Shown here: positions 1-64,000 of the stretch, piece by piece
Layout of the letters: every line of letters begins with the position of its first letter
How positions within the stretch are numbered: position 1 is the stretch's first letter
Assembly (NCBI GenBank): GCA_900318835.1
Contig: ONLW01000013.1
Coordinates: 60,043-124,042 of the forward strand
From: an uncultured Bacteroidales bacterium
GTDB lineage: Bacteria > Bacteroidota > Bacteroidia > Bacteroidales > P3
DNA length: 64,000 nucleotides
Direction of reading: 5' to 3'
Position numbers and translations under genes: made by a program
Notes under the pieces: generated by a model
The model's database searches: none
Told to the model about the DNA's origin: nothing
Seen by the model: the letters and a program-made list of their open reading frames with translations, nothing else

Positions 1-376
1 CGGTCTCGCGGGCCGATGCACGGCCACCGCCGCGATGGTCGCGGATGCCGTATTTTTGCTGGTAGGAGTAGTCGGCATACCCCGGACGGAAGGCGTCGAC
101 CAAGGCGTCGTAGTCCTCAGAACGTATGTTCTTGTTCCTGATGCAGAAAGCAATGGGAGTGCCGATGGTGATGCCGTCCTTGATGCCCGACAGCCATTCG
201 ATAGCATCTTCCTCCTGGCGGGCGGCGCCGTTGCGGCGCCGCGCCAAGTCGGCGCGGATGGCCTCCATGTTGAGCGCCAGCTTCGACGGGCAACCGTCTA
301 TAATGCCACCTACGGCGAGCCCGTGGGACTCGCCGTAGGTGGTCAGTCGAAATCTATCTCCAAATGTGTTGCTCAC
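1..376 (-). CDS. aroC: Chorismate synthase, N-terminal part (cut by window edge)
   Basis: Translation of the minus strand from 376 gives the start of chorismate synthase, which makes chorismate from 5-enolpyruvylshikimate-3-phosphate using reduced FMN as cofactor. The first signature (GESHG) appears near residue 15, and the stretch RPGYADYSYQQKYGIRD followed by the glycine/arginine-rich RGGGRASARET matches the second, FMN-binding region. The reading frame is open to the window edge, so only about 125 residues are seen. The start is GTG inside the GTGA that also holds the TGA stop of the FKBP gene, implying translational coupling. It is the last visible gene of a buk-FKBP-aroC run. Confidence 0.93.
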   Translation of the reverse strand, partial: MSNTFGDRFRLTTYGESHGLAVGGIIDGCPSKLALNMEAIRADLARRRNGAARQEEDAIEWLSGIKDGITIGTPIAFCIRNKNIRSEDYDALVDAFRPGYADYSYQQKYGIRDHRGGGRASARET

Positions 377-1179
377 TCTGTGGGATTTATCTCAAGGAGT
401 TCCACTTCGAAGACCAGCGTCGAACCGGCGGGGATGTTGCCCATGTCGTGGGTGCCGTAGCCGAGGTTGTAGGGGATGTAGAGCATATACTTCGAGCCCT
501 CGTCCATCAGCTGCAAGCCTTCAGTCCAGCCGGGGATGACCTGGTTGAGTGGGAAGGTCAGTGGGGTGCCGCGGTCGACACTGCTGTCGAAGGTGGTGCC
601 GTCAATGAGCTTGCCGGTGTAGTGCACCTTCACACGATCGGTGGCCACGGGGTGTTTGCCGTTGCCCTCTTTCAGGCGGCGGTATTTCAGTCCACTCTTG
701 GTGGTGTAGACACTCTTGTTGTCGCTGATTTCCTTCATGAACTTCTCGCCTTTCTCAATGTTCTCGCGGGCGGCGGCATTGTTGCGCAACTCAAACTCCT
801 GCTGGAAACGCTGGAGAAGGGGTCTGGCCTGTTGGTCGTTGAGGCGGCTCTTGGCAGCGGCGCACTCCTGCATGGCCAAACCGGCCATCGTGGCGTTGAT
901 GCCAAGCTGCTGGGCGTCCCACTGTGCAAAGATGTCGCGACCGATGGCATAGGAGGCGGAGTCGTTGAAGTTGGCCGGGCCTGCCGTCAGGCGGTCGTAG
1001 GCTTCGGCCTTAGCTTTGAGTTCGTTGTACTGGGCCTCGGTCATCGTGACCTTACCCTTCTTGATAGTCACTTCCTGTGCGGCTGCAGTGCCCATTAGGC
1101 TACAGGCTGCCAGTATAATAAAGACCTTTCTCAATGTTATATCGTTTTTTATGATGCCGACTGGAAGCCGACGCTCCAT
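373..1179 (-). CDS. FKBP-type peptidyl-prolyl cis-trans isomerase, exported
   Basis: A 268-residue protein with an N-terminal signal sequence ending near AAAQ, a helical FKBP_N-like dimerisation region (about residues 50-155) and a C-terminal FKBP domain (about 165-265). The FKBP domain is recognised from VHYTGKLIDGTTFDSS, the PGWTEGLQLM segment and the IPAGSTLVFEVELL strand. It should act in the periplasm as a folding helper, like FkpA or Mip. The ATG at 1179 lies 12 bases after the butyrate kinase stop. A TTG at 1134 would place the signal peptide right at the N-terminus and is a credible alternative start (253 residues). The gene overlaps aroC by 4 bases. Confidence 0.93.
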   Translation of the reverse strand: MERRLPVGIIKNDITLRKVFIILAACSLMGTAAAQEVTIKKGKVTMTEAQYNELKAKAEAYDRLTAGPANFNDSASYAIGRDIFAQWDAQQLGINATMAGLAMQECAAAKSRLNDQQARPLLQRFQQEFELRNNAAARENIEKGEKFMKEISDNKSVYTTKSGLKYRRLKEGNGKHPVATDRVKVHYTGKLIDGTTFDSSVDRGTPLTFPLNQVIPGWTEGLQLMDEGSKYMLYIPYNLGYGTHDMGNIPAGSTLVFEVELLEINPTE

Positions 1180-1191
1180 TATTAATACTCT

Positions 1192-2283
1192 TTATTTATA
1201 CTCTTTCACCTGAACACCGTCAAGCACTTCCTTACCGCAAATGGCAAGGGCCAGCATCTCGTTCTCTCCCTTGTAGATCTTCACGGGGGCAATCCAACCC
1301 ACGCGCTCCTCGATCATGGCCATCCAAGGTTTGCTGTAGGCGATGCCGCCGGTGAGGATGATGGCGTCGACCTTGCCCTTGACCACAGCGGCCAAGCGGC
1401 TGATCTCCATAGAGACCTGATAGGTGAAGGCATCCACCAGAAGCTGGCATTTGGCGTCGCCGGCGAGGGCTTTCTTCTCCACCTCGTAGGCGTCGTTGGT
1501 GCCGAGATAGGCCACAAAGCCACCTTCGGCGGTGACCATCTTCTTCAGCTTGGCCTCGTCGTATTTGCCGCTGCAGGCCACCTCGATGAGCTTCGAGGCG
1601 TTGATGCTGCCGCAACGGGTGGGGGAGAAGGCACCGAGACCGCAGAGGGCGCGGTTGACCTCCACGCAGCGGCCATGCTCGTGCACACCCACACTCACGC
1701 CACCACCCATGTGGGCGATGATGAGGTTCAGGTCCTCATAGTGCTTGCCCAGCTCACGGGCATACAGCTTGCCGGTCATCTTCTGGTTCAGGCAGTGCCA
1801 GATGACGCCCTCGCGTGAGGGGTCGAGGTCGAAAACGGGGTGGCCGCTGATCTTGGCGAACTCTGGACGCTCGTCAACAATGCCGGGGTCGGCAATGTAG
1901 GCGCACTCGAGACCAATCTCACGGGCGATAGCATCGCTGATGAGGGCTCCGAGGTTGCAGGCATGCTTGCCCTGGATACCGGCGTGGCACTCTTCCTTCA
2001 TCAGGTCGTTGACACGGTAGCAGCCGCTCTCGCAAGGGCGGGTCAGACCACCGCGGCCCATGACGACGGCAATCTCGTCGGTGCTCACGCCGTGGCGCTT
2101 CACCATGTCGAGGATGGCGGTCTTGCGATACTCGAACTGGTCGGCTACTTCTTTGAACTTCTGGATCTCCTCGATGGGGTGGGAGAGGTTCTCGGTGAAA
2201 ACTTCGGTCTCGCCCTCGTAGATGGCGGCCTTGGTCGATGTGGCACCGGGGTTGATTACCAACGTATACTTCTTGTTGCTCAT
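1192..2283 (-). CDS. buk: Butyrate kinase
   Basis: A 363-residue acetokinase-family enzyme that interconverts butyryl-phosphate plus ADP with butyrate plus ATP in the cytoplasm. The N-terminus holds the family phosphate-binding signature (VINPGATSTKAAIYEG), and the glycine-rich AHMGGGVSVGVHEHGR and ILTGGIAYS motifs follow. Length is normal for Buk. The usual partner, phosphate butyryltransferase (ptb), is not next to it: downstream come an FKBP and aroC, upstream a toxin-antitoxin pair on the other strand. The enzyme may therefore serve a general acyl-kinase role or pair with a distant ptb. A promoter lies about 90 bases upstream. Confidence 0.95.
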   Translation of the reverse strand: MSNKKYTLVINPGATSTKAAIYEGETEVFTENLSHPIEEIQKFKEVADQFEYRKTAILDMVKRHGVSTDEIAVVMGRGGLTRPCESGCYRVNDLMKEECHAGIQGKHACNLGALISDAIAREIGLECAYIADPGIVDERPEFAKISGHPVFDLDPSREGVIWHCLNQKMTGKLYARELGKHYEDLNLIIAHMGGGVSVGVHEHGRCVEVNRALCGLGAFSPTRCGSINASKLIEVACSGKYDEAKLKKMVTAEGGFVAYLGTNDAYEVEKKALAGDAKCQLLVDAFTYQVSMEISRLAAVVKGKVDAIILTGGIAYSKPWMAMIEERVGWIAPVKIYKGENEMLALAICGKEVLDGVQVKEYK

Positions 2284-2369
2284 TTTATTAATGTATTATA
2301 TCGTTAATTTTCCCTTACTGCTTTATCGATAAACTTTTATCAGTATGTATCGGTTCTTTGATTTGGGTG

Positions 2370-2402
2370 CAAAGATAAGAAAAAAAAATGGTTTATTGCA
2401 AA
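2370..2402 (-). promoter_or_regulatory. Bacteroidetes-type promoter for butyrate kinase
   Basis: On the minus strand TATCTTTG (2377-2370) is preceded by TTTG (2402-2399) with 21 bases between. This fits the sigma-70 (SigABfr) consensus TTTG-N19-TAnnTTTG known from Bacteroides, with slightly wide spacing. It is the only good match in the 393-base gap between buk (start 2283) and the antitoxin gene (start 2677). The rest of that gap holds the phased repeat copy 1 and the toxin-antitoxin promoter. Confidence 0.7.
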
Positions 2403-2460
2403 CTTTTTTTTAACAAATATTGTAAAATGAATATAAAATACTGATATACAAGATATAGAA

Positions 2461-2550
2461 CACTTACCATCACCTTATCAACACCTAACCAACTCCTACC
2501 ACGGTAGGAGTTGGTAGGGTGTTGGTAGGTACTTGGTAGGGTGTTGAAAG
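2461..2550. repeat. 11-base-phased palindromic intergenic repeat, copy 1
   Basis: A dyad with arms AACTCCTACC and GGTAGGAGTT around a short centre near 2504. It is flanked on the left by CACCTTATCAA and CACCTAACCAA, and on the right by units of the form TTGGTAGGGTG and TTGGTAGGTAC. Units recur every 11 bases and invert at the centre. Related copies are at 14060, 24677, 44713 and 56131. This copy sits between divergent promoters (buk and toxin-antitoxin). Function unknown. Confidence 0.85.
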
Positions 2551-2615
2551 TGTCTGCCCTGTTGCACATCTCATATCCGCTTCGGCATTTATATAGATTT
2601 TTTTTTTGAAAGAAA

Positions 2616-2646
2616 TTTGCCAATTCAATTATTTGTATTACTTTTG
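2616..2646 (+). promoter_or_regulatory. Promoter of the toxin-antitoxin operon
   Basis: TTTG (2616-2619), 19 bases, then TACTTTTG (2639-2646) is an exact fit to the Bacteroidetes housekeeping promoter. The antitoxin ATG follows 31 bases later. The -7 element overlaps the left half of the inverted repeat described as the operator. Confidence 0.75.
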
Positions 2647-2673
2647 CATTTGAAAGTAATACAATGTAATACA
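2634..2673 (+). promoter_or_regulatory. Likely antitoxin operator (three 8-base sites)
   Basis: TGTATTAC (2634-2641) is the reverse complement of GTAATACA, which occurs twice, at 2656-2663 and 2666-2673. The first site overlaps the -7 element and the other two lie in the leader just before the antitoxin ATG. Ribbon-helix-helix antitoxins commonly repress their own operon through such repeated half-sites, so autoregulation is inferred. Confidence 0.6.
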
Positions 2674-2676
2674 GTT

Positions 2677-2931
2677 ATGGATATTGCAATCGAAAGAAAA
2701 CCAGCATCTTTCCGTCTTAGGACCGATCTTTTGGAGAGGCTGAGAAAGAATGCCGTTCGTCAAAACCGCAGCCTCAACAACTATGTGGAGAGTCTCCTGC
2801 TCGATATCGTTTACAACGAGCCCAATGACACCACCTGTGCCGCCATCGAGGAGGCGATGTCGGGCCGCAACCGTAACAAGGTTTATGCCAGTGCCGATGA
2901 GATGATGAATGACATTCTCAACGAAGGATGA
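2677..2931 (+). CDS. Ribbon-helix-helix antitoxin
   Basis: An 84-residue protein. Residues 8-42 (FRLRTDLLERLRKNAVRQN followed by RSLNNYVESLLLD) form a ribbon-helix-helix DNA-binding fold of the Arc/HicB/RelB kind. The C-terminal tail (KVYASADEMMNDIL) is typical of a toxin-binding segment. It overlaps the toxin gene by ATGA (2928-2931), the usual arrangement for translational coupling. The ATG at 2677 is chosen because it begins the RHH domain 31 bases after the -7 element; an upstream in-frame ATG at 2617 lies inside the promoter and cannot be transcribed from it. Expected roles are neutralising the YafQ-like toxin and repressing the operon. Confidence 0.85.
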   Translation: MDIAIERKPASFRLRTDLLERLRKNAVRQNRSLNNYVESLLLDIVYNEPNDTTCAAIEEAMSGRNRNKVYASADEMMNDILNEG

Positions 2932-3203
2932 AACAGTTACAGCCCACCACCCAGTATAAGAAAGACCTGAAGCGGTACAAGCATCAGCCCCAGTTGCTTG
3001 CGGAACTGAAAGTCATTTTGAATCTGCTGATTAACGAGCAGCCGATACCCGAAGAATATTTTCCACACCCACTTGTCGGTAATTACAAAGGCTGTCTGGA
3101 ATGTCATATCGAGAGTGATTTCCTTTTGATTTGGATTGATGACCAAAGCAATATTATACAGTTGGTGCGATTGGGCACGCACTCTGAACTCTTCGGGAAA
3201 TAG
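2928..3203 (+). CDS. YafQ-family mRNA interferase toxin
   Basis: A 91-residue RelE/ParE-superfamily protein. It resembles YafQ: TQYKKDLKRYKHQ at the N-terminus, a central PHPLVGNYKGCLECHI, and the conserved C-terminal RLGTHSELFG, whose histidine is catalytic in YafQ. YafQ toxins cut mRNA at the ribosomal A site. Size and gene order (antitoxin first, 4-base overlap) are as expected. The pair may stabilise the neighbouring, foreign-looking restriction operon, though it has its own promoter and lies convergent to it. Confidence 0.88.
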   Translation: MKQLQPTTQYKKDLKRYKHQPQLLAELKVILNLLINEQPIPEEYFPHPLVGNYKGCLECHIESDFLLIWIDDQSNIIQLVRLGTHSELFGK

Positions 3204-3228
3204 TTTTTGACACTACAATAAAACAATT

Positions 3229-3254
3229 GGAGCCGCCAAACTCGTGACGGCTCC
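3229..3254. terminator. Possible bidirectional terminator hairpin
   Basis: GGAGCCG (3229-3235) and CGGCTCC (3248-3254) form a 7-base GC-rich stem between the convergent toxin and S-subunit genes. An AT-rich stretch follows on each side, but there is no clean T-run, so strength is uncertain. Confidence 0.45.
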
Positions 3255-3320
3255 GCTTCACATTAAAAAATAGGGTTTATGAAAAACCTTTTGAATCAAT
3301 ATAGTCAATTTCGTCTTTTC

Positions 3321-3860
3321 TTATTCAAAGGGAAATTTTATTGCATTACATATCAATGATATATTGTTTCTTGCAGTTCTCTCTACTTGTTTCATATATT
3401 GTTCCATATATTTCCAATCTGGTATACCTTTCGATTTCACTGGCAATCGGATAATTGTATCAGCCAAAGTGTCGTTATTACCCATATCGGAATATGTCCA
3501 TTCACTGCATGTTTTACGAAGAATAGTACATATAAAACACCCATTGTATTCGTTAAGATGTTCATTTCTCAGAATCATTATTGAAGAACCAGCACCACCT
3601 CGCCCTAAAAATCTATCTTTTTGAAAAAAAGCATATCCGTCAACAGGACTAACTGTAATACAATTTCCTTCATCGAAATCGTGTTCATCTTTTGGCTCCA
3701 GATAATCTATTATTCCATTATTATAATTGCCTGAGGCAACAAATCCAACATTGCCTTTTGCATATTTTTGGGCGCTTCTTGAATTGGGACGACTTATAAC
3801 AAACAGTGTCCCAATTTTAAAATCTTGCCATTTACTAGTGTCAATCTTCTCCTTCTTCAT
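3321..3860 (-). CDS. Half-size type I-like specificity (S) subunit
   Basis: A 179-residue protein with one target-recognition domain (about residues 10-140, with GFVASGNYNNGIIDY and the SSIMILRN segment) followed by a helical stretch (about 148-170) like the HsdS spacer. Standard HsdS and BcgI-B subunits have two such units and about 340-450 residues, so this half-size S probably dimerises to read a two-part site. The ATG lies inside the last 20 bases of the upstream nuclease-methylase gene, showing co-translation. The low-GC composition matches its partner and not the flanking genes. Confidence 0.8.
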   Translation of the reverse strand: MKKEKIDTSKWQDFKIGTLFVISRPNSRSAQKYAKGNVGFVASGNYNNGIIDYLEPKDEHDFDEGNCITVSPVDGYAFFQKDRFLGRGGAGSSIMILRNEHLNEYNGCFICTILRKTCSEWTYSDMGNNDTLADTIIRLPVKSKGIPDWKYMEQYMKQVERTARNNISLICNAIKFPFE

Positions 3861-5670
3861 TTTGTTCTCCTTTCAATGCAATAATTGTATCGTTCTTGGT
3901 TTGTTTCACCTGACTGCTATACAAAACTTTCTTAAGAAGGTTATCTCCAAATTCCTTTTGGTTGATTTTGCGTTTAAATAGCTCATAATCCATCATGGTC
4001 TTAATAAAGTCTTCTTCGAATATTTCAATTTGTTTGGGGGCTAACTGATAACTCAAATGATTATTGGGGTTAATCCATTGTATTGTGCTGCTTCCCGATT
4101 GCTTGTATATAATATCAACCCATTTATCTTCAATATCTTGCCATTTATTTCGAATGTCTTGTCGGCCTTGGTTTTTGACGGTCTCAAGACCGTCATCTTC
4201 GATATAACATGCGAATATTTCTTGATTGTTTTGAGGGATACCAGTCTTAAATATAAAGATGGATGTTGTTACACCGTCGAATACTTTTTCTGGAAGTTTA
4301 ATAATCTTTTGTAGAGTATGATTTTTTAATATTTTCTTTACTTTTTGTTTACTATCCTTTTCTAATTTTTTATCAGGTAAAATAAATGCACAGGTTATTT
4401 GCCTGGTGAGTTTACCATCATCATCTTCGTTGTAGGCTACACTGTTAAGAACATTGGATATGATGTCTATACAACCGTATTTTTTTTCAAAAGGAGGGTT
4501 CATTAATACTTTTGTTATATGTTTCCCTTTAATCCATGAGGATGCTTCTGTGTAACGGGAATCTAGTTTTTCAAGATTTGTTTTCCCATCCTTATGAATA
4601 AGCATATTGGCACATGCAAGTGCATATATTTCACGGTCTTTCTCAATCCCATACAATTGTTTGTCTTTGATTTTTTTTGCCAATGAGGTATTGATACCGC
4701 CAGCTTCATTTACCATATTGCACATTGATTTGACGAGAAAAGCCCCAGATCCACAGGCAGCATCTAGAACGATATCGTTCTTCGTTGTTTCTGATATTCG
4801 ATACATTAAGGATGTAATATGATCCGGCGTAAATACTTGTCCTTGTTCTGATTTTCCTTTATATCGTGTAAATTCGTTAAAAAAGATAGCCATTACATCT
4901 TCGCCACGCCAAAAGTCTGAATTAATATTATCGGATATTTGTTTTACGTTATCTATGAACTCGTCAATGGCATCTTGATTATCAGTGCTGTTCATTTTTA
5001 TTTCACTGTACACCTCAAGTAATAAATCAAGTTTTTGGTTTTGCTTTTTTGCTTCTGTTAATGATTTGGAAAGGCATGAGTGGATAGACGTATGTAGGGT
5101 AGCGTAATCCATACCACTGTCTAATTTAGCTCCATATCTTTTTGCAACAAGAGCACATGCTGTAAAAATCATTCGATGCTTGAGATTGTTAATACCAAAA
5201 TCATAATGCAGGGAATCATTGATACGTTTAGTTAAATTGTATATTTTTTGTTTATCAATAGAGTTTTCAGCAAATAAGCCAAGATAATGTTCCTTGTTTT
5301 GAAGTGCAGTCTCGTTCTCCAATCGTGTTTCGTCCTTAAAAACAATAGTATCATCCCCATTGTATAGAATACCAATAACGTGTGCGTATTTTTTTTGAGT
5401 TATCCTACAATTCTTTAATAATTCATCGATATGTTCCTGTTTTAAAATAGTGTTGCCCGGTTTGGTTTCAAGTATAATTGCAGGAAAACATTTTTCATTG
5501 GGTAAATACCAACCATCAGGACGGTCTTTAACCCCTTTAAATCCTAATTGATTAAAAGAAGTTAATTGCCCCACATCTGATTGAACTGTTTCGGTGTCGT
5601 AAAAACCAAGTATTTTTTTTGCGAGGTCTCGCACTTTGTCTTCAGAAAGATAACTCGATTTCTTTTTCAT
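3841..5670 (-). CDS. BcgI-like fused restriction nuclease and N6-adenine methyltransferase
   Basis: A 609-residue protein. The N-terminus has a PD-(D/E)xK nuclease signature: D52 in PDGWYLP, then E68 and K70 in IILETK. The methylase core follows: GQVFTPDHI (277-285), SAM motif I VLDAACGSGAFLV (301-313), catalytic NPPF (391-394) and the FDGVTTSIFIF segment (464-474). Length and order match the A subunit of type IIB BcgI-like enzymes, where cutting and methylation share one chain and a separate S subunit reads the site. No hsdR or helicase gene lies nearby. Base composition is clearly AT-richer than the neighbours, suggesting transfer. Activity and cut pattern are inferred. Confidence 0.85.
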   Translation of the reverse strand: MKKKSSYLSEDKVRDLAKKILGFYDTETVQSDVGQLTSFNQLGFKGVKDRPDGWYLPNEKCFPAIILETKPGNTILKQEHIDELLKNCRITQKKYAHVIGILYNGDDTIVFKDETRLENETALQNKEHYLGLFAENSIDKQKIYNLTKRINDSLHYDFGINNLKHRMIFTACALVAKRYGAKLDSGMDYATLHTSIHSCLSKSLTEAKKQNQKLDLLLEVYSEIKMNSTDNQDAIDEFIDNVKQISDNINSDFWRGEDVMAIFFNEFTRYKGKSEQGQVFTPDHITSLMYRISETTKNDIVLDAACGSGAFLVKSMCNMVNEAGGINTSLAKKIKDKQLYGIEKDREIYALACANMLIHKDGKTNLEKLDSRYTEASSWIKGKHITKVLMNPPFEKKYGCIDIISNVLNSVAYNEDDDGKLTRQITCAFILPDKKLEKDSKQKVKKILKNHTLQKIIKLPEKVFDGVTTSIFIFKTGIPQNNQEIFACYIEDDGLETVKNQGRQDIRNKWQDIEDKWVDIIYKQSGSSTIQWINPNNHLSYQLAPKQIEIFEEDFIKTMMDYELFKRKINQKEFGDNLLKKVLYSSQVKQTKNDTIIALKGEQNEEGED

Positions 5671-5691
5671 AATGTTTGTATTGTAAACATT
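5671..5691 (-). promoter_or_regulatory. Inverted repeat directly before the RM start codon
   Basis: AATGTTT (5671-5677) and AAACATT (5685-5691) form a 7-base perfect dyad with a 7-base spacer, ending one base from the ATG. It could be an operator or a hairpin that hides the ribosome entry site. No controller-protein gene is visible. Confidence 0.5.
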
Positions 5692-5718
5692 TCTGCTTTT
5701 CTACAAACACCATAAAAA

Positions 5719-5860
5719 ATCCGTGAAACTCTTTTGTTCTATCGGAGGCTCTGGTAAAACCTTTAGTACAAACAAGAAAAGCTCACGGATAACCGCGAGC
5801 GTTTTCCTCCTCTTATGTACTAAATGTGAATTTACCAGATTCCCCGATAGCTAAGAAAAG
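5719..5860 (-). promoter_or_regulatory. Strongly structured leader or small RNA upstream of the RM operon
   Basis: The segment folds as a long rod. Positions 5739-5758 pair with 5831-5850 (18 of 20, counting one G-T), 5762-5770 pair perfectly with 5816-5824, and an inner hairpin joins GCTC/GAGC and CGG/CCG around an ATAA loop (5781-5800). A competing stem pairs 5719-5738 with 5771-5790 (8-base perfect outer helix). On the minus strand that stem is followed directly by a T-run, like an intrinsic terminator. A promoter on the minus strand at 5950-5980 would make this part of a leader of about 275 bases for the RM genes. The two folds exclude each other, suggesting attenuation; a free-standing RNA is also possible. 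The rest of the gap 5671-6048 shows only the -1 dyad and the promoter. Confidence 0.5.
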
Positions 5861-5949
5861 CAAAAACGCTTTAATTATGTATTTATCGTTATTCTATTGT
5901 TCTTATTCTATGTCTTTTTTGTTAATTACTATTATGTTGTTTTCGAACT

Positions 5950-5980
5950 GCAAAGATACGAACTTTTTTGAATCCACCAA
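5950..5980 (-). promoter_or_regulatory. Promoter for the RM operon leader
   Basis: On the minus strand TTTG (5980-5977), 19 bases, TATCTTTG (5957-5950) fits the Bacteroidetes consensus exactly. Transcription would start near 5945, giving a leader of about 275 bases before the nuclease-methylase ATG. Confidence 0.72.
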
Positions 5981-6048
5981 ATTTATTTGTTCGCAGGCGC
6001 GAAAGGAAGTGCGGATGGTGGGGGCGGGAGCACAAAAAAAGTGGATGT

Positions 6049-6642
6049 CTAGAGACCGTAAATGAGGAAACCGGCGAGGGCGGCGAGGAGGATGAGGAGG
6101 ATGGGGGAGACTTTTTTCCAGAGGGAAAGGGCGAAGACGGCGAGGAAAATGATTAAATTAAAAATTGAAAATTGAAAATTAAAAATTGAGACGTTTCCTT
6201 TTGGGGTGGGGGAGAAGGCTGTGGGCATGAGGCTGATTGCGGCGGCGGCGATGAGGCCGATGACGGTGAGGCGGAGGGCCTTGAAAATGATGTCGAAGGG
6301 GGGATTGTCCTTGTGGGCGAGGAGCCAGCGGCCGACGATGAGGATGAGCGTCATGGGGAGGATGAGGACGGCTAGTGAGGCCGCGAGTGCACCGCCGACA
6401 GCCACAGCCGTGGGGTAGCCCTCGGCGATGACGGCAGAGTAGCCCGCATAGGTGGCGGTGTTGATGCCTACGGGACCGGGGGTGATCTGGCTGATGGCTA
6501 GGATGTCAGCGAATTCCTGTGACGAGAGCCACCCGTGCTCTTCGACGACGGCACTCTGGATGAGGGCAATCATCGAGTAGCCTCCACCAAATGTGAAGAG
6601 GCCGATAATCAGGAACGTATAAAACAGCTCAATAAGAATCAT
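6049..6642 (-). CDS. Chromate transporter family protein (second half)
   Basis: A 197-residue membrane protein with one CHR domain. The N-terminus has the family motif FTFGGGYSMIALIQ and then ADILAISQITPGPVGINTATYAGY. It works with the adjacent 179-residue CHR protein; such short paired forms replace the single two-domain ChrA and are thought to make a heterodimeric anion (chromate/sulfate) transporter. The start shares one base with the partner's stop (TAATG). Near residue 155 the run VSIFNFQFSIFNLII comes from an AT-rich short repeat (aaattgaaaattgaaaatt type, about 6157-6189) inserted in frame between membrane segments. The real substrate is unknown. Confidence 0.88.
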   Translation of the reverse strand: MILIELFYTFLIIGLFTFGGGYSMIALIQSAVVEEHGWLSSQEFADILAISQITPGPVGINTATYAGYSAVIAEGYPTAVAVGGALAASLAVLILPMTLILIVGRWLLAHKDNPPFDIIFKALRLTVIGLIAAAAISLMPTAFSPTPKGNVSIFNFQFSIFNLIIFLAVFALSLWKKVSPILLILLAALAGFLIYGL

Positions 6643-7181
6643 TATCTTTTATCTATTAACTTAGAATAGCTCCATCCGGCGGCGAGTGCGATGAGGATGA
6701 CAAGGACGGGGCTGACGCCGAAGAGGGAGATGAGGAGTGCGGCAAGGATGGGGATCCATACGGTGCGGAGGGTTACGCCTGCTTTGCGGGCGAGGTTGAA
6801 TACTGGGGCGGCGATGAGGGCCACCACGGCGGGGCGCAGGCCCATGAAGATGTGCTGTACGGCCGGGATGTCCTTAAACTGGCGGAAGATGGCGGCGATG
6901 AGGATGATGAAGAGGATGGGCATGAGGATGTTGCCGAGGACGGCAACGAGGGCACCACGCAGGCCGCGAAGGCGCTGGCCGACAATGGCGGCGATGTTGG
7001 CGGCTAGGATGCCCGGCATGGTCTGCGAGAGGGCGATGGCATCAAGCATCTCGGTGTCGGTGAGCCAGCCGCGCCGCGTGACCACCTCACGCTGGATGAG
7101 GGGTATCATGGCGTAGCCGCCACCGATGGTGAAGGTGCCAATCTTTAAAAAAGTTATGAATAGGTCGCAATATTTGGGCAT
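6642..7181 (-). CDS. Chromate transporter family protein (first half)
   Basis: A 179-residue inner-membrane protein with one CHR domain: FTIGGGYAMIPLIQREVVTRRGW near the N-terminus and DAIALSQTMPGILAANIAAIVG after it. It is the partner of the following gene, with which it overlaps by one base. The two copies are homologous and probably assemble in opposite orientation. The start lies 54 bases from the divergent terC start, leaving little room for two separate promoters. Confidence 0.88.
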   Translation of the reverse strand: MPKYCDLFITFLKIGTFTIGGGYAMIPLIQREVVTRRGWLTDTEMLDAIALSQTMPGILAANIAAIVGQRLRGLRGALVAVLGNILMPILFIILIAAIFRQFKDIPAVQHIFMGLRPAVVALIAAPVFNLARKAGVTLRTVWIPILAALLISLFGVSPVLVILIALAAGWSYSKLIDKR

Positions 7182-7235
7182 TGTTATCGTTAGTTATAAC
7201 ATTTAAATAACTTTGAAAACGGAAAAATATTGTAT

Positions 7236-8198
7236 ATGAACGGTTTGTTTTTCGGGATGTTCATGGTTTTCGTGGTGGTGATGCTGATGCTCGACCTTTT
7301 TGTCTTCCACAAGAAGGACAAGGTGGTGAGTGTGAAGGAGGCCGCCATGTGGACAGGTATCTGGGTTGGCCTGGCAATGGCTTTCGCTGTGCTGGTCTAT
7401 TTCTTCGGGGACTGGATGATGCCGCCGACAGAGGGGGTGACAGACCTAGCGGCCTACCGCAGTGAGATGGTATCCGAATTTCTGGCCGGTTATTTCCTCG
7501 AAGAAAGTCTCTCGATTGACAATATCTTTGTGATGATCATGATTTTCGTTTCCTTTGGCATCAAGAAGGAATATTACCATAGGGTGCTTTTCTGGGGCAT
7601 CTTCGGAGCCATCGTGCTGAGGTTTATCTTCATCTTTGCCCTCGGTGCGCTTGTGACGCAGTTCTCCTGGCTGTTGGCAGTCTTCGGCGTTGTCTTGATT
7701 TACAGCGGTGTGAAGATGTTTTTCGACAAAGGCGACGAACAGATTGAGACGGAGAATCATCCTATTGTCCGCTTTGCCTCGAAGCATTTCCCGGTAACGC
7801 GCGAAAGCCATGGGCATGACTTCTTCCATCTCGGCAAGATGACACCGCTCTTTCTGGTGCTGCTTGTGATTGAGTTTTCGGACATCATCTTCGCCGTCGA
7901 TTCCATCCCCGCTGTCTTCTCTGTGACGAAGAATCCTGTGATTGTCTACACCTCCAATATCTTTGCCATCATGGGTTTGCGTTCGCTCTTCTTCCTGTTG
8001 AGCGATGTGGCCGACCGTTTTTGGCTGTTGCACTACGGCTTGGGAGCGCTACTGACATTTATCGGTGTGAAGATGATTGGTGGCGAGTTCTTTGGATGGC
8101 ATATCCCGACGCTGACCTCGCTGGCCGTCATCCTAGGTATTCTGGTGGTCAGTGTGGTGCTGTCGATGCTGATAAAAAAGCCTGTGAAGGTTGAGTAG
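7236..8198 (+). CDS. TerC/Alx-family membrane protein
   Basis: A 320-residue protein with about nine membrane segments and the TerC signature acidic motifs: FLEESLSIDNIFVMIMIF (about residues 90-105) and EFSDIIFAVDSIPAVF (about 218-233). The aspartates and glutamates inside the membrane are conserved in Alx, MeeF and MeeY, which export manganese and help metallate secreted proteins. ATG at 7236 is preferred over the in-frame TTG at 7230. TAACTTTG at 7208-7215 could be its -7 element. The gene ends one base before the end of adk on the other strand. Confidence 0.9.
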   Translation: MNGLFFGMFMVFVVVMLMLDLFVFHKKDKVVSVKEAAMWTGIWVGLAMAFAVLVYFFGDWMMPPTEGVTDLAAYRSEMVSEFLAGYFLEESLSIDNIFVMIMIFVSFGIKKEYYHRVLFWGIFGAIVLRFIFIFALGALVTQFSWLLAVFGVVLIYSGVKMFFDKGDEQIETENHPIVRFASKHFPVTRESHGHDFFHLGKMTPLFLVLLVIEFSDIIFAVDSIPAVFSVTKNPVIVYTSNIFAIMGLRSLFFLLSDVADRFWLLHYGLGALLTFIGVKMIGGEFFGWHIPTLTSLAVILGILVVSVVLSMLIKKPVKVE

Positions 8199-8199
8199 C

Positions 8200-8853
8200 T
8201 TAGCGTTTTGCTTTTAGGTGCATTACCAACTCCAGCGTCTTGCATATGCGGCCGTTGGTTTCGGCTATTTCACCGCTGCCGTCGATGGTGACGAGCATTC
8301 CTGAGACGCGGTAGTAGTCGAGCACGGGCTGAGTCTGTTGGTCGTAGAGTTCGATGCGGTGGCGGATGACCTCCTCGGTGTCGTCGGCACGGCCACTGAT
8401 GGCGGCACGCTCATGGATGCGGCGCACAAGTTCGTCGTGCGGCACGTCGATAGCCACAACACAATCAATCTTCCGCTGTAGTTTGTTGAAGATGAATTCG
8501 AGGGTCTGCGCCTGCTGTACGGTGCGGGGGAAGCCGTCGATGATACATCCTTCGGGGCGGTGCGGGTCGCCATAGAGTTCGCGGTCCCATGGGTCGACGG
8601 CGGCATCGGGGTTGGGGAGGGTGCTGCGCTGACGCAGGGCGCGGTCGAGGAGTGCCACCACGATGTCGTCGCCCACAAGGTCGCCACGGTTCATGATGGC
8701 TTTGGCGCGAAGTCCCATAGGGGTCTGCATGGCCACTTCCTGCCGCAGCAGGTCGCCGGTGGAGATGTGGAGGAAGTCGAACTTCTCGGCCAGGAGCTGG
8801 GCCTGAGTGCCTTTGCCGGCGCCGGGGGCGCCGAAGATAACAATGTTAATCAT
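8200..8853 (-). CDS. adk: Adenylate kinase
   Basis: A 217-residue cytoplasmic kinase that balances AMP, ADP and ATP. Visible are the P-loop GAPGAGKG (residues 8-15), the AMP-binding ISTGDLLR, the DGFPRTVQQA motif, and a lid with RIHERAAISGRADD then EEVIRHRIELY. There are no zinc-binding cysteines. An insert around NPDAAVDPWDRELYGDPHRP lengthens the middle of the chain compared with E. coli Adk. It converges on terC with a one-base gap; no shared terminator is evident. Confidence 0.95.
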   Translation of the reverse strand: MINIVIFGAPGAGKGTQAQLLAEKFDFLHISTGDLLRQEVAMQTPMGLRAKAIMNRGDLVGDDIVVALLDRALRQRSTLPNPDAAVDPWDRELYGDPHRPEGCIIDGFPRTVQQAQTLEFIFNKLQRKIDCVVAIDVPHDELVRRIHERAAISGRADDTEEVIRHRIELYDQQTQPVLDYYRVSGMLVTIDGSGEIAETNGRICKTLELVMHLKAKR

Positions 8854-8889
8854 ATTATATTAAGGTTAATGATTTTGGCTTGGGGTTAA

Positions 8890-10086
8890 CTATTTTGCAT
8901 TGAAAAACTTGAACTTCTTGATGAGTATCAGAGAGAAGGTTGCGGTGATGAAATAGAATCCGGCCTGTATCCAGAGGGTGAGGTATTCGTGGCTCACGTC
9001 GGCCATTGAGGCACCCATCGAAGAGACCTTGATAAAACCTTGCACACCCGGCGTGGATGGGAAGATGTAGCTTAACCACAGCCATATCTTTGGCATGCTG
9101 CACTGTGGCCATACCATACCTGTGAGGAAGAAGAGCACTAGGCTGAAGAAGGCGAAGCAGAGCATGGGGGTGAGTTTCTGTCGCACGAAGAGATTGCCTA
9201 CGGTCATGCCAAAGAAGATGACTGCCAGCAGGAAAGGTAGCAGGAAAACCATGATGTTGTAGAGGTTGCCCAATTGTGGCAGGCTGAACCACCGCGGGAT
9301 GAACCACATGCTCATCACGCAGATGGGGGTATAGATGAGGAGGTAGCAGAGTGCGCGGCCGATGGTGACGCGGTGGATGCTTCGTGTGCGCAGACGGGCG
9401 GGAATAATCTGCAGGGAACGACGGTTCTCCCTTGTTTCACCACAAAGGAGGCAGATGCCGAGGAAGAGGGTTTGGTGAATGACCAGCACCATCAGCGCCG
9501 GCAGGAAGAACGAGCCGTAGCCTCCGGTGGGATTGAAAGCGGTAACTTCTTCGTGCGCCACGGGTTGTAGTTGCACGCGTGCCGCCTCACCGGTGATGCC
9601 TTCCATCCCGTAACGCTCCAGTTCTATGGTATGCATCTCGTCGATAAGCACGGCGTTGGAACCCAGCAGCGCAGCCTTGTAATAATAGAACGAACTCATG
9701 TCGGCAAAGACACCGATGTGTGCTGTGCGTAGCGAAGCCAGTCGCGCGGAGAAGTCTTTGGGGATATAGAAGATGGCGTGAATCTTGTTGTCTTTGAGCA
9801 ACTCTTCCGCTTCCGACATATTGCAGCACTTGTAGGTGACGGTAATCTCCGGTGTGGCGTCGAGCTTATGGATGAAGCGCTTCGAGGCATCGCAAACAGC
9901 CTCGTCGATTACGGCAACGGGCAAGTCCTGTACATTTTCGGTACGGTACATGTAGCAGAAAATGAGTGGATAGAGTAGGGGGGCGATGAAGAAAATCAGT
10001 AGCACGGTGCTGTCGGCAAAGACGCGGCGCACTTCGGCGCTGAGCACCTCCCAGATGTCGTATAGGTTAAGTCTCAGTCGGTTCAT
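8890..10086 (-). CDS. ABC-2 type permease, export operon (distal)
   Basis: A 398-residue membrane protein of the ABC-2/YhhJ type: one N-terminal membrane helix (VLLIFFIAPLLYPLIF), a large extracytoplasmic domain (about residues 45-180) and five helices in the C-terminal half. It overlaps the preceding permease gene by 4 bases and is the last gene of tolC-hlyD-permease-permease. Such pairs form the membrane part of multidrug or lipid exporters like YbhSR. No ATP-binding subunit is encoded in the run. Confidence 0.88.
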   Translation of the reverse strand: MNRLRLNLYDIWEVLSAEVRRVFADSTVLLIFFIAPLLYPLIFCYMYRTENVQDLPVAVIDEAVCDASKRFIHKLDATPEITVTYKCCNMSEAEELLKDNKIHAIFYIPKDFSARLASLRTAHIGVFADMSSFYYYKAALLGSNAVLIDEMHTIELERYGMEGITGEAARVQLQPVAHEEVTAFNPTGGYGSFFLPALMVLVIHQTLFLGICLLCGETRENRRSLQIIPARLRTRSIHRVTIGRALCYLLIYTPICVMSMWFIPRWFSLPQLGNLYNIMVFLLPFLLAVIFFGMTVGNLFVRQKLTPMLCFAFFSLVLFFLTGMVWPQCSMPKIWLWLSYIFPSTPGVQGFIKVSSMGASMADVSHEYLTLWIQAGFYFITATFSLILIKKFKFFNAK

Positions 10087-11246
10087 TGTGCGGTGTTTTT
10101 ACGGGTTTGCCAATTCAACATGTAAACTCCGTCGAGAAGCAGCAAGCCGAAGCCCAGTAGGGCGGCGAACTGTACCCAGCAGTGGCTGAATCCATTGCCG
10201 TAGATGGCTATTTCGCGGTAGTTGAGGAAATAGTGTCGGATGGGATACAGCCAGCAAAAGCTCTGAAACAGCGGTGGCATGCTCTCGATGGGGTAGGAGA
10301 AGCCGCTGAGCGAGAAACTCATGGCGCTGTAGAGTGTGCAGACGCTCATGGCCAGCGACGGGTCGGTGATGCAGCAGCTGATGAACACTCCGGCACACTG
10401 GGCGGCGAAGATGAGCAACACGGTGCTCAACGCCATCAGCAGCCAGTTGCCCTCCATGGGGAAGCCCATGAAGCCGAACATGATGAGGTTGGCTATCATC
10501 GCCAACAAGGTGTACCAAAGTGTGTAGGGGAGCATCTTGCCCAATATGGCATACAATCCGTTTCCGCGTGCCTTCTGCATCCACCGTTTGATGCTCTTCT
10601 GTCGACGTTCTTTCGAGATGGCATAGCCGGTGTGCATCAAGGCGAGGAAAGCCATTACGGCCGGTATCAGGGTGGTCATCAGGTAGATGCCATAGTTGAT
10701 CCAGGGGTTGCTGATGTTGCGTGTCTCGAAGGCCACCGGCTGGATGAGCCCCATGATTTGGTCCTCGTCGAAGCCTTTCTTGCGCAGTATCTCACGTTGT
10801 ACAGCGGCACCGGCCATGATTCCCATGGAGGCCAGTTGCTTGTAGCACAGCGTGCCCGCCAGTAGGTAGGCCGAGTTGTTGTAGAGCACGAAATGGGGGG
10901 CCTTGAACTGTAGCACGTCGTTGTAGGTGCCCGCAGGAATCTCGTAAAAAGCGAAAATCTCGCCCCTCTGCATTGCGCGGCGGGCTTCCATGTGATTGTT
11001 GTACACGGCATGTACCTTTACCCCCGAGGTGGCGTCGAGTTCGTGACAGATGCGGCGTGAGAGGTAGCTGCCATCCATGTCCACCACGCCCACCGGCAGT
11101 CGTTGCGGCTGGCCTTTGTTGGTCATCGTGGCGAAGATGACAAACGTCAGCACTGCTCCCAACGTCAGCACGATGAGATAGCGCGGCGAGTTTACCAGCC
11201 TCCGGTTCTCGCGTTTGAAAACCCTGTATATTGGATAGTCTTTCAA
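10083..11246 (-). CDS. ABC-2 type permease, export operon (proximal)
   Basis: A 387-residue protein with the same layout as its neighbour: N-terminal helix (YLIVLTLGAVLTFVIFA), periplasmic domain with RLPVGVVDMDGSYLSRRI, and five C-terminal helices including the MSFSLSGFSYPIESMP region typical of ABC-2 permeases. It overlaps the second permease by 4 bases and follows the HlyD gene by about 37 bases. The two permeases probably form a heterodimer. Confidence 0.88.
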   Translation of the reverse strand: MKDYPIYRVFKRENRRLVNSPRYLIVLTLGAVLTFVIFATMTNKGQPQRLPVGVVDMDGSYLSRRICHELDATSGVKVHAVYNNHMEARRAMQRGEIFAFYEIPAGTYNDVLQFKAPHFVLYNNSAYLLAGTLCYKQLASMGIMAGAAVQREILRKKGFDEDQIMGLIQPVAFETRNISNPWINYGIYLMTTLIPAVMAFLALMHTGYAISKERRQKSIKRWMQKARGNGLYAILGKMLPYTLWYTLLAMIANLIMFGFMGFPMEGNWLLMALSTVLLIFAAQCAGVFISCCITDPSLAMSVCTLYSAMSFSLSGFSYPIESMPPLFQSFCWLYPIRHYFLNYREIAIYGNGFSHCWVQFAALLGFGLLLLDGVYMLNWQTRKNTAQ

Positions 11247-11283
11247 CGTCTATCTTTTTTGTGGCGTAGTCTTTTGGCTGCGC

Positions 11284-12273
11284 TCAATCTTCTACTATTG
11301 CAGTCATTCCGGGACGCATGTCCTCGATTTCCTCCAGCGGTACAGCCTTCACGTCGAAACTCTTTACGTCATACTGGCCGTTAGTCTTGGTAGCGCGCCA
11401 GGTAGCGTAGCTTGCCATAGCCTGTACACGGCTGATGCGGCAGGGATAGGTCTGCTTGCCCAAAGCCGGCAGGCGCACCTGGATGGTGTCGCCCGGCTGC
11501 AGGTTCTTTAGCAGGTCTTCGCGCACGGCGAAGAACATCCAGCTGTCGTCCATGTTGAGGATGGACATTACGGGGCTACCGGTGCCGATAAGGTCGCCAA
11601 TCTTGGCGAAGATTTCCACCACCTCGCCGTCGCTGGGGGCGATGAGGTAACTGTCGTCCATGTAACTCTGCACCTCGGCAACGGCACCGCCGGCCTGGTT
11701 CACCAAGGCTGCCGCAGCGTCAATATCCTCTTGACGGGCACCTTCCTTGGCCATGAGGTACTGCTGCTCGGCAGCGGCACAGTCGGCCTGCGCCACCTTG
11801 TACTGGGCTTCCACCTCGTCGAACTTTTGTGCACTCAGCACGCCCTTCTCGTAGAGTCCTTTCACACGGTCATAGCTCTTGTGGTACACCTCCACGGCGG
11901 CTTTGGCTTTCTGCCACACCTGGTAGGCCATCTGTACCTGTTGGCTGCGGGCTCCCGTCTTTGCCTTGCGGCTCTGGGCGCTGGCGGCACTCTTCACGGC
12001 CGTGGCCTGCATCATCTTGGCTTCCACCTGAGGACTGGCGATATGTGCCAGCGTGTCGCCGGCTTTTACCCTCTGTCCTTCGACTACATAGAGACTGTCG
12101 ATGCGGCCGGGAACCTTGTTGCTCACGCGGTATTCTGTGGCGTCGACTTCACCTGTGATCAACTCTTTCTGCGGGTGGATGGCGAAAATGCCCACCAGAG
12201 CCACGATGCCCACCGCTGCAATCACCACTGCCAAACCGGCCATCAACGTTTTGTTGTTATCCTTCATTGCCAT
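11284..12273 (-). CDS. HlyD-family periplasmic adaptor
   Basis: A 329-residue membrane-fusion protein: one N-terminal helix (LMAGLAVVIAAVGIVALVGIFA), a split biotinyl-lipoyl domain (GRIDSLYVVEGQRVKAGDTL, and APSDGEVVEIFAKIGDLI), a coiled-coil hairpin (about residues 90-200, rich in Ala, Lys and Gln) and a beta-barrel. It should bridge the inner-membrane permeases and the TolC-like channel. It is close to YbhG/EmrA-type adaptors. Substrate not predictable. Confidence 0.92.
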   Translation of the reverse strand: MAMKDNNKTLMAGLAVVIAAVGIVALVGIFAIHPQKELITGEVDATEYRVSNKVPGRIDSLYVVEGQRVKAGDTLAHIASPQVEAKMMQATAVKSAASAQSRKAKTGARSQQVQMAYQVWQKAKAAVEVYHKSYDRVKGLYEKGVLSAQKFDEVEAQYKVAQADCAAAEQQYLMAKEGARQEDIDAAAALVNQAGGAVAEVQSYMDDSYLIAPSDGEVVEIFAKIGDLIGTGSPVMSILNMDDSWMFFAVREDLLKNLQPGDTIQVRLPALGKQTYPCRISRVQAMASYATWRATKTNGQYDVKSFDVKAVPLEEIEDMRPGMTAIVED

Positions 12274-12362
12274 ATTGCTATACTTGTTTAGTTTCAGTTT
12301 TTAGTTTCTAATCTTCTGTAGGAGACGCAGCAGGCTGCCTCTCTACAAAATTATTCCAATCC

Positions 12363-13847
12363 TCAATCTCCCAGGGCTTGTTTCAAATACACTTTTCCCA
12401 TCTCGATTTCAATTTCGGCATCGAGCACCTCTCCTTTGGCTTTGAGCCAGGCGGTCTGTGCGGCCATCAGGTCGCTGCTGCTCGCCATGCCTGCCGCGAA
12501 ACTCTCGTCGGCAAGCTTGAGGTTCTCTTCGGCGTTCTCCAGGTCGCTTTGGGCTTCGGCCATCTTCTTGTAGGCCAGTTCCAGTTCGTAACGCACCTTG
12601 TGGACCTGTAGCTCAATCAGTTCTTTGGCCTCCTCCATCTGCCATTTCACTTCTTCGCGCTTGGCTTTGGCGGCCTTCAGCGAGTAGAAACTGCCACCGT
12701 GGAGGATGGGAATGTTTACCACCACACCTGCGAAGAAGGTGCCGCCAAATTCATTGGAAAAGCTATTGAAGAGGTTTGGGTTCGACACCAGATAGCCACC
12801 TGTGACGGCAACATTGGGCAGCAATGTGCTGCGCGCAATGGTCACTCCGGCACGCGCAATACTGTCGCTGATGCGCAGCATTTGCATCTCTTTCCGGTTG
12901 GCCCACACGGTATCTATATTGATAGACATACTAGTATTACTAGACATACTAATACTACTAGAAGAAATATTGGATTCTACATCAATCTCGCTGTCCAGCG
13001 GCATGCCGCAGCGCTCGGCCAGCAACATCTTGGCCAGAGCCAGACCGTTGGTGGCCTTGGTGAGGTTCATCTGTGCCTCGTTGAGCTTCACGCGCACCTT
13101 CATCAGGTCGCCTTTTGTGGCCACCTCGGCATTCACCATCTCTTCCACATCGTGGGTGAGGGTGTCGAGTAGGGCGGCATACTGCTCGGCCAGCTCTTTC
13201 TTGTGCTTCACGCTTACCACCTGCCAATAGGCCTCGTCAACGGCGATGAGCGTCGACTCCTTCTGGCGGTCGTATTCCACACCCGAAAGGTTGTTGGCCA
13301 GCGAGGCCATCTTGTGCAGGGCTACCAACTTGCCGCCCATGAAGATGGGCTGCGTCACGGTCACCGTGCCGGCCACCACGTTGCGCGTGTCGGTCTCCAA
13401 GGCCTCGGTGATGCGGTGCCCCACATTGTCGATATTGGTCGAGAGTGTCGAGCTGGCAATGATGTTTGACAAGGCGCTGGCAATCGAGCTGCCAATGATG
13501 GGAATGCCGCCGAATTCCTGCTGGATGGTGTTGGAGAGGTCCTGTTGCACTACACCGCTGAGATTGTTCAGTCGGTCTTTCTGCTCGTCGCTCAGCAGGT
13601 TGGTGCTTTTTTCCATCCAGTTGTAGGTGCCATTGGCGCTTACCTTAGGCAGCATCTGCCACAGCGCCACTTTCTCTAAGGCCTCGGTCTCGGCCTTTTT
13701 CATCTCGGCGCACTTCAGTCCCGCGTTGGCTCTCAAGGCCCGTGCCCGGCAGGTGTCGAGCGACAGAATCTCCTGACTTTCGGCCACCGTACACTCTCCG
13801 GCGGCCATGGCCAACATCGTGAATATGATTATTTTATTTGCTTTCAT
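12363..13847 (-). CDS. TolC-family outer-membrane efflux channel
   Basis: A 494-residue protein with a signal peptide and two outer-membrane efflux protein repeats with long helices (about residues 30-240 and 290-490). It opens the tolC-hlyD-permease-permease operon. Around residues 293-312 the serine-rich run NISSSSISMSSNTSMSIN comes from a palindromic actagtatt-type repeat in the DNA (about 12925-12970), probably placed in a surface loop. This is one of several genes here with in-frame short repeats. The start codon ATG at 13847 lies about 30 bases from the -7 element. Confidence 0.92.
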   Translation of the reverse strand: MKANKIIIFTMLAMAAGECTVAESQEILSLDTCRARALRANAGLKCAEMKKAETEALEKVALWQMLPKVSANGTYNWMEKSTNLLSDEQKDRLNNLSGVVQQDLSNTIQQEFGGIPIIGSSIASALSNIIASSTLSTNIDNVGHRITEALETDTRNVVAGTVTVTQPIFMGGKLVALHKMASLANNLSGVEYDRQKESTLIAVDEAYWQVVSVKHKKELAEQYAALLDTLTHDVEEMVNAEVATKGDLMKVRVKLNEAQMNLTKATNGLALAKMLLAERCGMPLDSEIDVESNISSSSISMSSNTSMSINIDTVWANRKEMQMLRISDSIARAGVTIARSTLLPNVAVTGGYLVSNPNLFNSFSNEFGGTFFAGVVVNIPILHGGSFYSLKAAKAKREEVKWQMEEAKELIELQVHKVRYELELAYKKMAEAQSDLENAEENLKLADESFAAGMASSSDLMAAQTAWLKAKGEVLDAEIEIEMGKVYLKQALGD

Positions 13848-13877
13848 ACAATGTCGTTTCCCTTAAAAAAACAGGTG

Positions 13878-13907
13878 CAAAGATACGAAAAAAAAATCCT
13901 ATCTTTG
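13878..13907. promoter_or_regulatory. Back-to-back TATCTTTG elements upstream of tolC
   Basis: CAAAGATA at 13878-13885 is a -7 element on the minus strand, serving tolC. TATCTTTG at 13900-13907 is the same element on the plus strand, pointing into the 14 kb gap. Together they make an imperfect dyad like the one before atpD. The plus-strand copy has no gene for over 400 bases and may be inactive. The rest of 13848-14332 (485 bases) holds phased repeat copy 2 and the pfp promoter. Confidence 0.5.
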
Positions 13908-14059
13908 TTCTAAATAAAGTTAAATATAAAAACGATGGGCGATGCACGTTATTTTGTAAAAATACAAATACTTTTTTGTCCCTCAAAATAATATTTCCTC
14001 CCTCCCCAGACCAATGCCAAATGTTAAAATATCCGTAGCCACCAAGTGGCTAAGAACCC

Positions 14060-14129
14060 CATACCAACGCCTTACCAACTCCCTACCAACTCCTACCATA
14101 GTAGGAGATGATAGGTATGTAATATGTTG
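14060..14129. repeat. 11-base-phased palindromic intergenic repeat, copy 2
   Basis: Left side: units like ACCAACGCCTT, ACCAACTCCCT and ACCAACTCCT, then CTACCATAGTAG as the centre near 14100. The right half is degenerate (GAGATGATAGGTATG). It lies between divergent tolC and pfp. It is the most decayed of the five copies on its right side. Confidence 0.75.
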
Positions 14130-14274
14130 ATGATACGGTAGTTGTGTGATTTTGAACGAAAATCGTGTTTTGGGGAGTTTTAATAGTTAAAATTTATACC
14201 CTCTTTATGTTAAATTTCATTAATAACCGTTTCTTGATTTTTGATGCATTTGTTCTGGGCTGTTGAAAAAAAAA

Positions 14275-14306
14275 TTTGGCTGAATCGAGTTTGTTTTGTA
14301 TTTTTG
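14275..14306 (+). promoter_or_regulatory. Promoter of PPi-phosphofructokinase
   Basis: TTTG (14275-14278), 20 bases, TATTTTTG (14299-14306), then an A-rich leader and ATG at 14333. This fits the Bacteroidetes consensus and rules out the longer upstream reading frame that starts at 14276. Confidence 0.75.
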
Positions 14307-14332
14307 CATTTTATTTAAAAAAAAATTATATT

Positions 14333-15565
14333 ATGAAAAGCATAGCAATACTTACGGGCGGTGGCCCCGCCCCGGGAATGAATACAGTGGTGGCCTCGGT
14401 GGCCAAAACTTTCCTTCGCGACGGTTATCGCGTCATCGGTCTCCATGGCGGCTACAGCGCCCTGTTCACCGACAAGCCCCGCATGCAGGACCTCGACTTC
14501 CTCACCGCCGACGAAATCTTCAACAAGGGCGGCAGCATCCTCAAGATGAGCCGATTCAAACCTACGTCCGAGGATTTTGAGCAGCGCTTCAACCTCAAGC
14601 TCTTTACCGACAACGAGATCAAACTCCTCGTTACCGTGGGTGGCGATGATACTGCCTCAACGGCCAACCGCATCGCCAAGTTTTTGGCTGACAAGCACTA
14701 TCCCATCGCCAACATCCACGTCCCCAAGACCATCGACAACGACCTGCCGCTGCCCAACAGTAGCCCTACCTTCGGCTACAACAGTGCCAAGGCCCAGGGC
14801 TGTGTGCTGGCCACCGCCGTTATGGAGGATGCCCGCACCAGCGAGAACTGGTTCGTGGTCAGCGCCATGGGCCGCTCCGCCGGTCACCTCGCCCTCGGCA
14901 TCGCCGGCGCCTGCCACTATCCCATGGTCATCATCCCCGAGTTCTTCAACAAGACCGAGATTACCGTCGAGAAGATAATCAACATGGTCGTCTCCTGCAT
15001 CATCAAGCGCAAGCTGATGGGCATCAACTACGGTGCCGCCATGATTTCCGAAGGCGTGTTCCACTCGCTTAGCGACGAGGAGATTAAGAATTCCGGCATC
15101 CACTTCAGCTACGATGAGCATGGCCACCCCGAGTTGGGTAAGGTCTCCAAGGCTCACATCTTCAATGACCTGCTGGAGCGCAAAGCCAAAGAGATTGGTC
15201 TGAAGGTGAAGACCCGTCCTGTGGAGGTCGGCTACGAGATCCGCTGCCATACTCCCATCGCTTTCGACCTCACTTACTGCTCGCTGATGGGCATGGGTGT
15301 GCACACCCTCTTCAACCAGGGCTGTACCGGCTGCATGGTGTATGTCGACCAGCAGGGCAACGTCAGCCCGCTGTACCTCAAAGACCTGCAGGATCCCGAG
15401 ACCGGCAAGATTCCGCCGCGCCTAGTCAACGTCAACAGCAACAAGGTGCAGAGCTACGTCAACGACATCATGGACTACATCACTCCCGCCGACTACGAAG
15501 CCGCCAAGAAGTATGTGGCCAACCCCGAAGACTATGACTTTAAGAAGATTCTTAACTGGAACTAA
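14333..15565 (+). CDS. pfp: Diphosphate-fructose-6-phosphate 1-phosphotransferase
   Basis: A 410-residue phosphofructokinase-family enzyme that phosphorylates fructose-6-phosphate with pyrophosphate, reversibly, in glycolysis. GGGPAPGMN opens the chain. VGGDDTAS (102-109) has Asp in place of the Gly of ATP-dependent enzymes, the accepted mark of PPi use. PKTIDNDLP (131-139) and MGRSAGHLA complete the active site. The ATG at 14333 follows its own promoter by 27 bases. A PPi-linked glycolysis fits the membrane pyrophosphatase encoded at 22 kb, since both use the same small energy carrier. Confidence 0.93.
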   Translation: MKSIAILTGGGPAPGMNTVVASVAKTFLRDGYRVIGLHGGYSALFTDKPRMQDLDFLTADEIFNKGGSILKMSRFKPTSEDFEQRFNLKLFTDNEIKLLVTVGGDDTASTANRIAKFLADKHYPIANIHVPKTIDNDLPLPNSSPTFGYNSAKAQGCVLATAVMEDARTSENWFVVSAMGRSAGHLALGIAGACHYPMVIIPEFFNKTEITVEKIINMVVSCIIKRKLMGINYGAAMISEGVFHSLSDEEIKNSGIHFSYDEHGHPELGKVSKAHIFNDLLERKAKEIGLKVKTRPVEVGYEIRCHTPIAFDLTYCSLMGMGVHTLFNQGCTGCMVYVDQQGNVSPLYLKDLQDPETGKIPPRLVNVNSNKVQSYVNDIMDYITPADYEAAKKYVANPEDYDFKKILNWN

Positions 15566-15569
15566 TAAG

Positions 15570-16826
15570 GTGAAAGGTGAAAGGCTAAAGGTGAAAGGTG
15601 GCTGGTGCATATTGTTGTATGCACTAATTATCACCTTTCACCTCTCTCCTTTCACCTTGAATGCGCAGTCGAAGAAGCAACTCGAGAACGACAAGGCTAA
15701 GGTTGAGCAGGAGATAAAAAAGCTCAGCAACGACCTGGCGAAGGCCAAGAAAAACAGCAAGACCGGCCAGCAGCAGCTTAAGATTATCGAGAAGAAAATT
15801 GCCGAGCGCACAAAACTTATCAACAACCTCGACGGGCAACTCAATCTGCTCAACATCCGCATGACGCAGACCGAGGATAGTATCGCCCTTATCCGCGGGC
15901 AGGTCGACAGCATGAAACTGGAATATGGCAAGGTAGTCCGTGCCCTCTACCGAGAGCGACACAATGTCAGCCATCTGGCTTTGGTGCTCGACACCAAGAG
16001 CTATAACTATGCCTACCTGCGCACCAAGTATTTCCGCGACTACAGCCGCTACCGCCGTCGCCAAGCCATGTTCATCCAGCAGAAGGAGCAGGAACTCAAC
16101 GAGGTGGGTGTCGAGCTGAAGCGTCAGCAGCGTGAGCAGCAGGGCCTCCTCGAGCAGCACCGCCGCCAGAAGGTCGAGCTGGCCCACGAGCAGAAAGCCC
16201 AGCAGAAGAGCCTGAAAGACAGTAAGCAGCAGGAAAAGAACCTGCAGCAGCAGATTGCCAAAAAGGAGAAGCAGAAGCGCGAATTGCAGCAGCAGATCCA
16301 GCGTATTATCAATGAGGAGATAGCCAAAGCCCGTGCCGCCCAGAAGAAAGAGGTGCCCGTAGGTAGCAAGGGCACGAAGGTCAGTGGCACTACCACAGCC
16401 CCCAGTGCCGCCGAGGTGACGCTGAGCAACGACTTTGCCTCCAACAAGGGGCGCCTGCCGTGGCCCGTGAGCTACACCAAAGTGGCACGCGAATATGGCC
16501 GCTACACCCATGCCTCCGGCGGACAGAACATGAACAACGGTATCGATCTGGTTTGCAGTGGCGGTGCGGCTGTGAAGTGTGTCTTCAACGGCACCGTTTC
16601 GCGTGTGTTCACCTGCCCCAACGGCACCAAGGGAATCATCGTTCGACATGGCGAGTACATGACGGTTTATGCCAATATGGGTACGGTTGCTGTCAGCGAG
16701 GGAAAGAAGGTTACCACCGGACAGAATCTTGGCACTGTCTATACCAACAGCGACGGCTCCGCCGAGTTCTCCTTCCAGCTATGGAAGAGCACCTCGTCGC
16801 AAAATCCCAGAACATGGCTGAGATAA
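15570..16826 (+). CDS. EnvC-like murein hydrolase activator (coiled coil plus degenerate LytM)
   Basis: About 418 residues: signal peptide, long coiled coil (about residues 35-270, Lys/Gln/Glu rich), then a C-terminal LytM/M23-like domain (about 310-418). The metal site is broken: the first histidine position reads NNGIDLV and the final HxH reads EFSFQ, as in EnvC, which activates amidases but does not cut peptidoglycan. The start is uncertain. GTG at 15570, five bases after the pfp stop, is preferred; ATG at 15513 would overlap pfp by 53 bases. The first 35 codons are built from ggtgaaagg-type repeats, yet still encode a usable signal peptide ending TLNAQ. Confidence 0.88.
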   Translation: MKGERLKVKGGWCILLYALIITFHLSPFTLNAQSKKQLENDKAKVEQEIKKLSNDLAKAKKNSKTGQQQLKIIEKKIAERTKLINNLDGQLNLLNIRMTQTEDSIALIRGQVDSMKLEYGKVVRALYRERHNVSHLALVLDTKSYNYAYLRTKYFRDYSRYRRRQAMFIQQKEQELNEVGVELKRQQREQQGLLEQHRRQKVELAHEQKAQQKSLKDSKQQEKNLQQQIAKKEKQKRELQQQIQRIINEEIAKARAAQKKEVPVGSKGTKVSGTTTAPSAAEVTLSNDFASNKGRLPWPVSYTKVAREYGRYTHASGGQNMNNGIDLVCSGGAAVKCVFNGTVSRVFTCPNGTKGIIVRHGEYMTVYANMGTVAVSEGKKVTTGQNLGTVYTNSDGSAEFSFQLWKSTSSQNPRTWLR

Positions 16827-16855
16827 GGTTTATGGATTAAGGATTAAGGTTTAAG

Positions 16856-17605
16856 GTGAAGGATAAGGTTTATTTTATAACGGATTCACATCTAGGCAGT
16901 GGCAGCAATACCCATGAGCGTGAGTTGCAGCTCTGCCGTTTGCTCGACAGCATCAAGGGCGATTGCAAGACCTTGATGCTGTTGGGTGATATTTTCGATT
17001 TCTGGTTCACCTACAAGTATCTGGTTCCTCGCGGACATGTGCGTCTGCTGGGTAAGTTGGCCGAATTGGCCGACGGTGGGGTGGAAATCCATTTCTTCAT
17101 CGGCAACCACGACATGTGGATGTTCGACTACCTCACCGAGGAAATTGGTGCCATCGTTTACGAAGACCCGGTGGAGATGGAAATCTATGGGAAACGGTTC
17201 CTTATTGGCCATGGCGATGGGCTCGGACACATTGACAAGTGGTTCGACTTTGTACGGGTCTTCTTCCGCAGCCGCTTCTGTCACAAGCTGTTCAAGATGC
17301 TCCCGTCGGCCTTTACTTTCGGCATTGCCCATCGTTGGAGCGACGGCAACAAGCGTAAGCATGCGAAAAAAGATATGTTGCATTATCTAGGCGACGACCG
17401 TGAGGGTATCGTCATTTATTGCAAGCAGCGTCTTGAGAAAGAGCATTTCGACTACTGTGTCTTTGGACACCGCCATACGCCGCTCGTGCGTGACCTCGGA
17501 GGTGGTTGCACCTATGTCAACGTCGGTGATTGGCTACATAACCGAAACTACGCCGTCTTTACGCCCGATGGCTCCATCGAGCTAAAGGATTTTGACGTAT
17601 CTTAA
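16856..17605 (+). CDS. lpxH: UDP-2,3-diacylglucosamine diphosphatase (LpxH-type)
   Basis: A 249-residue calcineurin-like metallophosphoesterase that removes UMP from UDP-2,3-diacylglucosamine in lipid A synthesis at the inner membrane. Metal ligands are visible: D10 and H12 (DSH), D45 with D48 (GDIFD), N84-H85-D86 (GNHD), H in IGHGDGLG and the C-terminal GHRH. The start is GTG at 16856, because the only nearby upstream ATG runs into a stop. The leader is made of ggattaagg-type repeats. The 3' end overlaps the convergent peptide-binding protein gene by 24 bases. Confidence 0.9.
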   Translation: MKDKVYFITDSHLGSGSNTHERELQLCRLLDSIKGDCKTLMLLGDIFDFWFTYKYLVPRGHVRLLGKLAELADGGVEIHFFIGNHDMWMFDYLTEEIGAIVYEDPVEMEIYGKRFLIGHGDGLGHIDKWFDFVRVFFRSRFCHKLFKMLPSAFTFGIAHRWSDGNKRKHAKKDMLHYLGDDREGIVIYCKQRLEKEHFDYCVFGHRHTPLVRDLGGGCTYVNVGDWLHNRNYAVFTPDGSIELKDFDVS

Positions 17606-19147
17606 GTCGAGATTGTTCATGGCGTTGCTACGCAATCCTTTCACATTCTTGTGTGTGAAGTGTAGGATTTGGTCGTAGTAGAGCACCACAACGGGTGCCT
17701 CCTGCATGATGAGACTGTCCATTTCACGGTAGAGTGCGATACGGCGCTCGGGGTTGTTCTCCGAGCGCATTTTTTTGTATATCTTGTCGATACGGGAATT
17801 GCTGAAACGTGTGTAGTTGGGCCCCGCAGGGGTGCGGTTGGGACCATAGAAGAGAGAAAGGTAGTTCTCGGCATCAGGATAGTCAGCCACCCATGATTTG
17901 CGGAACCATTCGCACTTGCCTTGTGCCACGTGCTCGCTGAGGGCTGCGGGGGGATTGACGTCAACCTCGACAGTGAGACCGAGGAGACAGAGCTGCTGCT
18001 GGATAAATTTGCAGAGATCGAGGTAGTTGGAGGTGGCAGAGAGTTTCAGTGAGGGTAGGGGACCATGCTCTTTCTCCACTTGGGCAATAAGTTGTTTGGC
18101 ACGTTCGGGGTTGTATTCGTAGCCACAGTTGCTGTAGCCGGGGAGACCTTTGGGAATGAAGCCGCCAGTGCCGGGAGCTCCGATGTTATTGCGCAGGTAG
18201 CGCATCATCTTGTGGCGGTCGAAGCCGAGATTGATGGCTTGACGCAGACGGCGGTCACGCAGGATGCTGTTGTCCTCCATATTGAAGCCCAGATACTCGG
18301 TGTTGAGGAAGGGGGAGGAGACCATGTCGATGCGGTCGGCATACTTCTTTTCCAATTGTCCGTCGAGGGTTAGAATCTCGTCTTTGTAGCTGGCATCGAG
18401 TGAGTTCATAAAATCAAGGTTGCCCTTGACGAACTCCAGGAAGACGGTTTGTCGGTCGACAATGAAGGTGACGGCGACGGCATCGAGATAAGGGAGACCT
18501 GTTTCAAAATAATAGGGATTCTTGCGAAGTACCAGTTTTACTCCTTCTTTCCAGTATTGGAACTGGAAAGGACCGGTGCCGCAGGGATGGTTGCGGAAGT
18601 CCTTGCCGTAGTGCTCCACGACCTCATGTGGCACCACGGAGCAGTAGACCATGCCAAGCATGGAGAGGAAGGGTGCGAAAGGCTCTTTGAGGCGTACGAT
18701 GAATGTGGTGTCGTCGGGAGCATCGGTGTTTTCTACATCGGAGAAGATCCAGGCGCCAGGGGAGGCAATGGCAGGGTCGGTGATACGGTGGAAACTATAA
18801 ACAAAATCAGCAGCTGTCACACGTCTCGTGCTGTCGGGCGTACTGAAAAGAGGGTTTTTGTGGAAAAAGACGTCGTTGCGAAGGGTGAATGTGTAGGTGA
18901 GGCCGTCAGGACTGATAGTCCAGTGTTTTGCAATGCAGGGCTGCACCTGCAGGGTAGTATCCAACTCTATCAACCCATTATATAACTGTCGGCAGGGCCA
19001 GATGGTGCTTTGGTCCTTGGCAAAAGCCGGGTCGAGGGTGAGAATATTTGCGCTCTCGTTATAGCGGAAAATCATCTTGTCGGTGTGCCGGTTGCCTGAG
19101 CAAGCTACCAGAAGTGATAGTGAAAATATGAACAGGATATGTTTCAT
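17582..19147 (-). CDS. Family 5 extracellular solute-binding lipoprotein (peptide/nickel type)
   Basis: A 521-residue lipoprotein (lipobox LLVAC, Cys16) of the OppA/DppA fold, with the family signature region (LTYTFTLRNDVFFH) and the ADYPDAENYLSLFY segment near the C-terminus. It should bind peptides or similar ligands in the envelope. No permease or ATPase genes of an Opp system are next to it. It is the last gene of atpD-atpC-amidohydrolase-SBP and overlaps the amidohydrolase by 4 bases. Its ligand is unknown. Confidence 0.9.
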   Translation of the reverse strand: MKHILFIFSLSLLVACSGNRHTDKMIFRYNESANILTLDPAFAKDQSTIWPCRQLYNGLIELDTTLQVQPCIAKHWTISPDGLTYTFTLRNDVFFHKNPLFSTPDSTRRVTAADFVYSFHRITDPAIASPGAWIFSDVENTDAPDDTTFIVRLKEPFAPFLSMLGMVYCSVVPHEVVEHYGKDFRNHPCGTGPFQFQYWKEGVKLVLRKNPYYFETGLPYLDAVAVTFIVDRQTVFLEFVKGNLDFMNSLDASYKDEILTLDGQLEKKYADRIDMVSSPFLNTEYLGFNMEDNSILRDRRLRQAINLGFDRHKMMRYLRNNIGAPGTGGFIPKGLPGYSNCGYEYNPERAKQLIAQVEKEHGPLPSLKLSATSNYLDLCKFIQQQLCLLGLTVEVDVNPPAALSEHVAQGKCEWFRKSWVADYPDAENYLSLFYGPNRTPAGPNYTRFSNSRIDKIYKKMRSENNPERRIALYREMDSLIMQEAPVVVLYYDQILHFTHKNVKGLRSNAMNNLDLRYVKIL

Positions 19148-20243
19148 TTCTTGTAAACAATTTTGCCGTCAACGATGGTCATTGCCACTTTCTCTCCGTG
19201 CGTGGCGTAGACGAGGTTGGAAAGACTTTTTGTATCAACCAGGAAGAGGCAAGCCGGCTGGCCGGGGGCGATGGTATGACCGAGGGCCGCGAGACTGAGA
19301 ATTTGAGAGGCTGGAACGACGGAGGGGTCTCCTCGCCAGCCTTTCTGTAGCAATGCGGAGGTCTTCATCACTTCTATCATATCCAGATTATTGCTAGATG
19401 CACTTCCGTCGGTACCGAGGGTGACACGGGCACCAGTGTCGATAAGTTCAATCATTGGGAAACGGTAGCCACTGCCGAGTTTAAGGTTGCTGTTTGGACA
19501 GTGGACGCATGTGATGTGATGGTCGCCAATAAGTTTTATTTCGTTCTCCGATAGGTGCAGACAGTGGGCGGCGATGATGTTTTCTCCCATTTGGTCGAGG
19601 ATGCCCAGTTTGTCGAGGTACTCCCACGGTCGGCAACCATGCTCACGAAGGCAGTCGTTAACTTCCTTTTGTGTCTCACTCATGTGGATATGCATCGGGA
19701 GCTGGAGGTCAGCACAGGCGTCGGCGCACCGCCGGAGCCCTTTCTCACTTACAGTATATATTGAATGAGGAGCGATAGCGTACCTTATGGAAGTTTCAGT
19801 ACTTTCCACTTTCCACTTCCCACTTTCCACTTCTTCTGCATCGCCAAAGACCGTATATCCCAACATGGCGCGTATACCACTGTCTTTCACAGCCTGTGCC
19901 ATTGCAGGGAGGCGGAAGTACATGTCGTTGAAGGCCGTGGTGCCCGAAGCCAACATTTCGCGGCAGGCCTGGAGGGTGCCTTCATAAACCAGTTCGTCGG
20001 TAAGTTTCTTTTCTGCGGGCCAGATATAGTCGTTGAGCCACACATCCAGCGGCTGGTCGTCGCCGAGGCCCCGGAAGAGAGTCATTGGCGCATGGGAGTG
20101 CATATTGCATAAACCAGGAAAAACAGCAAGCCCATGCGCGTCGATGTCTGCTGCACATGGGCTATGTGGTGTTATGCTCTCAATGAGAGAGCCGTTGATG
20201 ACAATGTCAACAGCTTGGCCGTCGAGGAGCGTATCCGCAATGG

Positions 20244-20247
<4 letters not shown>
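19144..20247 (-). CDS. Amidohydrolase, MTA/SAH deaminase-like
   Basis: A 367-residue metal-dependent hydrolase. Ligands are visible: HSHAP (first metal pair), MHIHMSET, AHCLHLSENEI and the final GTDGSASSNN aspartate. The closest families are 5-methylthioadenosine/S-adenosylhomocysteine deaminase (MtaD) and related nucleobase deaminases. Residues about 145-155 (VESGKWKVEST) are encoded by a gtggaaagtggaaa-type repeat (about 19797-19835) inserted in frame. It overlaps atpC and the SBP gene by 4 bases each, an odd place for a purine-salvage enzyme. Substrate is inferred from family only. Confidence 0.87.
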
Positions 20248-22066
<1,819 letters not shown>

Positions 22067-24475
22067 TTACTGTTTGATACGCATCTTGTAGAAGGAGCGG
22101 TAGACGAAATAGAGGGCTACCAGGAGGAATACCACGCCGAACCAGGGGGCCAGACTGCGGAAGCTGGCGCTGATGGCAATCTCCATGGCGAGGACGCCGA
22201 AGAGGGTGGTGAATTTGATAATGGGGTTCAGGGCCACGGAGGAGGTATCCTTGAAGGGATCGCCCACGGTGTCGCCCACGACGGATGCGTCGTGCAGCTC
22301 AGTGCCCTTGGCTTTCATGTCGACCTCGACAACCTTCTTGGCGTTGTCCCAAGCACCACCGGCATTGGCCATGAAGACGGCCTGGAACAGACCGAAGGCG
22401 GCGATGGAGATGAGGTAGCTGATGAAGAGGCAGACAGCGTTCTGGCCGCCGATGCTCTCGGGGCTCGAGAGGCAGGCGAAGGCGAGGGCGAAACAGAAGA
22501 TGGCGATGAAGATGTTGATCATACCCTTCTGGGCGTAGTTGGTGCAAATCTTCACCACTTCCTGGCTCTTGGCGATGTCGGCCTTCTTGGGGGCATTGGC
22601 GTCGAGCTTGATGTTGTCTTTGATGTATTCCACAGCACGGTTGGCACCGGTGGTGACGGCCTGCATGGAGGCGCCGGTGAACCAGTAGATGACGCAGCCG
22701 CCGAGGATGAAGCCAAGGATGCTGTAGGGATTGAGCAGGTTGAGGATGCTGGCGGGCTCGATACCGAGGGTCTTCTGAATCATGAGGATGAGGGAGAAGA
22801 TCATGGTGGTGGCACCCACAACGGCGGTACCGATAAGCACGGGCTTGGCAGTGGCCTTGAAGGTGTTGCCGGCGCCGTCGTTGGCTTCGAGGTAGTATTT
22901 GGCTTTCTCGAAATCGGGCTTGAAGCCGAACTCGCTCTCGACCTCCTTGGTGGTGCGGTCGATGTCGTCCTCGATGAGGGAGAGTTCGTAGACGCTCTGG
23001 GCGTTGTCGGTCACGGGACCGTAGGAGTCGACGGCGATGGTCACAGGACCCATGCCGAGCATGCCGAAGGCCACAAGGCCGAAGGCGAAAATGCTGTAGT
23101 AGGGGCCGAAGACAGGCTCGATGCCAAAGGCAAAGGAGGCGAAGTAGGCGATGAGCATCAGGACGAAGAAGACGATGCCGGTCCAGAAACCGCCCATGTT
23201 GCCAGCCACGAGGCCGGAAAGGATATTCAGCGAGGCGCCGCCCTGTTCGGAGGCTTTGACGACTTCCTTGACATGCTTGGAGGTGGGGGAGGTGAAAAGT
23301 TTGGTGAACTCGGGGATGAGGGCTGCACCGAGGGTGCCGCAGGAGATGATGATGCTCAGGGCCAGCCAAAGGTTGGGCATGCCCTCGACATTGCCGAGGA
23401 TGAAGTAAGAGGCGCAGAAGGTTCCGATGATGCTCAAGATGGAGGTAATCCAAACCAGCGAGGTGAGGGGTTTCTCGAAGTTGATGTCGTCGGCATTTTT
23501 ATATTTCGCACGGGCGATTGCGCCATTAATATAGTAGGAGAGGACAGAGGCGATGATGCCAAGGATACGCATGACGAAAATCCAGACGAGGAGCTTGACC
23601 TGCATCGAAGGATCAGGGACAGCGAGGAGGATGAAGGAGACGAGGGCCACGCCGGTAACGCCGTAGGTCTCGAAACCGTCGGCGGTGGGTCCGATGGAGT
23701 CGCCGGCATTGTCGCCAGTGCAGTCGGCAATGACGCCGGGGTTGCGCGGATCGTCCTCACCAATCTTGAAGACCACTTTCATCAGGTCGCTTCCGATGTC
23801 GGCAATCTTGGTGAAGATACCGCCGGCGATACGCAGGGCGGAGGCACCGAGGCTCTCGCCGATGGCGAAGCCGATGAAGCAGCTGCCTGCCAGATTCTCA
23901 GGCATGAAGAGCAGGATGATGAGCATGAGCACGAGCTCGACGCAGATGAGCACGATGCCGATGGACATACCGGCACGCAGCGGGATGTTCAAAAGATCGA
24001 GGGGCTTTCTTCTCAGCGAGGCAAAAGCCATGCGGGCGTTGGCGAAGGTGTTCATGCGGACGCCGAACCATGCCACCGAGTAGCTGCCGAGGATGCCGAT
24101 GACCGTCCAGGCCAGAATCAGCACCACGGCGCCGGCGTTCATGTGGCTCAACACACCGAAATACAATGCGATGGCGGCACCGATAAAGACGAAGAGGAGC
24201 AGGAGGAACTTGCCCTGCTGCTTGAGGTAGGTGGAGCAGGTTTTGAAAATGACGTTGCCAATCTCAAGCATCGACTTGTGTGCCTTGAGTTTGCGCACCT
24301 TGTTGAACTGCCAGAATCCGAACAGCAGGCCGAGGATTACCACGGCGAAACCCCAGTAGAGGATGGAAGCGTCGGGATTCGAGGCAAAACCTGCAGGCAT
24401 TTCGAGGTCTGCTTCGCTGGCGAAGGCCATAATTGGCGATGCCAGTGCCAGAAGTGATAAAGTTAATTTCTTCAT
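22067..24475 (-). CDS. hppA: Membrane ion-translocating pyrophosphatase
   Basis: An 802-residue, roughly 16-helix enzyme that splits PPi and pumps H+ and/or Na+. The PPi-binding loop EDDPRNPGVIADCTGDNAGD (240-259) is clear, followed by GPTADGFETYG. The C-terminal site reads WDNAKKVVE and GDTVGDPFKD. The form resembles the large Bacteroidetes enzymes, some of which are Na+/H+ pumps; the ion is not settled from sequence alone. It has its own promoter and lies directly upstream of atpD. It can recover energy from PPi made in biosynthesis, alongside PPi-phosphofructokinase. Confidence 0.95.
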   Translation of the reverse strand: MKKLTLSLLALASPIMAFASEADLEMPAGFASNPDASILYWGFAVVILGLLFGFWQFNKVRKLKAHKSMLEIGNVIFKTCSTYLKQQGKFLLLLFVFIGAAIALYFGVLSHMNAGAVVLILAWTVIGILGSYSVAWFGVRMNTFANARMAFASLRRKPLDLLNIPLRAGMSIGIVLICVELVLMLIILLFMPENLAGSCFIGFAIGESLGASALRIAGGIFTKIADIGSDLMKVVFKIGEDDPRNPGVIADCTGDNAGDSIGPTADGFETYGVTGVALVSFILLAVPDPSMQVKLLVWIFVMRILGIIASVLSYYINGAIARAKYKNADDINFEKPLTSLVWITSILSIIGTFCASYFILGNVEGMPNLWLALSIIISCGTLGAALIPEFTKLFTSPTSKHVKEVVKASEQGGASLNILSGLVAGNMGGFWTGIVFFVLMLIAYFASFAFGIEPVFGPYYSIFAFGLVAFGMLGMGPVTIAVDSYGPVTDNAQSVYELSLIEDDIDRTTKEVESEFGFKPDFEKAKYYLEANDGAGNTFKATAKPVLIGTAVVGATTMIFSLILMIQKTLGIEPASILNLLNPYSILGFILGGCVIYWFTGASMQAVTTGANRAVEYIKDNIKLDANAPKKADIAKSQEVVKICTNYAQKGMINIFIAIFCFALAFACLSSPESIGGQNAVCLFISYLISIAAFGLFQAVFMANAGGAWDNAKKVVEVDMKAKGTELHDASVVGDTVGDPFKDTSSVALNPIIKFTTLFGVLAMEIAISASFRSLAPWFGVVFLLVALYFVYRSFYKMRIKQ

Positions 24476-24517
24476 ATTTAGTAATTTTTGTTGTTATTCT
24501 TACATAGAATCGAAATA

Positions 24518-24548
24518 CAAATATATATATTTTCGTTAAAATAGCAAA
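24518..24548 (-). promoter_or_regulatory. Promoter of hppA
   Basis: On the minus strand TTTG (24548-24545), 19 bases, TATATTTG (24525-24518) is an exact consensus fit, about 43 bases before the hppA ATG. The 474-base gap 24476-24949 otherwise contains phased repeat copy 3, the CCCCTCC palindrome and the pyrE promoter. Confidence 0.78.
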
Positions 24549-24676
24549 AAAAATGTTGCAACCATGCGATTTTTTTGCCCCGAAATCCCGTTGGGGTGGA
24601 GTGGCGCCGATGTTCCTGTTTGGGATACCTGAACTTTCTTAATAAATGTTAAAAAGGTCGATTTTAACATAATGAA

Positions 24677-24740
24677 ATACCTATCAACACCTGCTATGGT
24701 AGGAGTTGGTAAGGAGTTGGTAGGTATTTGGTAGGTGTAT
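24677..24740. repeat. 11-base-phased palindromic intergenic repeat, copy 3
   Basis: CTATCAACACC on the left, centre GCTATGGT near 24695, then AGGAGTTGGTA, AGGAGTTGGTA and GGTATTTGGTA on the right, about every 11 bases. The left arm is shorter than in copies 1 and 5. It lies between divergent hppA and pyrE. Confidence 0.82.
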
Positions 24741-24836
24741 TGTGTGAGGTTGTCCGTTCCGGTTTGACTCATTTTATCCTCACTTTTTTGCCCACCCCTG
24801 ATCCCTCTCCGAGGAATACCATCCAGAGGCAGTCGT

Positions 24837-24854
24837 CCCCTCCTTCGGGAGGGG
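24837..24854. repeat. REP-like palindrome (CCCCTCC...GGAGGGG family)
   Basis: CCCCTCC-TTCG-GGAGGGG forms a hairpin, followed by TAGGGGTGGGGTGAG. Read on the minus strand this is the same element as the one inserted in frame in truA at about 46853-46890. It is widespread in Bacteroidetes genomes by general knowledge; this copy is intergenic, upstream of pyrE. Confidence 0.7.
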
Positions 24855-24937
24855 TAGGGGTGGGGTGAGAAGGATCGCGTTGGGGCGGGAAAAACAGGCT
24901 GTTGAAAAAAAGATTTTACTATATTAAAAAAAAGATG

Positions 24938-24945
24938 TATCTTTG
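24938..24945 (+). promoter_or_regulatory. -7 element of pyrE
   Basis: TATCTTTG lies four bases before the ATG at 24950. No good TTTG box is spaced correctly upstream, so strength is uncertain. The mRNA would be nearly leaderless if translation begins at 24950. Confidence 0.55.
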
Positions 24946-24949
24946 CATC

Positions 24950-25603
24950 ATGATTACTAACAAAGACATGGCCGCACAGATGGCCGAATTCTTATTGACA
25001 GTGAAAGCGGTAAAGCTCAACAACGAGCACCCTTTCACGTGGGCTTCGGGGCGCAAATCGCCCATTTATTGCGACAACCGGGTGACTTTGTCCTACCCGG
25101 AGATTCGCACTTTCATCCGTCAACGTTTCACGGAAATTGTCAAGGATACGTGGGGTGATGTGGACGTCATCGCCGGTGTCGCCACCGGTGGCATCGCACA
25201 GGGCGCTCTGGTGGCCCAGGAACTGGGTAAACCCTTTGTGTATGTGCGCTCTGAGAGTAAGAGCCACGGCCTGACCAACCAGATTGAGGGCGAGATTCAC
25301 GAAGGACAATCCGTCGTGGTTATCGAGGATCTCGTCTCCACCGGCAAGAGTTCGCTCATCGCTGTTAAAGCACTGAGAGAGAAAGGTTGCGTGGTGAAAG
25401 GCATGGCAGCTATCTTCACCTATGGTCTGCAGGTGGCTGCCGACAACTTTGCCGAGCAGAACGTCGAGCTGATGACCCTGACCGACTACGACACGCTCGT
25501 CGGCGTGGCCAAGGAGCGCGACTATATCCGCCCCGAGGATATGGAGAGCCTGGCCAACTGGCGCGTGAACCCCGAGCAGTGGAGCAAAGATCACGGCGAA
25601 TAA
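24950..25603 (+). CDS. pyrE: Orotate phosphoribosyltransferase
   Basis: A 217-residue enzyme that joins orotate and PRPP to make OMP in pyrimidine synthesis. Substrate and PRPP motifs are visible: HPFTWASGRKSPIYCDNR, VAGVATGGIAQGALVA and VVIEDLVSTGKSS. The ATG at 24950 is so close to the -7 element that the in-frame ATG at 24968 (211 residues, the usual family length) is an equally good start. It begins a long plus-strand series of tightly packed genes. Confidence 0.95.
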   Translation: MITNKDMAAQMAEFLLTVKAVKLNNEHPFTWASGRKSPIYCDNRVTLSYPEIRTFIRQRFTEIVKDTWGDVDVIAGVATGGIAQGALVAQELGKPFVYVRSESKSHGLTNQIEGEIHEGQSVVVIEDLVSTGKSSLIAVKALREKGCVVKGMAAIFTYGLQVAADNFAEQNVELMTLTDYDTLVGVAKERDYIRPEDMESLANWRVNPEQWSKDHGE

Positions 25604-25611
25604 GTGAAAAG

Positions 25612-26433
25612 ATGGAAAAAACAGAAAATATTAAAAGGAATTCCCTACGGGAAATATGCCGTAGGCATTTTCTTTTAATTGTATTCTGTTTTTGTTTTTC
25701 AATTTTCAATTCGCTGCAGGCTCAGGACAGCGTACTTACGGTGAAGGTTGCCGAGGGAGTGTCGATAGAAATGGTGCGGGTGAAAGGCGGCACATTCACC
25801 ATGGGCAACAACAACACACCGAAAGGCGTGAGGCTGACCTATGCGCTGGCCAAACCCGAACACCGTGTGACGGTTGACGGCTATTGGATTGGTCGCCATG
25901 AGGTTACTCAGGGGCTGTGGGAAGCTGTGATGGGAAGCAATCCGTCCAAGTTCAAAGGCGAGAACCTGCCCGTGGAGTGTGTGTCGTGGAATGAGGCACA
26001 GCAGTTCGTGCTGATGCTCAGTCAGATGACAGGCCGTCGCTTCCGTCTGCCGACAGAGGCGGAATGGGAATACGCTGCGCGAGGCGGCGAGAAGCATCCC
26101 TTTGCCGGTTGCGAGCGCGAGAATTTGGACGATTACTGCTGGTATTGCGTGAACAGCGAACATGGTACACATGCTGTGGGAATGTTGAAACCCAACGCGT
26201 GGGGATTGTATGACATGAGTGGTAATGTGGCGGAGTGGTGTCAGGACTGGGTAGAGGAATACACCGAGGCCGAGCAGACCAATCCGCGCGGCCCCAAGGC
26301 AGGCGAGAACCGCGTGCTGAGGGGTGGTCACTATGGCAGCACCTCGGCGGCATGCACGGTCTACGACCGCGGATGGTATCTTCCGACAGGCAAGTATGAG
26401 TTTTACGGTTTAAGAGTAGTCATGGAGGAATGA
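25612..26433 (+). CDS. Secreted formylglycine-generating-enzyme-like (SUMF1) protein
   Basis: A 273-residue protein with a long signal peptide (cut near SLQAQ) and one FGE-sulfatase domain: MVRVKGGTFTMG, RLPTEAEWEYAARGG, GLYDMSGNVAEWCQDW and the C-terminal RVLRGGHYGS. In Bacteroidetes such exported domains are often non-enzymatic (as in gliding proteins) rather than true formylglycine enzymes. The true enzyme's active-site cysteines near the C-terminus are not evident. The signal peptide overlaps a ttttcaatttcaa-type repeat. Start ATG 25612 is 9 bases after pyrE; it overlaps hpt by 4 bases. Confidence 0.88.
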   Translation: MEKTENIKRNSLREICRRHFLLIVFCFCFSIFNSLQAQDSVLTVKVAEGVSIEMVRVKGGTFTMGNNNTPKGVRLTYALAKPEHRVTVDGYWIGRHEVTQGLWEAVMGSNPSKFKGENLPVECVSWNEAQQFVLMLSQMTGRRFRLPTEAEWEYAARGGEKHPFAGCERENLDDYCWYCVNSEHGTHAVGMLKPNAWGLYDMSGNVAEWCQDWVEEYTEAEQTNPRGPKAGENRVLRGGHYGSTSAACTVYDRGWYLPTGKYEFYGLRVVMEE

Positions 26434-26957
26434 GAATAAAGGACAGAGATTTCGAGGTGTTCATCTCCGAGGCGGAACTCGACGGGATTGTGCGTCGGGT
26501 GGCTGCAGAGGTGAGCCGTGACTACGAGGGCAGGGACTTAGTGGCTTGTCCGATACTGACGGGCGCCTTCATGTTCGCCACCGACTTGGTGCGGAGGCTT
26601 ACTGTTCCTTGCGAGATACAGTTTGTGCGCTATGCCTCCTACAGCGGCATGAGCAGTACCGGCGAGGTAAGATGCTCATTGCCGTTTCTTCCGGACCTCG
26701 AAGGCAGAGATGTGCTGATAATCGAGGATGTGGTCGACACGGGCCTCTCGATGAAACGTATGCTGCAGGATGTCTGGGCGTTGAAGCCGCGAAGTGTGAG
26801 GGTCTGCACACTGTTTTTCAAACCAGGGGCTTTTCAGGGCGATTACAAGGTGGACTATGTGGGCCGCGAGATTGGCAACGAATTCATCGTGGGCTATGGT
26901 CTGGACTATGACGAACAAGGAAGAACGTTGAAAGATGTGTATGTGGTCAAAGATTAA
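26430..26957 (+). CDS. hpt: Hypoxanthine phosphoribosyltransferase
   Basis: A 175-residue purine-salvage enzyme that makes IMP or GMP from hypoxanthine or guanine and PRPP. Recognised by CPILTGAFMFATDLVRRL, the flexible-loop serine-tyrosine (YASYSGM), the PRPP motif VLIIEDVVDTGLSM and VDYVGREIGNEFIVGYGLDY near the end. ATGA overlap with the SUMF1-like gene and a 23-base overlap with the next lipoprotein gene indicate one operon. Confidence 0.94.
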   Translation: MRIKDRDFEVFISEAELDGIVRRVAAEVSRDYEGRDLVACPILTGAFMFATDLVRRLTVPCEIQFVRYASYSGMSSTGEVRCSLPFLPDLEGRDVLIIEDVVDTGLSMKRMLQDVWALKPRSVRVCTLFFKPGAFQGDYKVDYVGREIGNEFIVGYGLDYDEQGRTLKDVYVVKD

Positions 26958-27327
26958 GCATATTATTTTTTTCGCGTGCGCGTGTGCATGCGTATGGAGT
27001 TGCAGCAAGGACGACCGACTGGAGGTGAAACCCAGTCAGCTCTATGGCCAGTGGTGCCAGGACGACAATCGCAACTACCACTGGACGTTTAACGATGACG
27101 GCACAGGCAATCTGGTGAATGTGGGCGAGTTTGAGCCCGGTGACGAGAACAATGGCGACTTCACATGGGAAATCAACGGCGGCGACGAGCTGGAGTTGGA
27201 ATTCAAAGGCAGTGGTGAGCTGGGTGGCATCGATATTGTGAAATTGTTCACCATCAAGGATATTGATGAGAATACGATCCGTTGGGAGGATGTCTACGGC
27301 AGAACTACGAATCTTACAAGGCTATGA
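26935..27327 (+). CDS. Small lipoprotein, lipocalin-like
   Basis: A 130-residue lipoprotein (lipobox VWSC) with an all-beta body: LYGQWCQDDNRNYHWTFNDD, GDFTWEINGGDELELEF and DIDENTIRWED look like the strands of the small lipocalin-like family common in Bacteroidetes. No enzyme residues are seen. It overlaps hpt by 23 bases and AsmA by 4. An ATG six bases downstream (26941) would serve equally. Role unknown. Confidence 0.75.
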   Translation: MCMWSKIKHIIFFACACACVWSCSKDDRLEVKPSQLYGQWCQDDNRNYHWTFNDDGTGNLVNVGEFEPGDENNGDFTWEINGGDELELEFKGSGELGGIDIVKLFTIKDIDENTIRWEDVYGRTTNLTRL

Positions 27328-30300
27328 AAATCAAGAAAGGTTGGAAGATAACATGGATTACGCTGGGCTCGCTGGTGGGTCTGGTGGTTGTCGTGTTGGC
27401 AGTGGCCATGTGGCTGATTTTCACACCCAGCAAGTTGACCAAGATTGTCAACAGCCTGGCCGGCAACTACATCACCTGTGAGGCGAAGTTCGGCAATGTG
27501 GACCTCACGCTGCTTTCCACTTTTCCCGATGCGGGACTGAAGATTGAGGATGTGGTGGTTGTAAATCCCATGGGGGGTGCCGATAACGACACTTTGGCCA
27601 AGATTGGCAGCCTGACTGTGGGTATCGACGTGATGGCATTCCTCAAGGAAAACAAGGTGATTGTGCACCAAGTACAGATGGATGACATCAAGGCCAACCT
27701 TTACATTACAGAGGATGGTCGCAGCAATTTCGACATCATTCCACCAAGCGACAAAGAGAAGGATACCAGCAGTTCTTCCTTGCCGGAGCTGATTGACTTG
27801 AAGAAGATTAAGGTGAGCAAACTTAACGCTGCCTTTTTTGACGAGCGGGACTGCAAGTTTGCCACAGTGAATGACCTTGAGCTGGCGCTGAAAGGTAGCA
27901 TGAAAGACAAAGACATCGTCGGCGACTTGAAACTTGAGGTTGCCAAATTGCTTGTCGATATGCCTGCTAACCGGATGATGGCCAACGTGGATGGCCTTGA
28001 GTTGAAGGCCGATGGCGCTATGAAGGGTGAGGATATTGATGCTGATGTGCGATTGGGTGTCAAAGGACTGGAATACGGCATGAAAGATACCCTCGGTAAC
28101 CAGACTTTGCTGACGATGCTGGAGGATATTGTCTTGAAACTGGACGGCAAGGGAACGATGGATGAGGTGATTGGAGACTTGAAGATGAAGGTGGAAAGTG
28201 GAAAGATGAAAGTGGGTGAGACCGAGATGGTTAATGAGAAGTTACAGGCCTCGAAGAAGGATTTGCTGAAGGTGGAACTGCCTCATCTAATGGTGTCGCT
28301 GAAAGAAATGAAGATATGTTTGGACGAGGATTCGAAGATTAAGATTGATGATTACTCTTTGGCCCTCGCTGGTACGTTGGAATTGGCTCATAAGAGCCAG
28401 CCAATGAATGTGGCGATGAATGTGGAAACTGATGGCTGGTGGCAAGTGAAACCATTGCTGGACATTGTTCCGCAGCAGTATATCTCTTTCTGTAAAGGAA
28501 TGGATATGGACGGCAAAGTGTCTCTCTCGTTGTCTGCCGCTGGCACTCTGACCGACAGCACGATGCCTGCCGTGACGGGAACGGTGCAGTTGGATAAAGG
28601 CTCGTTTTATGCTCCCAAGATGCTACCCTATAAGCTGAGCAAGATTAAGGGCAAGCTGACCACTGATTTCCACATGGACAAGAGCAAGGAGAGTTGGGTG
28701 AAGATTGAAGGTTTGAAAGCCCATACACAAAGTACGGATGTGGCTATTGATGGCCGTGTGGATGACCTGATGGGCGACATGCGCGTCGACGCCAGGATTA
28801 AGGGAACACTTCCGATGGAAGATATCAAACCAATGATTCCCAAAGGAATGAAACTTGATGCTAATGGTGATGCTGACCTTGACTTGAAGGTCGCTTGTAG
28901 GATGAGTCAGTTGCAAAAGCAGGATTACGATAAAATAAAAGCTTCGGGCTCACTGAAACTGAAAGACCTTGATGTTGACTATGACACGCTGCATGCTGCC
29001 ACGAAGCATTTAGACATCGCCTTGCAGATGCCTTCCAAACAGAAAGGGAAGATGGCTGACGTGCAGTTGGTGAGTGGAAAGTTGAACGTGGAGAACGGCA
29101 AGAAGATGAACCTCGATTTGGAGAATGCCACAATCAAGGTGGGGGTGAACAACTTGATGAAGGAGCAGGTGGCTGCCGTATTTGATATTGAGATTGGCGA
29201 AACCGATGCAAAGATGGATTCAACCATTGTTCTGCTGAGTGAGATGAAACTCGGTGGTTCGGTGCGCCTCGACTCCACCAACCACAATATCATTAAACAA
29301 TACAATCCACGTTTCAATGTGGCGGTGGACAATGTGTTGTTCTATACGTCCAAGATGCCCGAGAATGTGCGTATCACCGAATTCGATATGTCGTACAACC
29401 CCGCCGCTCTCAATATCCGAACCGCCAAGGTGAAAATGGGACATTCGGACTTTGAACTCTATGGCACGGTGGAGAATATTGAGGACTGGCTGGACGACAA
29501 GGCTATGTTGAAGGGTGACCTGAACTTTACATCGGACTATGCCGATGTAGATCAGATGATGAGCATGTTCAGCGGCATGGGTAGTGACAAAGACAGTTTG
29601 GAGTTGATGCGCAAGGAAGACGACGTGCCAGCCGAGGCCAACCCCTTCATTGTACCGCGTAATGTGAATTTGACTTTGCATACACATATCAAACGCAGTA
29701 TTGCTTTTGGCAATGACCTGCATGATGTGGCAGGTGCGCTGACGGTGAACGATGGCAAGGTGGTACTCGATCAGATAGGTTTTGTTTGCAAGGCTGCCAC
29801 GATGCAATTGACGGCGCTGTACAAGTCACCACGTCCCGGCAACCTTTTCGCCGCCATCGACTTCCACCTGATGGATATCCAAATTGACGAACTGTTGGAT
29901 ATGATTCCCGCAGTTGATACGCTTGTGCCAATGTTGAAGGCTTTCGACGGCAACGCCAACTTCCACTTGGCAGGCGAGTCGTACCTCGACGCTTTCTATC
30001 GTCCGAAGATGAGCTCGCTGAAGGGTGCTGCTGCTATCTCGGGCCAGAACCTGGTGGTGATGGATAACAGCAACTTGGCCACTATTGCCAAGTTGATGCG
30101 CTTCAAGAGTTGGAAAGACAAGGATAACAAGATAAAGATTGACAGTTTGAGTGTGGAGATGACCTGCATGGATGTGGGCCACGGGAGCGAGATAGAGGTG
30201 CTACCATTCCTGCTGAGTATGGGCAGTTACCAGATTTGTATCTCTGGAGTGCAACAGTTGAACAAGGATTGCGCCTACCATATTGAACTGCTGAAGAACC

Positions 30301-30476
30301 CCTTGTTGGCCAAGGTAGGTGTGGATGTGAGAGGAATCATCACTAAGCCAAAGATTAGTCTAGGCAAGGTGATATATGCTGACCTGTTCCGCCCGAAACG
30401 TCATGGTGTGGCAGAGAAGAAAGCATTGGAGATAAAGAACAAAGTAAGACAAGCGTTGGAGGCGAATGTAAGATGA
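27324..30476 (+). CDS. AsmA-family envelope protein
   Basis: A 1050-residue protein with one N-terminal membrane helix (about residues 10-32) and a very long beta-rich body, typical of AsmA/TamB-like proteins that bridge the envelope and move phospholipids. The start TPSKLTKIVNSLAGNYITC and the C-terminal LVVMDNSNLATIAKLMRFKSW / ISGVQQLNKDCAYHIELLKNPL regions fit AsmA-like domains. In the middle, KVESGKMKVGETE is encoded by a gtggaaagtggaaag repeat (about 28188-28216). ATG 27324 is chosen because it overlaps the previous stop (ATGA). Confidence 0.88.
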   Translation: MKIKKGWKITWITLGSLVGLVVVVLAVAMWLIFTPSKLTKIVNSLAGNYITCEAKFGNVDLTLLSTFPDAGLKIEDVVVVNPMGGADNDTLAKIGSLTVGIDVMAFLKENKVIVHQVQMDDIKANLYITEDGRSNFDIIPPSDKEKDTSSSSLPELIDLKKIKVSKLNAAFFDERDCKFATVNDLELALKGSMKDKDIVGDLKLEVAKLLVDMPANRMMANVDGLELKADGAMKGEDIDADVRLGVKGLEYGMKDTLGNQTLLTMLEDIVLKLDGKGTMDEVIGDLKMKVESGKMKVGETEMVNEKLQASKKDLLKVELPHLMVSLKEMKICLDEDSKIKIDDYSLALAGTLELAHKSQPMNVAMNVETDGWWQVKPLLDIVPQQYISFCKGMDMDGKVSLSLSAAGTLTDSTMPAVTGTVQLDKGSFYAPKMLPYKLSKIKGKLTTDFHMDKSKESWVKIEGLKAHTQSTDVAIDGRVDDLMGDMRVDARIKGTLPMEDIKPMIPKGMKLDANGDADLDLKVACRMSQLQKQDYDKIKASGSLKLKDLDVDYDTLHAATKHLDIALQMPSKQKGKMADVQLVSGKLNVENGKKMNLDLENATIKVGVNNLMKEQVAAVFDIEIGETDAKMDSTIVLLSEMKLGGSVRLDSTNHNIIKQYNPRFNVAVDNVLFYTSKMPENVRITEFDMSYNPAALNIRTAKVKMGHSDFELYGTVENIEDWLDDKAMLKGDLNFTSDYADVDQMMSMFSGMGSDKDSLELMRKEDDVPAEANPFIVPRNVNLTLHTHIKRSIAFGNDLHDVAGALTVNDGKVVLDQIGFVCKAATMQLTALYKSPRPGNLFAAIDFHLMDIQIDELLDMIPAVDTLVPMLKAFDGNANFHLAGESYLDAFYRPKMSSLKGAAAISGQNLVVMDNSNLATIAKLMRFKSWKDKDNKIKIDSLSVEMTCMDVGHGSEIEVLPFLLSMGSYQICISGVQQLNKDCAYHIELLKNPLLAKVGVDVRGIITKPKISLGKVIYADLFRPKRHGVAEKKALEIKNKVRQALEANVR

Positions 30477-31021
30477 GATTTTTCCACAGATATAACAGTA
30501 CAATTCACGGTAATTACCGGAAAGCATACCTGCGATGCGGGGTGATTACCGGAGTGTTGCTAATATTGTATATTTTGGTGCGCTACATGATGGGGTTGAC
30601 AGCCGAAAGTCCGGTGTCATACTTTAGCGACGGCATTATGTTGTTGGCGGTATTTCTTTTCACGCTTCTCTACCGCAATGCATTGGCAGAGAAGAAGGCT
30701 ACGTTGAAAGAACTAATGCTCTTCGGCATGGGCACTGCCATGGTGGCGAGTATTCTGTACGGCATTTTTATTTGGATGTTGGGATTCGCTATTCCGCAAC
30801 AGACCGAACTGTTTACCAATACCCTGATGAAAGAAGGGGCCTTTGTGGAATTCCCCGCACACTATTGGTCGGCACTTTGGGGCATGGTCTCAACGGTCTT
30901 TATGGCTCTCCTTGGCGGCTTCGGCGCTTTCATTGCAGCGTTGCTATTTAGAAACGAGAAGTCGGAGATGCGCTTAAGGAAAGCAACAATGAATAATGTT
31001 AATAATATAAAAAGCAAATAA
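30473..31021 (+). CDS. DUF4199 family membrane protein
   Basis: A 182-residue protein with four membrane helices (about residues 22-42, 50-68, 80-103, 128-155). It resembles DUF4199 proteins of Bacteroidetes, which very often sit directly before a dolichyl-phosphate-mannose-synthase-like glycosyltransferase, as here. Overlap of 4 bases with AsmA and a one-base gap to the glycosyltransferase. It may support lipid-linked glycan transfer; no function is established. Confidence 0.8.
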   Translation: MRFFHRYNSTIHGNYRKAYLRCGVITGVLLILYILVRYMMGLTAESPVSYFSDGIMLLAVFLFTLLYRNALAEKKATLKELMLFGMGTAMVASILYGIFIWMLGFAIPQQTELFTNTLMKEGAFVEFPAHYWSALWGMVSTVFMALLGGFGAFIAALLFRNEKSEMRLRKATMNNVNNIKSK

Positions 31022-31022
31022 T

Positions 31023-31955
31023 ATGGATATTTCGATTGTAATACCTTCATATAATGAGGATGAATCGTTACCCCATCTGGCAGAATGGATTGATAGGGTG
31101 ATGAAGGAGCATGGTTTCAGTTACGAAGTCATCATCGTTGACGATGGCAGTCGTGACGGCACATGGAAAGCCGCAGAAAAACTCCATGCGGAGAATCCCT
31201 GCTATCATGGTATCAAGTTTCGCCGTAACTATGGAAAGTCTGCTGCCCTCAATACTGGATTTGCTGCCGCTCAGGGCGATGTGGTCATCACTATGGATGC
31301 CGACTTGCAGGATAGTCCCGATGAGATTCCCGAACTGTACCGCATGATTAAGGAAGAAGGCTACGATTTGGTCTCAGGATGGAAGAAAAAACGCTATGAT
31401 TCGAAGTTGGCCAAGAATATTCCATCGAAGTTCTTCAACTGGACTACACGCAAGATGAGCGGTATATATCTGCATGACTTCAACTGTGGATTGAAAGCCT
31501 ACCGTCACGATGTGGTGAAGAGTATCGAGGTATATGGTGAGATGCATCGTTTTATTCCGGTTATTGCCAAGTGGGCAGGTTTTGGTAGGATAGGGGAGAA
31601 GGTGGTGCAGCACCGCAAGCGTGAATTCGGTGTCACCAAGTTTGGCATGAATCGATTCATCAACGGATACCTCGACTTGATGAGCATAATGTTTATGAGC
31701 AAGTTCGGCAAGCAGCCCATGCACTTCTTCGGCGCTGTGGGAACCATGTCGGGATTATTTGGATTTATCTCGCTAATTGTGGTGCTGGTGCTGCGTCTGG
31801 GCGGACATATTGCTTTGACCAACAGTGTATGGTTCTATCTCTCCATGCTGTTCCTTGTACTGGGCGTAATGCTTTTCTTGGCCGGCTTCCTCGGTGAACT
31901 CATTTGCCGTAACTCCACTACACGTAATCAATATTTAATAGAGAAAGAATTATGA
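31023..31955 (+). CDS. Family 2 glycosyltransferase with C-terminal membrane helices
   Basis: A 310-residue protein of the DPM1/ArnC/GtrB type. Catalytic GT-A domain: VIPSYNEDESL, VDDGSRDGTW, MDADLQDSPDEIPEL (metal-binding DxD) and the RKREFGVTKF segment. Two C-terminal membrane helices (about residues 235-260 and 272-295) anchor it in the inner membrane. It should move a sugar from a nucleotide donor to a polyprenyl phosphate. It overlaps ychF by 4 bases. Confidence 0.9.
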   Translation: MDISIVIPSYNEDESLPHLAEWIDRVMKEHGFSYEVIIVDDGSRDGTWKAAEKLHAENPCYHGIKFRRNYGKSAALNTGFAAAQGDVVITMDADLQDSPDEIPELYRMIKEEGYDLVSGWKKKRYDSKLAKNIPSKFFNWTTRKMSGIYLHDFNCGLKAYRHDVVKSIEVYGEMHRFIPVIAKWAGFGRIGEKVVQHRKREFGVTKFGMNRFINGYLDLMSIMFMSKFGKQPMHFFGAVGTMSGLFGFISLIVVLVLRLGGHIALTNSVWFYLSMLFLVLGVMLFLAGFLGELICRNSTTRNQYLIEKEL

Positions 31956-33052
31956 GTCTGCAATGTGGTATCGTAGGACTGCCCAATGTGGGCAAGTCGA
32001 CCCTCTTCAATTGTTTGAGCAATGCCAAAGCCCAGGCTGCCAACTTCCCATTCTGTACTATTGAGCCCAATGTGGGTGTTATCACTGTGCCCGACGAGCG
32101 TTTGGCCAAGTTGGTGGAGATTGAACGTCCCGCCAGCGTGGTGCCTGCCACCGTAGAGATTGTCGACATCGCCGGTCTGGTGAAAGGTGCTTCCAAAGGC
32201 GAAGGTCTAGGAAACAAGTTCTTGGCAGATATCCGCAACTGTGACGCCATTATCCATGTGCTACGCTGCTTTGAGGACGACAATATCACCCATGTCGACG
32301 GATCTGTGGATCCTGTGCGCGACAAATACACTATCGACCTCGAACTCCAATTCAAAGATCTTGAGACCATAGAGAACCGCTACGACAAAGAGGTGAAGAA
32401 AGGTAAAGCCGGTGGCGATGCCCGCGCAAAGAAACTTGTCGAGGTGATGGATCTCTACAAGGCCGCCTTGCTGGAGGGCAAGAGCGCCCGGACGGTGGAA
32501 TTGGACGAAAATCAGGCAGAGGTGGCTAAAGATTTGATGCTCTTGACTTCCAAGCCTGTTCTTTATGTCTGTAATGTTGACGAGAATTCCGTGGTTAACG
32601 GCAACAAGTATGTAGATGCCGTACGCGAGGCTGTGAAGGACGAAAACGCCGAGGTGCTCATCATTGGTGCCGGCATTGAGGCAGACATTGCCGAGCTGGA
32701 GACCTACGAGGAAAAACAGATGTTCCTCGAGGATCTCGGGCTTAAGGAGAGTGGCGTCAACCGTCTCATCAAGGCTGCCTACAAGCTTCTCAATCTTCAA
32801 ACTTTCCTTACTGCCGGCCCCAAGGAATGCCGCGCCTGGACCTTCCGCAAGGGAATGAAAGCCCCTCAGACAGCGGGTATTATCCACTCCGACTTCGAGC
32901 GTGGCTTTATCCGTGCCGAAGTTATCAAGTACGACGACTATGTGACCCTCGGCAGCGAGGCCAAGTGCCGTGAGGCTGGTAAAATCTCTGTCGAAGGTAA
33001 GGACTATGTTGTCCAGGACGGCGATATTATGCACTTCCGTTTTAATGTCTAA
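31952..33052 (+). CDS. ychF: Redox-regulated ATPase YchF
   Basis: A 366-residue Obg-class P-loop protein (OLA1/YchF) that prefers ATP and binds ribosomes. GLPNVGKS (9-16) is the P-loop; DIAGLVKGASKGEGLGNKFL is switch II; the base-specificity loop reads CNVDE instead of NKxD, the mark of ATP use. The C-terminal TGS-like domain includes AWTFRKGMKAPQTAGIIHSDFE and ends DGDIMHFRFNV as in the family. It overlaps the following lipoprotein gene by 8 bases. Confidence 0.96.
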   Translation: MSLQCGIVGLPNVGKSTLFNCLSNAKAQAANFPFCTIEPNVGVITVPDERLAKLVEIERPASVVPATVEIVDIAGLVKGASKGEGLGNKFLADIRNCDAIIHVLRCFEDDNITHVDGSVDPVRDKYTIDLELQFKDLETIENRYDKEVKKGKAGGDARAKKLVEVMDLYKAALLEGKSARTVELDENQAEVAKDLMLLTSKPVLYVCNVDENSVVNGNKYVDAVREAVKDENAEVLIIGAGIEADIAELETYEEKQMFLEDLGLKESGVNRLIKAAYKLLNLQTFLTAGPKECRAWTFRKGMKAPQTAGIIHSDFERGFIRAEVIKYDDYVTLGSEAKCREAGKISVEGKDYVVQDGDIMHFRFNV

Positions 33053-35783
33053 ACGCTGCAATACATACACGCTTCTGGCCATCGCTCTGCTGATGTTGCT
33101 CCATGGCTGTTCCACCGAGAAAGCCAAATGGGGTAATATTCAGTACCATAACACCACATGTCACTATAATGTGTGGTGGAACGGCAATGAGAGTCTCAAA
33201 GTCGGGCGTGAGAAATTGCGCAAGGGCGCCGTTGACGACTACACTCAGTTCATCCCTCCTGAGAACATTGGCAGTGACGAACTTTCCCGCAGCCTCTACC
33301 CAGAGATGGACCGTGCCATCGAGAAAGGAGTCAAAGGTATTAAGAAACACAGCATCTTTGTCAAAGGTGTTGAGCATGTGCCTTACATTAAGAAATGCTA
33401 CCTGTTGACGGCATATGCCACATTCTACAAACATGATTATGTATCCACCGCCAACACCTGTAACATCCTCATCACTCAGTTCGTGGGTACTCCAGAAGGC
33501 GACCAGGGTGCTGTATTGTTGGCCCGTTGCATGACCATGGAGAAGCGTTACGACGAGGCCGAAGCAACCCTCGATCAGTTGGTACAGAACCTAGCCAAGG
33601 GAAACTTCTCGCGCTCGCAGCGTGACAAACTCTATTGTGCCATGGTTGAAGCCACTGTGCCACAGGAGAAATACAAGAAGGCTGTCGAGTATATTCACGA
33701 GGCTATCGATGCCTCCTCCGACAGCTACATCAAGGCCCGCCTTTCGTTCCTTATGGCACAAATCTACCGCAAGCTCGACAAGCGAGCTGTTGCCGCCAAA
33801 TACTATGGTGAGGTGCTAGGCTACCATCCGCCCTATGTGTTGGAATTCAATGCCAAGCTAGGTCAGGCCTCCTGCGCCGATCTCGAGCATACCGACATCA
33901 AAAAGATTGAAAAACAGCTCGACGATATGCTCAAGGACAAGAAGAACGAGGAATACTGTGACCAGATTTATTTTGCCAAAGGAGAGATGTACCTTGGTGT
34001 CAAGCAACCGGAGAAAGCCTGTGACAATTACCGACTCTCTGTCACCGCCGCCACCGTCAACAAGGCCCAGCGTGCGCAATCGGCTCTCCGTATGGGCGAA
34101 GTACAATACGAGGTCTTCGAGAACTACGACCTCGCCCAGCGCTATTATGACACCGCTATGCAGTGTATCACGCGCGACTATCCTCGCTACGACCACATTC
34201 GCCGCCGCTATGAGATGCTCACAGAACTCTGCTCATACACCCGTGTCTACGAGCGTTGCGACAGCCTCCTTGCCATTTCCTCGATGCCTGAAAGTGAACG
34301 CTTGAATCTTATCAATGACAAGATTGAGGATCTCAAAAAAAAAGAGGCGGAAGAGAAAGAGCGGGAACTCCTTGAGGAGCTTAAGGCCGACGCTCGCCAG
34401 CAGCAAAACACCCTCACAGGCGACTGGTATTTCTACAATCCGCAGACCGTCACCAAAGGTAAAGAAACATTCCGCCAGCGCTGGGGCATGCGTACTCTCG
34501 AGGATCTTTGGTGTCTCTCCAACAAGAATACTTTTAATTTCATCGATGACGACCTGCCTGACGACGAACAGCCCACCGACACTACCGATGTGGACACCAC
34601 CGATCTCCGTCTGGCCGCTTCTAACCTAATACACGGCAATCCCGACGATCCTCATGATGTGGCCTACTATCAGAAAGACCTCCCCTCCACGCAGCAAGCC
34701 CTCGACTCCATCGACTCGCTTACCTCCATCTCGCTGCTCAATGCTGGTTATATCTTTTACGACGGTGTGGGAAATATTCCCCGGGCTCTGGAAAACTACC
34801 TCCGTCTAGCCAAAGACTATACTTCATATCCCGAGATAGTCCAGGCCTTCTATATGCTCTACCGCATCTACGACCGGCAAGGAAATACCCCGCAGGCCAA
34901 CTACTATCGCGACATGGTCCTCATGGGCTTCCCCGACAGTGATTTTGCCAATCTCATCCGCGATAATGAATACTACAAGGAACTCATCCGCCGTTCGCGC
35001 CGTATAGAAACTGACTATGAGGAACTCTACAACCAGTATGTCGACGGACGTTATGCCACGGTCATCCAACTCTCCGACGAGGCAGAGGAGATTTATCCAG
35101 ACAACCCGGCTGTTAACAAGTTCCGCTATTGGAAAGGCCTTTCCCTCGTTCACCGTGGCAACCGCGCCGATGCCGTCGACATTTTCCGTCAGCTTGCCGC
35201 ATTGCCTGCTACCGACAGTATCCAGCCTTGGGCACAGGCGCAACTCGACCTTCTCCTCGACTCCTCCTTTACGGCTTATGCCTCAAGTGAAGATATCACC
35301 GAAGAAGACGAGCGCCGTGCACGCACAACCGTCACCACTACTCCCTCTGGTGAGACGCAGCTTGCTGCATCTTCCAAAGAAGAAGACCCCTTGCCGCCCG
35401 AAGCTCAGGTCTACCGCTACCGCGAGAACCAGCAATACTTTGTCGCCATCGTTATTAACGACCGGACCATCAAAGCCACTGAGCTCCAGTTCAAACTTGG
35501 TGAGTTCAACAATCGCTACTACTCCAATTCGGGCTACAAAGTCAACGCTGCTCTCTTCACCGACAGCACGCAGATACTCACCGTCCACCGATTCATGACC
35601 ACCGACGAGGCTCTCAACTACTGGCGTCACCTCCAGCAGGAAGAGAGTCCCTTGCGTCAGTATGCCGATAAGGACTACCAGTTCTTCCCCATTACCACGC
35701 AAAACTATGCCACCTTCTATAACCGCAAGGATGTGGAGGCCTACATGCTATTCTTCAACCGTTATTACCTTAAAAATAAATAA
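33045..35783 (+). CDS. PorW/SprE-like TPR lipoprotein (type IX secretion)
   Basis: A 912-residue lipoprotein (lipobox LLHGC, Cys22) of TPR-like helical repeats. The start GNIQYHNTTCHYNVWWNGNESLKVG matches the conserved opening of PorW/SprE, a lipoprotein linked to the type IX secretion system in Porphyromonas and Flavobacterium. A low-complexity Thr/Asp stretch (TDTTDVDTTD) sits near residue 520, and a C-terminal domain (about residues 805-905) follows. ATG 33045 is chosen because the signal peptide begins there. It implies that the organism secretes proteins through T9SS, though no cargo with a clear C-terminal sorting domain was seen here. Confidence 0.82.
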   Translation: MSKRCNTYTLLAIALLMLLHGCSTEKAKWGNIQYHNTTCHYNVWWNGNESLKVGREKLRKGAVDDYTQFIPPENIGSDELSRSLYPEMDRAIEKGVKGIKKHSIFVKGVEHVPYIKKCYLLTAYATFYKHDYVSTANTCNILITQFVGTPEGDQGAVLLARCMTMEKRYDEAEATLDQLVQNLAKGNFSRSQRDKLYCAMVEATVPQEKYKKAVEYIHEAIDASSDSYIKARLSFLMAQIYRKLDKRAVAAKYYGEVLGYHPPYVLEFNAKLGQASCADLEHTDIKKIEKQLDDMLKDKKNEEYCDQIYFAKGEMYLGVKQPEKACDNYRLSVTAATVNKAQRAQSALRMGEVQYEVFENYDLAQRYYDTAMQCITRDYPRYDHIRRRYEMLTELCSYTRVYERCDSLLAISSMPESERLNLINDKIEDLKKKEAEEKERELLEELKADARQQQNTLTGDWYFYNPQTVTKGKETFRQRWGMRTLEDLWCLSNKNTFNFIDDDLPDDEQPTDTTDVDTTDLRLAASNLIHGNPDDPHDVAYYQKDLPSTQQALDSIDSLTSISLLNAGYIFYDGVGNIPRALENYLRLAKDYTSYPEIVQAFYMLYRIYDRQGNTPQANYYRDMVLMGFPDSDFANLIRDNEYYKELIRRSRRIETDYEELYNQYVDGRYATVIQLSDEAEEIYPDNPAVNKFRYWKGLSLVHRGNRADAVDIFRQLAALPATDSIQPWAQAQLDLLLDSSFTAYASSEDITEEDERRARTTVTTTPSGETQLAASSKEEDPLPPEAQVYRYRENQQYFVAIVINDRTIKATELQFKLGEFNNRYYSNSGYKVNAALFTDSTQILTVHRFMTTDEALNYWRHLQQEESPLRQYADKDYQFFPITTQNYATFYNRKDVEAYMLFFNRYYLKNK

Positions 35784-35801
35784 ACCCAAACATAAATTAA
35801 T

Positions 35802-36200
35802 ATGGCCAGAACAATGGAACCTGAAAACACCAATTCAATCAACATCATCACCAGCGGTACTGTCATCAAGGGCGATGTCACCGCTACCGGCGATTTCCGC
35901 CTCGACGGTACTCTCGAGGGCAATATCCAGCTTAACGGCAAACTCGTTGTCGGAGACACCGGCGTTGTCAACGGAAACGTCCTTTGCATGAATGCCAACA
36001 TTATTGGCACTGTCAATGGCAACCTCTCTGTCAAGGAGCTCCTCTCGCTCCACAGCACGGCCCGAGTCAAAGGCGATATTCTCATCAACAAGCTCTCCAT
36101 TGAGCCTGGTGCCGTTTTCACTGGCAAGTGCAACATGCTCGACGAGGTGCGTAAGCAGCAGCAGGCCGCTGCCGAACAGGCCACGGAAGAAGAGGAGTAA
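35802..36200 (+). CDS. Bactofilin
   Basis: A 132-residue polymerising cytoskeletal protein with the DUF583 beta-helix: repeats such as GTVIKGDVTATGDFRLDGTLEGNI, then KLVVGDTGVVNGNV and ARVKGDILINKLSIEPGAVF. The C-terminal tail is rich in Gln, Ala and Glu. It is followed without a gap by the APH-RapZ gene (stop TAA, then ATG), so the two are co-translated. Bactofilins often guide cell-wall or envelope machinery. Confidence 0.92.
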   Translation: MARTMEPENTNSINIITSGTVIKGDVTATGDFRLDGTLEGNIQLNGKLVVGDTGVVNGNVLCMNANIIGTVNGNLSVKELLSLHSTARVKGDILINKLSIEPGAVFTGKCNMLDEVRKQQQAAAEQATEEEE

Positions 36201-37667
36201 ATGGAACAACTCAAAACTCTCTTTGCCCAATGGGCGGGCGTTCCCTGCACGGAATGCCTCGCCCTAGGTGCTAATGGCTCTTCCCGCCGCTACTACCGCC
36301 TTATAGGTGAAAGGAGTGCTCACGCAGGCGTTACCTCTCGTCTTACGGCAATTGGCTGCATCGCCGACGACCTTCGCGAGAACGAGGCCTTTTTTGCCTA
36401 TGACCGCCATTTCCACGCCAAGGGCATGCCTGTCCCCGAACTCTATCTTGTGGCCGACGACCGCCGCCACTACCTGCAGCAGGACCTCGGCGACCAGACC
36501 CTCTATGGTCTCCTCTATGACAAACAGCGGCAGGGTGGGGGATTCGATGCTGAAATGCTCTCCCTCTACAAACAGGCGCTTGCCGACATCGCTGCCATAC
36601 AGCAGGCCGGTGCCGACATGGATTTTTCGTTGGCCTATCCCCGCAGCGACTTCGACCGCCAGTCCATCCTTTGGGATCTCAACTATTTTAAATACCATTT
36701 CCTTAAGCTTCGGTACATCGCCTTCGACGAGCAACTCCTAGAGAACGACTTCAACGCCCTTGCCGACTATCTCCTCACCGCCGACACCCGCTACTTCCTC
36801 TATCGCGACTTCCAGGCCCGCAACATCATGCTTAGCCCAAATGGTTGTTCTGAGGGTGGGCCCTATGGTCCGCAGCTTTATTACATCGACTTCCAGGGCG
36901 GTCGTCGCGGTGCTGCGCAATACGACGTCGCCTCGCTGCTCTACAGTGCTAAGAGCAACCTCCCTGAAGCCATCCGTCGCGAGTTGTTAGGCCACTATCT
37001 CGACGTCCGAAACATCCGCGGCGAGGAACGCCGACAATGGATGGACCACTTCTGGGCCTACCTCCTTGTCCGTATACTCCAGACCCTCGGAGCCTATGGT
37101 TACCGTGGCCTCTTCGAGCGCAAGGACTATTTTATCCAGTCTATCCCACTGGCCCTTAATAATCTTCGCAATCTCCTCCAGAACCACCCACTCCCCATCC
37201 CTCTTCCGGAAATCAACCGCATCTGTAGAGACACTGCCTGCAGCGTCCCCTATTTTCAGCCCCCGATAGCTGATTCTCAACTTACCGTCACCGTCCTCTC
37301 TTTCAGTTTCAAAAAAGGACTTCCCGCCGACCCCTCCGGTAACGGCGGCGGTTTCATCTTCGACTGTCGCGCACTTCCCAATCCCGGACGCTATCCGGAA
37401 TATAAGGCCTACACCGGCAAGGATCGACCCGTCATCGAGTTCCTGCAGAAAGAGCCTGCCGTCGACCTCTTCCTTTCACATGTAGAGGCCATTGTGTCAC
37501 AGAGTGTTGAGAAATACCTCGAACGCGACTTCACCTCCCTCCAGGTGGCTTTCGGATGCACCGGTGGCCAGCACCGCTCCGTCTATTGTGCCGAGCAACT
37601 CGCCGCCCGGCTTTCTAAAAAATACTCTTGCAATGTTGTCCTCCGCCACCGCGAGCAGGACCGATAG
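36201..37667 (+). CDS. Phosphotransferase fused to RapZ C-terminal domain
   Basis: A 488-residue two-domain protein. Residues 1-335 form an APH/AmgK-like sugar kinase: GSSRRYYRL loop, catalytic YRDFQARNIM (201-210) and metal-binding YYIDFQGG (228-234). Residues 360-485 match the RapZ C-terminal domain, with the hallmark GCTGGQHRSV (452-461). In E. coli that domain binds glucosamine-6-phosphate and controls GlmS via small RNAs; AmgK kinases phosphorylate MurNAc and GlcNAc in wall recycling. The fusion therefore suggests amino-sugar sensing plus phosphorylation. A terminator follows at 37710. Confidence 0.88.
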   Translation: MEQLKTLFAQWAGVPCTECLALGANGSSRRYYRLIGERSAHAGVTSRLTAIGCIADDLRENEAFFAYDRHFHAKGMPVPELYLVADDRRHYLQQDLGDQTLYGLLYDKQRQGGGFDAEMLSLYKQALADIAAIQQAGADMDFSLAYPRSDFDRQSILWDLNYFKYHFLKLRYIAFDEQLLENDFNALADYLLTADTRYFLYRDFQARNIMLSPNGCSEGGPYGPQLYYIDFQGGRRGAAQYDVASLLYSAKSNLPEAIRRELLGHYLDVRNIRGEERRQWMDHFWAYLLVRILQTLGAYGYRGLFERKDYFIQSIPLALNNLRNLLQNHPLPIPLPEINRICRDTACSVPYFQPPIADSQLTVTVLSFSFKKGLPADPSGNGGGFIFDCRALPNPGRYPEYKAYTGKDRPVIEFLQKEPAVDLFLSHVEAIVSQSVEKYLERDFTSLQVAFGCTGGQHRSVYCAEQLAARLSKKYSCNVVLRHREQDR

Positions 37668-37709
37668 AAAACCATCGTCCTAAGGCTTCTCACCCCCAAG
37701 AGTTTCTTG

Positions 37710-37735
37710 CGATCCTATTTAGGATCGTTTTTTTT
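37710..37735 (+). terminator. Intrinsic terminator after the APH-RapZ gene
   Basis: CGATCCTA and TAGGATCG (37710-37727) form a tight stem with a TT loop, followed by eight T residues. It closes the long plus-strand gene series that begins at pyrE. Confidence 0.88.
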
Positions 37736-37786
37736 ATCCTTGAAAGGTTAAATAAATTTAAATAGTGTTAAAACTGTGACCCAAAA

Positions 37787-37972
37787 ATGACATTTCGGAA
37801 TCTTAGAAACAAAGCCCACTTCAACAACGGTTTCAAACATTCAAGCAATCAAGCAATCCTCCTCACCCTCACCACCGCATCAGGCAAGACTCACACCGTA
37901 AGACTAATGAAGCTATTGGATATCTTCGGACACATGGAAACGGCCAATTTCCCGCCGCCTTGCGGGCAATAA
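37787..37972 (+). pseudogene. Gene remnant carrying flank repeat A
   Basis: A 61-codon reading frame with no recognisable family, in the 356-base gap 37668-38023. Its middle (37859-37896) encodes LLTLTTASGKTHTVRL. Nearly the same DNA and peptide occur at 44644-44690 (LLTLTTASGMTHIVRL), where the frame is also short. The 20-base core CTCCTCACCCTCACCACCGC is identical in both places. It is best read as a leftover gene 3' end flanking the accessory block, not a working gene. Confidence 0.45.
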
Positions 37973-38023
37973 AAACGGCTGTGCAACGTTTGTTCCAGTG
38001 ATTAACTTTTATTAATTTGGGAT

Positions 38024-38509
38024 ATGAAGAAAGCAATCTTGACACTCGCCGTGCTGTGCGGCATCGGTTTCGGAGCCGTGGCGCAGAGCGTGGACACAAC
38101 AGAGGCTGGTGTTCGAATGATAGACGTGGATTTACAACGCCCCAGTGTAGTGTTCAAAGGTACTGTGATTGATAGCACAAATGGAGATGCCATACTTTTT
38201 GCCAAGGTAATTGTGCGAGACCAATGCTATATATACTGGGTTGACACAACTGACATTGAGGGAAATTTTGAAATACCCATGCTTGCCGGAGTATATGACA
38301 TCGAAGTTTCATATACTGGCATTGAACATTATTGGCAGCGTGTCAAAATAACCAACGCTGAGCCATATACGATAAAACTGCAACCCAAGCGTCATGTCTT
38401 CCCTGGGGTTAAAATTGTAGAGACCGATTGGGAGAAAGACATTGAGGTTGCCCCCAATGCACCGACTCAAAAAATGGAAGTCGATGGTGTGAAGATTTCT
38501 GTAAGATGA
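38024..38509 (+). CDS. Secreted carboxypeptidase-regulatory-like domain protein (cassette 1 body)
   Basis: A 161-residue protein with a signal peptide (MKKAILTLAVLCGIG, cut near AVAQ) and a beta-sandwich like the carboxypeptidase D regulatory domain: VVFKGTVIDSTNGDAILFAKVIV, GNFEIPMLAGVYDIEVSYTG. That fold is common at the start of TonB-linked receptors; here it stands alone. The signal-peptide DNA is nearly identical to that of the unrelated lipoprotein at 63333, and the DNA after both genes is also shared, so this is the variable body of a modular cassette. Confidence 0.78.
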   Translation: MKKAILTLAVLCGIGFGAVAQSVDTTEAGVRMIDVDLQRPSVVFKGTVIDSTNGDAILFAKVIVRDQCYIYWVDTTDIEGNFEIPMLAGVYDIEVSYTGIEHYWQRVKITNAEPYTIKLQPKRHVFPGVKIVETDWEKDIEVAPNAPTQKMEVDGVKISVR

Positions 38510-38551
38510 AACCCACAATAATATAATGTATAACAATACAATTTCAGCACT

Positions 38552-38671
38552 ATGGACCTACCCAACCAAATTCCCGGCACCTCCGTCGGGGGCTTTGGAG
38601 AGGCCCTTAAGCAAGAGGATGAGAAAAGGTATACGTTTTTTATGGTAAAAACCTATACATTTTTAGGATAA
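38552..38671 (+). CDS. Small conserved ORF of cassette 1
   Basis: 39 codons beginning MDLPNQIPGTSVGGFGEAL, continuing into the AT-rich minisatellite, where the repeats encode TFFMVKTYTFLG before the stop. A near-identical ORF (31 codons) sits at 63717. Codon-position changes between the two are mostly silent in the first 20 codons (for example CTT kept, GGC kept, CCC/CCC, TTT/TTC), which hints at real coding or at a recent common origin. No signal peptide. Function unknown. Confidence 0.5.
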   Translation: MDLPNQIPGTSVGGFGEALKQEDEKRYTFFMVKTYTFLG

Positions 38672-38720
38672 AAATGTATACCTTTCTTAGGTAAAAATCT
38701 ATACCTTTTTTGGGGTGATT
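38628..38720. repeat. 23-base AT-rich minisatellite, locus 1
   Basis: Four units of 23-24 bases of the form nnTATACnTTTTTnnGGTAAAAA. They begin inside the small ORF and run past its stop. The same array with five units is at 63793. The 324-base gap 38510-38833 holds only the small ORF, this array and the short MAKTKWRSR ORF. Confidence 0.85.
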
Positions 38721-38750
38721 GATTGGCAGGCGCCGAAACAAAGCAGCACT

Positions 38751-38810
38751 ATGGCAAAAACAAAATGGCGCAGCCGCAGAAGGTCCGCCTGGAGGAATGA
38801 AAACGATTGA
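38751..38810 (+). pseudogene. Truncated MAKTKWRSR ORF, cassette 1
   Basis: A 19-codon ORF starting MAKTKWRSR and then diverging into a stop. The same first nine codons open the gene at 63937, which continues to the window edge. The locus 1 copy is therefore a broken 5' end of that gene. The 15 bases upstream (AAxxAACAGCACT type) are also shared. Confidence 0.5.
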
Positions 38811-38833
38811 CGGAAAATAAACACAATAAGACA

Positions 38834-39130
38834 ATGAAGAAGAAGATAATTATTGCAGTAAGCGTGCTTTTGTTGCTAATCGGATGCGACGCTCTGTCGT
38901 GCCTCAATTTCAAAAACAACCACTGGAAACATAACGGTGGGCCGAGAATATCTGATTTCTTAGTTTTTGATTGGCCTGATTACCTTACCCTCGATATGCA
39001 TTCCATAAAGAGAGATAATCAAACTAAAGGTTATTTGATAGTTTCTGTTGGACGGACGGCATTGTTATATATCGCTGATGGAAAAGATGAGGCGAACAAA
39101 AAAGGATTTGCAATGTATACCAAAAAATAA
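38834..39130 (+). CDS. Small lipoprotein of unknown function
   Basis: 98 residues with a lipobox (LLLLIGC, Cys18). The body (SDFLVFDWPDYLTLDMHSIK, GYLIVSVGRTALLYIADG) is not recognised. The start at 38834 is the ATG that begins the signal peptide. After the stop the same frame stays open for 48 more codons (39131-39277), so the gene may be a shortened form of a longer protein. Confidence 0.65.
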   Translation: MKKKIIIAVSVLLLLIGCDALSCLNFKNNHWKHNGGPRISDFLVFDWPDYLTLDMHSIKRDNQTKGYLIVSVGRTALLYIADGKDEANKKGFAMYTKK

Positions 39131-39277
39131 ACAAATAAACATTGTGTACCCAAATCAATCCAAGAGAAGAAAGCGCCGTGCGCGGTGAAACTTGCCTTCT
39201 CGGAGAACGGAAAGGAAATTAACGACAACTTCTTCCGATGCTGCGGGTTCAAAATCCGCGCCGTCCGCCTGCTATAG
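39131..39277 (+). pseudogene. Open remnant downstream of the small lipoprotein
   Basis: In frame with the preceding lipoprotein after its TAA, the sequence reads on to TAG at 39275. It has no start of its own. The end SENGKEINDNFFRCCGFKIR resembles the C-terminus of a secreted beta-rich protein. Probably a gene fragment separated by a stop mutation or a recombination scar. Confidence 0.35.
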
Positions 39278-39304
39278 CAATCAGACATCATTCCACAATG
39301 AACA

Positions 39305-39373
39305 ACCTTTTACCTCGTATAAGTTGCCACCTTTTACTTCGTATTAGTTGCTACCTTTTACCTCGTACAAGTT
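39305..39373. repeat. 24-base tandem repeat (2.9 units)
   Basis: Units ACCTTTTACCTCGTATAAGT-TGCC, ACCTTTTACTTCGTATTAGT-TGCT and a partial ACCTTTTACCTCGTACAAGT repeat head to tail, directly upstream of the 39402 gene. Two to four base changes separate the units. It may contain the promoter region of the DUF6624/S41/M1 operon, though no clear TAnnTTTG box is present. Confidence 0.8.
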
Positions 39374-39401
39374 TTGAACCATATTTCAACCCTTATTCAA
39401 T

Positions 39402-41021
39402 ATGAAAGAAACCTTGAGAACCATCCTACTGGCGGTGTGCATCGCGGTTTCGATTGTCGCAAACGCCCAGTCGGAACAGTGGAAGGCTTATTTGGACATG
39501 AATAACATGGAGGATGCCCTGCAGCGCGGCGACACAGCGACATTCAAGCGGCTGGCCTACCGCGTGGTCCGATGGAAAGGGTGGAACCCGCTGGTGTTCT
39601 ACTACACAGACCAATACAAGTTTTTGAAGGACTGCGACTGGTGGCCGGAACTGGACTCCATCCAGCAGGCCATCCACGGAAGGAAGGACTACAGCTACGC
39701 GGAGACATTGTACCAGATGGAACAGGAAGACCAAGCGGCGCGGCGTGCCTTCAACGACCCCGACCATACTCATACGAAGTCCGTCGAGGATTCGCTTTCG
39801 AGACGTATGCACGAAGTGGATTCGGTGAACCTCGCCAGGCTGGTATGGCTGATGGACACGCTGGGGTTCCCCTCATGGGATAGGGTGTGTTCCTACGGTG
39901 CACACGCAGCCTGGCTCATCGCACAGCATGCGCACCCTTGGTTCCAGTATGGCTACGTCAAGCAGATGCGTAAAGCGGTGGCGGACACCAACGCCGACCC
40001 GTCGAATCTGGCCTACCTGGAAGACCGTCTGCGTACAGGGCGCGGTCTGCCACAGCTTTACGGCACACAGTTCACTTCCACCGGCGAGAATAACCGGACG
40101 GTATGGCAATGTCCCATCGCCGACATCAAGAACGTCAATCTACGTCGCGGACAAATGCTTATGCCGCCGCTGGAGGATTATATCGAGGGTTATCTGAAGA
40201 CCGAGACCGAGCAAGGTCGGCTCGACAGCGACACCCCGCTGACAGAGATGGGGGACAACTATGTGCGATACTATTACCTCGGCGACCAGTATTCGCTTCT
40301 GCCTCTAGACAAGCAGGAGGGGGTGACGGATGCTGTGGCGTACACGACCACAGGCGACTACTGCGCTGCAATTTCCATTTTCTGCTCCCGGCTTTCGAAC
40401 CACTATCCCTTTGTGTGCGACCTGAAGCACTACATGGAATGCCTTCTGCGTAGCAAGTGTGTAGGGGACCAGTACTGCTACATCAGCCATTATGAGGTGC
40501 TGGAGCGCATGGTGCTCTGCGGCTACGAGCCGGACGCATGGCTCGATTCGCTGCCCGACACGCTCACTATGCCCCTGCTGGCCGATTACGCCAATCTGCG
40601 CGATGAGTACCTGCGCTACCTCAACCACGAGGATGACGCCGAGCTCACTGCCGCCCTTGCCAGTCGCGCCGACTTCGAGGCTTTGCTTCGAAGCGGCAAG
40701 AACTACCACCGCTACGAACTCGATGCATGGAACCATGCCTATCCCTTGTTGCGGAAGATGACCGACGAACTGACCAAAGGCGACTATGAAGAGTTCTTTG
40801 CCCTTCTTTGGCGCGAAGTGGAGCGTGGCAACCTCCACGCCGAAGATTACGCCTCGCTCTACGACCACACCTATTATCGTCTCTACGGCAAAGACTGGTA
40901 CAGAACCCTTGCCGCTGGTGTGCCGTCGGCTCGGCCGACAACCGACAAGCATATCCGTACCGCCAAACCGAAGACCCTCAACGAGCGCCGCCGCACAGTA
41001 TGTCTGCCGTCAGTAAAATAG
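39402..41021 (+). CDS. Secreted DUF6624-like protein
   Basis: A 539-residue protein with a signal peptide cut near VANAQ (23). Residues about 103-262 match the DUF6624 pattern from memory: QMEQEDQAARR, GFPSWDRVCSYGAHAAWLIAQHAHP, YLEDRLRTGRGLPQLYGTQ, and LRRGQMLMPPLEDY. The C-terminal end (LYGKDWYRTLA ... LNERRRTVCLPS) echoes the last part of the same domain, as if a second copy had decayed. The rest is Tyr/Trp-rich and unrecognised. It is the first gene of a three-gene run with the S41 and M1 peptidases (20-base gap, then a 1-base overlap). The function of DUF6624 is unknown. Confidence 0.75.
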   Translation: MKETLRTILLAVCIAVSIVANAQSEQWKAYLDMNNMEDALQRGDTATFKRLAYRVVRWKGWNPLVFYYTDQYKFLKDCDWWPELDSIQQAIHGRKDYSYAETLYQMEQEDQAARRAFNDPDHTHTKSVEDSLSRRMHEVDSVNLARLVWLMDTLGFPSWDRVCSYGAHAAWLIAQHAHPWFQYGYVKQMRKAVADTNADPSNLAYLEDRLRTGRGLPQLYGTQFTSTGENNRTVWQCPIADIKNVNLRRGQMLMPPLEDYIEGYLKTETEQGRLDSDTPLTEMGDNYVRYYYLGDQYSLLPLDKQEGVTDAVAYTTTGDYCAAISIFCSRLSNHYPFVCDLKHYMECLLRSKCVGDQYCYISHYEVLERMVLCGYEPDAWLDSLPDTLTMPLLADYANLRDEYLRYLNHEDDAELTAALASRADFEALLRSGKNYHRYELDAWNHAYPLLRKMTDELTKGDYEEFFALLWREVERGNLHAEDYASLYDHTYYRLYGKDWYRTLAAGVPSARPTTDKHIRTAKPKTLNERRRTVCLPSVK

Positions 41022-41041
41022 ACACGAAAAGAAATATCAAC

Positions 41042-42385
41042 ATGAAGAAAATAAACACATTGCTATTATTCGTGTTATCGATGCGTGTCGCTTCAGCGCA
41101 GGACACGCTCACTCCGGTGCAGATGCGGGAGGACTTCAATTATATGATGGAACAGTACGAGCACATCCACCCGAACCCGACGTGGTCGCTCGGCGAAGAG
41201 AGCTACAGCGAGCTGAAGCAACAGACTCTGGCACAGCTCGACCATCCGATGACTCAGTTCGACTTTTGGCGCATCATCGCCCGATGGAACCAACACTTCG
41301 ACGGCCATACGCATGTTGGCTGGCCGACAATACCACCGATGCCTGCGGGGATGATAGCTTTCCCACCCAAAAGCATCGTACAATACCGTAACAATAAATT
41401 ATTTTTCAGTGCTTACGAAGCGATGCCCGACAGCTTGCAGGGCTGTGAAATTCTCGCCATCAATGAACACCCCTCGGCAGAAATCATCGATTCCATCATG
41501 CCTTATGTTAGCCATGAAAGCGAGGCTCATATCAACAATGTCATTTTACGTTCACTCTACTGGTTCTATCAAGCTTTTAACGGATACAGCTCACAGATGG
41601 AGTTTCTCTATCGAACTACCGACGGCGAAAACACCGTCTTGTTGGACAGAAGGGCCCTCTACACTTGGCTTGTTCAAGTTGGTGATGTGGGAGAAATTGG
41701 AGGGGAAGGAGTTCGCGATTGCCCCTGGCATTTCAGCATCTTTCCCGAACAGGGCGTTGCATTGTTTGAATTCAACACTTGCGGCCCCAACGATAAGTTC
41801 CCGCAGTTCGATTCCGTTGTGGCGGCCTGCATCGACTCTGTCAACCACTATGGCATCAACCATCTGTTTGTGGACATCTCGCACAACGGCGGAGGCAACG
41901 ACGCTTTCTGCAAGCGCTTCCTTTGCCATCTCGACGGCCTTCCCGACACCGTGGCGGCCATGGACATGACGGACACCGAGATGGGTACCGTCGCGAATCC
42001 GGAAGAGAAGCGTGTAAAAATGTCATTCACCCCCAAGCACCCCTTGTACGGCGGCAAGCTGTACTTCATCCAGTCGCAGTTCACCTACTCCGCTGCCATC
42101 CTTCTTGCCAACCTGGCCAAGCAGTACCGACTGGGGCCGGTGATAGGGGAAGAGACGGGGGGCCTCACCACCACCTTTACCAGGCACAACTCTATCATGC
42201 TGCCCAACTCAGGCCTGACATTCTACTGCTCCGACAAGCAGTTCCGCCACTTTGGCACCACAGGCTCCCGAGGTGTGCTGCCCGACATCTCGCTGGAAAT
42301 CGGCTACAAATACCTCTTCCGCAGCTTCACCGCCAAGGAACTGCAGAAAATGATAACAATGTCTAACCAAAAAGATAAACAATAA
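41042..42385 (+). CDS. Secreted S41-family peptidase
   Basis: A 447-residue protein with a signal peptide (cut near ASAQ). S41 (C-terminal-processing protease/tricorn-like) features: HLFVDISHNGGGNDAF (275-289), the nucleophile serine in SQFTYSAAILLA (Ser350) and VIGEETGGLTTTF (367-379). No clear PDZ domain; the N-terminal part (DFNYMMEQYEHIHPNPTWS, WNQHFDGHTHVGWP) is typical of Bacteroidetes S41 relatives. The ATG at 41042, 20 bases after the DUF6624 gene, starts the signal peptide; the longer upstream frame has none. Stop and next start share a base (TAATG). Confidence 0.87.
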   Translation: MKKINTLLLFVLSMRVASAQDTLTPVQMREDFNYMMEQYEHIHPNPTWSLGEESYSELKQQTLAQLDHPMTQFDFWRIIARWNQHFDGHTHVGWPTIPPMPAGMIAFPPKSIVQYRNNKLFFSAYEAMPDSLQGCEILAINEHPSAEIIDSIMPYVSHESEAHINNVILRSLYWFYQAFNGYSSQMEFLYRTTDGENTVLLDRRALYTWLVQVGDVGEIGGEGVRDCPWHFSIFPEQGVALFEFNTCGPNDKFPQFDSVVAACIDSVNHYGINHLFVDISHNGGGNDAFCKRFLCHLDGLPDTVAAMDMTDTEMGTVANPEEKRVKMSFTPKHPLYGGKLYFIQSQFTYSAAILLANLAKQYRLGPVIGEETGGLTTTFTRHNSIMLPNSGLTFYCSDKQFRHFGTTGSRGVLPDISLEIGYKYLFRSFTAKELQKMITMSNQKDKQ

Positions 42386-44601
42386 TGAAGAAAGCCTTGA
42401 TTATAAGCTCGGTGCTCCTGTTTTTTACAGTCACTACATCGGCACAGACGCCTACATATAAGGAGTTGTCGGCAACCGCCTACAACTTGATTAAAGGGCA
42501 GGACTATATTGGGGCACATAAGGCTTTCCATACGATGGACTCCCTGTATGGAATAAGTGACTTCGAAGCCCTCTACTATTACTATGCCTTATCGCACGAC
42601 TTTGTGCATGACAGCGAGGCGGAAAAGGCCTTGATGTTCCGCCTGGCGCAAAACAAGTGCTGCGATATGCGCTACTTGGACGACTGGGCAAGAAGTCAGC
42701 AGGCAGACACGCTCGATTATTGGAACGACATTGTGGCCATCGTTGCACCCCGCGGCTATCAGGACACCGTCTATCAGAACCGCCTGCTGGCGATGAACAG
42801 AGCCAATAATGCAGCACGGCAGATGCAGAACAACACCCAAGATTCGGTGCGGGATGCCATGCGTATGGTTAACTCTGCCAATCTGAGTGAGTTGAAGCAG
42901 CTGATTGCCGAACGGGGTTTCCCAACATGCAGCAAGGTAGGCTACTATTGCGTCAAATATGCCTCAGCGATAGCTTTGTACCAGCCACTGGAGTTTCTCC
43001 ATTGGTATCTGGAACAGGCTAAAGCCGCCGCCGACAGCAGCGACTATGACCCTGAATGGCTCGGCTATCTGATTGACCGCGACAGGCGAGAGAGCATCTA
43101 CGACACTGTGTTCTACTCACGCATCGAGGCGATGTTCCAAGCCGACCAGGAGGCACGTCATCTGCTTAAAAGCGACATGGACCAAGCTTCGGCGTGGAGC
43201 ATCATCCACAAGGTCGATTCAGCCAATCTTATTGCACTTGAACAACTTATTGCCGAACGAGGATTCCCGACGCTGTCCAAATTGGGGTACAAATGCTGCG
43301 ACTACGCTGCCCTGATAGCGCAGCACTCGCCGCCAGAGTACCTGCATTGGTTTCTGGAGCAGGCGCAGGCTGCCGCCGACAGTGGTGACTTCATCCCCTC
43401 ATGGATAGCCTATATGACCGACCGTGACCTTGACCATCAGGACAAGCCTCAACTATACGGAACCCAAGGGCATACCCGCGACGGTCTGACAGGGATGTAC
43501 CTTATTGAGGATGTCGAGCATCTGAACGAACGGCGGCGAAGTATGGAGCTGGGACCCATTGAGGATTATCTTCCATACATGGATATGCCCGACTTCTATT
43601 TCCACCCCTCGCTTGTCAATTACAGACAATACAGCCTCAACCTCCGCATCGAGGGCGACACGCTGCGGGTGTCGGGTTTTTATCTCATCCCCTACGACAC
43701 CACCACCTATTCGGGACAACCCATCAAGGTCGATACAGCCTATTCCTTGCCACTTGCTGACTACCGCATGGCCGATGGAGCCATCGTGCTGCGCCGCGAG
43801 AGCAACTGGTATCCCCACAAGAACGGCGAGCTGTTGACTGCACAGGTGCACATCAAGGCCGACGACTACTATATCATCGGAGGCACAGAATGGCTTCCCT
43901 CGTTCGACATACACCTCGTCCTGCTGCCGAAAGACAAATACGCTCGCAAGGTGATTGACACTCCCACGCGCCCATTCCACTTTTATCGGCTTGCAAGCGA
44001 CACGACACAGTACCCCGACGCCTATTACAACGAGTTTGTGGATTCCTACAACTACTACTGCTCCTTCTTCGGCGATACCTTGTCATCAAAGCCGATGAAC
44101 ATCGTGGAGATTGGCGATCCGCAGTTTGTGATGTGCCAGTCGCTGCGCGACATGATTATCCTCGGACATTATTTCTATGATGTCTACACGATGATACCCG
44201 ACTTTTCGTGGATTCCTCACGAGGTGGCGCACCAATGGTGGGGCGACGGCATCTTCTTCGAATATCGCGACTACGCCCTCGGCGAAAGCCTGACCGAATA
44301 CATCAAACTGCAATACCTTAAAAGCCGCGGGCGTGGCTACGAGGAACAGATTGAATACTATAAGGCGACTATGGAGATGGCCGAAAAAACTTTGCCAATC
44401 GCCGACATCCGCAGTCTCGAGTCGCAGGACGAGTCCATTGCCATCTATCATACCGCACCATATCGCTTGACCCTTGAGGATACGGTGACTGTCAACACCG
44501 CCTTGCGGCAACTCTACAGCAAGTATAAACACACCATAGTGAACCGAGAAGTGTTCCTGCAAGAATGCAAGACATTGCAGAGCTGGCTGAAGTTTGAATA
44601 A
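42385..44601 (+). CDS. Secreted M1-type metallopeptidase fused to two DUF6624-like units
   Basis: 738 residues: signal peptide (cut near TTSAQ), then two related segments. The first (about 135-240) has SANLSELKQLIAERGFPT and LIDRDRRES; the second (about 245-395) has SANLIALEQLIAERGFPT, AALIAQHSPPEYLHWF, KPQLYGTQ and EHLNERRRSMELGPIEDYL. The C-terminal half is M1-like with zinc site HEVAHQWW (612-619) and the glutamate E634 in ALGESLTEY, the exact HExxH-18-E spacing of M1 peptidases. The gene shares its domain type with the 39402 gene and follows the S41 gene directly. Substrate unknown. Confidence 0.8.
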   Translation: MKKALIISSVLLFFTVTTSAQTPTYKELSATAYNLIKGQDYIGAHKAFHTMDSLYGISDFEALYYYYALSHDFVHDSEAEKALMFRLAQNKCCDMRYLDDWARSQQADTLDYWNDIVAIVAPRGYQDTVYQNRLLAMNRANNAARQMQNNTQDSVRDAMRMVNSANLSELKQLIAERGFPTCSKVGYYCVKYASAIALYQPLEFLHWYLEQAKAAADSSDYDPEWLGYLIDRDRRESIYDTVFYSRIEAMFQADQEARHLLKSDMDQASAWSIIHKVDSANLIALEQLIAERGFPTLSKLGYKCCDYAALIAQHSPPEYLHWFLEQAQAAADSGDFIPSWIAYMTDRDLDHQDKPQLYGTQGHTRDGLTGMYLIEDVEHLNERRRSMELGPIEDYLPYMDMPDFYFHPSLVNYRQYSLNLRIEGDTLRVSGFYLIPYDTTTYSGQPIKVDTAYSLPLADYRMADGAIVLRRESNWYPHKNGELLTAQVHIKADDYYIIGGTEWLPSFDIHLVLLPKDKYARKVIDTPTRPFHFYRLASDTTQYPDAYYNEFVDSYNYYCSFFGDTLSSKPMNIVEIGDPQFVMCQSLRDMIILGHYFYDVYTMIPDFSWIPHEVAHQWWGDGIFFEYRDYALGESLTEYIKLQYLKSRGRGYEEQIEYYKATMEMAEKTLPIADIRSLESQDESIAIYHTAPYRLTLEDTVTVNTALRQLYSKYKHTIVNREVFLQECKTLQSWLKFE

Positions 44602-44703
44602 TTCGCCGCGTAGCATGTCTTCAGCAAAATAGACAAAACACTTCTCCTCACCCTCACCACCGCTTCTGGCATGACTCACATTGTTCGCCTTCTAAGGAAA
44701 TAA
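44602..44703 (+). pseudogene. DUF6624-gene 3' remnant and flank repeat B
   Basis: After the M1 stop, the sequence CGCCGCGTAGCATGTCTTC then CAGCAAAATAGACA resembles the last bases and stop of the 39402 gene (CGCCGCACAGTATGTCTGCC, then CAGTAAAATAGACA). It looks like a left-over 3' end. Next comes repeat B (44644-44690), encoding LLTLTTASGMTHIVRL up to a stop at 44703, matching flank repeat A at 37859. Confidence 0.45.
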
Positions 44704-44712
44704 GATATTTCT

Positions 44713-44783
44713 CCCTACGAAAACCCTACCAACACCCTACCAACTCCTACCACAGTAGGAGTTGGTAGGGTGTTGGTAACTGG
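44713..44783. repeat. 11-base-phased palindromic intergenic repeat, copy 4
   Basis: CCCTACCAACA, CCCTACCAACT, the centre CCTACCACAGTAGG near 44754, then AGTTGGTAGGG and TGTTGGTAACTGG. It is the most regular copy. It lies 160 bases before the tRNA-Glu promoter. The remainder of 44784-44944 shows nothing recognisable. Confidence 0.85.
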
Positions 44784-44944
44784 TTTATAGCTGGTTAGTG
44801 ATTGCCGTTCCTTTCTCTGTTTTAAAAGGGGATGAAAATGTATTTTTCAGCATTGAAAAGATGGTTTTATCGGGTTGTGAGAGTTGTAATGCGAAAAAAT
44901 ATTAGACTGGTAATGAGATAGATGAATTTTTTTTTCATAAAATA

Positions 44945-44976
44945 TTTGGTCGGTATGAAAAATGTTTGTATCTTTG
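44945..44976 (+). promoter_or_regulatory. Promoter of tRNA-Glu
   Basis: TTTG (44945-44948), 20 bases, TATCTTTG (44969-44976), about 40 bases before the mature tRNA 5' end. Confidence 0.75.
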
Positions 44977-45016
44977 CACTCGATTTCGAAAGAGATAGTG
45001 CCACAAAAAACAGAAT

Positions 45017-45093
45017 GCCGCATTCGTCTAGTGGTCCAGGACATCTGCCTCTCACGCAGAAGATCATCAGTTCGACTCTGATATGCGGTACCA
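45017..45093 (+). tRNA. tRNA-Glu (anticodon CTC)
   Basis: Folds as a full cloverleaf. The acceptor GCCGCAT pairs with ATGCGGT (first pair G-U), then discriminator A and an encoded CCA (45091-45093). The D arm is GTCTAGTGGTCCAGGAC. The anticodon stem TCTGC/GCAGA holds the loop CTCTCAC, giving anticodon CTC, which reads GAG. The T arm ATCAG/CTGAT holds TTCGACT. It has its own promoter and a terminator right after, so it is a single-gene unit. It sits at the right border of the accessory block at 38-45 kb, and tRNA genes are common integration points, though no integrase is present. Confidence 0.95.
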
Positions 45094-45130
45094 AAAGCGA
45101 CAAATCCACATGGTTTGTCGCTTTCTTGTT
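45094..45130 (+). terminator. Terminator after tRNA-Glu
   Basis: AAAGCGACAAA (45094-45104) and TTTGTCGCTTT (45114-45124) form an 11-base perfect stem, followed by a T-rich run. The gap from here to 45317 otherwise holds the promoter of the next lipoprotein. Confidence 0.85.
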
Positions 45131-45195
45131 TTTACCCTTTGTTTCGGATGGTGGGAGTCGGCATGGAGCAGGGAAGAAAAAAATTGAGAAAAGCC

Positions 45196-45225
45196 TTGAT
45201 AATTCAATGAATTTGTGTACATTTG
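45196..45225 (+). promoter_or_regulatory. Promoter of the fimbrillin-like lipoprotein
   Basis: TTG (45196-45198), 19 bases, TACATTTG (45218-45225). A leader of about 88 bases follows, ending in an A-rich tract directly before the ATG, the pattern of well-translated Bacteroidetes genes. Confidence 0.65.
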
Positions 45226-45317
45226 CGGTGTCAAAATGAATGCTTGAATTTATTATCCATTTGAGAAATAATAAAATAAATAAATAACTTAAAAAAACAC
45301 AAAAACAACTAAAAAAA

Positions 45318-46316
45318 ATGCTTAAATTCAGATTGACAAGGGTCGTTCTGCCCCTGCTCGCGGCTGCTTTGCTGGCCACGGGTTGCACAAAAGAGAACGT
45401 GGCTCCGGGCCTCCGCATCTACACCGAGGCTATGACACGTGACCAGGGTTCCAAAATAACGATGGATCCGCTAATCCCAACCGATGCCCACTGGACGGCT
45501 TATACAGATTACATCTCCGTTTGGTACAAAGGACTTGGTGATGCCGAGATGCACTACATCCAGACTGACGACTGGCAGGAGAGAGAGTGCTATGTAAACT
45601 TCAACCCCACAAGCATAACGCGAGGTGATAAATACATAGCATGGGCTCCCCAAGATTGGTGGAGCAAACCAGACACCAACACCGTTGAAGGCATCAAAAT
45701 CTGCAACTTTAATTCCACTCTCGAATACAAAAGAGACAAAAGAGTATTCCAGATGGACTTCCCCTGCGTGGGCTTCGGTTCAAAAGATAGCAACACGTTG
45801 ACCTTCCAACACCTCACGGGAGGCATGATCTTCAGGCTGGTAAACAATACTCCTGACACTCTGAAATTAAGCAGTATCAAACTGCACGCCAGACGTCATG
45901 GCACTGGAGACACCCTCTATCTGTGGCCATGTGATCCATATTGCGTCGGCTGGGATGTTAGCCGAGGGAGCAACGGCAAGGTGCAAATCAACACCAATGA
46001 GAGATACGGCGGTACCAACCACAACGACTACCAGTGCACCTACGCGACAACATTCTATGGAGCAGGTGACGATGAACCAGCCGGCATGTATTGGTATTTG
46101 AAGCCTGGCGATCATTTGCCAGTAATACTTCCTATACCAATAGTCGAAAACGCCGATTTCCAGTTCTGCCTGCAACCTGCTGTGTTTCGTAATTTTGGTA
46201 ATAATGCAATGTGGGATGTTGATCCCGACCAGGATCATTGGATTTACAAAGTACTCCCCAACGTGACCATCAAGCGCAACCAGATTCTTCACCTTCCCGA
46301 TTTAGTAATTGAATAA
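45318..46316 (+). CDS. Fimbrillin-like lipoprotein
   Basis: A 332-residue lipoprotein (lipobox LLATGC, Cys23). The layout resembles fimbrillin (FimA/Mfa-type) proteins: a lipid anchor, an early DPLIPTDAHWTAYTDYISVWYKG strand pair, a middle FQHLTGGMIFRLVNNT segment and a late ILPIPIVENADFQF. Such proteins form surface fibres or tips, or remain as cell-surface lipoproteins. It is followed closely by a small peptide gene in the same orientation. The family assignment is by overall pattern and is moderate. Confidence 0.6.
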   Translation: MLKFRLTRVVLPLLAAALLATGCTKENVAPGLRIYTEAMTRDQGSKITMDPLIPTDAHWTAYTDYISVWYKGLGDAEMHYIQTDDWQERECYVNFNPTSITRGDKYIAWAPQDWWSKPDTNTVEGIKICNFNSTLEYKRDKRVFQMDFPCVGFGSKDSNTLTFQHLTGGMIFRLVNNTPDTLKLSSIKLHARRHGTGDTLYLWPCDPYCVGWDVSRGSNGKVQINTNERYGGTNHNDYQCTYATTFYGAGDDEPAGMYWYLKPGDHLPVILPIPIVENADFQFCLQPAVFRNFGNNAMWDVDPDQDHWIYKVLPNVTIKRNQILHLPDLVIE

Positions 46317-46353
46317 CAAAACTAACTGATAAAAAAACTAACTGATAAAAAAA

Positions 46354-46563
46354 ATGAAAACAGAGAAAAAAGCATATATAGCACCGGACTTGTTTGTGGT
46401 TAATTCAGAACCGGAACTTGGCTATTGTGCCAGCAGTGTCGAAATGTTGTTTTTCGACGGAGTGCTTGGCATGGGACAACACGCTTCAGAGAAAGGCAAC
46501 GGACAAGAAGTGTGGACAGAAGAAAATTACAGCGGCGCCGGTTGGTCCGACGGCGCCTGGTAG
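46354..46563 (+). CDS. Small acidic peptide gene next to the fimbrillin-like lipoprotein
   Basis: 69 residues: KKAYIAPDLFVVNSEPELGYCASSVEML, then an acidic/Gly-rich tail ending YSGAGWSDGAW. There is no hydrophobic signal peptide. Short proteins opening with a (K/Y)-x-x-P-(x)-hydrophobic motif are common in Bacteroidales near surface-fibre genes, and their role is not established. Two direct repeats of ACTAACTGATAAAAAA form its leader (about 46321-46352). A strong terminator follows. Confidence 0.65.
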   Translation: MKTEKKAYIAPDLFVVNSEPELGYCASSVEMLFFDGVLGMGQHASEKGNGQEVWTEENYSGAGWSDGAW

Positions 46564-46583
46564 AAGTTCGGTTGCGTGTAACG

Positions 46584-46613
46584 AGCCTCCCCCAAACAGG
46601 GAGGCTTTTTTTA
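46584..46613 (+). terminator. Intrinsic terminator
   Basis: AGCCTCCC (46584-46591) and GGGAGGCT (46599-46606) form a stem followed by seven T residues. It separates the lipoprotein/peptide unit from truA. Confidence 0.9.
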
Positions 46614-46614
46614 T

Positions 46615-46645
46615 TTTGCCGTGTGCGGAAAAAGTCGTATCTTTG
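46615..46645 (+). promoter_or_regulatory. Promoter of truA-prmA-topB
   Basis: TTTG (46615-46618), 19 bases, TATCTTTG (46638-46645), an exact fit. The truA ATG follows 11 bases later, so the leader is very short. Confidence 0.78.
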
Positions 46646-46656
46646 CATCTTGATTT

Positions 46657-47430
46657 ATGGGACGCTATTTTATACATCTGGCCTATAACGGTGCATGTTA
46701 CAATGGATGGCAGACGCAGCCGGAGTTGCCTACTGTGCAGCAGACGCTGGAGGAGGCGCTGTCGACGCTGCTGCGGCAGAAGATTGCCGTGGTGGGCTGC
46801 GGCAGAACGGACACGGGTGTGCATGCCAGCGACTTCTATGCGCATTTCAGCCTCACCCCCGACCCCTCTCCATGTGGAGAGGGGAGTAGGTGCCACGAGT
46901 TGGATTGTGGCCAGTTGGTTTTCAAACTGAACAATCTCTTGCCTCCCGATATTGCCATCTTCGACATCTTCCCGGTGGCGGACAACGCCCATGCGCGTTT
47001 CGACGCCGTTGCGCGCACATATCAGTATCATGTGAGCGACCGGCGGCTGCCGTTCCGCCAGGGACAGTACTGCCGCATCTACTATCGCCCCGACCTCGCC
47101 CTGATGAACGAGGCGGCTCGGGTGCTGATGGAATATGAGGATTTTACCTCTTTCGCCAAGCTGCATACGCAGGTGAAGACAAACATCTGCCACCTGACGC
47201 ATACCGAATGGACCGAGGAGGGCGACGAATGGGTGTTCACCATCCGCAGCAACCGTTTTTTGCGCAACATGGTGCGCTCGGTGACCGGCACACTGCTCGA
47301 TGTGGGAAGGGGAAAACTGACTATCAGCGGCCTTAGAGAAATCATAGAGAAGAAAGACCGTTGCGCCGCGGGCGTGAGTATGCCGGCCTGCGGATTGTTT
47401 TTGACAAAAGTGGAATATCCAAATCTATGA
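46657..47430 (+). CDS. truA: tRNA pseudouridine synthase A with repeat insert
   Basis: 257 residues; makes pseudouridine 38-40 in tRNA anticodon arms. The catalytic aspartate is D52 in GCGRTDTGVHA. RFDAVARTYQYHV and NRFLRNMVRSVTG follow as in the family. Residues about 65-80 (SLTPDPSPCGEGSRCH) replace a short loop seen in related proteins. They come from an in-frame palindromic repeat. The insert lies just after the active-site strand but before GQLVFKLNNLLPPD, a surface loop, so activity is probably kept. It overlaps prmA by 4 bases. Confidence 0.94.
   Translation: MGRYFIHLAYNGACYNGWQTQPELPTVQQTLEEALSTLLRQKIAVVGCGRTDTGVHASDFYAHFSLTPDPSPCGEGSRCHELDCGQLVFKLNNLLPPDIAIFDIFPVADNAHARFDAVARTYQYHVSDRRLPFRQGQYCRIYYRPDLALMNEAARVLMEYEDFTSFAKLHTQVKTNICHLTHTEWTEEGDEWVFTIRSNRFLRNMVRSVTGTLLDVGRGKLTISGLREIIEKKDRCAAGVSMPACGLFLTKVEYPNL
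46863..46884 (+). repeat. REP-like palindrome inside truA
   Basis: CCCCTCTCC and GGAGAGGGG flank four bases. With the preceding CTCACCCCCGA it matches the family at 24837 read on the minus strand. It is in frame and encodes TPDPSPCGEG. Confidence 0.8.
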
Positions 47431-48272
47431 AATACATTGAAGTAACATTCACGATGGACGATACCGGCTTGTTCCGTGACTTGTTGGTGGACACGCTGGG
47501 AAACGAGGGCCCTTATGAGAGTTTTGTGGAGACGAAGGATGGACTGAAGGCATATGTACCAGTCAACCTTTTTGACGAGGCATGGCTCAAATGTCAGCTG
47601 CAGAATCTTCAGGAAAACTTTCACCTTTCACCTTTTACCTTTCACCTTTCGGAGATGGAGGACAAGAACTGGAACGAGGAGTGGGAGAAAGGGCATCGGG
47701 CTGTTCTCGTTGAGTATAATGGCGGGAGTGTCTGGGTACGTGCTCCGTTCCATCCCCATCGCACGGATGTCGACTACGAGTTGATTATCGAGCCGAAGAT
47801 GAGCTTCGGCACCGCCCATCACCCCACCACCTACATGATGCTCAGTTATGTGGCCGAGCTTGATATGGTAGGCAAGCGTGTGCTCGACATGGGCTGCGGC
47901 ACCGCCATTCTCGGCATCCTGGCCAAGATGCGTGGCGCGAGCTATGTGGAGGGTGTTGACATCGACGAATGGGCGTTCAATAACGCTCAGGAGAATGCCT
48001 TCTCCAATGGTGTTGAGATTACACTTAAGTTGTGTGATGCCAGCACTTTGCAAGGCAACTTTGACATTATCATCGCCAATATCAACCGTAATATTCTCTT
48101 GGCCGACATGGAGCGTTACGTTTCCGTGCTCAACGCAGGTGGCACATTGTTGCTTAGCGGCTTCTATGAGGCCGACGAAGGTGTCCTTGTCGCTCGTGCC
48201 AACGAGTTGGGCATGACATTAAGGGGTAAGAAAAATCGCGACGGCTGGAGCGCTTTACAATTGGTGAAATGA
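47427..48272 (+). CDS. prmA: Ribosomal protein L11 methyltransferase
   Basis: 281 residues. The SAM motif RVLDMGCGTAILGIL and the catalytic-region NINRNILLADM are clear; FGTAHHPTT is the PrmA substrate-loop segment. It methylates L11 in the large ribosomal subunit. The region FHLSPFTFHLSEME (about residues 66-79) is encoded by tttcacctttcacc-type repeats (47618-47660) inserted in frame. ATG 47427 overlaps the truA stop; the longer reading frame starting at 47361 lies inside truA. Confidence 0.92.
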   Translation: MKYIEVTFTMDDTGLFRDLLVDTLGNEGPYESFVETKDGLKAYVPVNLFDEAWLKCQLQNLQENFHLSPFTFHLSEMEDKNWNEEWEKGHRAVLVEYNGGSVWVRAPFHPHRTDVDYELIIEPKMSFGTAHHPTTYMMLSYVAELDMVGKRVLDMGCGTAILGILAKMRGASYVEGVDIDEWAFNNAQENAFSNGVEITLKLCDASTLQGNFDIIIANINRNILLADMERYVSVLNAGGTLLLSGFYEADEGVLVARANELGMTLRGKKNRDGWSALQLVK

Positions 48273-50083
48273 TTGTCTGTATCGCGGAGAAGCCAAGTGT
48301 GGCGAAGGAGATAGCCAAGGTGGTGGGAGCCAACACCTCGCACGACGGCTACATGGAGGGCAATGGATACCAGGTGACCTGGACTTTCGGTCACCTCTGC
48401 TGCCTTAAGGAGCCGCAGGACTACTGCGACCAATGGCGTCGTTGGAGCATCGGTTCGCTACCCATGATTCCTCCGCGTTTCGGCATTAAACTCATTGACA
48501 ACCAGGGCTACGAAAAGCAATTCAAGACCATCGAGCGTTTGATGCAGGCCGCCGAGGGCATCATCAATTGTGGCGATGCCGGACAGGAAGGAGAACTCAT
48601 CCAGCGCTGGGTGATGCAGAAGGCCAAGGCAAAGTGTCCAGTGCAGCGACTGTGGGTTTCGTCGCTTACGGAAGAGGCTATCCGCGAGGCCTTTGCGCAG
48701 CTTAAGCCTCAGGACGAATACCGAAGCCTCTATGAGGCGGGTCTCTGCCGCGCCATCGGCGACTGGCTCCTCGGCATGAATGCCACACGTCTCTACACCC
48801 TGCGTTTCTCGCAGGCCAAAGGCCAGGTGCTCAGCATTGGCCGCGTACAGACACCCACGCTGGCCATGATTGTGAAACGCCATTTCGAGATTAAAGACTT
48901 CAAGCCCGAAAAATACTGGATTCTCTCGACGGTCTATCGTGGTGTGACGTTCAACTCCACCAAAGGAAAAATAAAAAAGGTGGAAGAAGGCCAGAAGGCC
49001 ATGGAGGAAATAAAAGGGAAAGACTTCACCGTTACCTCCGTGGAACAGAAGGCCGGTACCGAGGCACCGCCGCGCCTGTTCGACTTGACGAGCTTGCAGG
49101 TGGAATGCAACAAGAAATACTCCTTCTCGGCCGACGATACCCTGAAGTATATCCAAAGTCTCTACGAGAAGAAACTCACTACCTATCCGCGTGTCGACAC
49201 TACCTACCTTTCCGACGACATCTACGCCAAATGCCCGGGCATCCTGCAAGGTATCCGCCCTTATGCGCCTCTCATTCAGCCTCTGATGGGCAAGAAGCTC
49301 GAGAAGCGCAAGAAGGTCTTCGACAGCTCGAAAGTCACCGACCACCACGCCATCATCCCCACCGGCACCGACCCTTCGACGGTGAGTATTACACTTGACG
49401 AGAAGCGTGTCTACGACATGGTGGCGCGCCGCTTCATCGCCGTCTTCTATCCCGACTGCAAGTTCTCCACCACCACCGTCATGGGTGCTGTGGAAAAACT
49501 GGAATTCAAGGCCACCGGCAAGCAAATCCTCGACGAGGGCTGGCGGTTGGTCTTCGGTGGAAAGTCTGAAAAATCGGACGAGTCCGACAAGTCGGACAAG
49601 TTAGACGACGAAGAGCAGACCCTTCCCGCCTTCGAGCAGGGCGAGCACGGCCCCCACGAACCCACCCTCACCGAGAAACAGACCACACCGCCCAAGCCCT
49701 ACACCGAGGCCACGCTGCTTCGCGCTATGGAGACGGCGGGCAAGACGGTGGACAACGAGGAGCTGCGCGACGCACTCAAAGCCAACGGCATAGGTCGTCC
49801 CTCGACACGTGCCGCCATTATCGAGACGCTCTACAGGCGGCAGTATATACAGAAGGTACGTAAAAGCCTCGAACCCACGCCCACGGGCATAGCCCTCATC
49901 GGTGTCATTCAAGAAGAGCTCCTCAAGAGCGCCGAACTCACGGGCCAGTGGGAGAAGAAATTGCGCGATATCGAGGCGCACAAATACAACTCACACCAGT
50001 TCATTGACGAACTGAAACAGATGGTTTGCGAGATTATCCGGCAGGTGATGTCCGACGGCACCCGCCGAATGGTCTATCAATAG
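48269..50083 (+). CDS. topB: DNA topoisomerase III
   Basis: 604 residues, type IA. TOPRIM domain: IAEKPSVAKEIA and CGDAGQEGELIQRW (101-114, acidic triad). Active-site tyrosine Y306 in TTYPRVDTTYL. GRVQTPTLAMIV is also typical. Residues about 430-448 (KSEKSDESDKSDKLDDEEQ) come from tandem gtccgacaag-type repeats inserted in a linker. No zinc ribbons at the C-terminus. It overlaps prmA by 4 bases (ATGA). It decatenates single-stranded DNA. Confidence 0.94.
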   Translation: MIVCIAEKPSVAKEIAKVVGANTSHDGYMEGNGYQVTWTFGHLCCLKEPQDYCDQWRRWSIGSLPMIPPRFGIKLIDNQGYEKQFKTIERLMQAAEGIINCGDAGQEGELIQRWVMQKAKAKCPVQRLWVSSLTEEAIREAFAQLKPQDEYRSLYEAGLCRAIGDWLLGMNATRLYTLRFSQAKGQVLSIGRVQTPTLAMIVKRHFEIKDFKPEKYWILSTVYRGVTFNSTKGKIKKVEEGQKAMEEIKGKDFTVTSVEQKAGTEAPPRLFDLTSLQVECNKKYSFSADDTLKYIQSLYEKKLTTYPRVDTTYLSDDIYAKCPGILQGIRPYAPLIQPLMGKKLEKRKKVFDSSKVTDHHAIIPTGTDPSTVSITLDEKRVYDMVARRFIAVFYPDCKFSTTTVMGAVEKLEFKATGKQILDEGWRLVFGGKSEKSDESDKSDKLDDEEQTLPAFEQGEHGPHEPTLTEKQTTPPKPYTEATLLRAMETAGKTVDNEELRDALKANGIGRPSTRAAIIETLYRRQYIQKVRKSLEPTPTGIALIGVIQEELLKSAELTGQWEKKLRDIEAHKYNSHQFIDELKQMVCEIIRQVMSDGTRRMVYQ

Positions 50084-50084
50084 T

Positions 50085-50798
50085 TTATTCTCCGATAAGG
50101 AACACGGTATTCCTTTTGTGGAGATTAATCTTTCCTCTTTCCGACTTCCATTTGGCGTTCGAAAGCGTGCGGATATATTGTGTCGGTAGCGTCAAGTCAC
50201 AAGCCACACAAATCATTGTCTGTGGGTTTAATGTGGTGCATAACGCTTCGAGCATCTGATTGTTACGGTAGGGTGCCTCAATGAATATCTGCGTCTGATG
50301 CTCGCGGTGGAGGCGTTCCTCGAGGTGGCGGATGGCGGATGCACGCTTGTTTTTATCAACAGGCAGATAACCCACGAAGGCGAACGACTGTCCGTTGAAT
50401 CCCGATGCCATCAGCGCCAGCATCAGCGACGAGGGTCCCACCAGCGGCACCACCTCAATGCCGCGCCTTTGCGCCACCTTGGTAATCATCGCCCCTGGGT
50501 CGGCCACACAGGGCAGGCCAGCCTCGCTCAACAAGCCGATATTCTCGCCACGCTCGATAGCATCCAGATAGCCACCAATCGCCTCATGGGTGGTATGCTC
50601 GTTAAGCTCCAGAAAGACAGTGTCGTCAATAGGGTAGGGGTAGCCAGCTTTCTTGAGAAACCGCCGTGCTGTGCGCAACTCCTCTACGATGAAGGTATGG
50701 CATGTGGCCAGCAATTCCAGATTGTGCGCCGGCAGCGAGCAGCCCATCTCTTCCGCCCCGATGGGAACAGGGAATAATATCAAGCGTCCTTTATTCAT
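50085..50798 (-). CDS. RsmI-like SAM-dependent methyltransferase
   Basis: A 237-residue tetrapyrrole-methylase-fold protein similar to RsmI, which 2'-O-methylates C1402 of 16S rRNA. LILFPVPIG opens the chain; EAGLPCVADPG, VPLVGPSSLMLALMASGFNGQSFAFVGYLP and FIEAPYRNNQML are the family landmarks. It is shorter than classic RsmI (about 280) and matches a second Bacteroidetes paralogue. ATG 50798 is chosen over the longer frame because it begins the fold. It follows the 51895 gene by 11 bases on the same strand; its stop is one base from the topB stop (convergent). Confidence 0.88.
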   Translation of the reverse strand: MNKGRLILFPVPIGAEEMGCSLPAHNLELLATCHTFIVEELRTARRFLKKAGYPYPIDDTVFLELNEHTTHEAIGGYLDAIERGENIGLLSEAGLPCVADPGAMITKVAQRRGIEVVPLVGPSSLMLALMASGFNGQSFAFVGYLPVDKNKRASAIRHLEERLHREHQTQIFIEAPYRNNQMLEALCTTLNPQTMICVACDLTLPTQYIRTLSNAKWKSERGKINLHKRNTVFLIGE

Positions 50799-50809
50799 AA
50801 TATTCTGTG

Positions 50810-51895
50810 TTAAAGCATTCTGTCGACGCCAATCAATCGTCCTCGGTCGTCGAAAGTATAGTAGGTGGTTTGACGAATGTCTAATGCGGTGGCCCCAATC
50901 AGCCATTTCCCTTTGATGCGTTCCACCGAGAACAACCATGGCAAGCCGACGGAACCGTACCGGTGCATATCCTCGCGAATCTTGTTCAGCATGATTTTGC
51001 GGTTGGGCATCATCGTGGCAAAATATTTGTCCAGATTAATGTCTGTGTCACTCCGGTAGTCCGTCACTAGTGCCATGAAGTTGCCTTTCTTGTCGAAATA
51101 GGCTGTTGGGCCATTGTGGATGTCATAAAGATATATGCCGTCGCTCCTCCGCCGGAGGTTTTTGGTCATCTGCTGGTCGTAGAAGGCTTTGGCTCTTTCC
51201 GGCAGTTCCTCTTCGTCGATATTCTTGTATGTCAATTCGGTTGCATGGAAGCAGAACGATTGTCGCAAAAGTCCTCGCGGTTCCTTGCTGCGTCCTGGAA
51301 CAGAATAGACGGTGGGGCCGTTGACGTCGAACCACTTTAGCTTTTGCTCTGTGAGGTCGAATTTGGCCTGCCAGAAACTGTCGCCCCCATCGCACACTGA
51401 CAAAGGTCTGCGCAAATACTCATCCTCTTTTCCATAATCATAGAAGGTGACAAATAAGTTTCTGTGGCCCAGTGTATCAATATAGAAAAGATACTGCCGT
51501 CCATGGTCGTAGAATCGTGGAGGGGTGAAGCAACGGTGCACCTCTTGGGAGGAGTCCACGATGGCATTGAGGATGTCAACCATCTGTTGCTCAGCCTTCC
51601 GGAGTTCCTCCAGCGTGATGCCGCGAAGGGCTTGTATTCCTTTCTCATGCAGTATAAAAATCAGTGTCCACCCCGAAACCAAGTCGTCCTTAGGCTCCAT
51701 CAGGTAGCCTATCAGTGAGTCTCCATTCCGTATGGTATAATAGGCAATACTGTCTTGAGGCAGGACTGCTTCGTCTACGGTCGACAGGCTGGTCATCTTC
51801 TTTGGTTCCAGCCGCTTCGGCAGCGCCAACCGTCGGCTACCGCCACACGCCGTCAGCAGCAGTGCCAGTGCTATGATGCTCAATCTCATTTTCAT
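50810..51895 (-). CDS. Lipoprotein of unknown function
   Basis: 361 residues, lipobox LLTAC (Cys17). The body alternates strands and is rich in Tyr, Asp and Lys (FYDYGKEDEYLRRPL, GPTAYFDKKGNFMALVTDYR). It does not match a family known to me. It overlaps the upstream 502-codon gene by 4 bases and the methyltransferase follows, so all three are one transcript. The C-terminal half may be a repeat of short beta-hairpins (DGIYLYDIHNGPTAYFDKKG). Confidence 0.65.
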   Translation of the reverse strand: MKMRLSIIALALLLTACGGSRRLALPKRLEPKKMTSLSTVDEAVLPQDSIAYYTIRNGDSLIGYLMEPKDDLVSGWTLIFILHEKGIQALRGITLEELRKAEQQMVDILNAIVDSSQEVHRCFTPPRFYDHGRQYLFYIDTLGHRNLFVTFYDYGKEDEYLRRPLSVCDGGDSFWQAKFDLTEQKLKWFDVNGPTVYSVPGRSKEPRGLLRQSFCFHATELTYKNIDEEELPERAKAFYDQQMTKNLRRRSDGIYLYDIHNGPTAYFDKKGNFMALVTDYRSDTDINLDKYFATMMPNRKIMLNKIREDMHRYGSVGLPWLFSVERIKGKWLIGATALDIRQTTYYTFDDRGRLIGVDRML

Positions 51896-53385
51896 TGCAC
51901 TCTCTTTTTAGGTTCTCCTAAAACTATTATTTCGCTGATACAGAGGTCGTCGTATTTGTCGCCTTTGATTACCTTGGTGATGTCGAATTTCAGTTCGTCC
52001 ACCTTCTTCTGCTCCATGTAGTATGTGTGGTTTTCGTCGAAGAAACGATCCAAGGCCCTTGTGGCCAGCAGGCACGACGCATCAACAATCCCTTGCCAGT
52101 CATAGCTTTTCGGCTCCCTTACACCCGGCAACGAGTTCCAGGCATAGACAAATTGGGGGAACGACAGCTCTTCGATGCGGCTGTTGTTGTGCCATGAGGC
52201 CGAGTCTTTGGCATATCCGCCCATAATGATGACACCCGTCACCGTCATCGGTTCTTTGAACTGTAGCGTCAGGTGCAGCTTCCCTTCCTTGTCGGGACGC
52301 AACACCGCGGTAGTCGACAGAGTCAGGTCTGAAAGATTCTTCATCGGGTATTTCTTGTCTTCTCCCGAGGGAACCACGGTGTATTTAGAGGGACTTATGC
52401 GCATGGCTATCAGTTCGGTAGCCGTCCGCTTCGGGAGGTCCCAATGATAGCTCATCATGAACGGCTCGGCCTTCGCCAGGTCCACATCGTGCAACGTCAG
52501 CGTCCAGCGTCCGTATCCATTGTGTTTCAGCGGGTAGCAGGATGCAGCCCTTCTTCCGTGATCCGTGTATTGATTGCCTATCCAGAAATAGTCTGCATCA
52601 TGGCGCATGGCTGACGTGTCCACCTCGATGTAGAGGTCAGCAACCCGTCCGTCGCCCCAATAAGAAGCTGGGCTGAAGTCGTACTCAAAACGGCAGCATT
52701 CCGTCTCTCTCTCAAAGAGGGTCAGCAACTCGGTGAATACGGCGATATGGTTGTAAATCCGGTAGCTCACTGTCAGCTCCACCACCTCGTCGGCACCTAT
52801 CGTCAGCGAGGTGTAGTACCAGCGGCGCATCAGGTCGCATTCCAGTGTGAAAAATCCACCGCCCTCCATGGCCTTTCCCCACACACCGTCCATCGTGATA
52901 TCTTCTTCATTCTCAATTTTTCCCCATTCTTCATCTGTCAGCGGATGCCCTTTGCGCAGCAGGCTGTCGGCCGAACGTTTCCATGGCAACACCTTGCCGT
53001 CTAACACGAAGCGCAAATCCCTTATGTAGTGGTCGTGCCAGCCCACCTCCTGGCCATGATCGTCGGTGTAGGGATGCACTGTGGCCCAGCCCCGATTGCT
53101 GTCTATCCGCTCGTACCAGTCGACAGGGAATCCATACCACAACTCCCTCAGCTCTTTGTCGCTACGGTTATGCAGCAGGTAGGTTACCTCCACTTGTGTG
53201 TAGCGCCTATCGGGAGTAAAGCGGGCCTCTTCGCGCAGCAACTGTACCTCGGGGCAGTGGCGCATCATGGGGGTGCGCGACAGGGTCATCGCCGACAACT
53301 CGGCCACGGGGCCACCGTTGGCATTTACGATCAACGGCATGAGCACCAGCATTATAAAAGGCCATAAGACCGATTTCTTCATCAT
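51892..53385 (-). CDS. Secreted DUF4424-like protein with NADase-type glycan-binding C-terminus
   Basis: A 497-residue exported protein (signal peptide MMKKSVLWPFIMLVLMPL). The N-terminal region (NGGPVAELSAMTLSRTPMMR, YTQVEVTYLLHNRSDKELRE) resembles DUF4424. The last 130 residues (SYDWQGIVDASCLLATRAL, YMEQKKVDELKFDI, KYDDLCISEIIVLGE) match the NADase-type glycan-binding (discoidin-like) domain from memory. ATG 53385 is preferred over a TTG at 53400. Probably cell-surface or periplasmic; partner of the 51895 lipoprotein. Confidence 0.68.
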   Translation of the reverse strand: MMKKSVLWPFIMLVLMPLIVNANGGPVAELSAMTLSRTPMMRHCPEVQLLREEARFTPDRRYTQVEVTYLLHNRSDKELRELWYGFPVDWYERIDSNRGWATVHPYTDDHGQEVGWHDHYIRDLRFVLDGKVLPWKRSADSLLRKGHPLTDEEWGKIENEEDITMDGVWGKAMEGGGFFTLECDLMRRWYYTSLTIGADEVVELTVSYRIYNHIAVFTELLTLFERETECCRFEYDFSPASYWGDGRVADLYIEVDTSAMRHDADYFWIGNQYTDHGRRAASCYPLKHNGYGRWTLTLHDVDLAKAEPFMMSYHWDLPKRTATELIAMRISPSKYTVVPSGEDKKYPMKNLSDLTLSTTAVLRPDKEGKLHLTLQFKEPMTVTGVIIMGGYAKDSASWHNNSRIEELSFPQFVYAWNSLPGVREPKSYDWQGIVDASCLLATRALDRFFDENHTYYMEQKKVDELKFDITKVIKGDKYDDLCISEIIVLGEPKKRVQ

Positions 53386-53397
53386 TCTCTTTTTTTG

Positions 53398-53405
53398 CAA
53401 ATATA
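53398..53405 (-). promoter_or_regulatory. -7 element of the 53385 operon
   Basis: TATATTTG on the minus strand, 12 bases before the ATG. A clear TTTG box is not seen at the right distance (ATTG only). The 167-base divergent gap to htrA shows no repeat. Confidence 0.5.
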
Positions 53406-53552
53406 CATATTTTTTTCTTTTCAGGGCAATAAAAAGCCCTTTTTTTTGTTTAATTGTACGTCGGATTCGGAGAACGTACTATAATATAATATCCCAATTG
53501 CCGTTTCTCTACACCCGACCTGTTATTTAACATAGTTTAATATTGTTGCCCT

Positions 53553-54695
53553 ATGAACAGAACTATTTCAATCATTGCTGTAACATTCTTGTTTGCAATG
53601 CAATCGTGCAACGCCCAACCTGCCGATACGCATGCTCCCCAACCTACAACTATCGACAATCAGCAGTCTACTTTCCGCTCCAGCCTCACCCTCACCGACT
53701 TCACCGAGGTGGCGGCGGCTACCATCGATGGTGTGGTGCATATCAAGACCGAAATGACACAGCTTACACCGCTTTACCAGTCTTTCTTCGGATTTATCAT
53801 CGAACGTGGGGTGCAGCGCCAGACTTATAGCGCCTACGGTTCGGGCGTTATCGTTACCACTGATGGTTACATTCTGACTAACAACCATGTAGTGCAGGAT
53901 GCCGAGCGCATAACCGTAACCCTCAACGACCGTCGCGAACTGCCTGCCAAGCTCGTCGGCAACGACCCCGCCACCGACTTGGCGGTAATTAAAGTAGAAG
54001 CTGAAGGATTGACATATATCCCATTTGGTAACAGCGATAAAGTGCGTGTTGGTGAGCCGGTGTTGGCCATTGGAAATCCCTTCAATCTGACTTCCACTGT
54101 GACCTCCGGCATCATCAGCGCGAAGGCCCGAAATATGAATATTATCGATAATCCTCGCTCCAATGAGACGCCATTAGAGTCTTTTTTACAGACAGATGCG
54201 GCTGTTAATTCAGGTAATAGTGGAGGTGCACTGGTGAACTCAAATGCCGAACTTATCGGTATTGTGACGGCCATAGCTTCGGGCAATAGTGGCAACTATA
54301 TCGGCTACTCATTCGCCATCCCGTCGAACATTACCCTTAAAGTGGCAGGCGATCTGCAGAAATATGGCTATGTGCAGCGTGGTTATCTTGGGGTGCAAGT
54401 CACTGAGGTTGATGCTAATGTGGCACGCCAGACAGGTGCTCGCGAAACCAAGGGACTCTATGTGGTCAAGGTTAATCGCGACTGCGCTGCCGAGCGTGCT
54501 GGCATCCGTCAAGGCGACATTATTGTCCATGTGGCGGGCAAGGAGGTGAACACGTTTGCAGAGATGATGGAGGAACTCGGACTATTCTCTCCAGGCGACG
54601 AAGTGGATGTCGATTATGTACGCGACGGTCACTCGAATTCAGTTAAAGTGACACTTTTGAATCTGCATGGTAATAGTCAGATAATCCGTAAGTGA
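53553..54695 (+). CDS. HtrA/DegP-type serine protease with one PDZ domain
   Basis: 380 residues with an N-terminal export signal (LLFAMQSC, possibly a lipoprotein). Catalytic triad: H112 (TNNHVV), D142 (DPATDLAV), S223 (GNSGG). One PDZ domain (about 270-370: GYLGVQVTEVDANVARQ, GIRQGDIIVHVAGKEV) instead of the two in DegP. It should degrade or refold damaged envelope proteins. It overlaps the MATE gene by GTGA. Confidence 0.93.
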   Translation: MNRTISIIAVTFLFAMQSCNAQPADTHAPQPTTIDNQQSTFRSSLTLTDFTEVAAATIDGVVHIKTEMTQLTPLYQSFFGFIIERGVQRQTYSAYGSGVIVTTDGYILTNNHVVQDAERITVTLNDRRELPAKLVGNDPATDLAVIKVEAEGLTYIPFGNSDKVRVGEPVLAIGNPFNLTSTVTSGIISAKARNMNIIDNPRSNETPLESFLQTDAAVNSGNSGGALVNSNAELIGIVTAIASGNSGNYIGYSFAIPSNITLKVAGDLQKYGYVQRGYLGVQVTEVDANVARQTGARETKGLYVVKVNRDCAAERAGIRQGDIIVHVAGKEVNTFAEMMEELGLFSPGDEVDVDYVRDGHSNSVKVTLLNLHGNSQIIRK

Positions 54696-56056
54696 CTCTT
54701 GAAGACAAATATGACGAAATGACGACCAGACCTGTGAAGGGTTTGGTCTGCAAGATGGCTGTGCCCACCATCATAGCGATGGTAACCACCGCCCTCTATA
54801 ATGTCGTCGATGCGGCTTTCATCGGACGTCTCAGCACCGAGGGCACCGCCGGCATTGGCATCTCGTTCGCCTACATGACCTTCATCCAGGCGCTCGGCTT
54901 CTATTTCGGACATGGCAGCGGCAATCATATTTCCAGAGCGTTAGGAGCGAAAAACGTTGCGTCGGCTAGCGTGGTGGCTACCGTGGGCTTTATCACACCG
55001 TTTCTTTTGGGCGCCCTCGCCGCCCTGTGCTGCCTGCCCAACCTCAGCTGGCTGAGCCGACTGCTCGGAGCACCAGAAAATGTGGTGCCCTATGCCAACG
55101 ATTACCTTCGTTATATTGTTGTGGCTACGCCATTTATGATGTCTGCGCTCACCTTGAACAACCAACTCCGCCTGCAAGGCAACGCCCATTTTGGCATGGT
55201 GGGTATCGTCAGCGGCGCCATCCTCAATATCGCCCTCGACCCGCTATTCATTTTCACTTTCGGCATGGGTGTGAGCGGCGCTTCGTTGGCCACTGCCGTG
55301 AGCCAGATTTTCGCATGGACGCTGCTTCTATATGGTACATTCAAGCCTGAAAGTGTGCATATAAGACTATGTGACTTCAAGCCATCATTTAGGGTCTATT
55401 ACGAGATATTCCGCGGTGGGTTACCGTCGCTTTTCCGGCAGGTTTTCAACTGCGCGGCAGCAGTGTCCCTCAACTATTGCGCTGCCCGCTATGCCGCCCC
55501 CGGAGAAGAGGCGAGTGCGGTGGCAGCCTTCGCTGTGGTGACGCGCATCATGATGTTCGCCTTCAGCGTGGTGTTGGGATTCAGCCAGGGGTTCCAGCCT
55601 GTGTGTGGCTATAACTACGGTGCCAGGCTCTACGACCGTGTGCGGGAGTCGTGGCTCTTCGCCACATGTGTGGGTTCCGCATTCCTTCTGGTTATCTCCA
55701 TTGTAGGCATAATCTTTGCACCACAGATAGTTGCACTCTTCCGTGCCGAAGATTCGGTGCTTATTGAGATTGGTGCCACTACCCTCCGCTGGCAGTGCGC
55801 CGCCTTCCCCTTGGTGGCACTCTTCACCACCACGGGCATGCTCTTCCAGAATATCCGCATGACAGGTCCCGCTACTTTGTTAAGTGTCTGTCGCAATGGA
55901 CTTTTCTTCCTTCCTGCGCTTCTGCTTTTACCCATCTGGCTGGGCCTGACGGGTGTTCAGATGGCTCAAGCCGTCGCTGACTTCCTTACATTTGTTCTGG
56001 CGGTTCCCTATGCCCTCTGGATTAATAGAAAACTAAAACAAATTAACATTTTTTAA
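54692..56056 (+). CDS. MATE-family efflux transporter
   Basis: 454 residues with 12 predicted helices and two MatE halves (KMAVPTIIAMVTTALYNVVDAAFIGRL; RQVFNCAAAVSLNY). It exports cationic drugs or metabolites with Na+ or H+. The start is GTG at 54692, overlapping the htrA stop as GTGA; ATG at 54719 is the alternative. A terminator follows at 56086. Confidence 0.9.
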   Translation: MTLEDKYDEMTTRPVKGLVCKMAVPTIIAMVTTALYNVVDAAFIGRLSTEGTAGIGISFAYMTFIQALGFYFGHGSGNHISRALGAKNVASASVVATVGFITPFLLGALAALCCLPNLSWLSRLLGAPENVVPYANDYLRYIVVATPFMMSALTLNNQLRLQGNAHFGMVGIVSGAILNIALDPLFIFTFGMGVSGASLATAVSQIFAWTLLLYGTFKPESVHIRLCDFKPSFRVYYEIFRGGLPSLFRQVFNCAAAVSLNYCAARYAAPGEEASAVAAFAVVTRIMMFAFSVVLGFSQGFQPVCGYNYGARLYDRVRESWLFATCVGSAFLLVISIVGIIFAPQIVALFRAEDSVLIEIGATTLRWQCAAFPLVALFTTTGMLFQNIRMTGPATLLSVCRNGLFFLPALLLLPIWLGLTGVQMAQAVADFLTFVLAVPYALWINRKLKQINIF

Positions 56057-56085
56057 GTTAATTTGTTCGGTAAAAATGTCTTTTT

Positions 56086-56117
56086 GGCACCTGTTTCATA
56101 GCAGGTGCCTATTTTTT
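56086..56117 (+). terminator. Intrinsic terminator after MATE gene
   Basis: GGCACCTG (56086-56093) and CAGGTGCC (56102-56109) form an eight-base stem, then TATTTTTTA. It is followed closely by phased repeat copy 5. Confidence 0.9.
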
Positions 56118-56130
56118 ATACCTAACTCGC

Positions 56131-56222
56131 AGTAGATGATAGGTATAAACTACCTATCATCTCCTTATCAACTCCTAACCAACTCCTACCATGGTAGGTG
56201 TTGATAGGGGTGTGGTAGGTGG
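56131..56222. repeat. 11-base-phased palindromic intergenic repeat, copy 5
   Basis: Two adjacent dyads. The first is GATGATAGGTA (56135-56145) with TACCTATCATC (56151-56161), an 11-base perfect inverted repeat. The second is the usual centre CCATGG flanked by CTCCTTATCAA, CTCCTAACCAA, CTCCTAC on the left and GTAGGTGTTGATAGGGGTGT type on the right. It lies between the MATE terminator and sufB. Confidence 0.83.
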
Positions 56223-56307
56223 TTTGCGTTTAAGAATTGTTAACATTTTATTTTCCAGGCCATTCTCATTGTTGATAAAAATACGGTGCCATGTCGGACT
56301 TTTTTCG

Positions 56308-56315
56308 TATTTTTG
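56308..56315 (+). promoter_or_regulatory. -7 element of sufB
   Basis: TATTTTTG, 28 bases before the ATG at 56343. No good TTTG box was seen. No IscR-like operator is obvious. Confidence 0.5.
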
Positions 56316-56342
56316 CAGCGGAAAAGTAATGTTTTTTATATA

Positions 56343-57788
56343 ATGGAGAACAACGAAAAAGATATCATCCAGGAAGTTACCAACGAAGAATACAAATGGG
56401 GTTTCACCACGGATATCGACACCGAGACCATCCGCAAGGGTCTGGACGAGGATGTGGTGCGTCTGATTTCGAAAAAGAAAGGTGAGCCGGAATGGCTCCT
56501 CGAGTTTCGCCTCGAGGCCTTCCGCCGCTGGCAGAAGATGAAGGAGCCCGACTGGGCACACCTTGAGTACGAGACACCCAACTATCAGGACATTATCTAC
56601 TTCGCCGCTCCCAAGCAGGAGAAGAAGAAAAGCATGGACGAGGTGGATCCGGAGTTGCTGGCTACTTTCGACAAGCTGGGCATCCCGCTGCGAGAGAGAG
56701 AGGCGCTGGCCGGTGTGGCCTACGATGCCATCATGGATTCCGTGAGCGTGAAGACCACCAGCCAGAAAGCCCTCGAGGAGAAGGGTATCATCTTCATGCC
56801 CATCAGCGAGGCGGTGCAGAAGCATCCCGACCTGGTGAAGAAATATCTCGGCTCGGTAGTACCGTCGACGGACAATTTTTTCGCCGCATTGAACAGCGCC
56901 GTCTTCAGCGACGGCTCCTTCTGCTACATTCCCAAGGGGGTGCGCTGCCCGATGGAGCTCAGTAGCTATTTCCGCATCAACGCCAAAGGTACGGGCCAGT
57001 TCGAGCGGACGCTGATAGTGGCCGACGAGGGTGCTTACGTGAGTTATATGGAAGGTTGCACCGCTCCGCAGCGCGACGAGAACCAGCTGCATGCAGCCAT
57101 CGTGGAGATTGTTGTCATGAAGGACGCCGAGGTGAAGTACAGCACCGTGCAGAACTGGTATCCGGGCGACAAGGATGGCAAGGGCGGCATCTATAACTTC
57201 GTCACCAAGCGCGGCATCTGCAAGGGCTCGCACTCGAAGCTCAGCTGGACGCAGGTGGAGACGGGTTCTGCCGTCACGTGGAAGTACCCCAGCTGCATCC
57301 TGCAGGGCGACGACTCCACGGCGGAGTTCTATTCTGTCGCTGTGACGAACAACTATCAACAGGCCGATACCGGCACCAAGATGATACATGTGGGCAAGAA
57401 TACCCACTCGACCATCATGAGCAAGGGCATCTCGGCCGGTAAGAGCCACAACAGTTATCGCGGTCTGGTGCAGATTGGCCGTGGGGCCGAGAACGCCCGC
57501 AACTACTCGCAGTGCGACAGCCTGTTGCTTGGCGACCAGTGTGGTGCACACACCTGGCCTTATATCAAAGCCGACAACCATACCGCCATCCTCGAACATG
57601 AGGCCACGACGTCGAAAATCAGCGAGGGCCAGCTTTTCTACTGCCAGCAGCGCGGCATCACGCCGGAGAGCGCCGTGGGCCTCATCGTCAACGGCTACGC
57701 CAAGGATGTGTTGAAGAAACTCCCCATGGAGTTCGCCGTAGAAGCGCAAAAATTATTGTCAATATCATTAGAAGGAAGTGTAGGTTGA
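56343..57788 (+). CDS. sufB: Fe-S cluster assembly scaffold SufB
   Basis: 481 residues, the normal SufB length. The N-terminal [18 protein letters not shown], central [21 protein letters not shown] and late [25 protein letters not shown] are family landmarks; the last contains conserved Glu/His residues. SufB builds clusters with SufC and SufD. Here the next gene is an unrelated lipoprotein and no sufC, sufD or sufS lies in the window. ATG 56343 is used because the longer frame (56286) has no promoter or RBS support. Confidence 0.96.
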
Positions 57789-57789
57789 T

Positions 57790-58332
57790 ATGAAAAAATG
57801 GATATTGGTTATTGCCGTGCTTATGGCTGCGGCATGCTCAACCGATAGAAAGCCCCAGGAAGAATATAGGGGACCTGCGGTGTGTTTTGATAACTGGAAT
57901 CGTTTTGAAGAGAAACTTGATTATTTCAAGGAGCTCATCGACCTGCAAGACAGCGCTATTTCCGGCCAAGAAATTTCAATTCGACACTTGCAATTCTTGA
58001 TGCCGCAGAACAAAGTGGACTTTCAAGTCTTCATGGCTACGGAGCATTATTCTTACATTGAGGTGGATGGAGAAGATGAGGCTAGTCCTCGCGCATTGTA
58101 TCTGATTGCTGGCGACATGGCTGCCGCCGACACACTCAATATGATGGAGTTGTACCTCAAATGGTCCGAATGGAGCGATGGCTGGGTGTCCGAGACGTTT
58201 TGGGACAAAGCTATCGAGATAGAGAAGCGGCATCCGGAGAAGTTCCACCGGCTGATGCAGTCGTCGGAATGGTATGAGCCTTGGCAGGAGTACCGTGACG
58301 AACTGCTTGAATACGAAAAAGAATCAGAGTGA
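57790..58332 (+). CDS. Small lipoprotein of unknown function
   Basis: 180 residues, lipobox AAAC (Cys16). The middle (DYFKELIDLQDSAISGQEISIRHLQFLMPQNK) and acidic C-terminus are mostly helical. It starts one base after sufB and overlaps the SpoU gene by 4 bases, so it is co-transcribed with both. No family recognised. Confidence 0.7.
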   Translation: MKKWILVIAVLMAAACSTDRKPQEEYRGPAVCFDNWNRFEEKLDYFKELIDLQDSAISGQEISIRHLQFLMPQNKVDFQVFMATEHYSYIEVDGEDEASPRALYLIAGDMAAADTLNMMELYLKWSEWSDGWVSETFWDKAIEIEKRHPEKFHRLMQSSEWYEPWQEYRDELLEYEKESE

Positions 58333-58871
58333 TGACACACAAACTGACGACAGAGGAGATGGGGCGCATGAGCGTCGAGGAGTTCCGCGCGAGCGAGAAA
58401 CTGCCGCTCACCGTGGTGCTTGACAATGTGCGGAGTCTCAATAACATCGGCTCCGTGTTCCGCACCTCGGACGCTTTTCGTGTGGAGCATATAGCCCTCT
58501 GTGGCATCACCGCCACGCCGCCGCACCGCGAGATACACAAGACCGCCCTCGGTGCCGAAGAAAGCGTGGTGTGGAGCTACCACGAGGATACCGCCGAATG
58601 TGTGCGCGCCCTCAAGCAGGGGGGCTATCGCGTATATGCTGTCGAGTTGGCTCACGACAGTCTGAAACTGGGCACGGATACCATAGCCACTGACAAACCT
58701 GTTGCCTTGGTGCTCGGCAATGAGATAGAGGGCGTGCAGGAGACGGTGATGGAACTTTGCGACGGTTTTCTTGAGATACCGCAGGCAGGTACCAAGCACT
58801 CGCTGAATGTCAGTTGTGCCGCCGCCATTGTGATATGGGAAATGTTTAAAGAACTAAGAAGTAAGAGCTAA
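58329..58871 (+). CDS. SpoU/TrmH-family RNA 2'-O-methyltransferase
   Basis: 180 residues with the SPOUT motifs: VLDNVRSLNNIGSVFRTSDAFRV, VALVLGNEIEGVQE and the knotted IPQAGTKHSLNVSCAAAI. No N-terminal RNA-binding extension, as in TrmL and short TrmH. It methylates an RNA ribose, most likely tRNA. It overlaps the previous gene by 4 bases. Confidence 0.9.
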   Translation: MMTHKLTTEEMGRMSVEEFRASEKLPLTVVLDNVRSLNNIGSVFRTSDAFRVEHIALCGITATPPHREIHKTALGAEESVVWSYHEDTAECVRALKQGGYRVYAVELAHDSLKLGTDTIATDKPVALVLGNEIEGVQETVMELCDGFLEIPQAGTKHSLNVSCAAAIVIWEMFKELRSKS

Positions 58872-58891
58872 GAACTTAGATATTTACAGCT

Positions 58892-59248
58892 ATGACCAAG
58901 GAAGAAAGAATGAATAATGCCCGGGGGGTGCACAAGCAGGGCTGCAATTGCTGTCAGGCGGTGGTGATGGCCTATGCCGACCGCCTGCCCATCGACAAGG
59001 AGGCCGCCATGGGGGTGTCCGCTCCCTTCGGTCGCGGCCTCGCCGGCACAAGAGAAGTCTGTGGCTGCGTGAGTGGTATGGCTATGGTTTGTGGTCTTAC
59101 CGGTCACACGGCCGATGTGCGTCCCCTGATAGAAAAGTTCCGCACCGAGCAGGGCGATATCGTCTGTGGTCGCCTCTTGGCAGCAGGCAAGAAACCCTGC
59201 AACGAGATGGTGGCCGACGCTGCCGGATATTTAGCAGATATACTATGA
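58892..59248 (+). CDS. C_GCAxxG_C_C family protein
   Basis: 118 residues with the cysteine pattern of the family: GCNCCQAVV, a second Cys in VCGCVSGM and later CG and PCN. The family is known as a putative redox or metal-binding module and is widespread in anaerobes. Its stop overlaps the HD gene start (ATGA at 59245). Confidence 0.85.
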   Translation: MTKEERMNNARGVHKQGCNCCQAVVMAYADRLPIDKEAAMGVSAPFGRGLAGTREVCGCVSGMAMVCGLTGHTADVRPLIEKFRTEQGDIVCGRLLAAGKKPCNEMVADAAGYLADIL

Positions 59249-60393
59249 CCAAACGCAAGATAATAAACGACCCGGTGTATGACGGGTTCCTCTCGATTGA
59301 TGACCCGGTGATATTGCAGGTCATCGAGCACCCCTACTTTCAACGTCAGCGTCGCATCAAGCAGCTGGGACTGACCTATCTGGTCTATCCCGGTGCCATG
59401 CATACGCGCTTCAGCCACATGCTGGGAGCGCTCAACTTGATGAAGCGGGCTTTGGATGTGCTGAAGCTGAAGGGAGTGGAGATAACAGACGAGGAGTGCC
59501 GCGGTGCCAAGCTGGCCATCCTTCTGCACGACCTCGGTCACGGGCCTTTTTCGCACACTAGCGAGAGGGTGCTGGTGGATGTGCCGCACGAGGAGATTAC
59601 GCTTCTGATGATGCAACGCATCAACGAGGAGATGTGCGAACGCGACCGAAGTGGAGCGAACGAGGCCTCTGGGCCTTTGGATATGGCCATTGCCATCTTC
59701 TCCAACACCTACTATAAGCACTTCCTGCATCAGTTGGTGAGCAGTCAGTTGGATATGGACCGCCTCGACTACCTGGGGCGCGACTCGTTCTTCACCGGTG
59801 TGAGCGAGGGCATCGTAGGCACCGACCGCATCATCTCGATGCTTAATGTGCACGACGACGAGCTGGTCATCGACGAGAAGGGCATCTACAGCGTGGAGAA
59901 GTTCATCATCAGTCGACGCCTAATGTACTGGCAGGTGTATATGCACAAGACCGTCATCGCTGCCGACCAGCTGCTGCTGAACATCCTCCGTCGTGCTAGA
60001 GAACTTGACCCCACGGTGTTCCACTTCGACCCGTCATTGCCCGACTTCCTTGATGAATTCGCTGAGATTGATGACGACGACATCATGGTCGCTGTCAAGC
60101 ACTGGCAGCACTCGGACGACGAGATACTAAGCACGTTGTGCCGCAATATGGTCAACCGTCGTCTGCCGGCTATACGTTTCAGCAACGAGCCGTTTACGGA
60201 TGTCCAAACATCCTATTTTGAAGGCACAGGCAAACTGGCCAACCGTTCCTACGATTTTAACGACCAAGAGATAAAAGTCCTCTACAAGGACGGCCGATGT
60301 CTCCCCATCAGCCAGGCCAGCGACCAGCTCGACCGGCATTTCCTGGAGAAACAAGTAACCAAATATTATCATTTTTATCCGAAACAAATATGA
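59245..60393 (+). CDS. HD-domain phosphohydrolase
   Basis: 382 residues of the dGTPase/SAMHD1-like group. Metal site: H58 (RFSH), H95-D96 (LLHDLGHG) and D171-type aspartate in QLDMDRLDYLGRDS. It likely hydrolyses a (deoxy)nucleoside triphosphate, but the substrate is unproven. The ATG at 59245 overlaps the previous stop; the longer frame from 58948 is a shadow. It overlaps mpl by 4 bases. Confidence 0.9.
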   Translation: MTKRKIINDPVYDGFLSIDDPVILQVIEHPYFQRQRRIKQLGLTYLVYPGAMHTRFSHMLGALNLMKRALDVLKLKGVEITDEECRGAKLAILLHDLGHGPFSHTSERVLVDVPHEEITLLMMQRINEEMCERDRSGANEASGPLDMAIAIFSNTYYKHFLHQLVSSQLDMDRLDYLGRDSFFTGVSEGIVGTDRIISMLNVHDDELVIDEKGIYSVEKFIISRRLMYWQVYMHKTVIAADQLLLNILRRARELDPTVFHFDPSLPDFLDEFAEIDDDDIMVAVKHWQHSDDEILSTLCRNMVNRRLPAIRFSNEPFTDVQTSYFEGTGKLANRSYDFNDQEIKVLYKDGRCLPISQASDQLDRHFLEKQVTKYYHFYPKQI

Positions 60394-61733
60394 AAGTTCA
60401 CTTTATAGCCATTGGCGGAAGTGCCATGCACAATCTGGCTATTGCGCTGTGCCAGAAAGGTATTACCGTCACGGGTTCCGATGACGAGATATTCGACCCG
60501 GCAAAAAGTCGGCTGGAGAAGTACGGGTTGCTGCCGGAGAGTTTCGGCTGGCACCCCGAGCGGATTACCCCCGACCTCGACGCTGTGGTGCTGGGTATGC
60601 ATGCACGCATCGATAATCCAGAGCTTTTAAGGGCGCAGGAGCTGGGACTGAAGATTTACAGCTATCCGGAGTACCTCTACGAGCAGTCGAAGGACAAGTT
60701 GCGCATTGTGGTGGGCGGCTCGCACGGCAAGACGACGACCACGGCGATGATACTGCATGTGCTGGCGCATTGCGGCATCGAGGCCGACTATATGGTGGGC
60801 GCGCAGCTCAAGGGCTTTGAGGTGATGGTGCGCCTGAGTCACACCGCAAAGGTGATGGTCATCGAAGGCGACGAATACCTGACCTCGCCCATCGACCGCC
60901 GTCCCAAGTTCCACCTCTACCACCCCAACGTGGCCATCATCACCGGCATCGAGTGGGACCACATCAATGTCTTCCCGACGTTCGATATTTATAGGGAGCA
61001 GTTCGCGCAGTTTATCAACCTCATCGAGCCAAAGGGTACGCTGATTTACTGTGACGAGGACGCCGAGGTGCACCGTGTGGCGGTGGAGAACCAGCGCACC
61101 GACATCCAGAAGCTGCCGTATGTCTGCCCGGAGCACCGCGTGGAGAATGGCATTACCTATATTGGCAATACCGCCCTGCAGGTCTTCGGTCACCACAACT
61201 TGCTCAACTTAACCGCAGCACGGTTGGCTTGTCGGCAGGTGGGTGTGAGCGATGAGCAGTTTGATGAGGCGATTAGCACTTTTGAGGGTGCCTCGAAACG
61301 ACTGGAGCTTGTCAAGAAGAGCGATACTTGCGCCGTGTATAAGGACTTTGCCCATGCGCCTTCGAAGCTACGCGCCACCATCCACGCCATGCGCGAGCAG
61401 TACCCCAACAGGCGGCTTGTGGCCTGCATGGAGCTCCACACCTTCAGCTCGCTCACGCAGGAGTTCCTGCAGCAGTATCGCGGTACGATGGACGAGGCCG
61501 ACGTGCGCTGCGTCTATTTCAGCCAGCACGCTCTTCAGCTCAAGAAACTGCCGCCCCTCGACCCCGAGGAGGTGCGCAAGGCCTTTGGTGGGAGCGTTGA
61601 TGTGTTCACCGACAGCACCGCAATGGTGGCCAAGGTGAAAGCAATGGAATGGAAGGACAGCAACCTCCTGATGATGTCCAGCGGCAACTTCGACGGCATC
61701 GACTTTGCACAGCTGGCCGTCGAGATAATCTAG
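60390..61733 (+). CDS. mpl: UDP-MurNAc tripeptide ligase (wall recycling)
   Basis: 447 residues of the Mur ligase family. The ATP-binding GGSHGKTTTT (109-118) and the central IITGIEWDHINVF segment are clear; the N-terminal IAIGGSAMHNLAIAL holds the UDP-binding turn. Mpl joins the recycled tripeptide L-Ala-D-Glu-meso-DAP to UDP-MurNAc. MurC is the close alternative, but the chain and the AMHNLA motif match Mpl. ATG 60390 overlaps the HD stop. Confidence 0.92.
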   Translation: MKVHFIAIGGSAMHNLAIALCQKGITVTGSDDEIFDPAKSRLEKYGLLPESFGWHPERITPDLDAVVLGMHARIDNPELLRAQELGLKIYSYPEYLYEQSKDKLRIVVGGSHGKTTTTAMILHVLAHCGIEADYMVGAQLKGFEVMVRLSHTAKVMVIEGDEYLTSPIDRRPKFHLYHPNVAIITGIEWDHINVFPTFDIYREQFAQFINLIEPKGTLIYCDEDAEVHRVAVENQRTDIQKLPYVCPEHRVENGITYIGNTALQVFGHHNLLNLTAARLACRQVGVSDEQFDEAISTFEGASKRLELVKKSDTCAVYKDFAHAPSKLRATIHAMREQYPNRRLVACMELHTFSSLTQEFLQQYRGTMDEADVRCVYFSQHALQLKKLPPLDPEEVRKAFGGSVDVFTDSTAMVAKVKAMEWKDSNLLMMSSGNFDGIDFAQLAVEII

Positions 61734-62209
61734 CGTCTGATGGTGCTGTTTTTCGGTAGGCTGTCGAGTTTGTGGATAGGGGAGGAGTCGCCGCAGAGAC
61801 GCTCATAGTCTTTGGCGTTGGAGGTCTGGCAACCACCGGTGTACACCTCCCTCACATAGGCCGTCAGCGTTGAAGGGTTACCGCCCGTCTGGTATGAGAC
61901 GGAGTAGGTCATCTTCTCGCCCTCCTCGTTCTCGAAGTGGTAAGTGTTGGTGTAGATGTAGTCAATGCTGTTGTTCCCGCTGAAGCCATGCTCGAAGTGG
62001 TTATAGTATTCGGGGGCATGCGTTGTGACATTTCTTCTGTCATTTTCGGTGGACACAAGGGAGAACCCCTCTTCCTGTAGGTCTTGGGATACCTCCTTGA
62101 TGGTATTGATAAAAACGCCGTAGGAAGTGACATTTGATGTTACTGCGCAACTGCAGAATGCTAAAGCACAAAGCAATGCAACGGAGAAGAATCTGTATTT
62201 TTTCATCAT
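61730..62209 (-). CDS. Small lipoprotein of unknown function
   Basis: 159 residues, lipobox LAFCSC. The body reads SYGVFINTIKEVSQDLQEEGF, YTNTYHFENEEGEKMTYSVSYQ and SNAKDYERLCGDSSP; no family recognised. ATG 62209 starts the signal peptide; the longer frame to 62251 has no signal support. It overlaps the end of mpl by 4 bases (convergent) and has its own promoter. Confidence 0.7.
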   Translation of the reverse strand: MMKKYRFFSVALLCALAFCSCAVTSNVTSYGVFINTIKEVSQDLQEEGFSLVSTENDRRNVTTHAPEYYNHFEHGFSGNNSIDYIYTNTYHFENEEGEKMTYSVSYQTGGNPSTLTAYVREVYTGGCQTSNAKDYERLCGDSSPIHKLDSLPKNSTIRR

Positions 62210-62229
62210 GTATACTTTTTTTTCTGGTG

Positions 62230-62237
62230 CAAAATTA
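62230..62237 (-). promoter_or_regulatory. -7 element of the 62209 lipoprotein gene
   Basis: TAATTTTG on the minus strand, 20 bases before the ATG. No TTTG box is found at the right distance. Confidence 0.45.
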
Positions 62238-62301
62238 CGAATAAAAAACAAAGGAAAAATCCTTGGACTAAAATAATTTTCCCCATGTCACGAAAAAACC
62301 G

Positions 62302-62309
62302 TATTTTTG
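62302..62309 (+). promoter_or_regulatory. -7 element of the 62324 gene
   Basis: TATTTTTG, 14 bases before the ATG at 62324. It rules out the longer frame from 62285, whose start lies upstream of it. Confidence 0.5.
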
Positions 62310-62323
62310 CAGTCAAAATTAAT

Positions 62324-62695
62324 ATGTATATGGCAACGAATTTTGAAATAGGCGACAAAGTGAAGTTCCTCAACGCTATCGGCGGGGGAGTGGTGAAGAA
62401 AGTGTCTGGCGGCATGGTGTATGTGGAAGATGAATCAGGCTTTGACATGCCGTTCGCGCCGGGCGAGCTTATCCGCATGGCGGAGCAGCAGGGCGTCGGC
62501 AAGGTGTTCAACGATGAGACCATCGGCCAGAGCGTGGAACAGAAGGCCAAGGAGGAGCACCGCGAGCCGACGCAGTACGAGCTTATCGAAGAGAACCGCA
62601 AGCTCCGCAGCCAGAACGCCAACCTGCAGGACCAGATTAAGCAGCTCAAGAGCCAGGTGCTGAGCCTTCAGCGCACCATCGCCAGAATATCGTAA
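62324..62695 (+). CDS. DUF2027-like start plus coiled coil
   Basis: 123 residues. The first 45 (NFEIGDKVKFLNAIGGGVVKKVSG, MVYVEDESGFDMPF) match the N-terminal DUF2027 domain usually found before a Smr domain in Bacteroidetes MutS2-like proteins. Here it is followed only by a coiled coil (about 75-120, QNANLQDQIKQLKSQVLSLQ). So it is a short or domain-lost version. ATG 62324 is chosen; 62330 is also possible. Confidence 0.68.
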   Translation: MYMATNFEIGDKVKFLNAIGGGVVKKVSGGMVYVEDESGFDMPFAPGELIRMAEQQGVGKVFNDETIGQSVEQKAKEEHREPTQYELIEENRKLRSQNANLQDQIKQLKSQVLSLQRTIARIS

Positions 62696-62707
62696 AACCC
62701 ACAACCC

Positions 62708-63289
62708 ATGACAGTAACCGAGGAAGAACTGCAACGTATCGTTGCCGCCGCCGTCAAGGTGGCGCTCAAGGAAGTAAAAGGTATCGAGGGGCAGCCCGGA
62801 AAGCCCGCCGCCGAGGTCGAGGTGAGCAAGATGGGCGACGAGGAGCTCGACGAGGCTATGCGCCTCATGCAGAGCAACCGCGGCAAGGGCGACGAGCCGA
62901 TGGTGGGCATCTTCTGGTACTCGCCGCAGCGCGACGAGCTGTTCGGCGTGCGCTCGCACCGCATCAGCGACTACACCAAGGCCAATTCCCGCACAGAGTT
63001 CGGCAGCGTCTCGTGCTCCGAGATGCACGAGGACGTGTGGAAGAAGGAGTTCCACCGCCAGAAGTACAAGAACGACGGCATCGGCCCCTACGTCGGCGCC
63101 TACGAGATGACGCCGCGCGGCCGCATCTTCTACAACCCCGACACCGAGGTGTTCACCATCGCCGTGGGGTCGTGGATTGAGCAATACCCGCAGGCCGTGC
63201 CGCTCATCGTCGAGGAGTTCAACCTCGCCGGCACCACCTACGAGGTGAAGACCGCCCACCATTGGGACATCGGCCAGAAATGGCAGTAG
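62708..63289 (+). CDS. Hypothetical protein
   Basis: 193 residues, no signal peptide. A helical start (EEELQRIVAAAVKVALKEVK) and a conserved-looking core (MVGIFWYSPQRDELFGVRSHRI, YDMTPRGRIFYNPDTEVFTIA type) suggest a cytoplasmic protein. No family recognised. It follows the 62324 gene by 12 bases and may share its transcript. Confidence 0.7.
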   Translation: MTVTEEELQRIVAAAVKVALKEVKGIEGQPGKPAAEVEVSKMGDEELDEAMRLMQSNRGKGDEPMVGIFWYSPQRDELFGVRSHRISDYTKANSRTEFGSVSCSEMHEDVWKKEFHRQKYKNDGIGPYVGAYEMTPRGRIFYNPDTEVFTIAVGSWIEQYPQAVPLIVEEFNLAGTTYEVKTAHHWDIGQKWQ

Positions 63290-63332
63290 CGCACGCTCAT
63301 GATTGAATGTTTAACTTTTATTTTTCAGCAAT

Positions 63333-63683
63333 ATGAAGAAAGCAATCTTGACACTCGCCGTGCTGTGTGGCGTCGGGCTGATGGCCGGATGCAAGAGCGG
63401 AGATGATACAAAAACAATTATTCTTAAAACAGAAGACAAAGACCTTACTGTAGCTGAAGTCGGAGATGGTTCAAACTTCTATTGCGAACCAATATCCATT
63501 GGTGGTGACGAATTTTACGTCCAACATTCAACAATGGGTTGTCCTAGAATAAAAAATGGTGTTCAGCGCAACTGCTTTATGCAAAATGGCTACAATAATA
63601 TTTTTTGTCCAGGTTGTATGAGTGATTGGCTCATTTCTGCATGGAAAGAAAAGTTTTTCCCCAGTGGCTATAAGAATAATTGA
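63333..63683 (+). CDS. Lipoprotein (cassette 2 body)
   Basis: 116 residues, lipobox LMAGC (Cys20). The signal-peptide DNA is nearly identical to that of the 38024 gene (MKKAILTLAVLCG), but the body (NFYCEPISIGGDEFYVQHST, GCPRIKNGVQRNCFMQNGY) is unrelated and cysteine-rich (CEP, GCP, NCF, CPGC). It is the variable body of the second cassette. Confidence 0.78.
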   Translation: MKKAILTLAVLCGVGLMAGCKSGDDTKTIILKTEDKDLTVAEVGDGSNFYCEPISIGGDEFYVQHSTMGCPRIKNGVQRNCFMQNGYNNIFCPGCMSDWLISAWKEKFFPSGYKNN

Positions 63684-63716
63684 TTTTTGATAATTCACTT
63701 AATAAATATAATGTAT

Positions 63717-63812
63717 ATGGACTTCCCCAACCAAATCCCCGGCACCTCCGTCGGGGGCTTCGGAGAGGCTCTTAGGCAAGAGGAGGAGGAAAGGTATATA
63801 TTTTTAGTATAA
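63717..63812 (+). CDS. Small conserved ORF of cassette 2
   Basis: 31 codons beginning MDFPNQIPGTSVGGFGEALR, ending in the 23-base minisatellite (YIFLV, stop). It pairs with the ORF at 38552. An in-frame ATG lies six bases upstream. Function unknown. Confidence 0.5.
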   Translation: MDFPNQIPGTSVGGFGEALRQEEEERYIFLV

Positions 63813-63907
63813 AAACCTATACATTTTTATGGTAAAAAGGTATATATTTTTTAGGTAAAAACCTATACATTTTTTGGATAGAAAGATATACATTTTTTAG
63901 GGAGTTG
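63793..63907. repeat. 23-base AT-rich minisatellite, locus 2
   Basis: Five units of 23 bases (nnTATA(C/T)ATTTTTnnGGTAAAAA), regular in length. The pattern resembles the 23-base tandem repeats in BrickBuilt MITEs of Porphyromonas gingivalis known to me, but identity is not shown. Confidence 0.85.
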
Positions 63908-63936
63908 ATTAACAGGCACCGGAAAGGAACAGCACT

Positions 63937-64000
63937 ATGGCAAAAACGAAATGGCGCAGCCGCGAATACAAACCCTCGGCCAAACAGGGCGGCATCCACT
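63937..64000 (+). CDS. MAKTKWRSR protein, 5' part (cut by window edge)
   Basis: Opens MAKTKWRSREYKPSAKQGGI and is open to the window edge, so only 21 codons are seen. The same first nine codons are in the broken copy at 38751. Strongly basic start, so it may bind nucleic acid. Function unknown. Confidence 0.5.
   Translation, partial: MAKTKWRSREYKPSAKQGGIH

Follow-up and report, generated by a model that had tools for sequence, protein, structure and literature searches.

A three-gene locus of an uncultured Bacteroidales bacterium couples the graspetide-associated domain DUF6624 to S41 and M1-like peptidases

We analysed a window of 64,000 nucleotides from the genome of an uncultured gut bacterium of the Bacteroidales and found in it three closely packed genes for an exported DUF6624 protein, an exported S41 peptidase and an exported protein in which DUF6624 units are fused to an M1-like metallopeptidase. 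Judged from the sequences, the three products may form an exported, probably periplasmic system that processes or clears peptides, in which a domain associated with graspetide clusters is coupled to two peptidases; we put this forward as a tentative reading.

Organization of the locus

Genes 1 and 2 are separated by 20 bases and genes 2 and 3 overlap by 1 base. The N-terminus of each product (P0001, P0002 and P0003) reads by eye as a signal peptide ending in AQ, while a Pfam search for the type IX sorting domains Por_Secre_tail and CHU_C found neither in any of the three. The first-pass annotation had described three packed, secreted genes, two of them sharing DUF6624, and the open reading frames, the signal peptides seen by eye and the Pfam matches bear this out. 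The features of the locus are as follows.

39402..41021, + strand: gene 1, exported DUF6624 protein of 539 aa (P0001); open reading frame, Pfam DUF6624 45.2 bits
39717..40181, + strand: intact DUF6624 unit of gene 1, residues 106-260; own profile 164.2 bits, 13/13 key residues kept
40788..41015, + strand: weak remnant of what resembles another DUF6624 unit, at the C-terminal end of the gene 1 product, residues 463-538; no more than 7.5 bits with own profile
41042..42385, + strand: gene 2, exported S41 peptidase of 447 aa (P0002); open reading frame, Pfam S41 45.7 bits
42385..44601, + strand: gene 3, exported fusion protein of 738 aa (P0003) that joins DUF6624 units to an M1-like metallopeptidase; open reading frame, Pfam
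42808..43089, + strand: truncated, degenerate DUF6624 unit of gene 3, residues 142-235; 64.1 bits with own profile, over positions 6-102 of its 148
43132..43569, + strand: intact DUF6624 unit of gene 3, residues 250-395; own profile 160.6 bits, 12/12 key residues kept
43600..44598, + strand: M1-like metallopeptidase module of gene 3, residues 406-738; Pfam M1 E 6e-5, below cut-off
44218..44232, + strand: HEVAH zinc-site motif of gene 3, read from the sequence

DUF6624 units

The proposed domain assignment also held against the Pfam profile (PF20329; cut-off 27), which matches P0001 with 45.2 bits and P0003 with 52.6 bits across two stretches; the C-terminal half of P0001 has no Pfam match. The individual units of genes 1 and 3 were resolved with a profile built in this analysis. 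Since this profile matches one locus (L281) that Pfam does not, counts made with it are laxer than Pfam counts; a wider 'extended family' profile, which leans on a helical N-terminal region, was left out of the counts. The residues Q-H, D-R, QxYGTQ and RR are near-invariant in the intact units of the locus and in the diverse relatives aligned with them, and are not kept in the truncated unit of P0003. Gene 3 does carry an M1 peptidase with two DUF6624-like units, as first annotated, with the qualification that one unit is truncated and the M1 match lies below the Pfam cut-off. A PDB profile search with DUF6624 gave no match, and a single DUF6624 protein used to scan viral sequences returned nothing useful. 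The first-pass annotation knew of no described system with this set; in the open-licence literature searched, one paper names DUF6624 and none names PF20329.

The two peptidases and their likeness to tricorn

P0002 matches Peptidase_S41 with 45.7 bits (Pfam, cut-off 24), and its putative catalytic residues, Ser350 and His89, are kept in the 14 copies compared, that of the window included. The M1 module of P0003 reaches 23.2 bits against Peptidase_M1 (E 6e-5), under the Pfam cut-off of 27.7, while a distant relative, L103, scores 55.1 bits. Like members of peptidase family M1 (PF01433), the module has an HEXXH zinc site with downstream Glu and Tyr residues, and the zinc-site H, E and H are kept in every compared copy where the position was read. 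It departs from the family in that 17 residues, not the usual 18, separate HEXXH from the Glu, and in that GxMEN, the exopeptidase motif of M1 peptidases, was not found in it, a conserved CQSL standing at the expected place in the alignment as judged by eye. No PDB match was obtained in a profile search with the module, and L103 matched aminopeptidase N first and then tricorn factor F3. That the peptidases are inactive relics was rejected, given their intact main residues and the selection described below.

The tricorn protease with its interacting factors likewise brings an S41 endopeptidase together with M1 peptidases. It is possible, although on balance doubtful, that the locus serves general periplasmic peptide catabolism or protein quality control in a tricorn-like manner and has no tie to graspetides, DUF6624 having a structural or substrate-docking part. 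The S41 and M1 pairing and the F3 match of L103 agree with this, as does an S41 peptidase with Tricorn_C1 fused to DUF6624 in genome G364; however, among 92 family genomes G364 alone has that type of fusion, and in P0002 the Tricorn_C1 domain of Pfam was not matched at E 1. The majority of the DUF6624 loci examined are not near GRASP genes, which also fits general catabolism, whereas a patchy presence in the family is at odds with a housekeeping role. Further differences from tricorn are the export of the window proteins, the addition of DUF6624 and the lack of GxMEN in the M1 module.

Association of DUF6624 with graspetide clusters

The sections of PMC13097080 cited here place DUF6624, the same Pfam family as in our locus, as a companion of function unknown in graspetide groups 18, 20, 23 and 42, and propose that it may represent an as yet undiscovered type of biosynthetic enzyme in these clusters; SPASM group 14 is not among the groups for which the same sections name DUF6624, and they mention no DUF6624-peptidase fusion. 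Makarova et al. (2022; PMC8939145), in the portion cited, suggest enzymatic activity for a secreted family, 'cluster 23', many members of which are secreted, in which His and Arg are conserved, and which occurs in almost all loci of a SPASM-bearing, Bacteroides-specific graspetide branch. What they describe looks like DUF6624, and we infer that the two are one family. As in 'cluster 23' loci, the DUF6624 proteins identified in this analysis lie upstream of the ligase, and a small open reading frame before the SPASM gene resembles the LPL protein of that description; the window locus differs in that its domain is coupled to two peptidases and that no ligase, SPASM or precursor gene was found there.

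In the sister genome G014 a counterpart of gene 1 adjoins the ATP-grasp ligase of a graspetide cluster, the ligase scoring 298 bits against GRASP_w_spasm (cut-off 230). The cluster comprises a candidate precursor with a GG site, the gene 1 counterpart, the ligase, and SPASM-like, OEP and C39-type ABC transporter genes. At a further locus (L125) an exported DUF6624 protein is flanked by matches to TIGR04193 (twice) and TIGR04192, above their cut-offs. An upstream open reading frame matches our own DUF6624 profile at 11 loci over the ligase cut-off (6/7 in the family, 5/20 in the order), and the YGTQ motif is kept in only five of these 11 (L063, L267, L288, L289 and L303). Because a GRASP-like gene was found within 1.5 kb of none of 30 DUF6624 loci in a phylum sample and near 5 of 77 named DUF6624 loci, DUF6624 is not solely a graspetide-cluster family. 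An S41 match lies near two graspetide clusters, L267 and L269; S41 being a common family, this was not counted as evidence.

An unlikely alternative is that the three proteins mature a peptide or RiPP with its precursor gene at another site, DUF6624 tailoring it and the peptidases trimming leader or core. The proposal of a biosynthetic enzyme class would suit such a role, as would the processing of RiPPs by M1 and M61 peptidases (PMC10885120, in the part cited). Yet the GRASP_w_spasm ligase (TIGR04192) has no match at E 1e-10 in the window genome (G000), which is about 95% complete, and among 27 genomes in whose stretches gene 1, or else the DUF6624 half of gene 3, is covered to 55% or more, several of these genomes being incomplete, this one ligase type passes its cut-off in a single genome (G014), a match in G047 falling below it.

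Recurrence, fusion and selection of the modules

Rumen Bacteroidales close to Candidatus Colimorpha carry the same modules too, at different sites, reordered and fused. The gene order of the window was seen in 2 of 56 stretches examined, the window counted and many stretches stopping at contig ends; its presence in G103 (L032), together with subsets and fusions in relatives, rules out that the three genes are adjacent in the window genome only. The M1 module is present in 20 of 23 genomes carrying gene 1 (190 genomes; Fisher p 4e-15, uncorrected for relatedness, with sets drawn by hand and partial matches included). Solitary S41 copies also occur (L228-L231, and L232, with 521 bases between its start and a contig end). 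Fusions in one frame join S41 to DUF6624 (L033, L035), S41 to M1 (L044, L046, L048) and DUF6624 to M1 (P0003 and relatives). That relatives shuffle and fuse the same parts suggests shared work on peptides outside the cell membrane. Adjacency, co-occurrence and the fusions in all three pairings uphold the first-pass annotation in holding that the three proteins belong together; its further suggestion, that DUF6624 merely binds or presents the substrate, is not favoured over catalysis, which the near-invariant polar residues would allow and which the cited part of PMC8939145 also suggests. The link of DUF6624 to graspetide clusters does not figure in the first-pass annotation.

The modules are under purifying selection, with dN/dS between 0.09 and 0.29 where computable. 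Between the window and G103, dS is 0.10 for S41, 0.26 for the DUF6624 half of gene 3, 0.49 for gene 1 and 0.65 for the M1 module, against 1.49 for topB, the one core gene used; since all modules diverge less than topB, module-wise exchange between species is suggested, a reading thus supported and not proved. For G091 and G094 the order is reversed: their S41 stands further from that of the window than their topB does (dS 1.37 and 1.35 against 1.13 and 1.09).

Some of the fusions may be debris: a fusion of gene 1 to M1 (L043) has a frame break, and L059 and L062 hold remnants. It nevertheless seems very improbable that fusion and reshuffling are by-products of a recombination-prone region, uninformative on shared function. 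Such an origin would account for a remnant of gene 1 after gene 3 (see below), for the chimeric debris in L059 and for the scatter of next-gene contexts across the tree of gene 1, in which several nodes have poor support, but not for the frame, catalytic residues and purifying selection kept in the S41-DUF6624 and S41-M1 fusions, nor for an S41-M1 junction repeated in three genomes with two S41 types.

Flanking elements

Two features flank the genes.

39305..39373, no strand: 24-base tandem repeat, 2.9 copies; ends 28 bases before gene 1
44604..44638, + strand: remnant similar to the gene 1 3' end, just past the gene 3 stop; local alignment score 42

The score of the remnant was reached by 0 of 2000 shuffles, and its position is the best in the window apart from gene 1. 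The repeat forms three arrays in the genome; it was considered as a shared regulatory signal, and the other two arrays lie in long spacers and adjoin no obvious common gene. A phage or plasmid module is not supported: P0003 had no match in phages, and the matches of P0001 to 15 plasmid records are all below 60% identity, none spanning more than 80% of its length, the 5 of the 15 that were listed covering the DUF6624 part only.

In several relatives (L036, L037, L038, L060 and L062) genes for beta-propeller-like proteins end 9-20 bases upstream of the gene 1 open reading frame, and of two such proteins tested with Por_Secre_tail one reached 27.2 bits (cut-off 27) and the other 23.1, below it. 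The set might process these secreted proteins, which we regard as a slim prospect: neither the window nor L032 has such a gene directly upstream, and P0001, P0002 and P0003 show no sorting domain.

Proposed function

In the peptide-processing or -clearing system that we tentatively favour, DUF6624 would recognise or chemically change a peptide substrate, which within graspetide clusters would be the exported graspetide, and the S41 and M1-like peptidases would cut the peptide that DUF6624 handles. Since the window genome gave no match to the grasp-with-spasm ligase, the targets of this locus are more likely to be peptides from other cells, in resistance or scavenging, than a product of its own. 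A far more speculative version, to which we give little credence, is that DUF6624 is a periplasmic enzyme that opens graspetides at their side-chain ester or amide links. It would protect the producer within clusters, and the window locus would be an orphan, horizontally traded version that destroys the opened peptide through its attached S41 and M1 peptidases; an arms race between rumen bacteria would have put it together from interchangeable modules.

According to the cited part of PMC8939145, few of the unexplained companions of graspetide clusters are commoner than secreted proteins resembling this family. A locus in which the domain is fused to peptidases of known chemistry, with no biosynthetic genes nearby, offers a direct route to the role of DUF6624. 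If cross-linked peptides are what it clears, the locus would provide a transferable means of resistance to, or scavenging of, a large natural-product class that has protease inhibitors among its members.

Domain composition of the three-gene locus

The window lies on contig C35 of a genome of 2.34 Mb (43 contigs, 94.6% complete). The packed locus described in the first-pass annotation was recovered in place, with DUF6624 scoring over the Pfam cut-off in genes 1 and 3:

39402-41021, + strand: gene 1, DUF6624, Pfam score over cut-off
41042-42385, + strand: gene 2, Peptidase_S41, Pfam score over cut-off
42385-44601, + strand: gene 3, DUF6624 over Pfam cut-off, Peptidase_M1 under cut-off

The Peptidase_M1 match in gene 3 reaches 23.2 bits against a Pfam cut-off of 27.7. 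Two further observations back the assignment: the HEXXH...E...Y residues are conserved, and L103, a distant relative, scores 55.1 bits with Peptidase_M1 (Pfam) and has PDB matches to aminopeptidase N and tricorn factor F3. Because all three N-termini look by eye like hydrophobic signal peptides, with AQ as the last two residues, and a Pfam search of their proteins gave no match to a type IX sorting domain, the periplasm would be the simplest destination for all three.

Several repeats were observed in the window. A 24-base unit occurs in about three copies just 5' of gene 1 (39305-39373), with two more three-copy arrays in long intergenic spacers of contigs C17 and C23; related-looking AT-rich 23-base tandem repeats occupy 38630-38711 and 63790-63901. 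An 11-base repeat type, CCCTACCAACA or complementary to it, recurs at 2459-2546, 14055-14098, 24697-24736, 44713-44752 (a little past the locus) and 56144-56187.

Reordering and fusion of the modules

For 56 stretches, including the window, the positions of gene 1, S41 and the two modules of gene 3 (its DUF6624 half and the M1 module) were mapped. The window's gene order is found in two of them, the window itself and L032. Gene 1 is followed by an S41-DUF6624 fusion and gene 3 in L033, and by gene 3 in L034 and L036, while an S41-gene 1 fusion precedes gene 3 in L035. A second DUF6624 protein takes the place of S41 in L037 (broken), L038 and L039. S41-M1 fusions occur in L044, L046 and L048, and the M1 module is fused to the S41 signal region in L045 and L047. 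In L050 and L051 gene 1 precedes an M1 module that stands on its own, and in L065 it precedes S41, without M1; L043 holds a gene 1-M1 fusion with a frame break within gene 1. The remaining stretches carry single modules or reach contig ends. All three module pairings thus exist, each in a single open frame.

The 3' end of gene 1 has nearly the same bases ahead of differing next genes, and a remnant of this end follows gene 3 in both the window and L043. Over the gene 1 tree, several nodes of which have poor support, the kinds of next gene are scattered. Genomic sites of the locus vary, with one site common to the window and L043. Genes for beta-propeller-like secreted proteins stop 9-20 bases 5' of the gene 1 ORF in L036, L037, L038, L060 and L062; none lies directly 5' of gene 1 in the window.

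Among copies that span 55% or more of a module, key residues are mostly kept whether modules are fused or not. Gaps aside, those of DUF6624 are kept with two exceptions: L043 has one D-R change, and L052 has YGSQ; those of M1 are kept everywhere read (gaps in L039 and L054, unread bases in L055 and L069). S41 residues Asp87, His89, Ser350 and Glu370 are present in 14/14 copies; His91 is replaced in 7 of the 14, Glu371 in L035 and Lys399 in L240. Between pairs of copies, dN/dS ranges from 0.09 to 0.29 wherever it could be computed; saturation affected a few distant pairs.

Separately, one chain of a distant member of the Bacteroidota (G364; L090, 1462-3249) joins Tricorn_C1, Peptidase_S41 and DUF6624, all over Pfam cut-offs; this fusion is a single case, with none in the other 91 genomes searched from the family of G364 (E 1e-20).

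Distribution and probable exchange between species

Between the window and genome G103, dS is 0.10 for S41, 0.26 for the DUF6624 half of gene 3, 0.49 for gene 1 and 0.65 for the M1 module, against 1.49 for topB, the sole core-gene yardstick; topB dS from the window is 0.90-1.49 in the 8 of 9 genomes where it was computable. That values this low and this unequal stand side by side in a single locus speaks for transfer and for recombination module by module. Counting against exchange, S41 dS exceeds topB in G091 (1.37 vs 1.13) and G094 (1.35 vs 1.09), and in G100 it is close (1.23; topB 1.29). The three genomes therefore bear another S41 type; their M1 module dS is below topB (0.54, 0.68 and 0.68, respectively).

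The nearest named contigs are from uncultured Bacteroidales, several with yak, goat or water buffalo in their titles; the RUG-named ones are presumably rumen genomes. At E 1e-5, 45/190 genomes of the family have relatives of the gene 3 protein, some matching the DUF6624 part alone; the window's genus supplies 35 of the 45, with the window genome counted. Those of the gene 2 protein were found in 16/190 (E 1e-20) and of the gene 1 protein in 37/190 (E 1e-8). The M1 module is rare outside the family (2/247 order genomes at E 1e-8, including the window genome), and DUF6624 is widespread (42/296 phylum genomes). In sets hand-drawn from the searches of the 190 family genomes, partial matches counted, M1 accompanies gene 1 in 20/23 genomes (Fisher p 4e-15) and S41 in 9/13 (p 3e-5), and gene 1 accompanies S41 in 8/13 (p 1e-5), these tests ignoring relatedness.

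DUF6624 in graspetide clusters

In L125, from a yak abomasum Bacteroidales, an exported DUF6624 protein is flanked by a candidate precursor of 80 residues, picked by eye, and by a TIGR04192 ligase; the ligase and two TIGR04193 SPASM proteins are over their cut-offs. The window's family has 7 TIGR04192 matches over cut-off, in 5/190 genomes, and our own DUF6624 profile matches upstream of the ligase in 6/7 loci (E 1e-3 or better, small search; L266 and L269 weakly, E 3e-4). L268 has a small ORF between the upstream ORF and the ligase. YGTQ is kept in just two of the six, L063 and L267. In L063 (G014, of the window's genus) the upstream ORF is the gene 1 counterpart (Pfam DUF6624 42.0 bits); it comes after a candidate precursor of 79 residues that has a GG site (3030-3269), stops 18 bases 5' of the ligase (298 bits) and, in the gene 1 tree, groups as sister to a copy fused to S41 (support 0.96). 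In each of L063 and L266-L270 the ligase and the SPASM gene are also separated by a small ORF (55-63 residues), matching the place described for the LPL family (PMC8939145).

In the order sample, where some stretches end at contig ends, a DUF6624-profile match lies within about 1.5 kb in 6/29 ligase loci and in 5/20 over the ligase cut-off; three of these five keep YGTQ. The reverse association is weak, with a GRASP-like gene near 0/30 DUF6624 loci of the phylum sample and 5/77 named loci (the best 77 of 498); of these five, L150 is the G014 contig already described, and L136 and L143 are weak and actinobacterial. The queries of these ligase searches were grasp-with-spasm ones, with which ligases of other types could go unnoticed; with such a query the window genome (94.6% complete) gave no TIGR04192 match. 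Elsewhere, L123 encodes an exported DUF6624 protein (7756-8679) with a BlaI-like, a BlaR1-like and an ADOP-like permease gene nearby, each matched under its NCBIfam cut-off, possibly an antibiotic- or peptide-sensing setting.

The 'cluster 23' family of Makarova et al. (2022), present at nearly every locus of their SPASM-bearing Bacteroides branch, has many secreted members and conserved His and Arg; the authors predict its members to be auxiliary extracellular enzymes and leave their function open (PMC8939145). Position and features agree with the DUF6624 proteins seen here, and we infer that the two are one family. The same source gives characterized graspetides as protease inhibitors, as are microviridins (PMC9826346). 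Searches of open-licence papers turned up no account that puts DUF6624 together with S41 and M1 peptidases.

A proposed role for the locus

Most likely, judging from sequence, all three exported parts would act on a single peptide substrate. DUF6624 would recognise or change it, and S41, going by its family, would make internal cuts. The M1-like module lacks the GxMEN motif, and would more probably be an endopeptidase or unusual exopeptidase. The earlier interpretation is partly borne out: the in-frame fusions in all three pairings support that the proteins belong together, but mere binding or presenting of the substrate by DUF6624 is less favoured, since the conserved polar residues would suggest chemistry, against which counts the lack of YGTQ in several cluster-linked relatives. 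Proteases in other graspetide groups have been suggested to serve maturation or resistance (PMC13097080). Here, peptides from outside seem a likelier target than maturation of an own product, because a TIGR04192 match over cut-off is absent from 26 of the 27 genomes whose stretches span 55% or more of gene 1 or of the gene 3 DUF6624 half. The interest of the locus lies in its mix-and-match fusions, in the signs that species have exchanged its modules, and in the bridge it offers from an unexplained graspetide companion to two peptidases.
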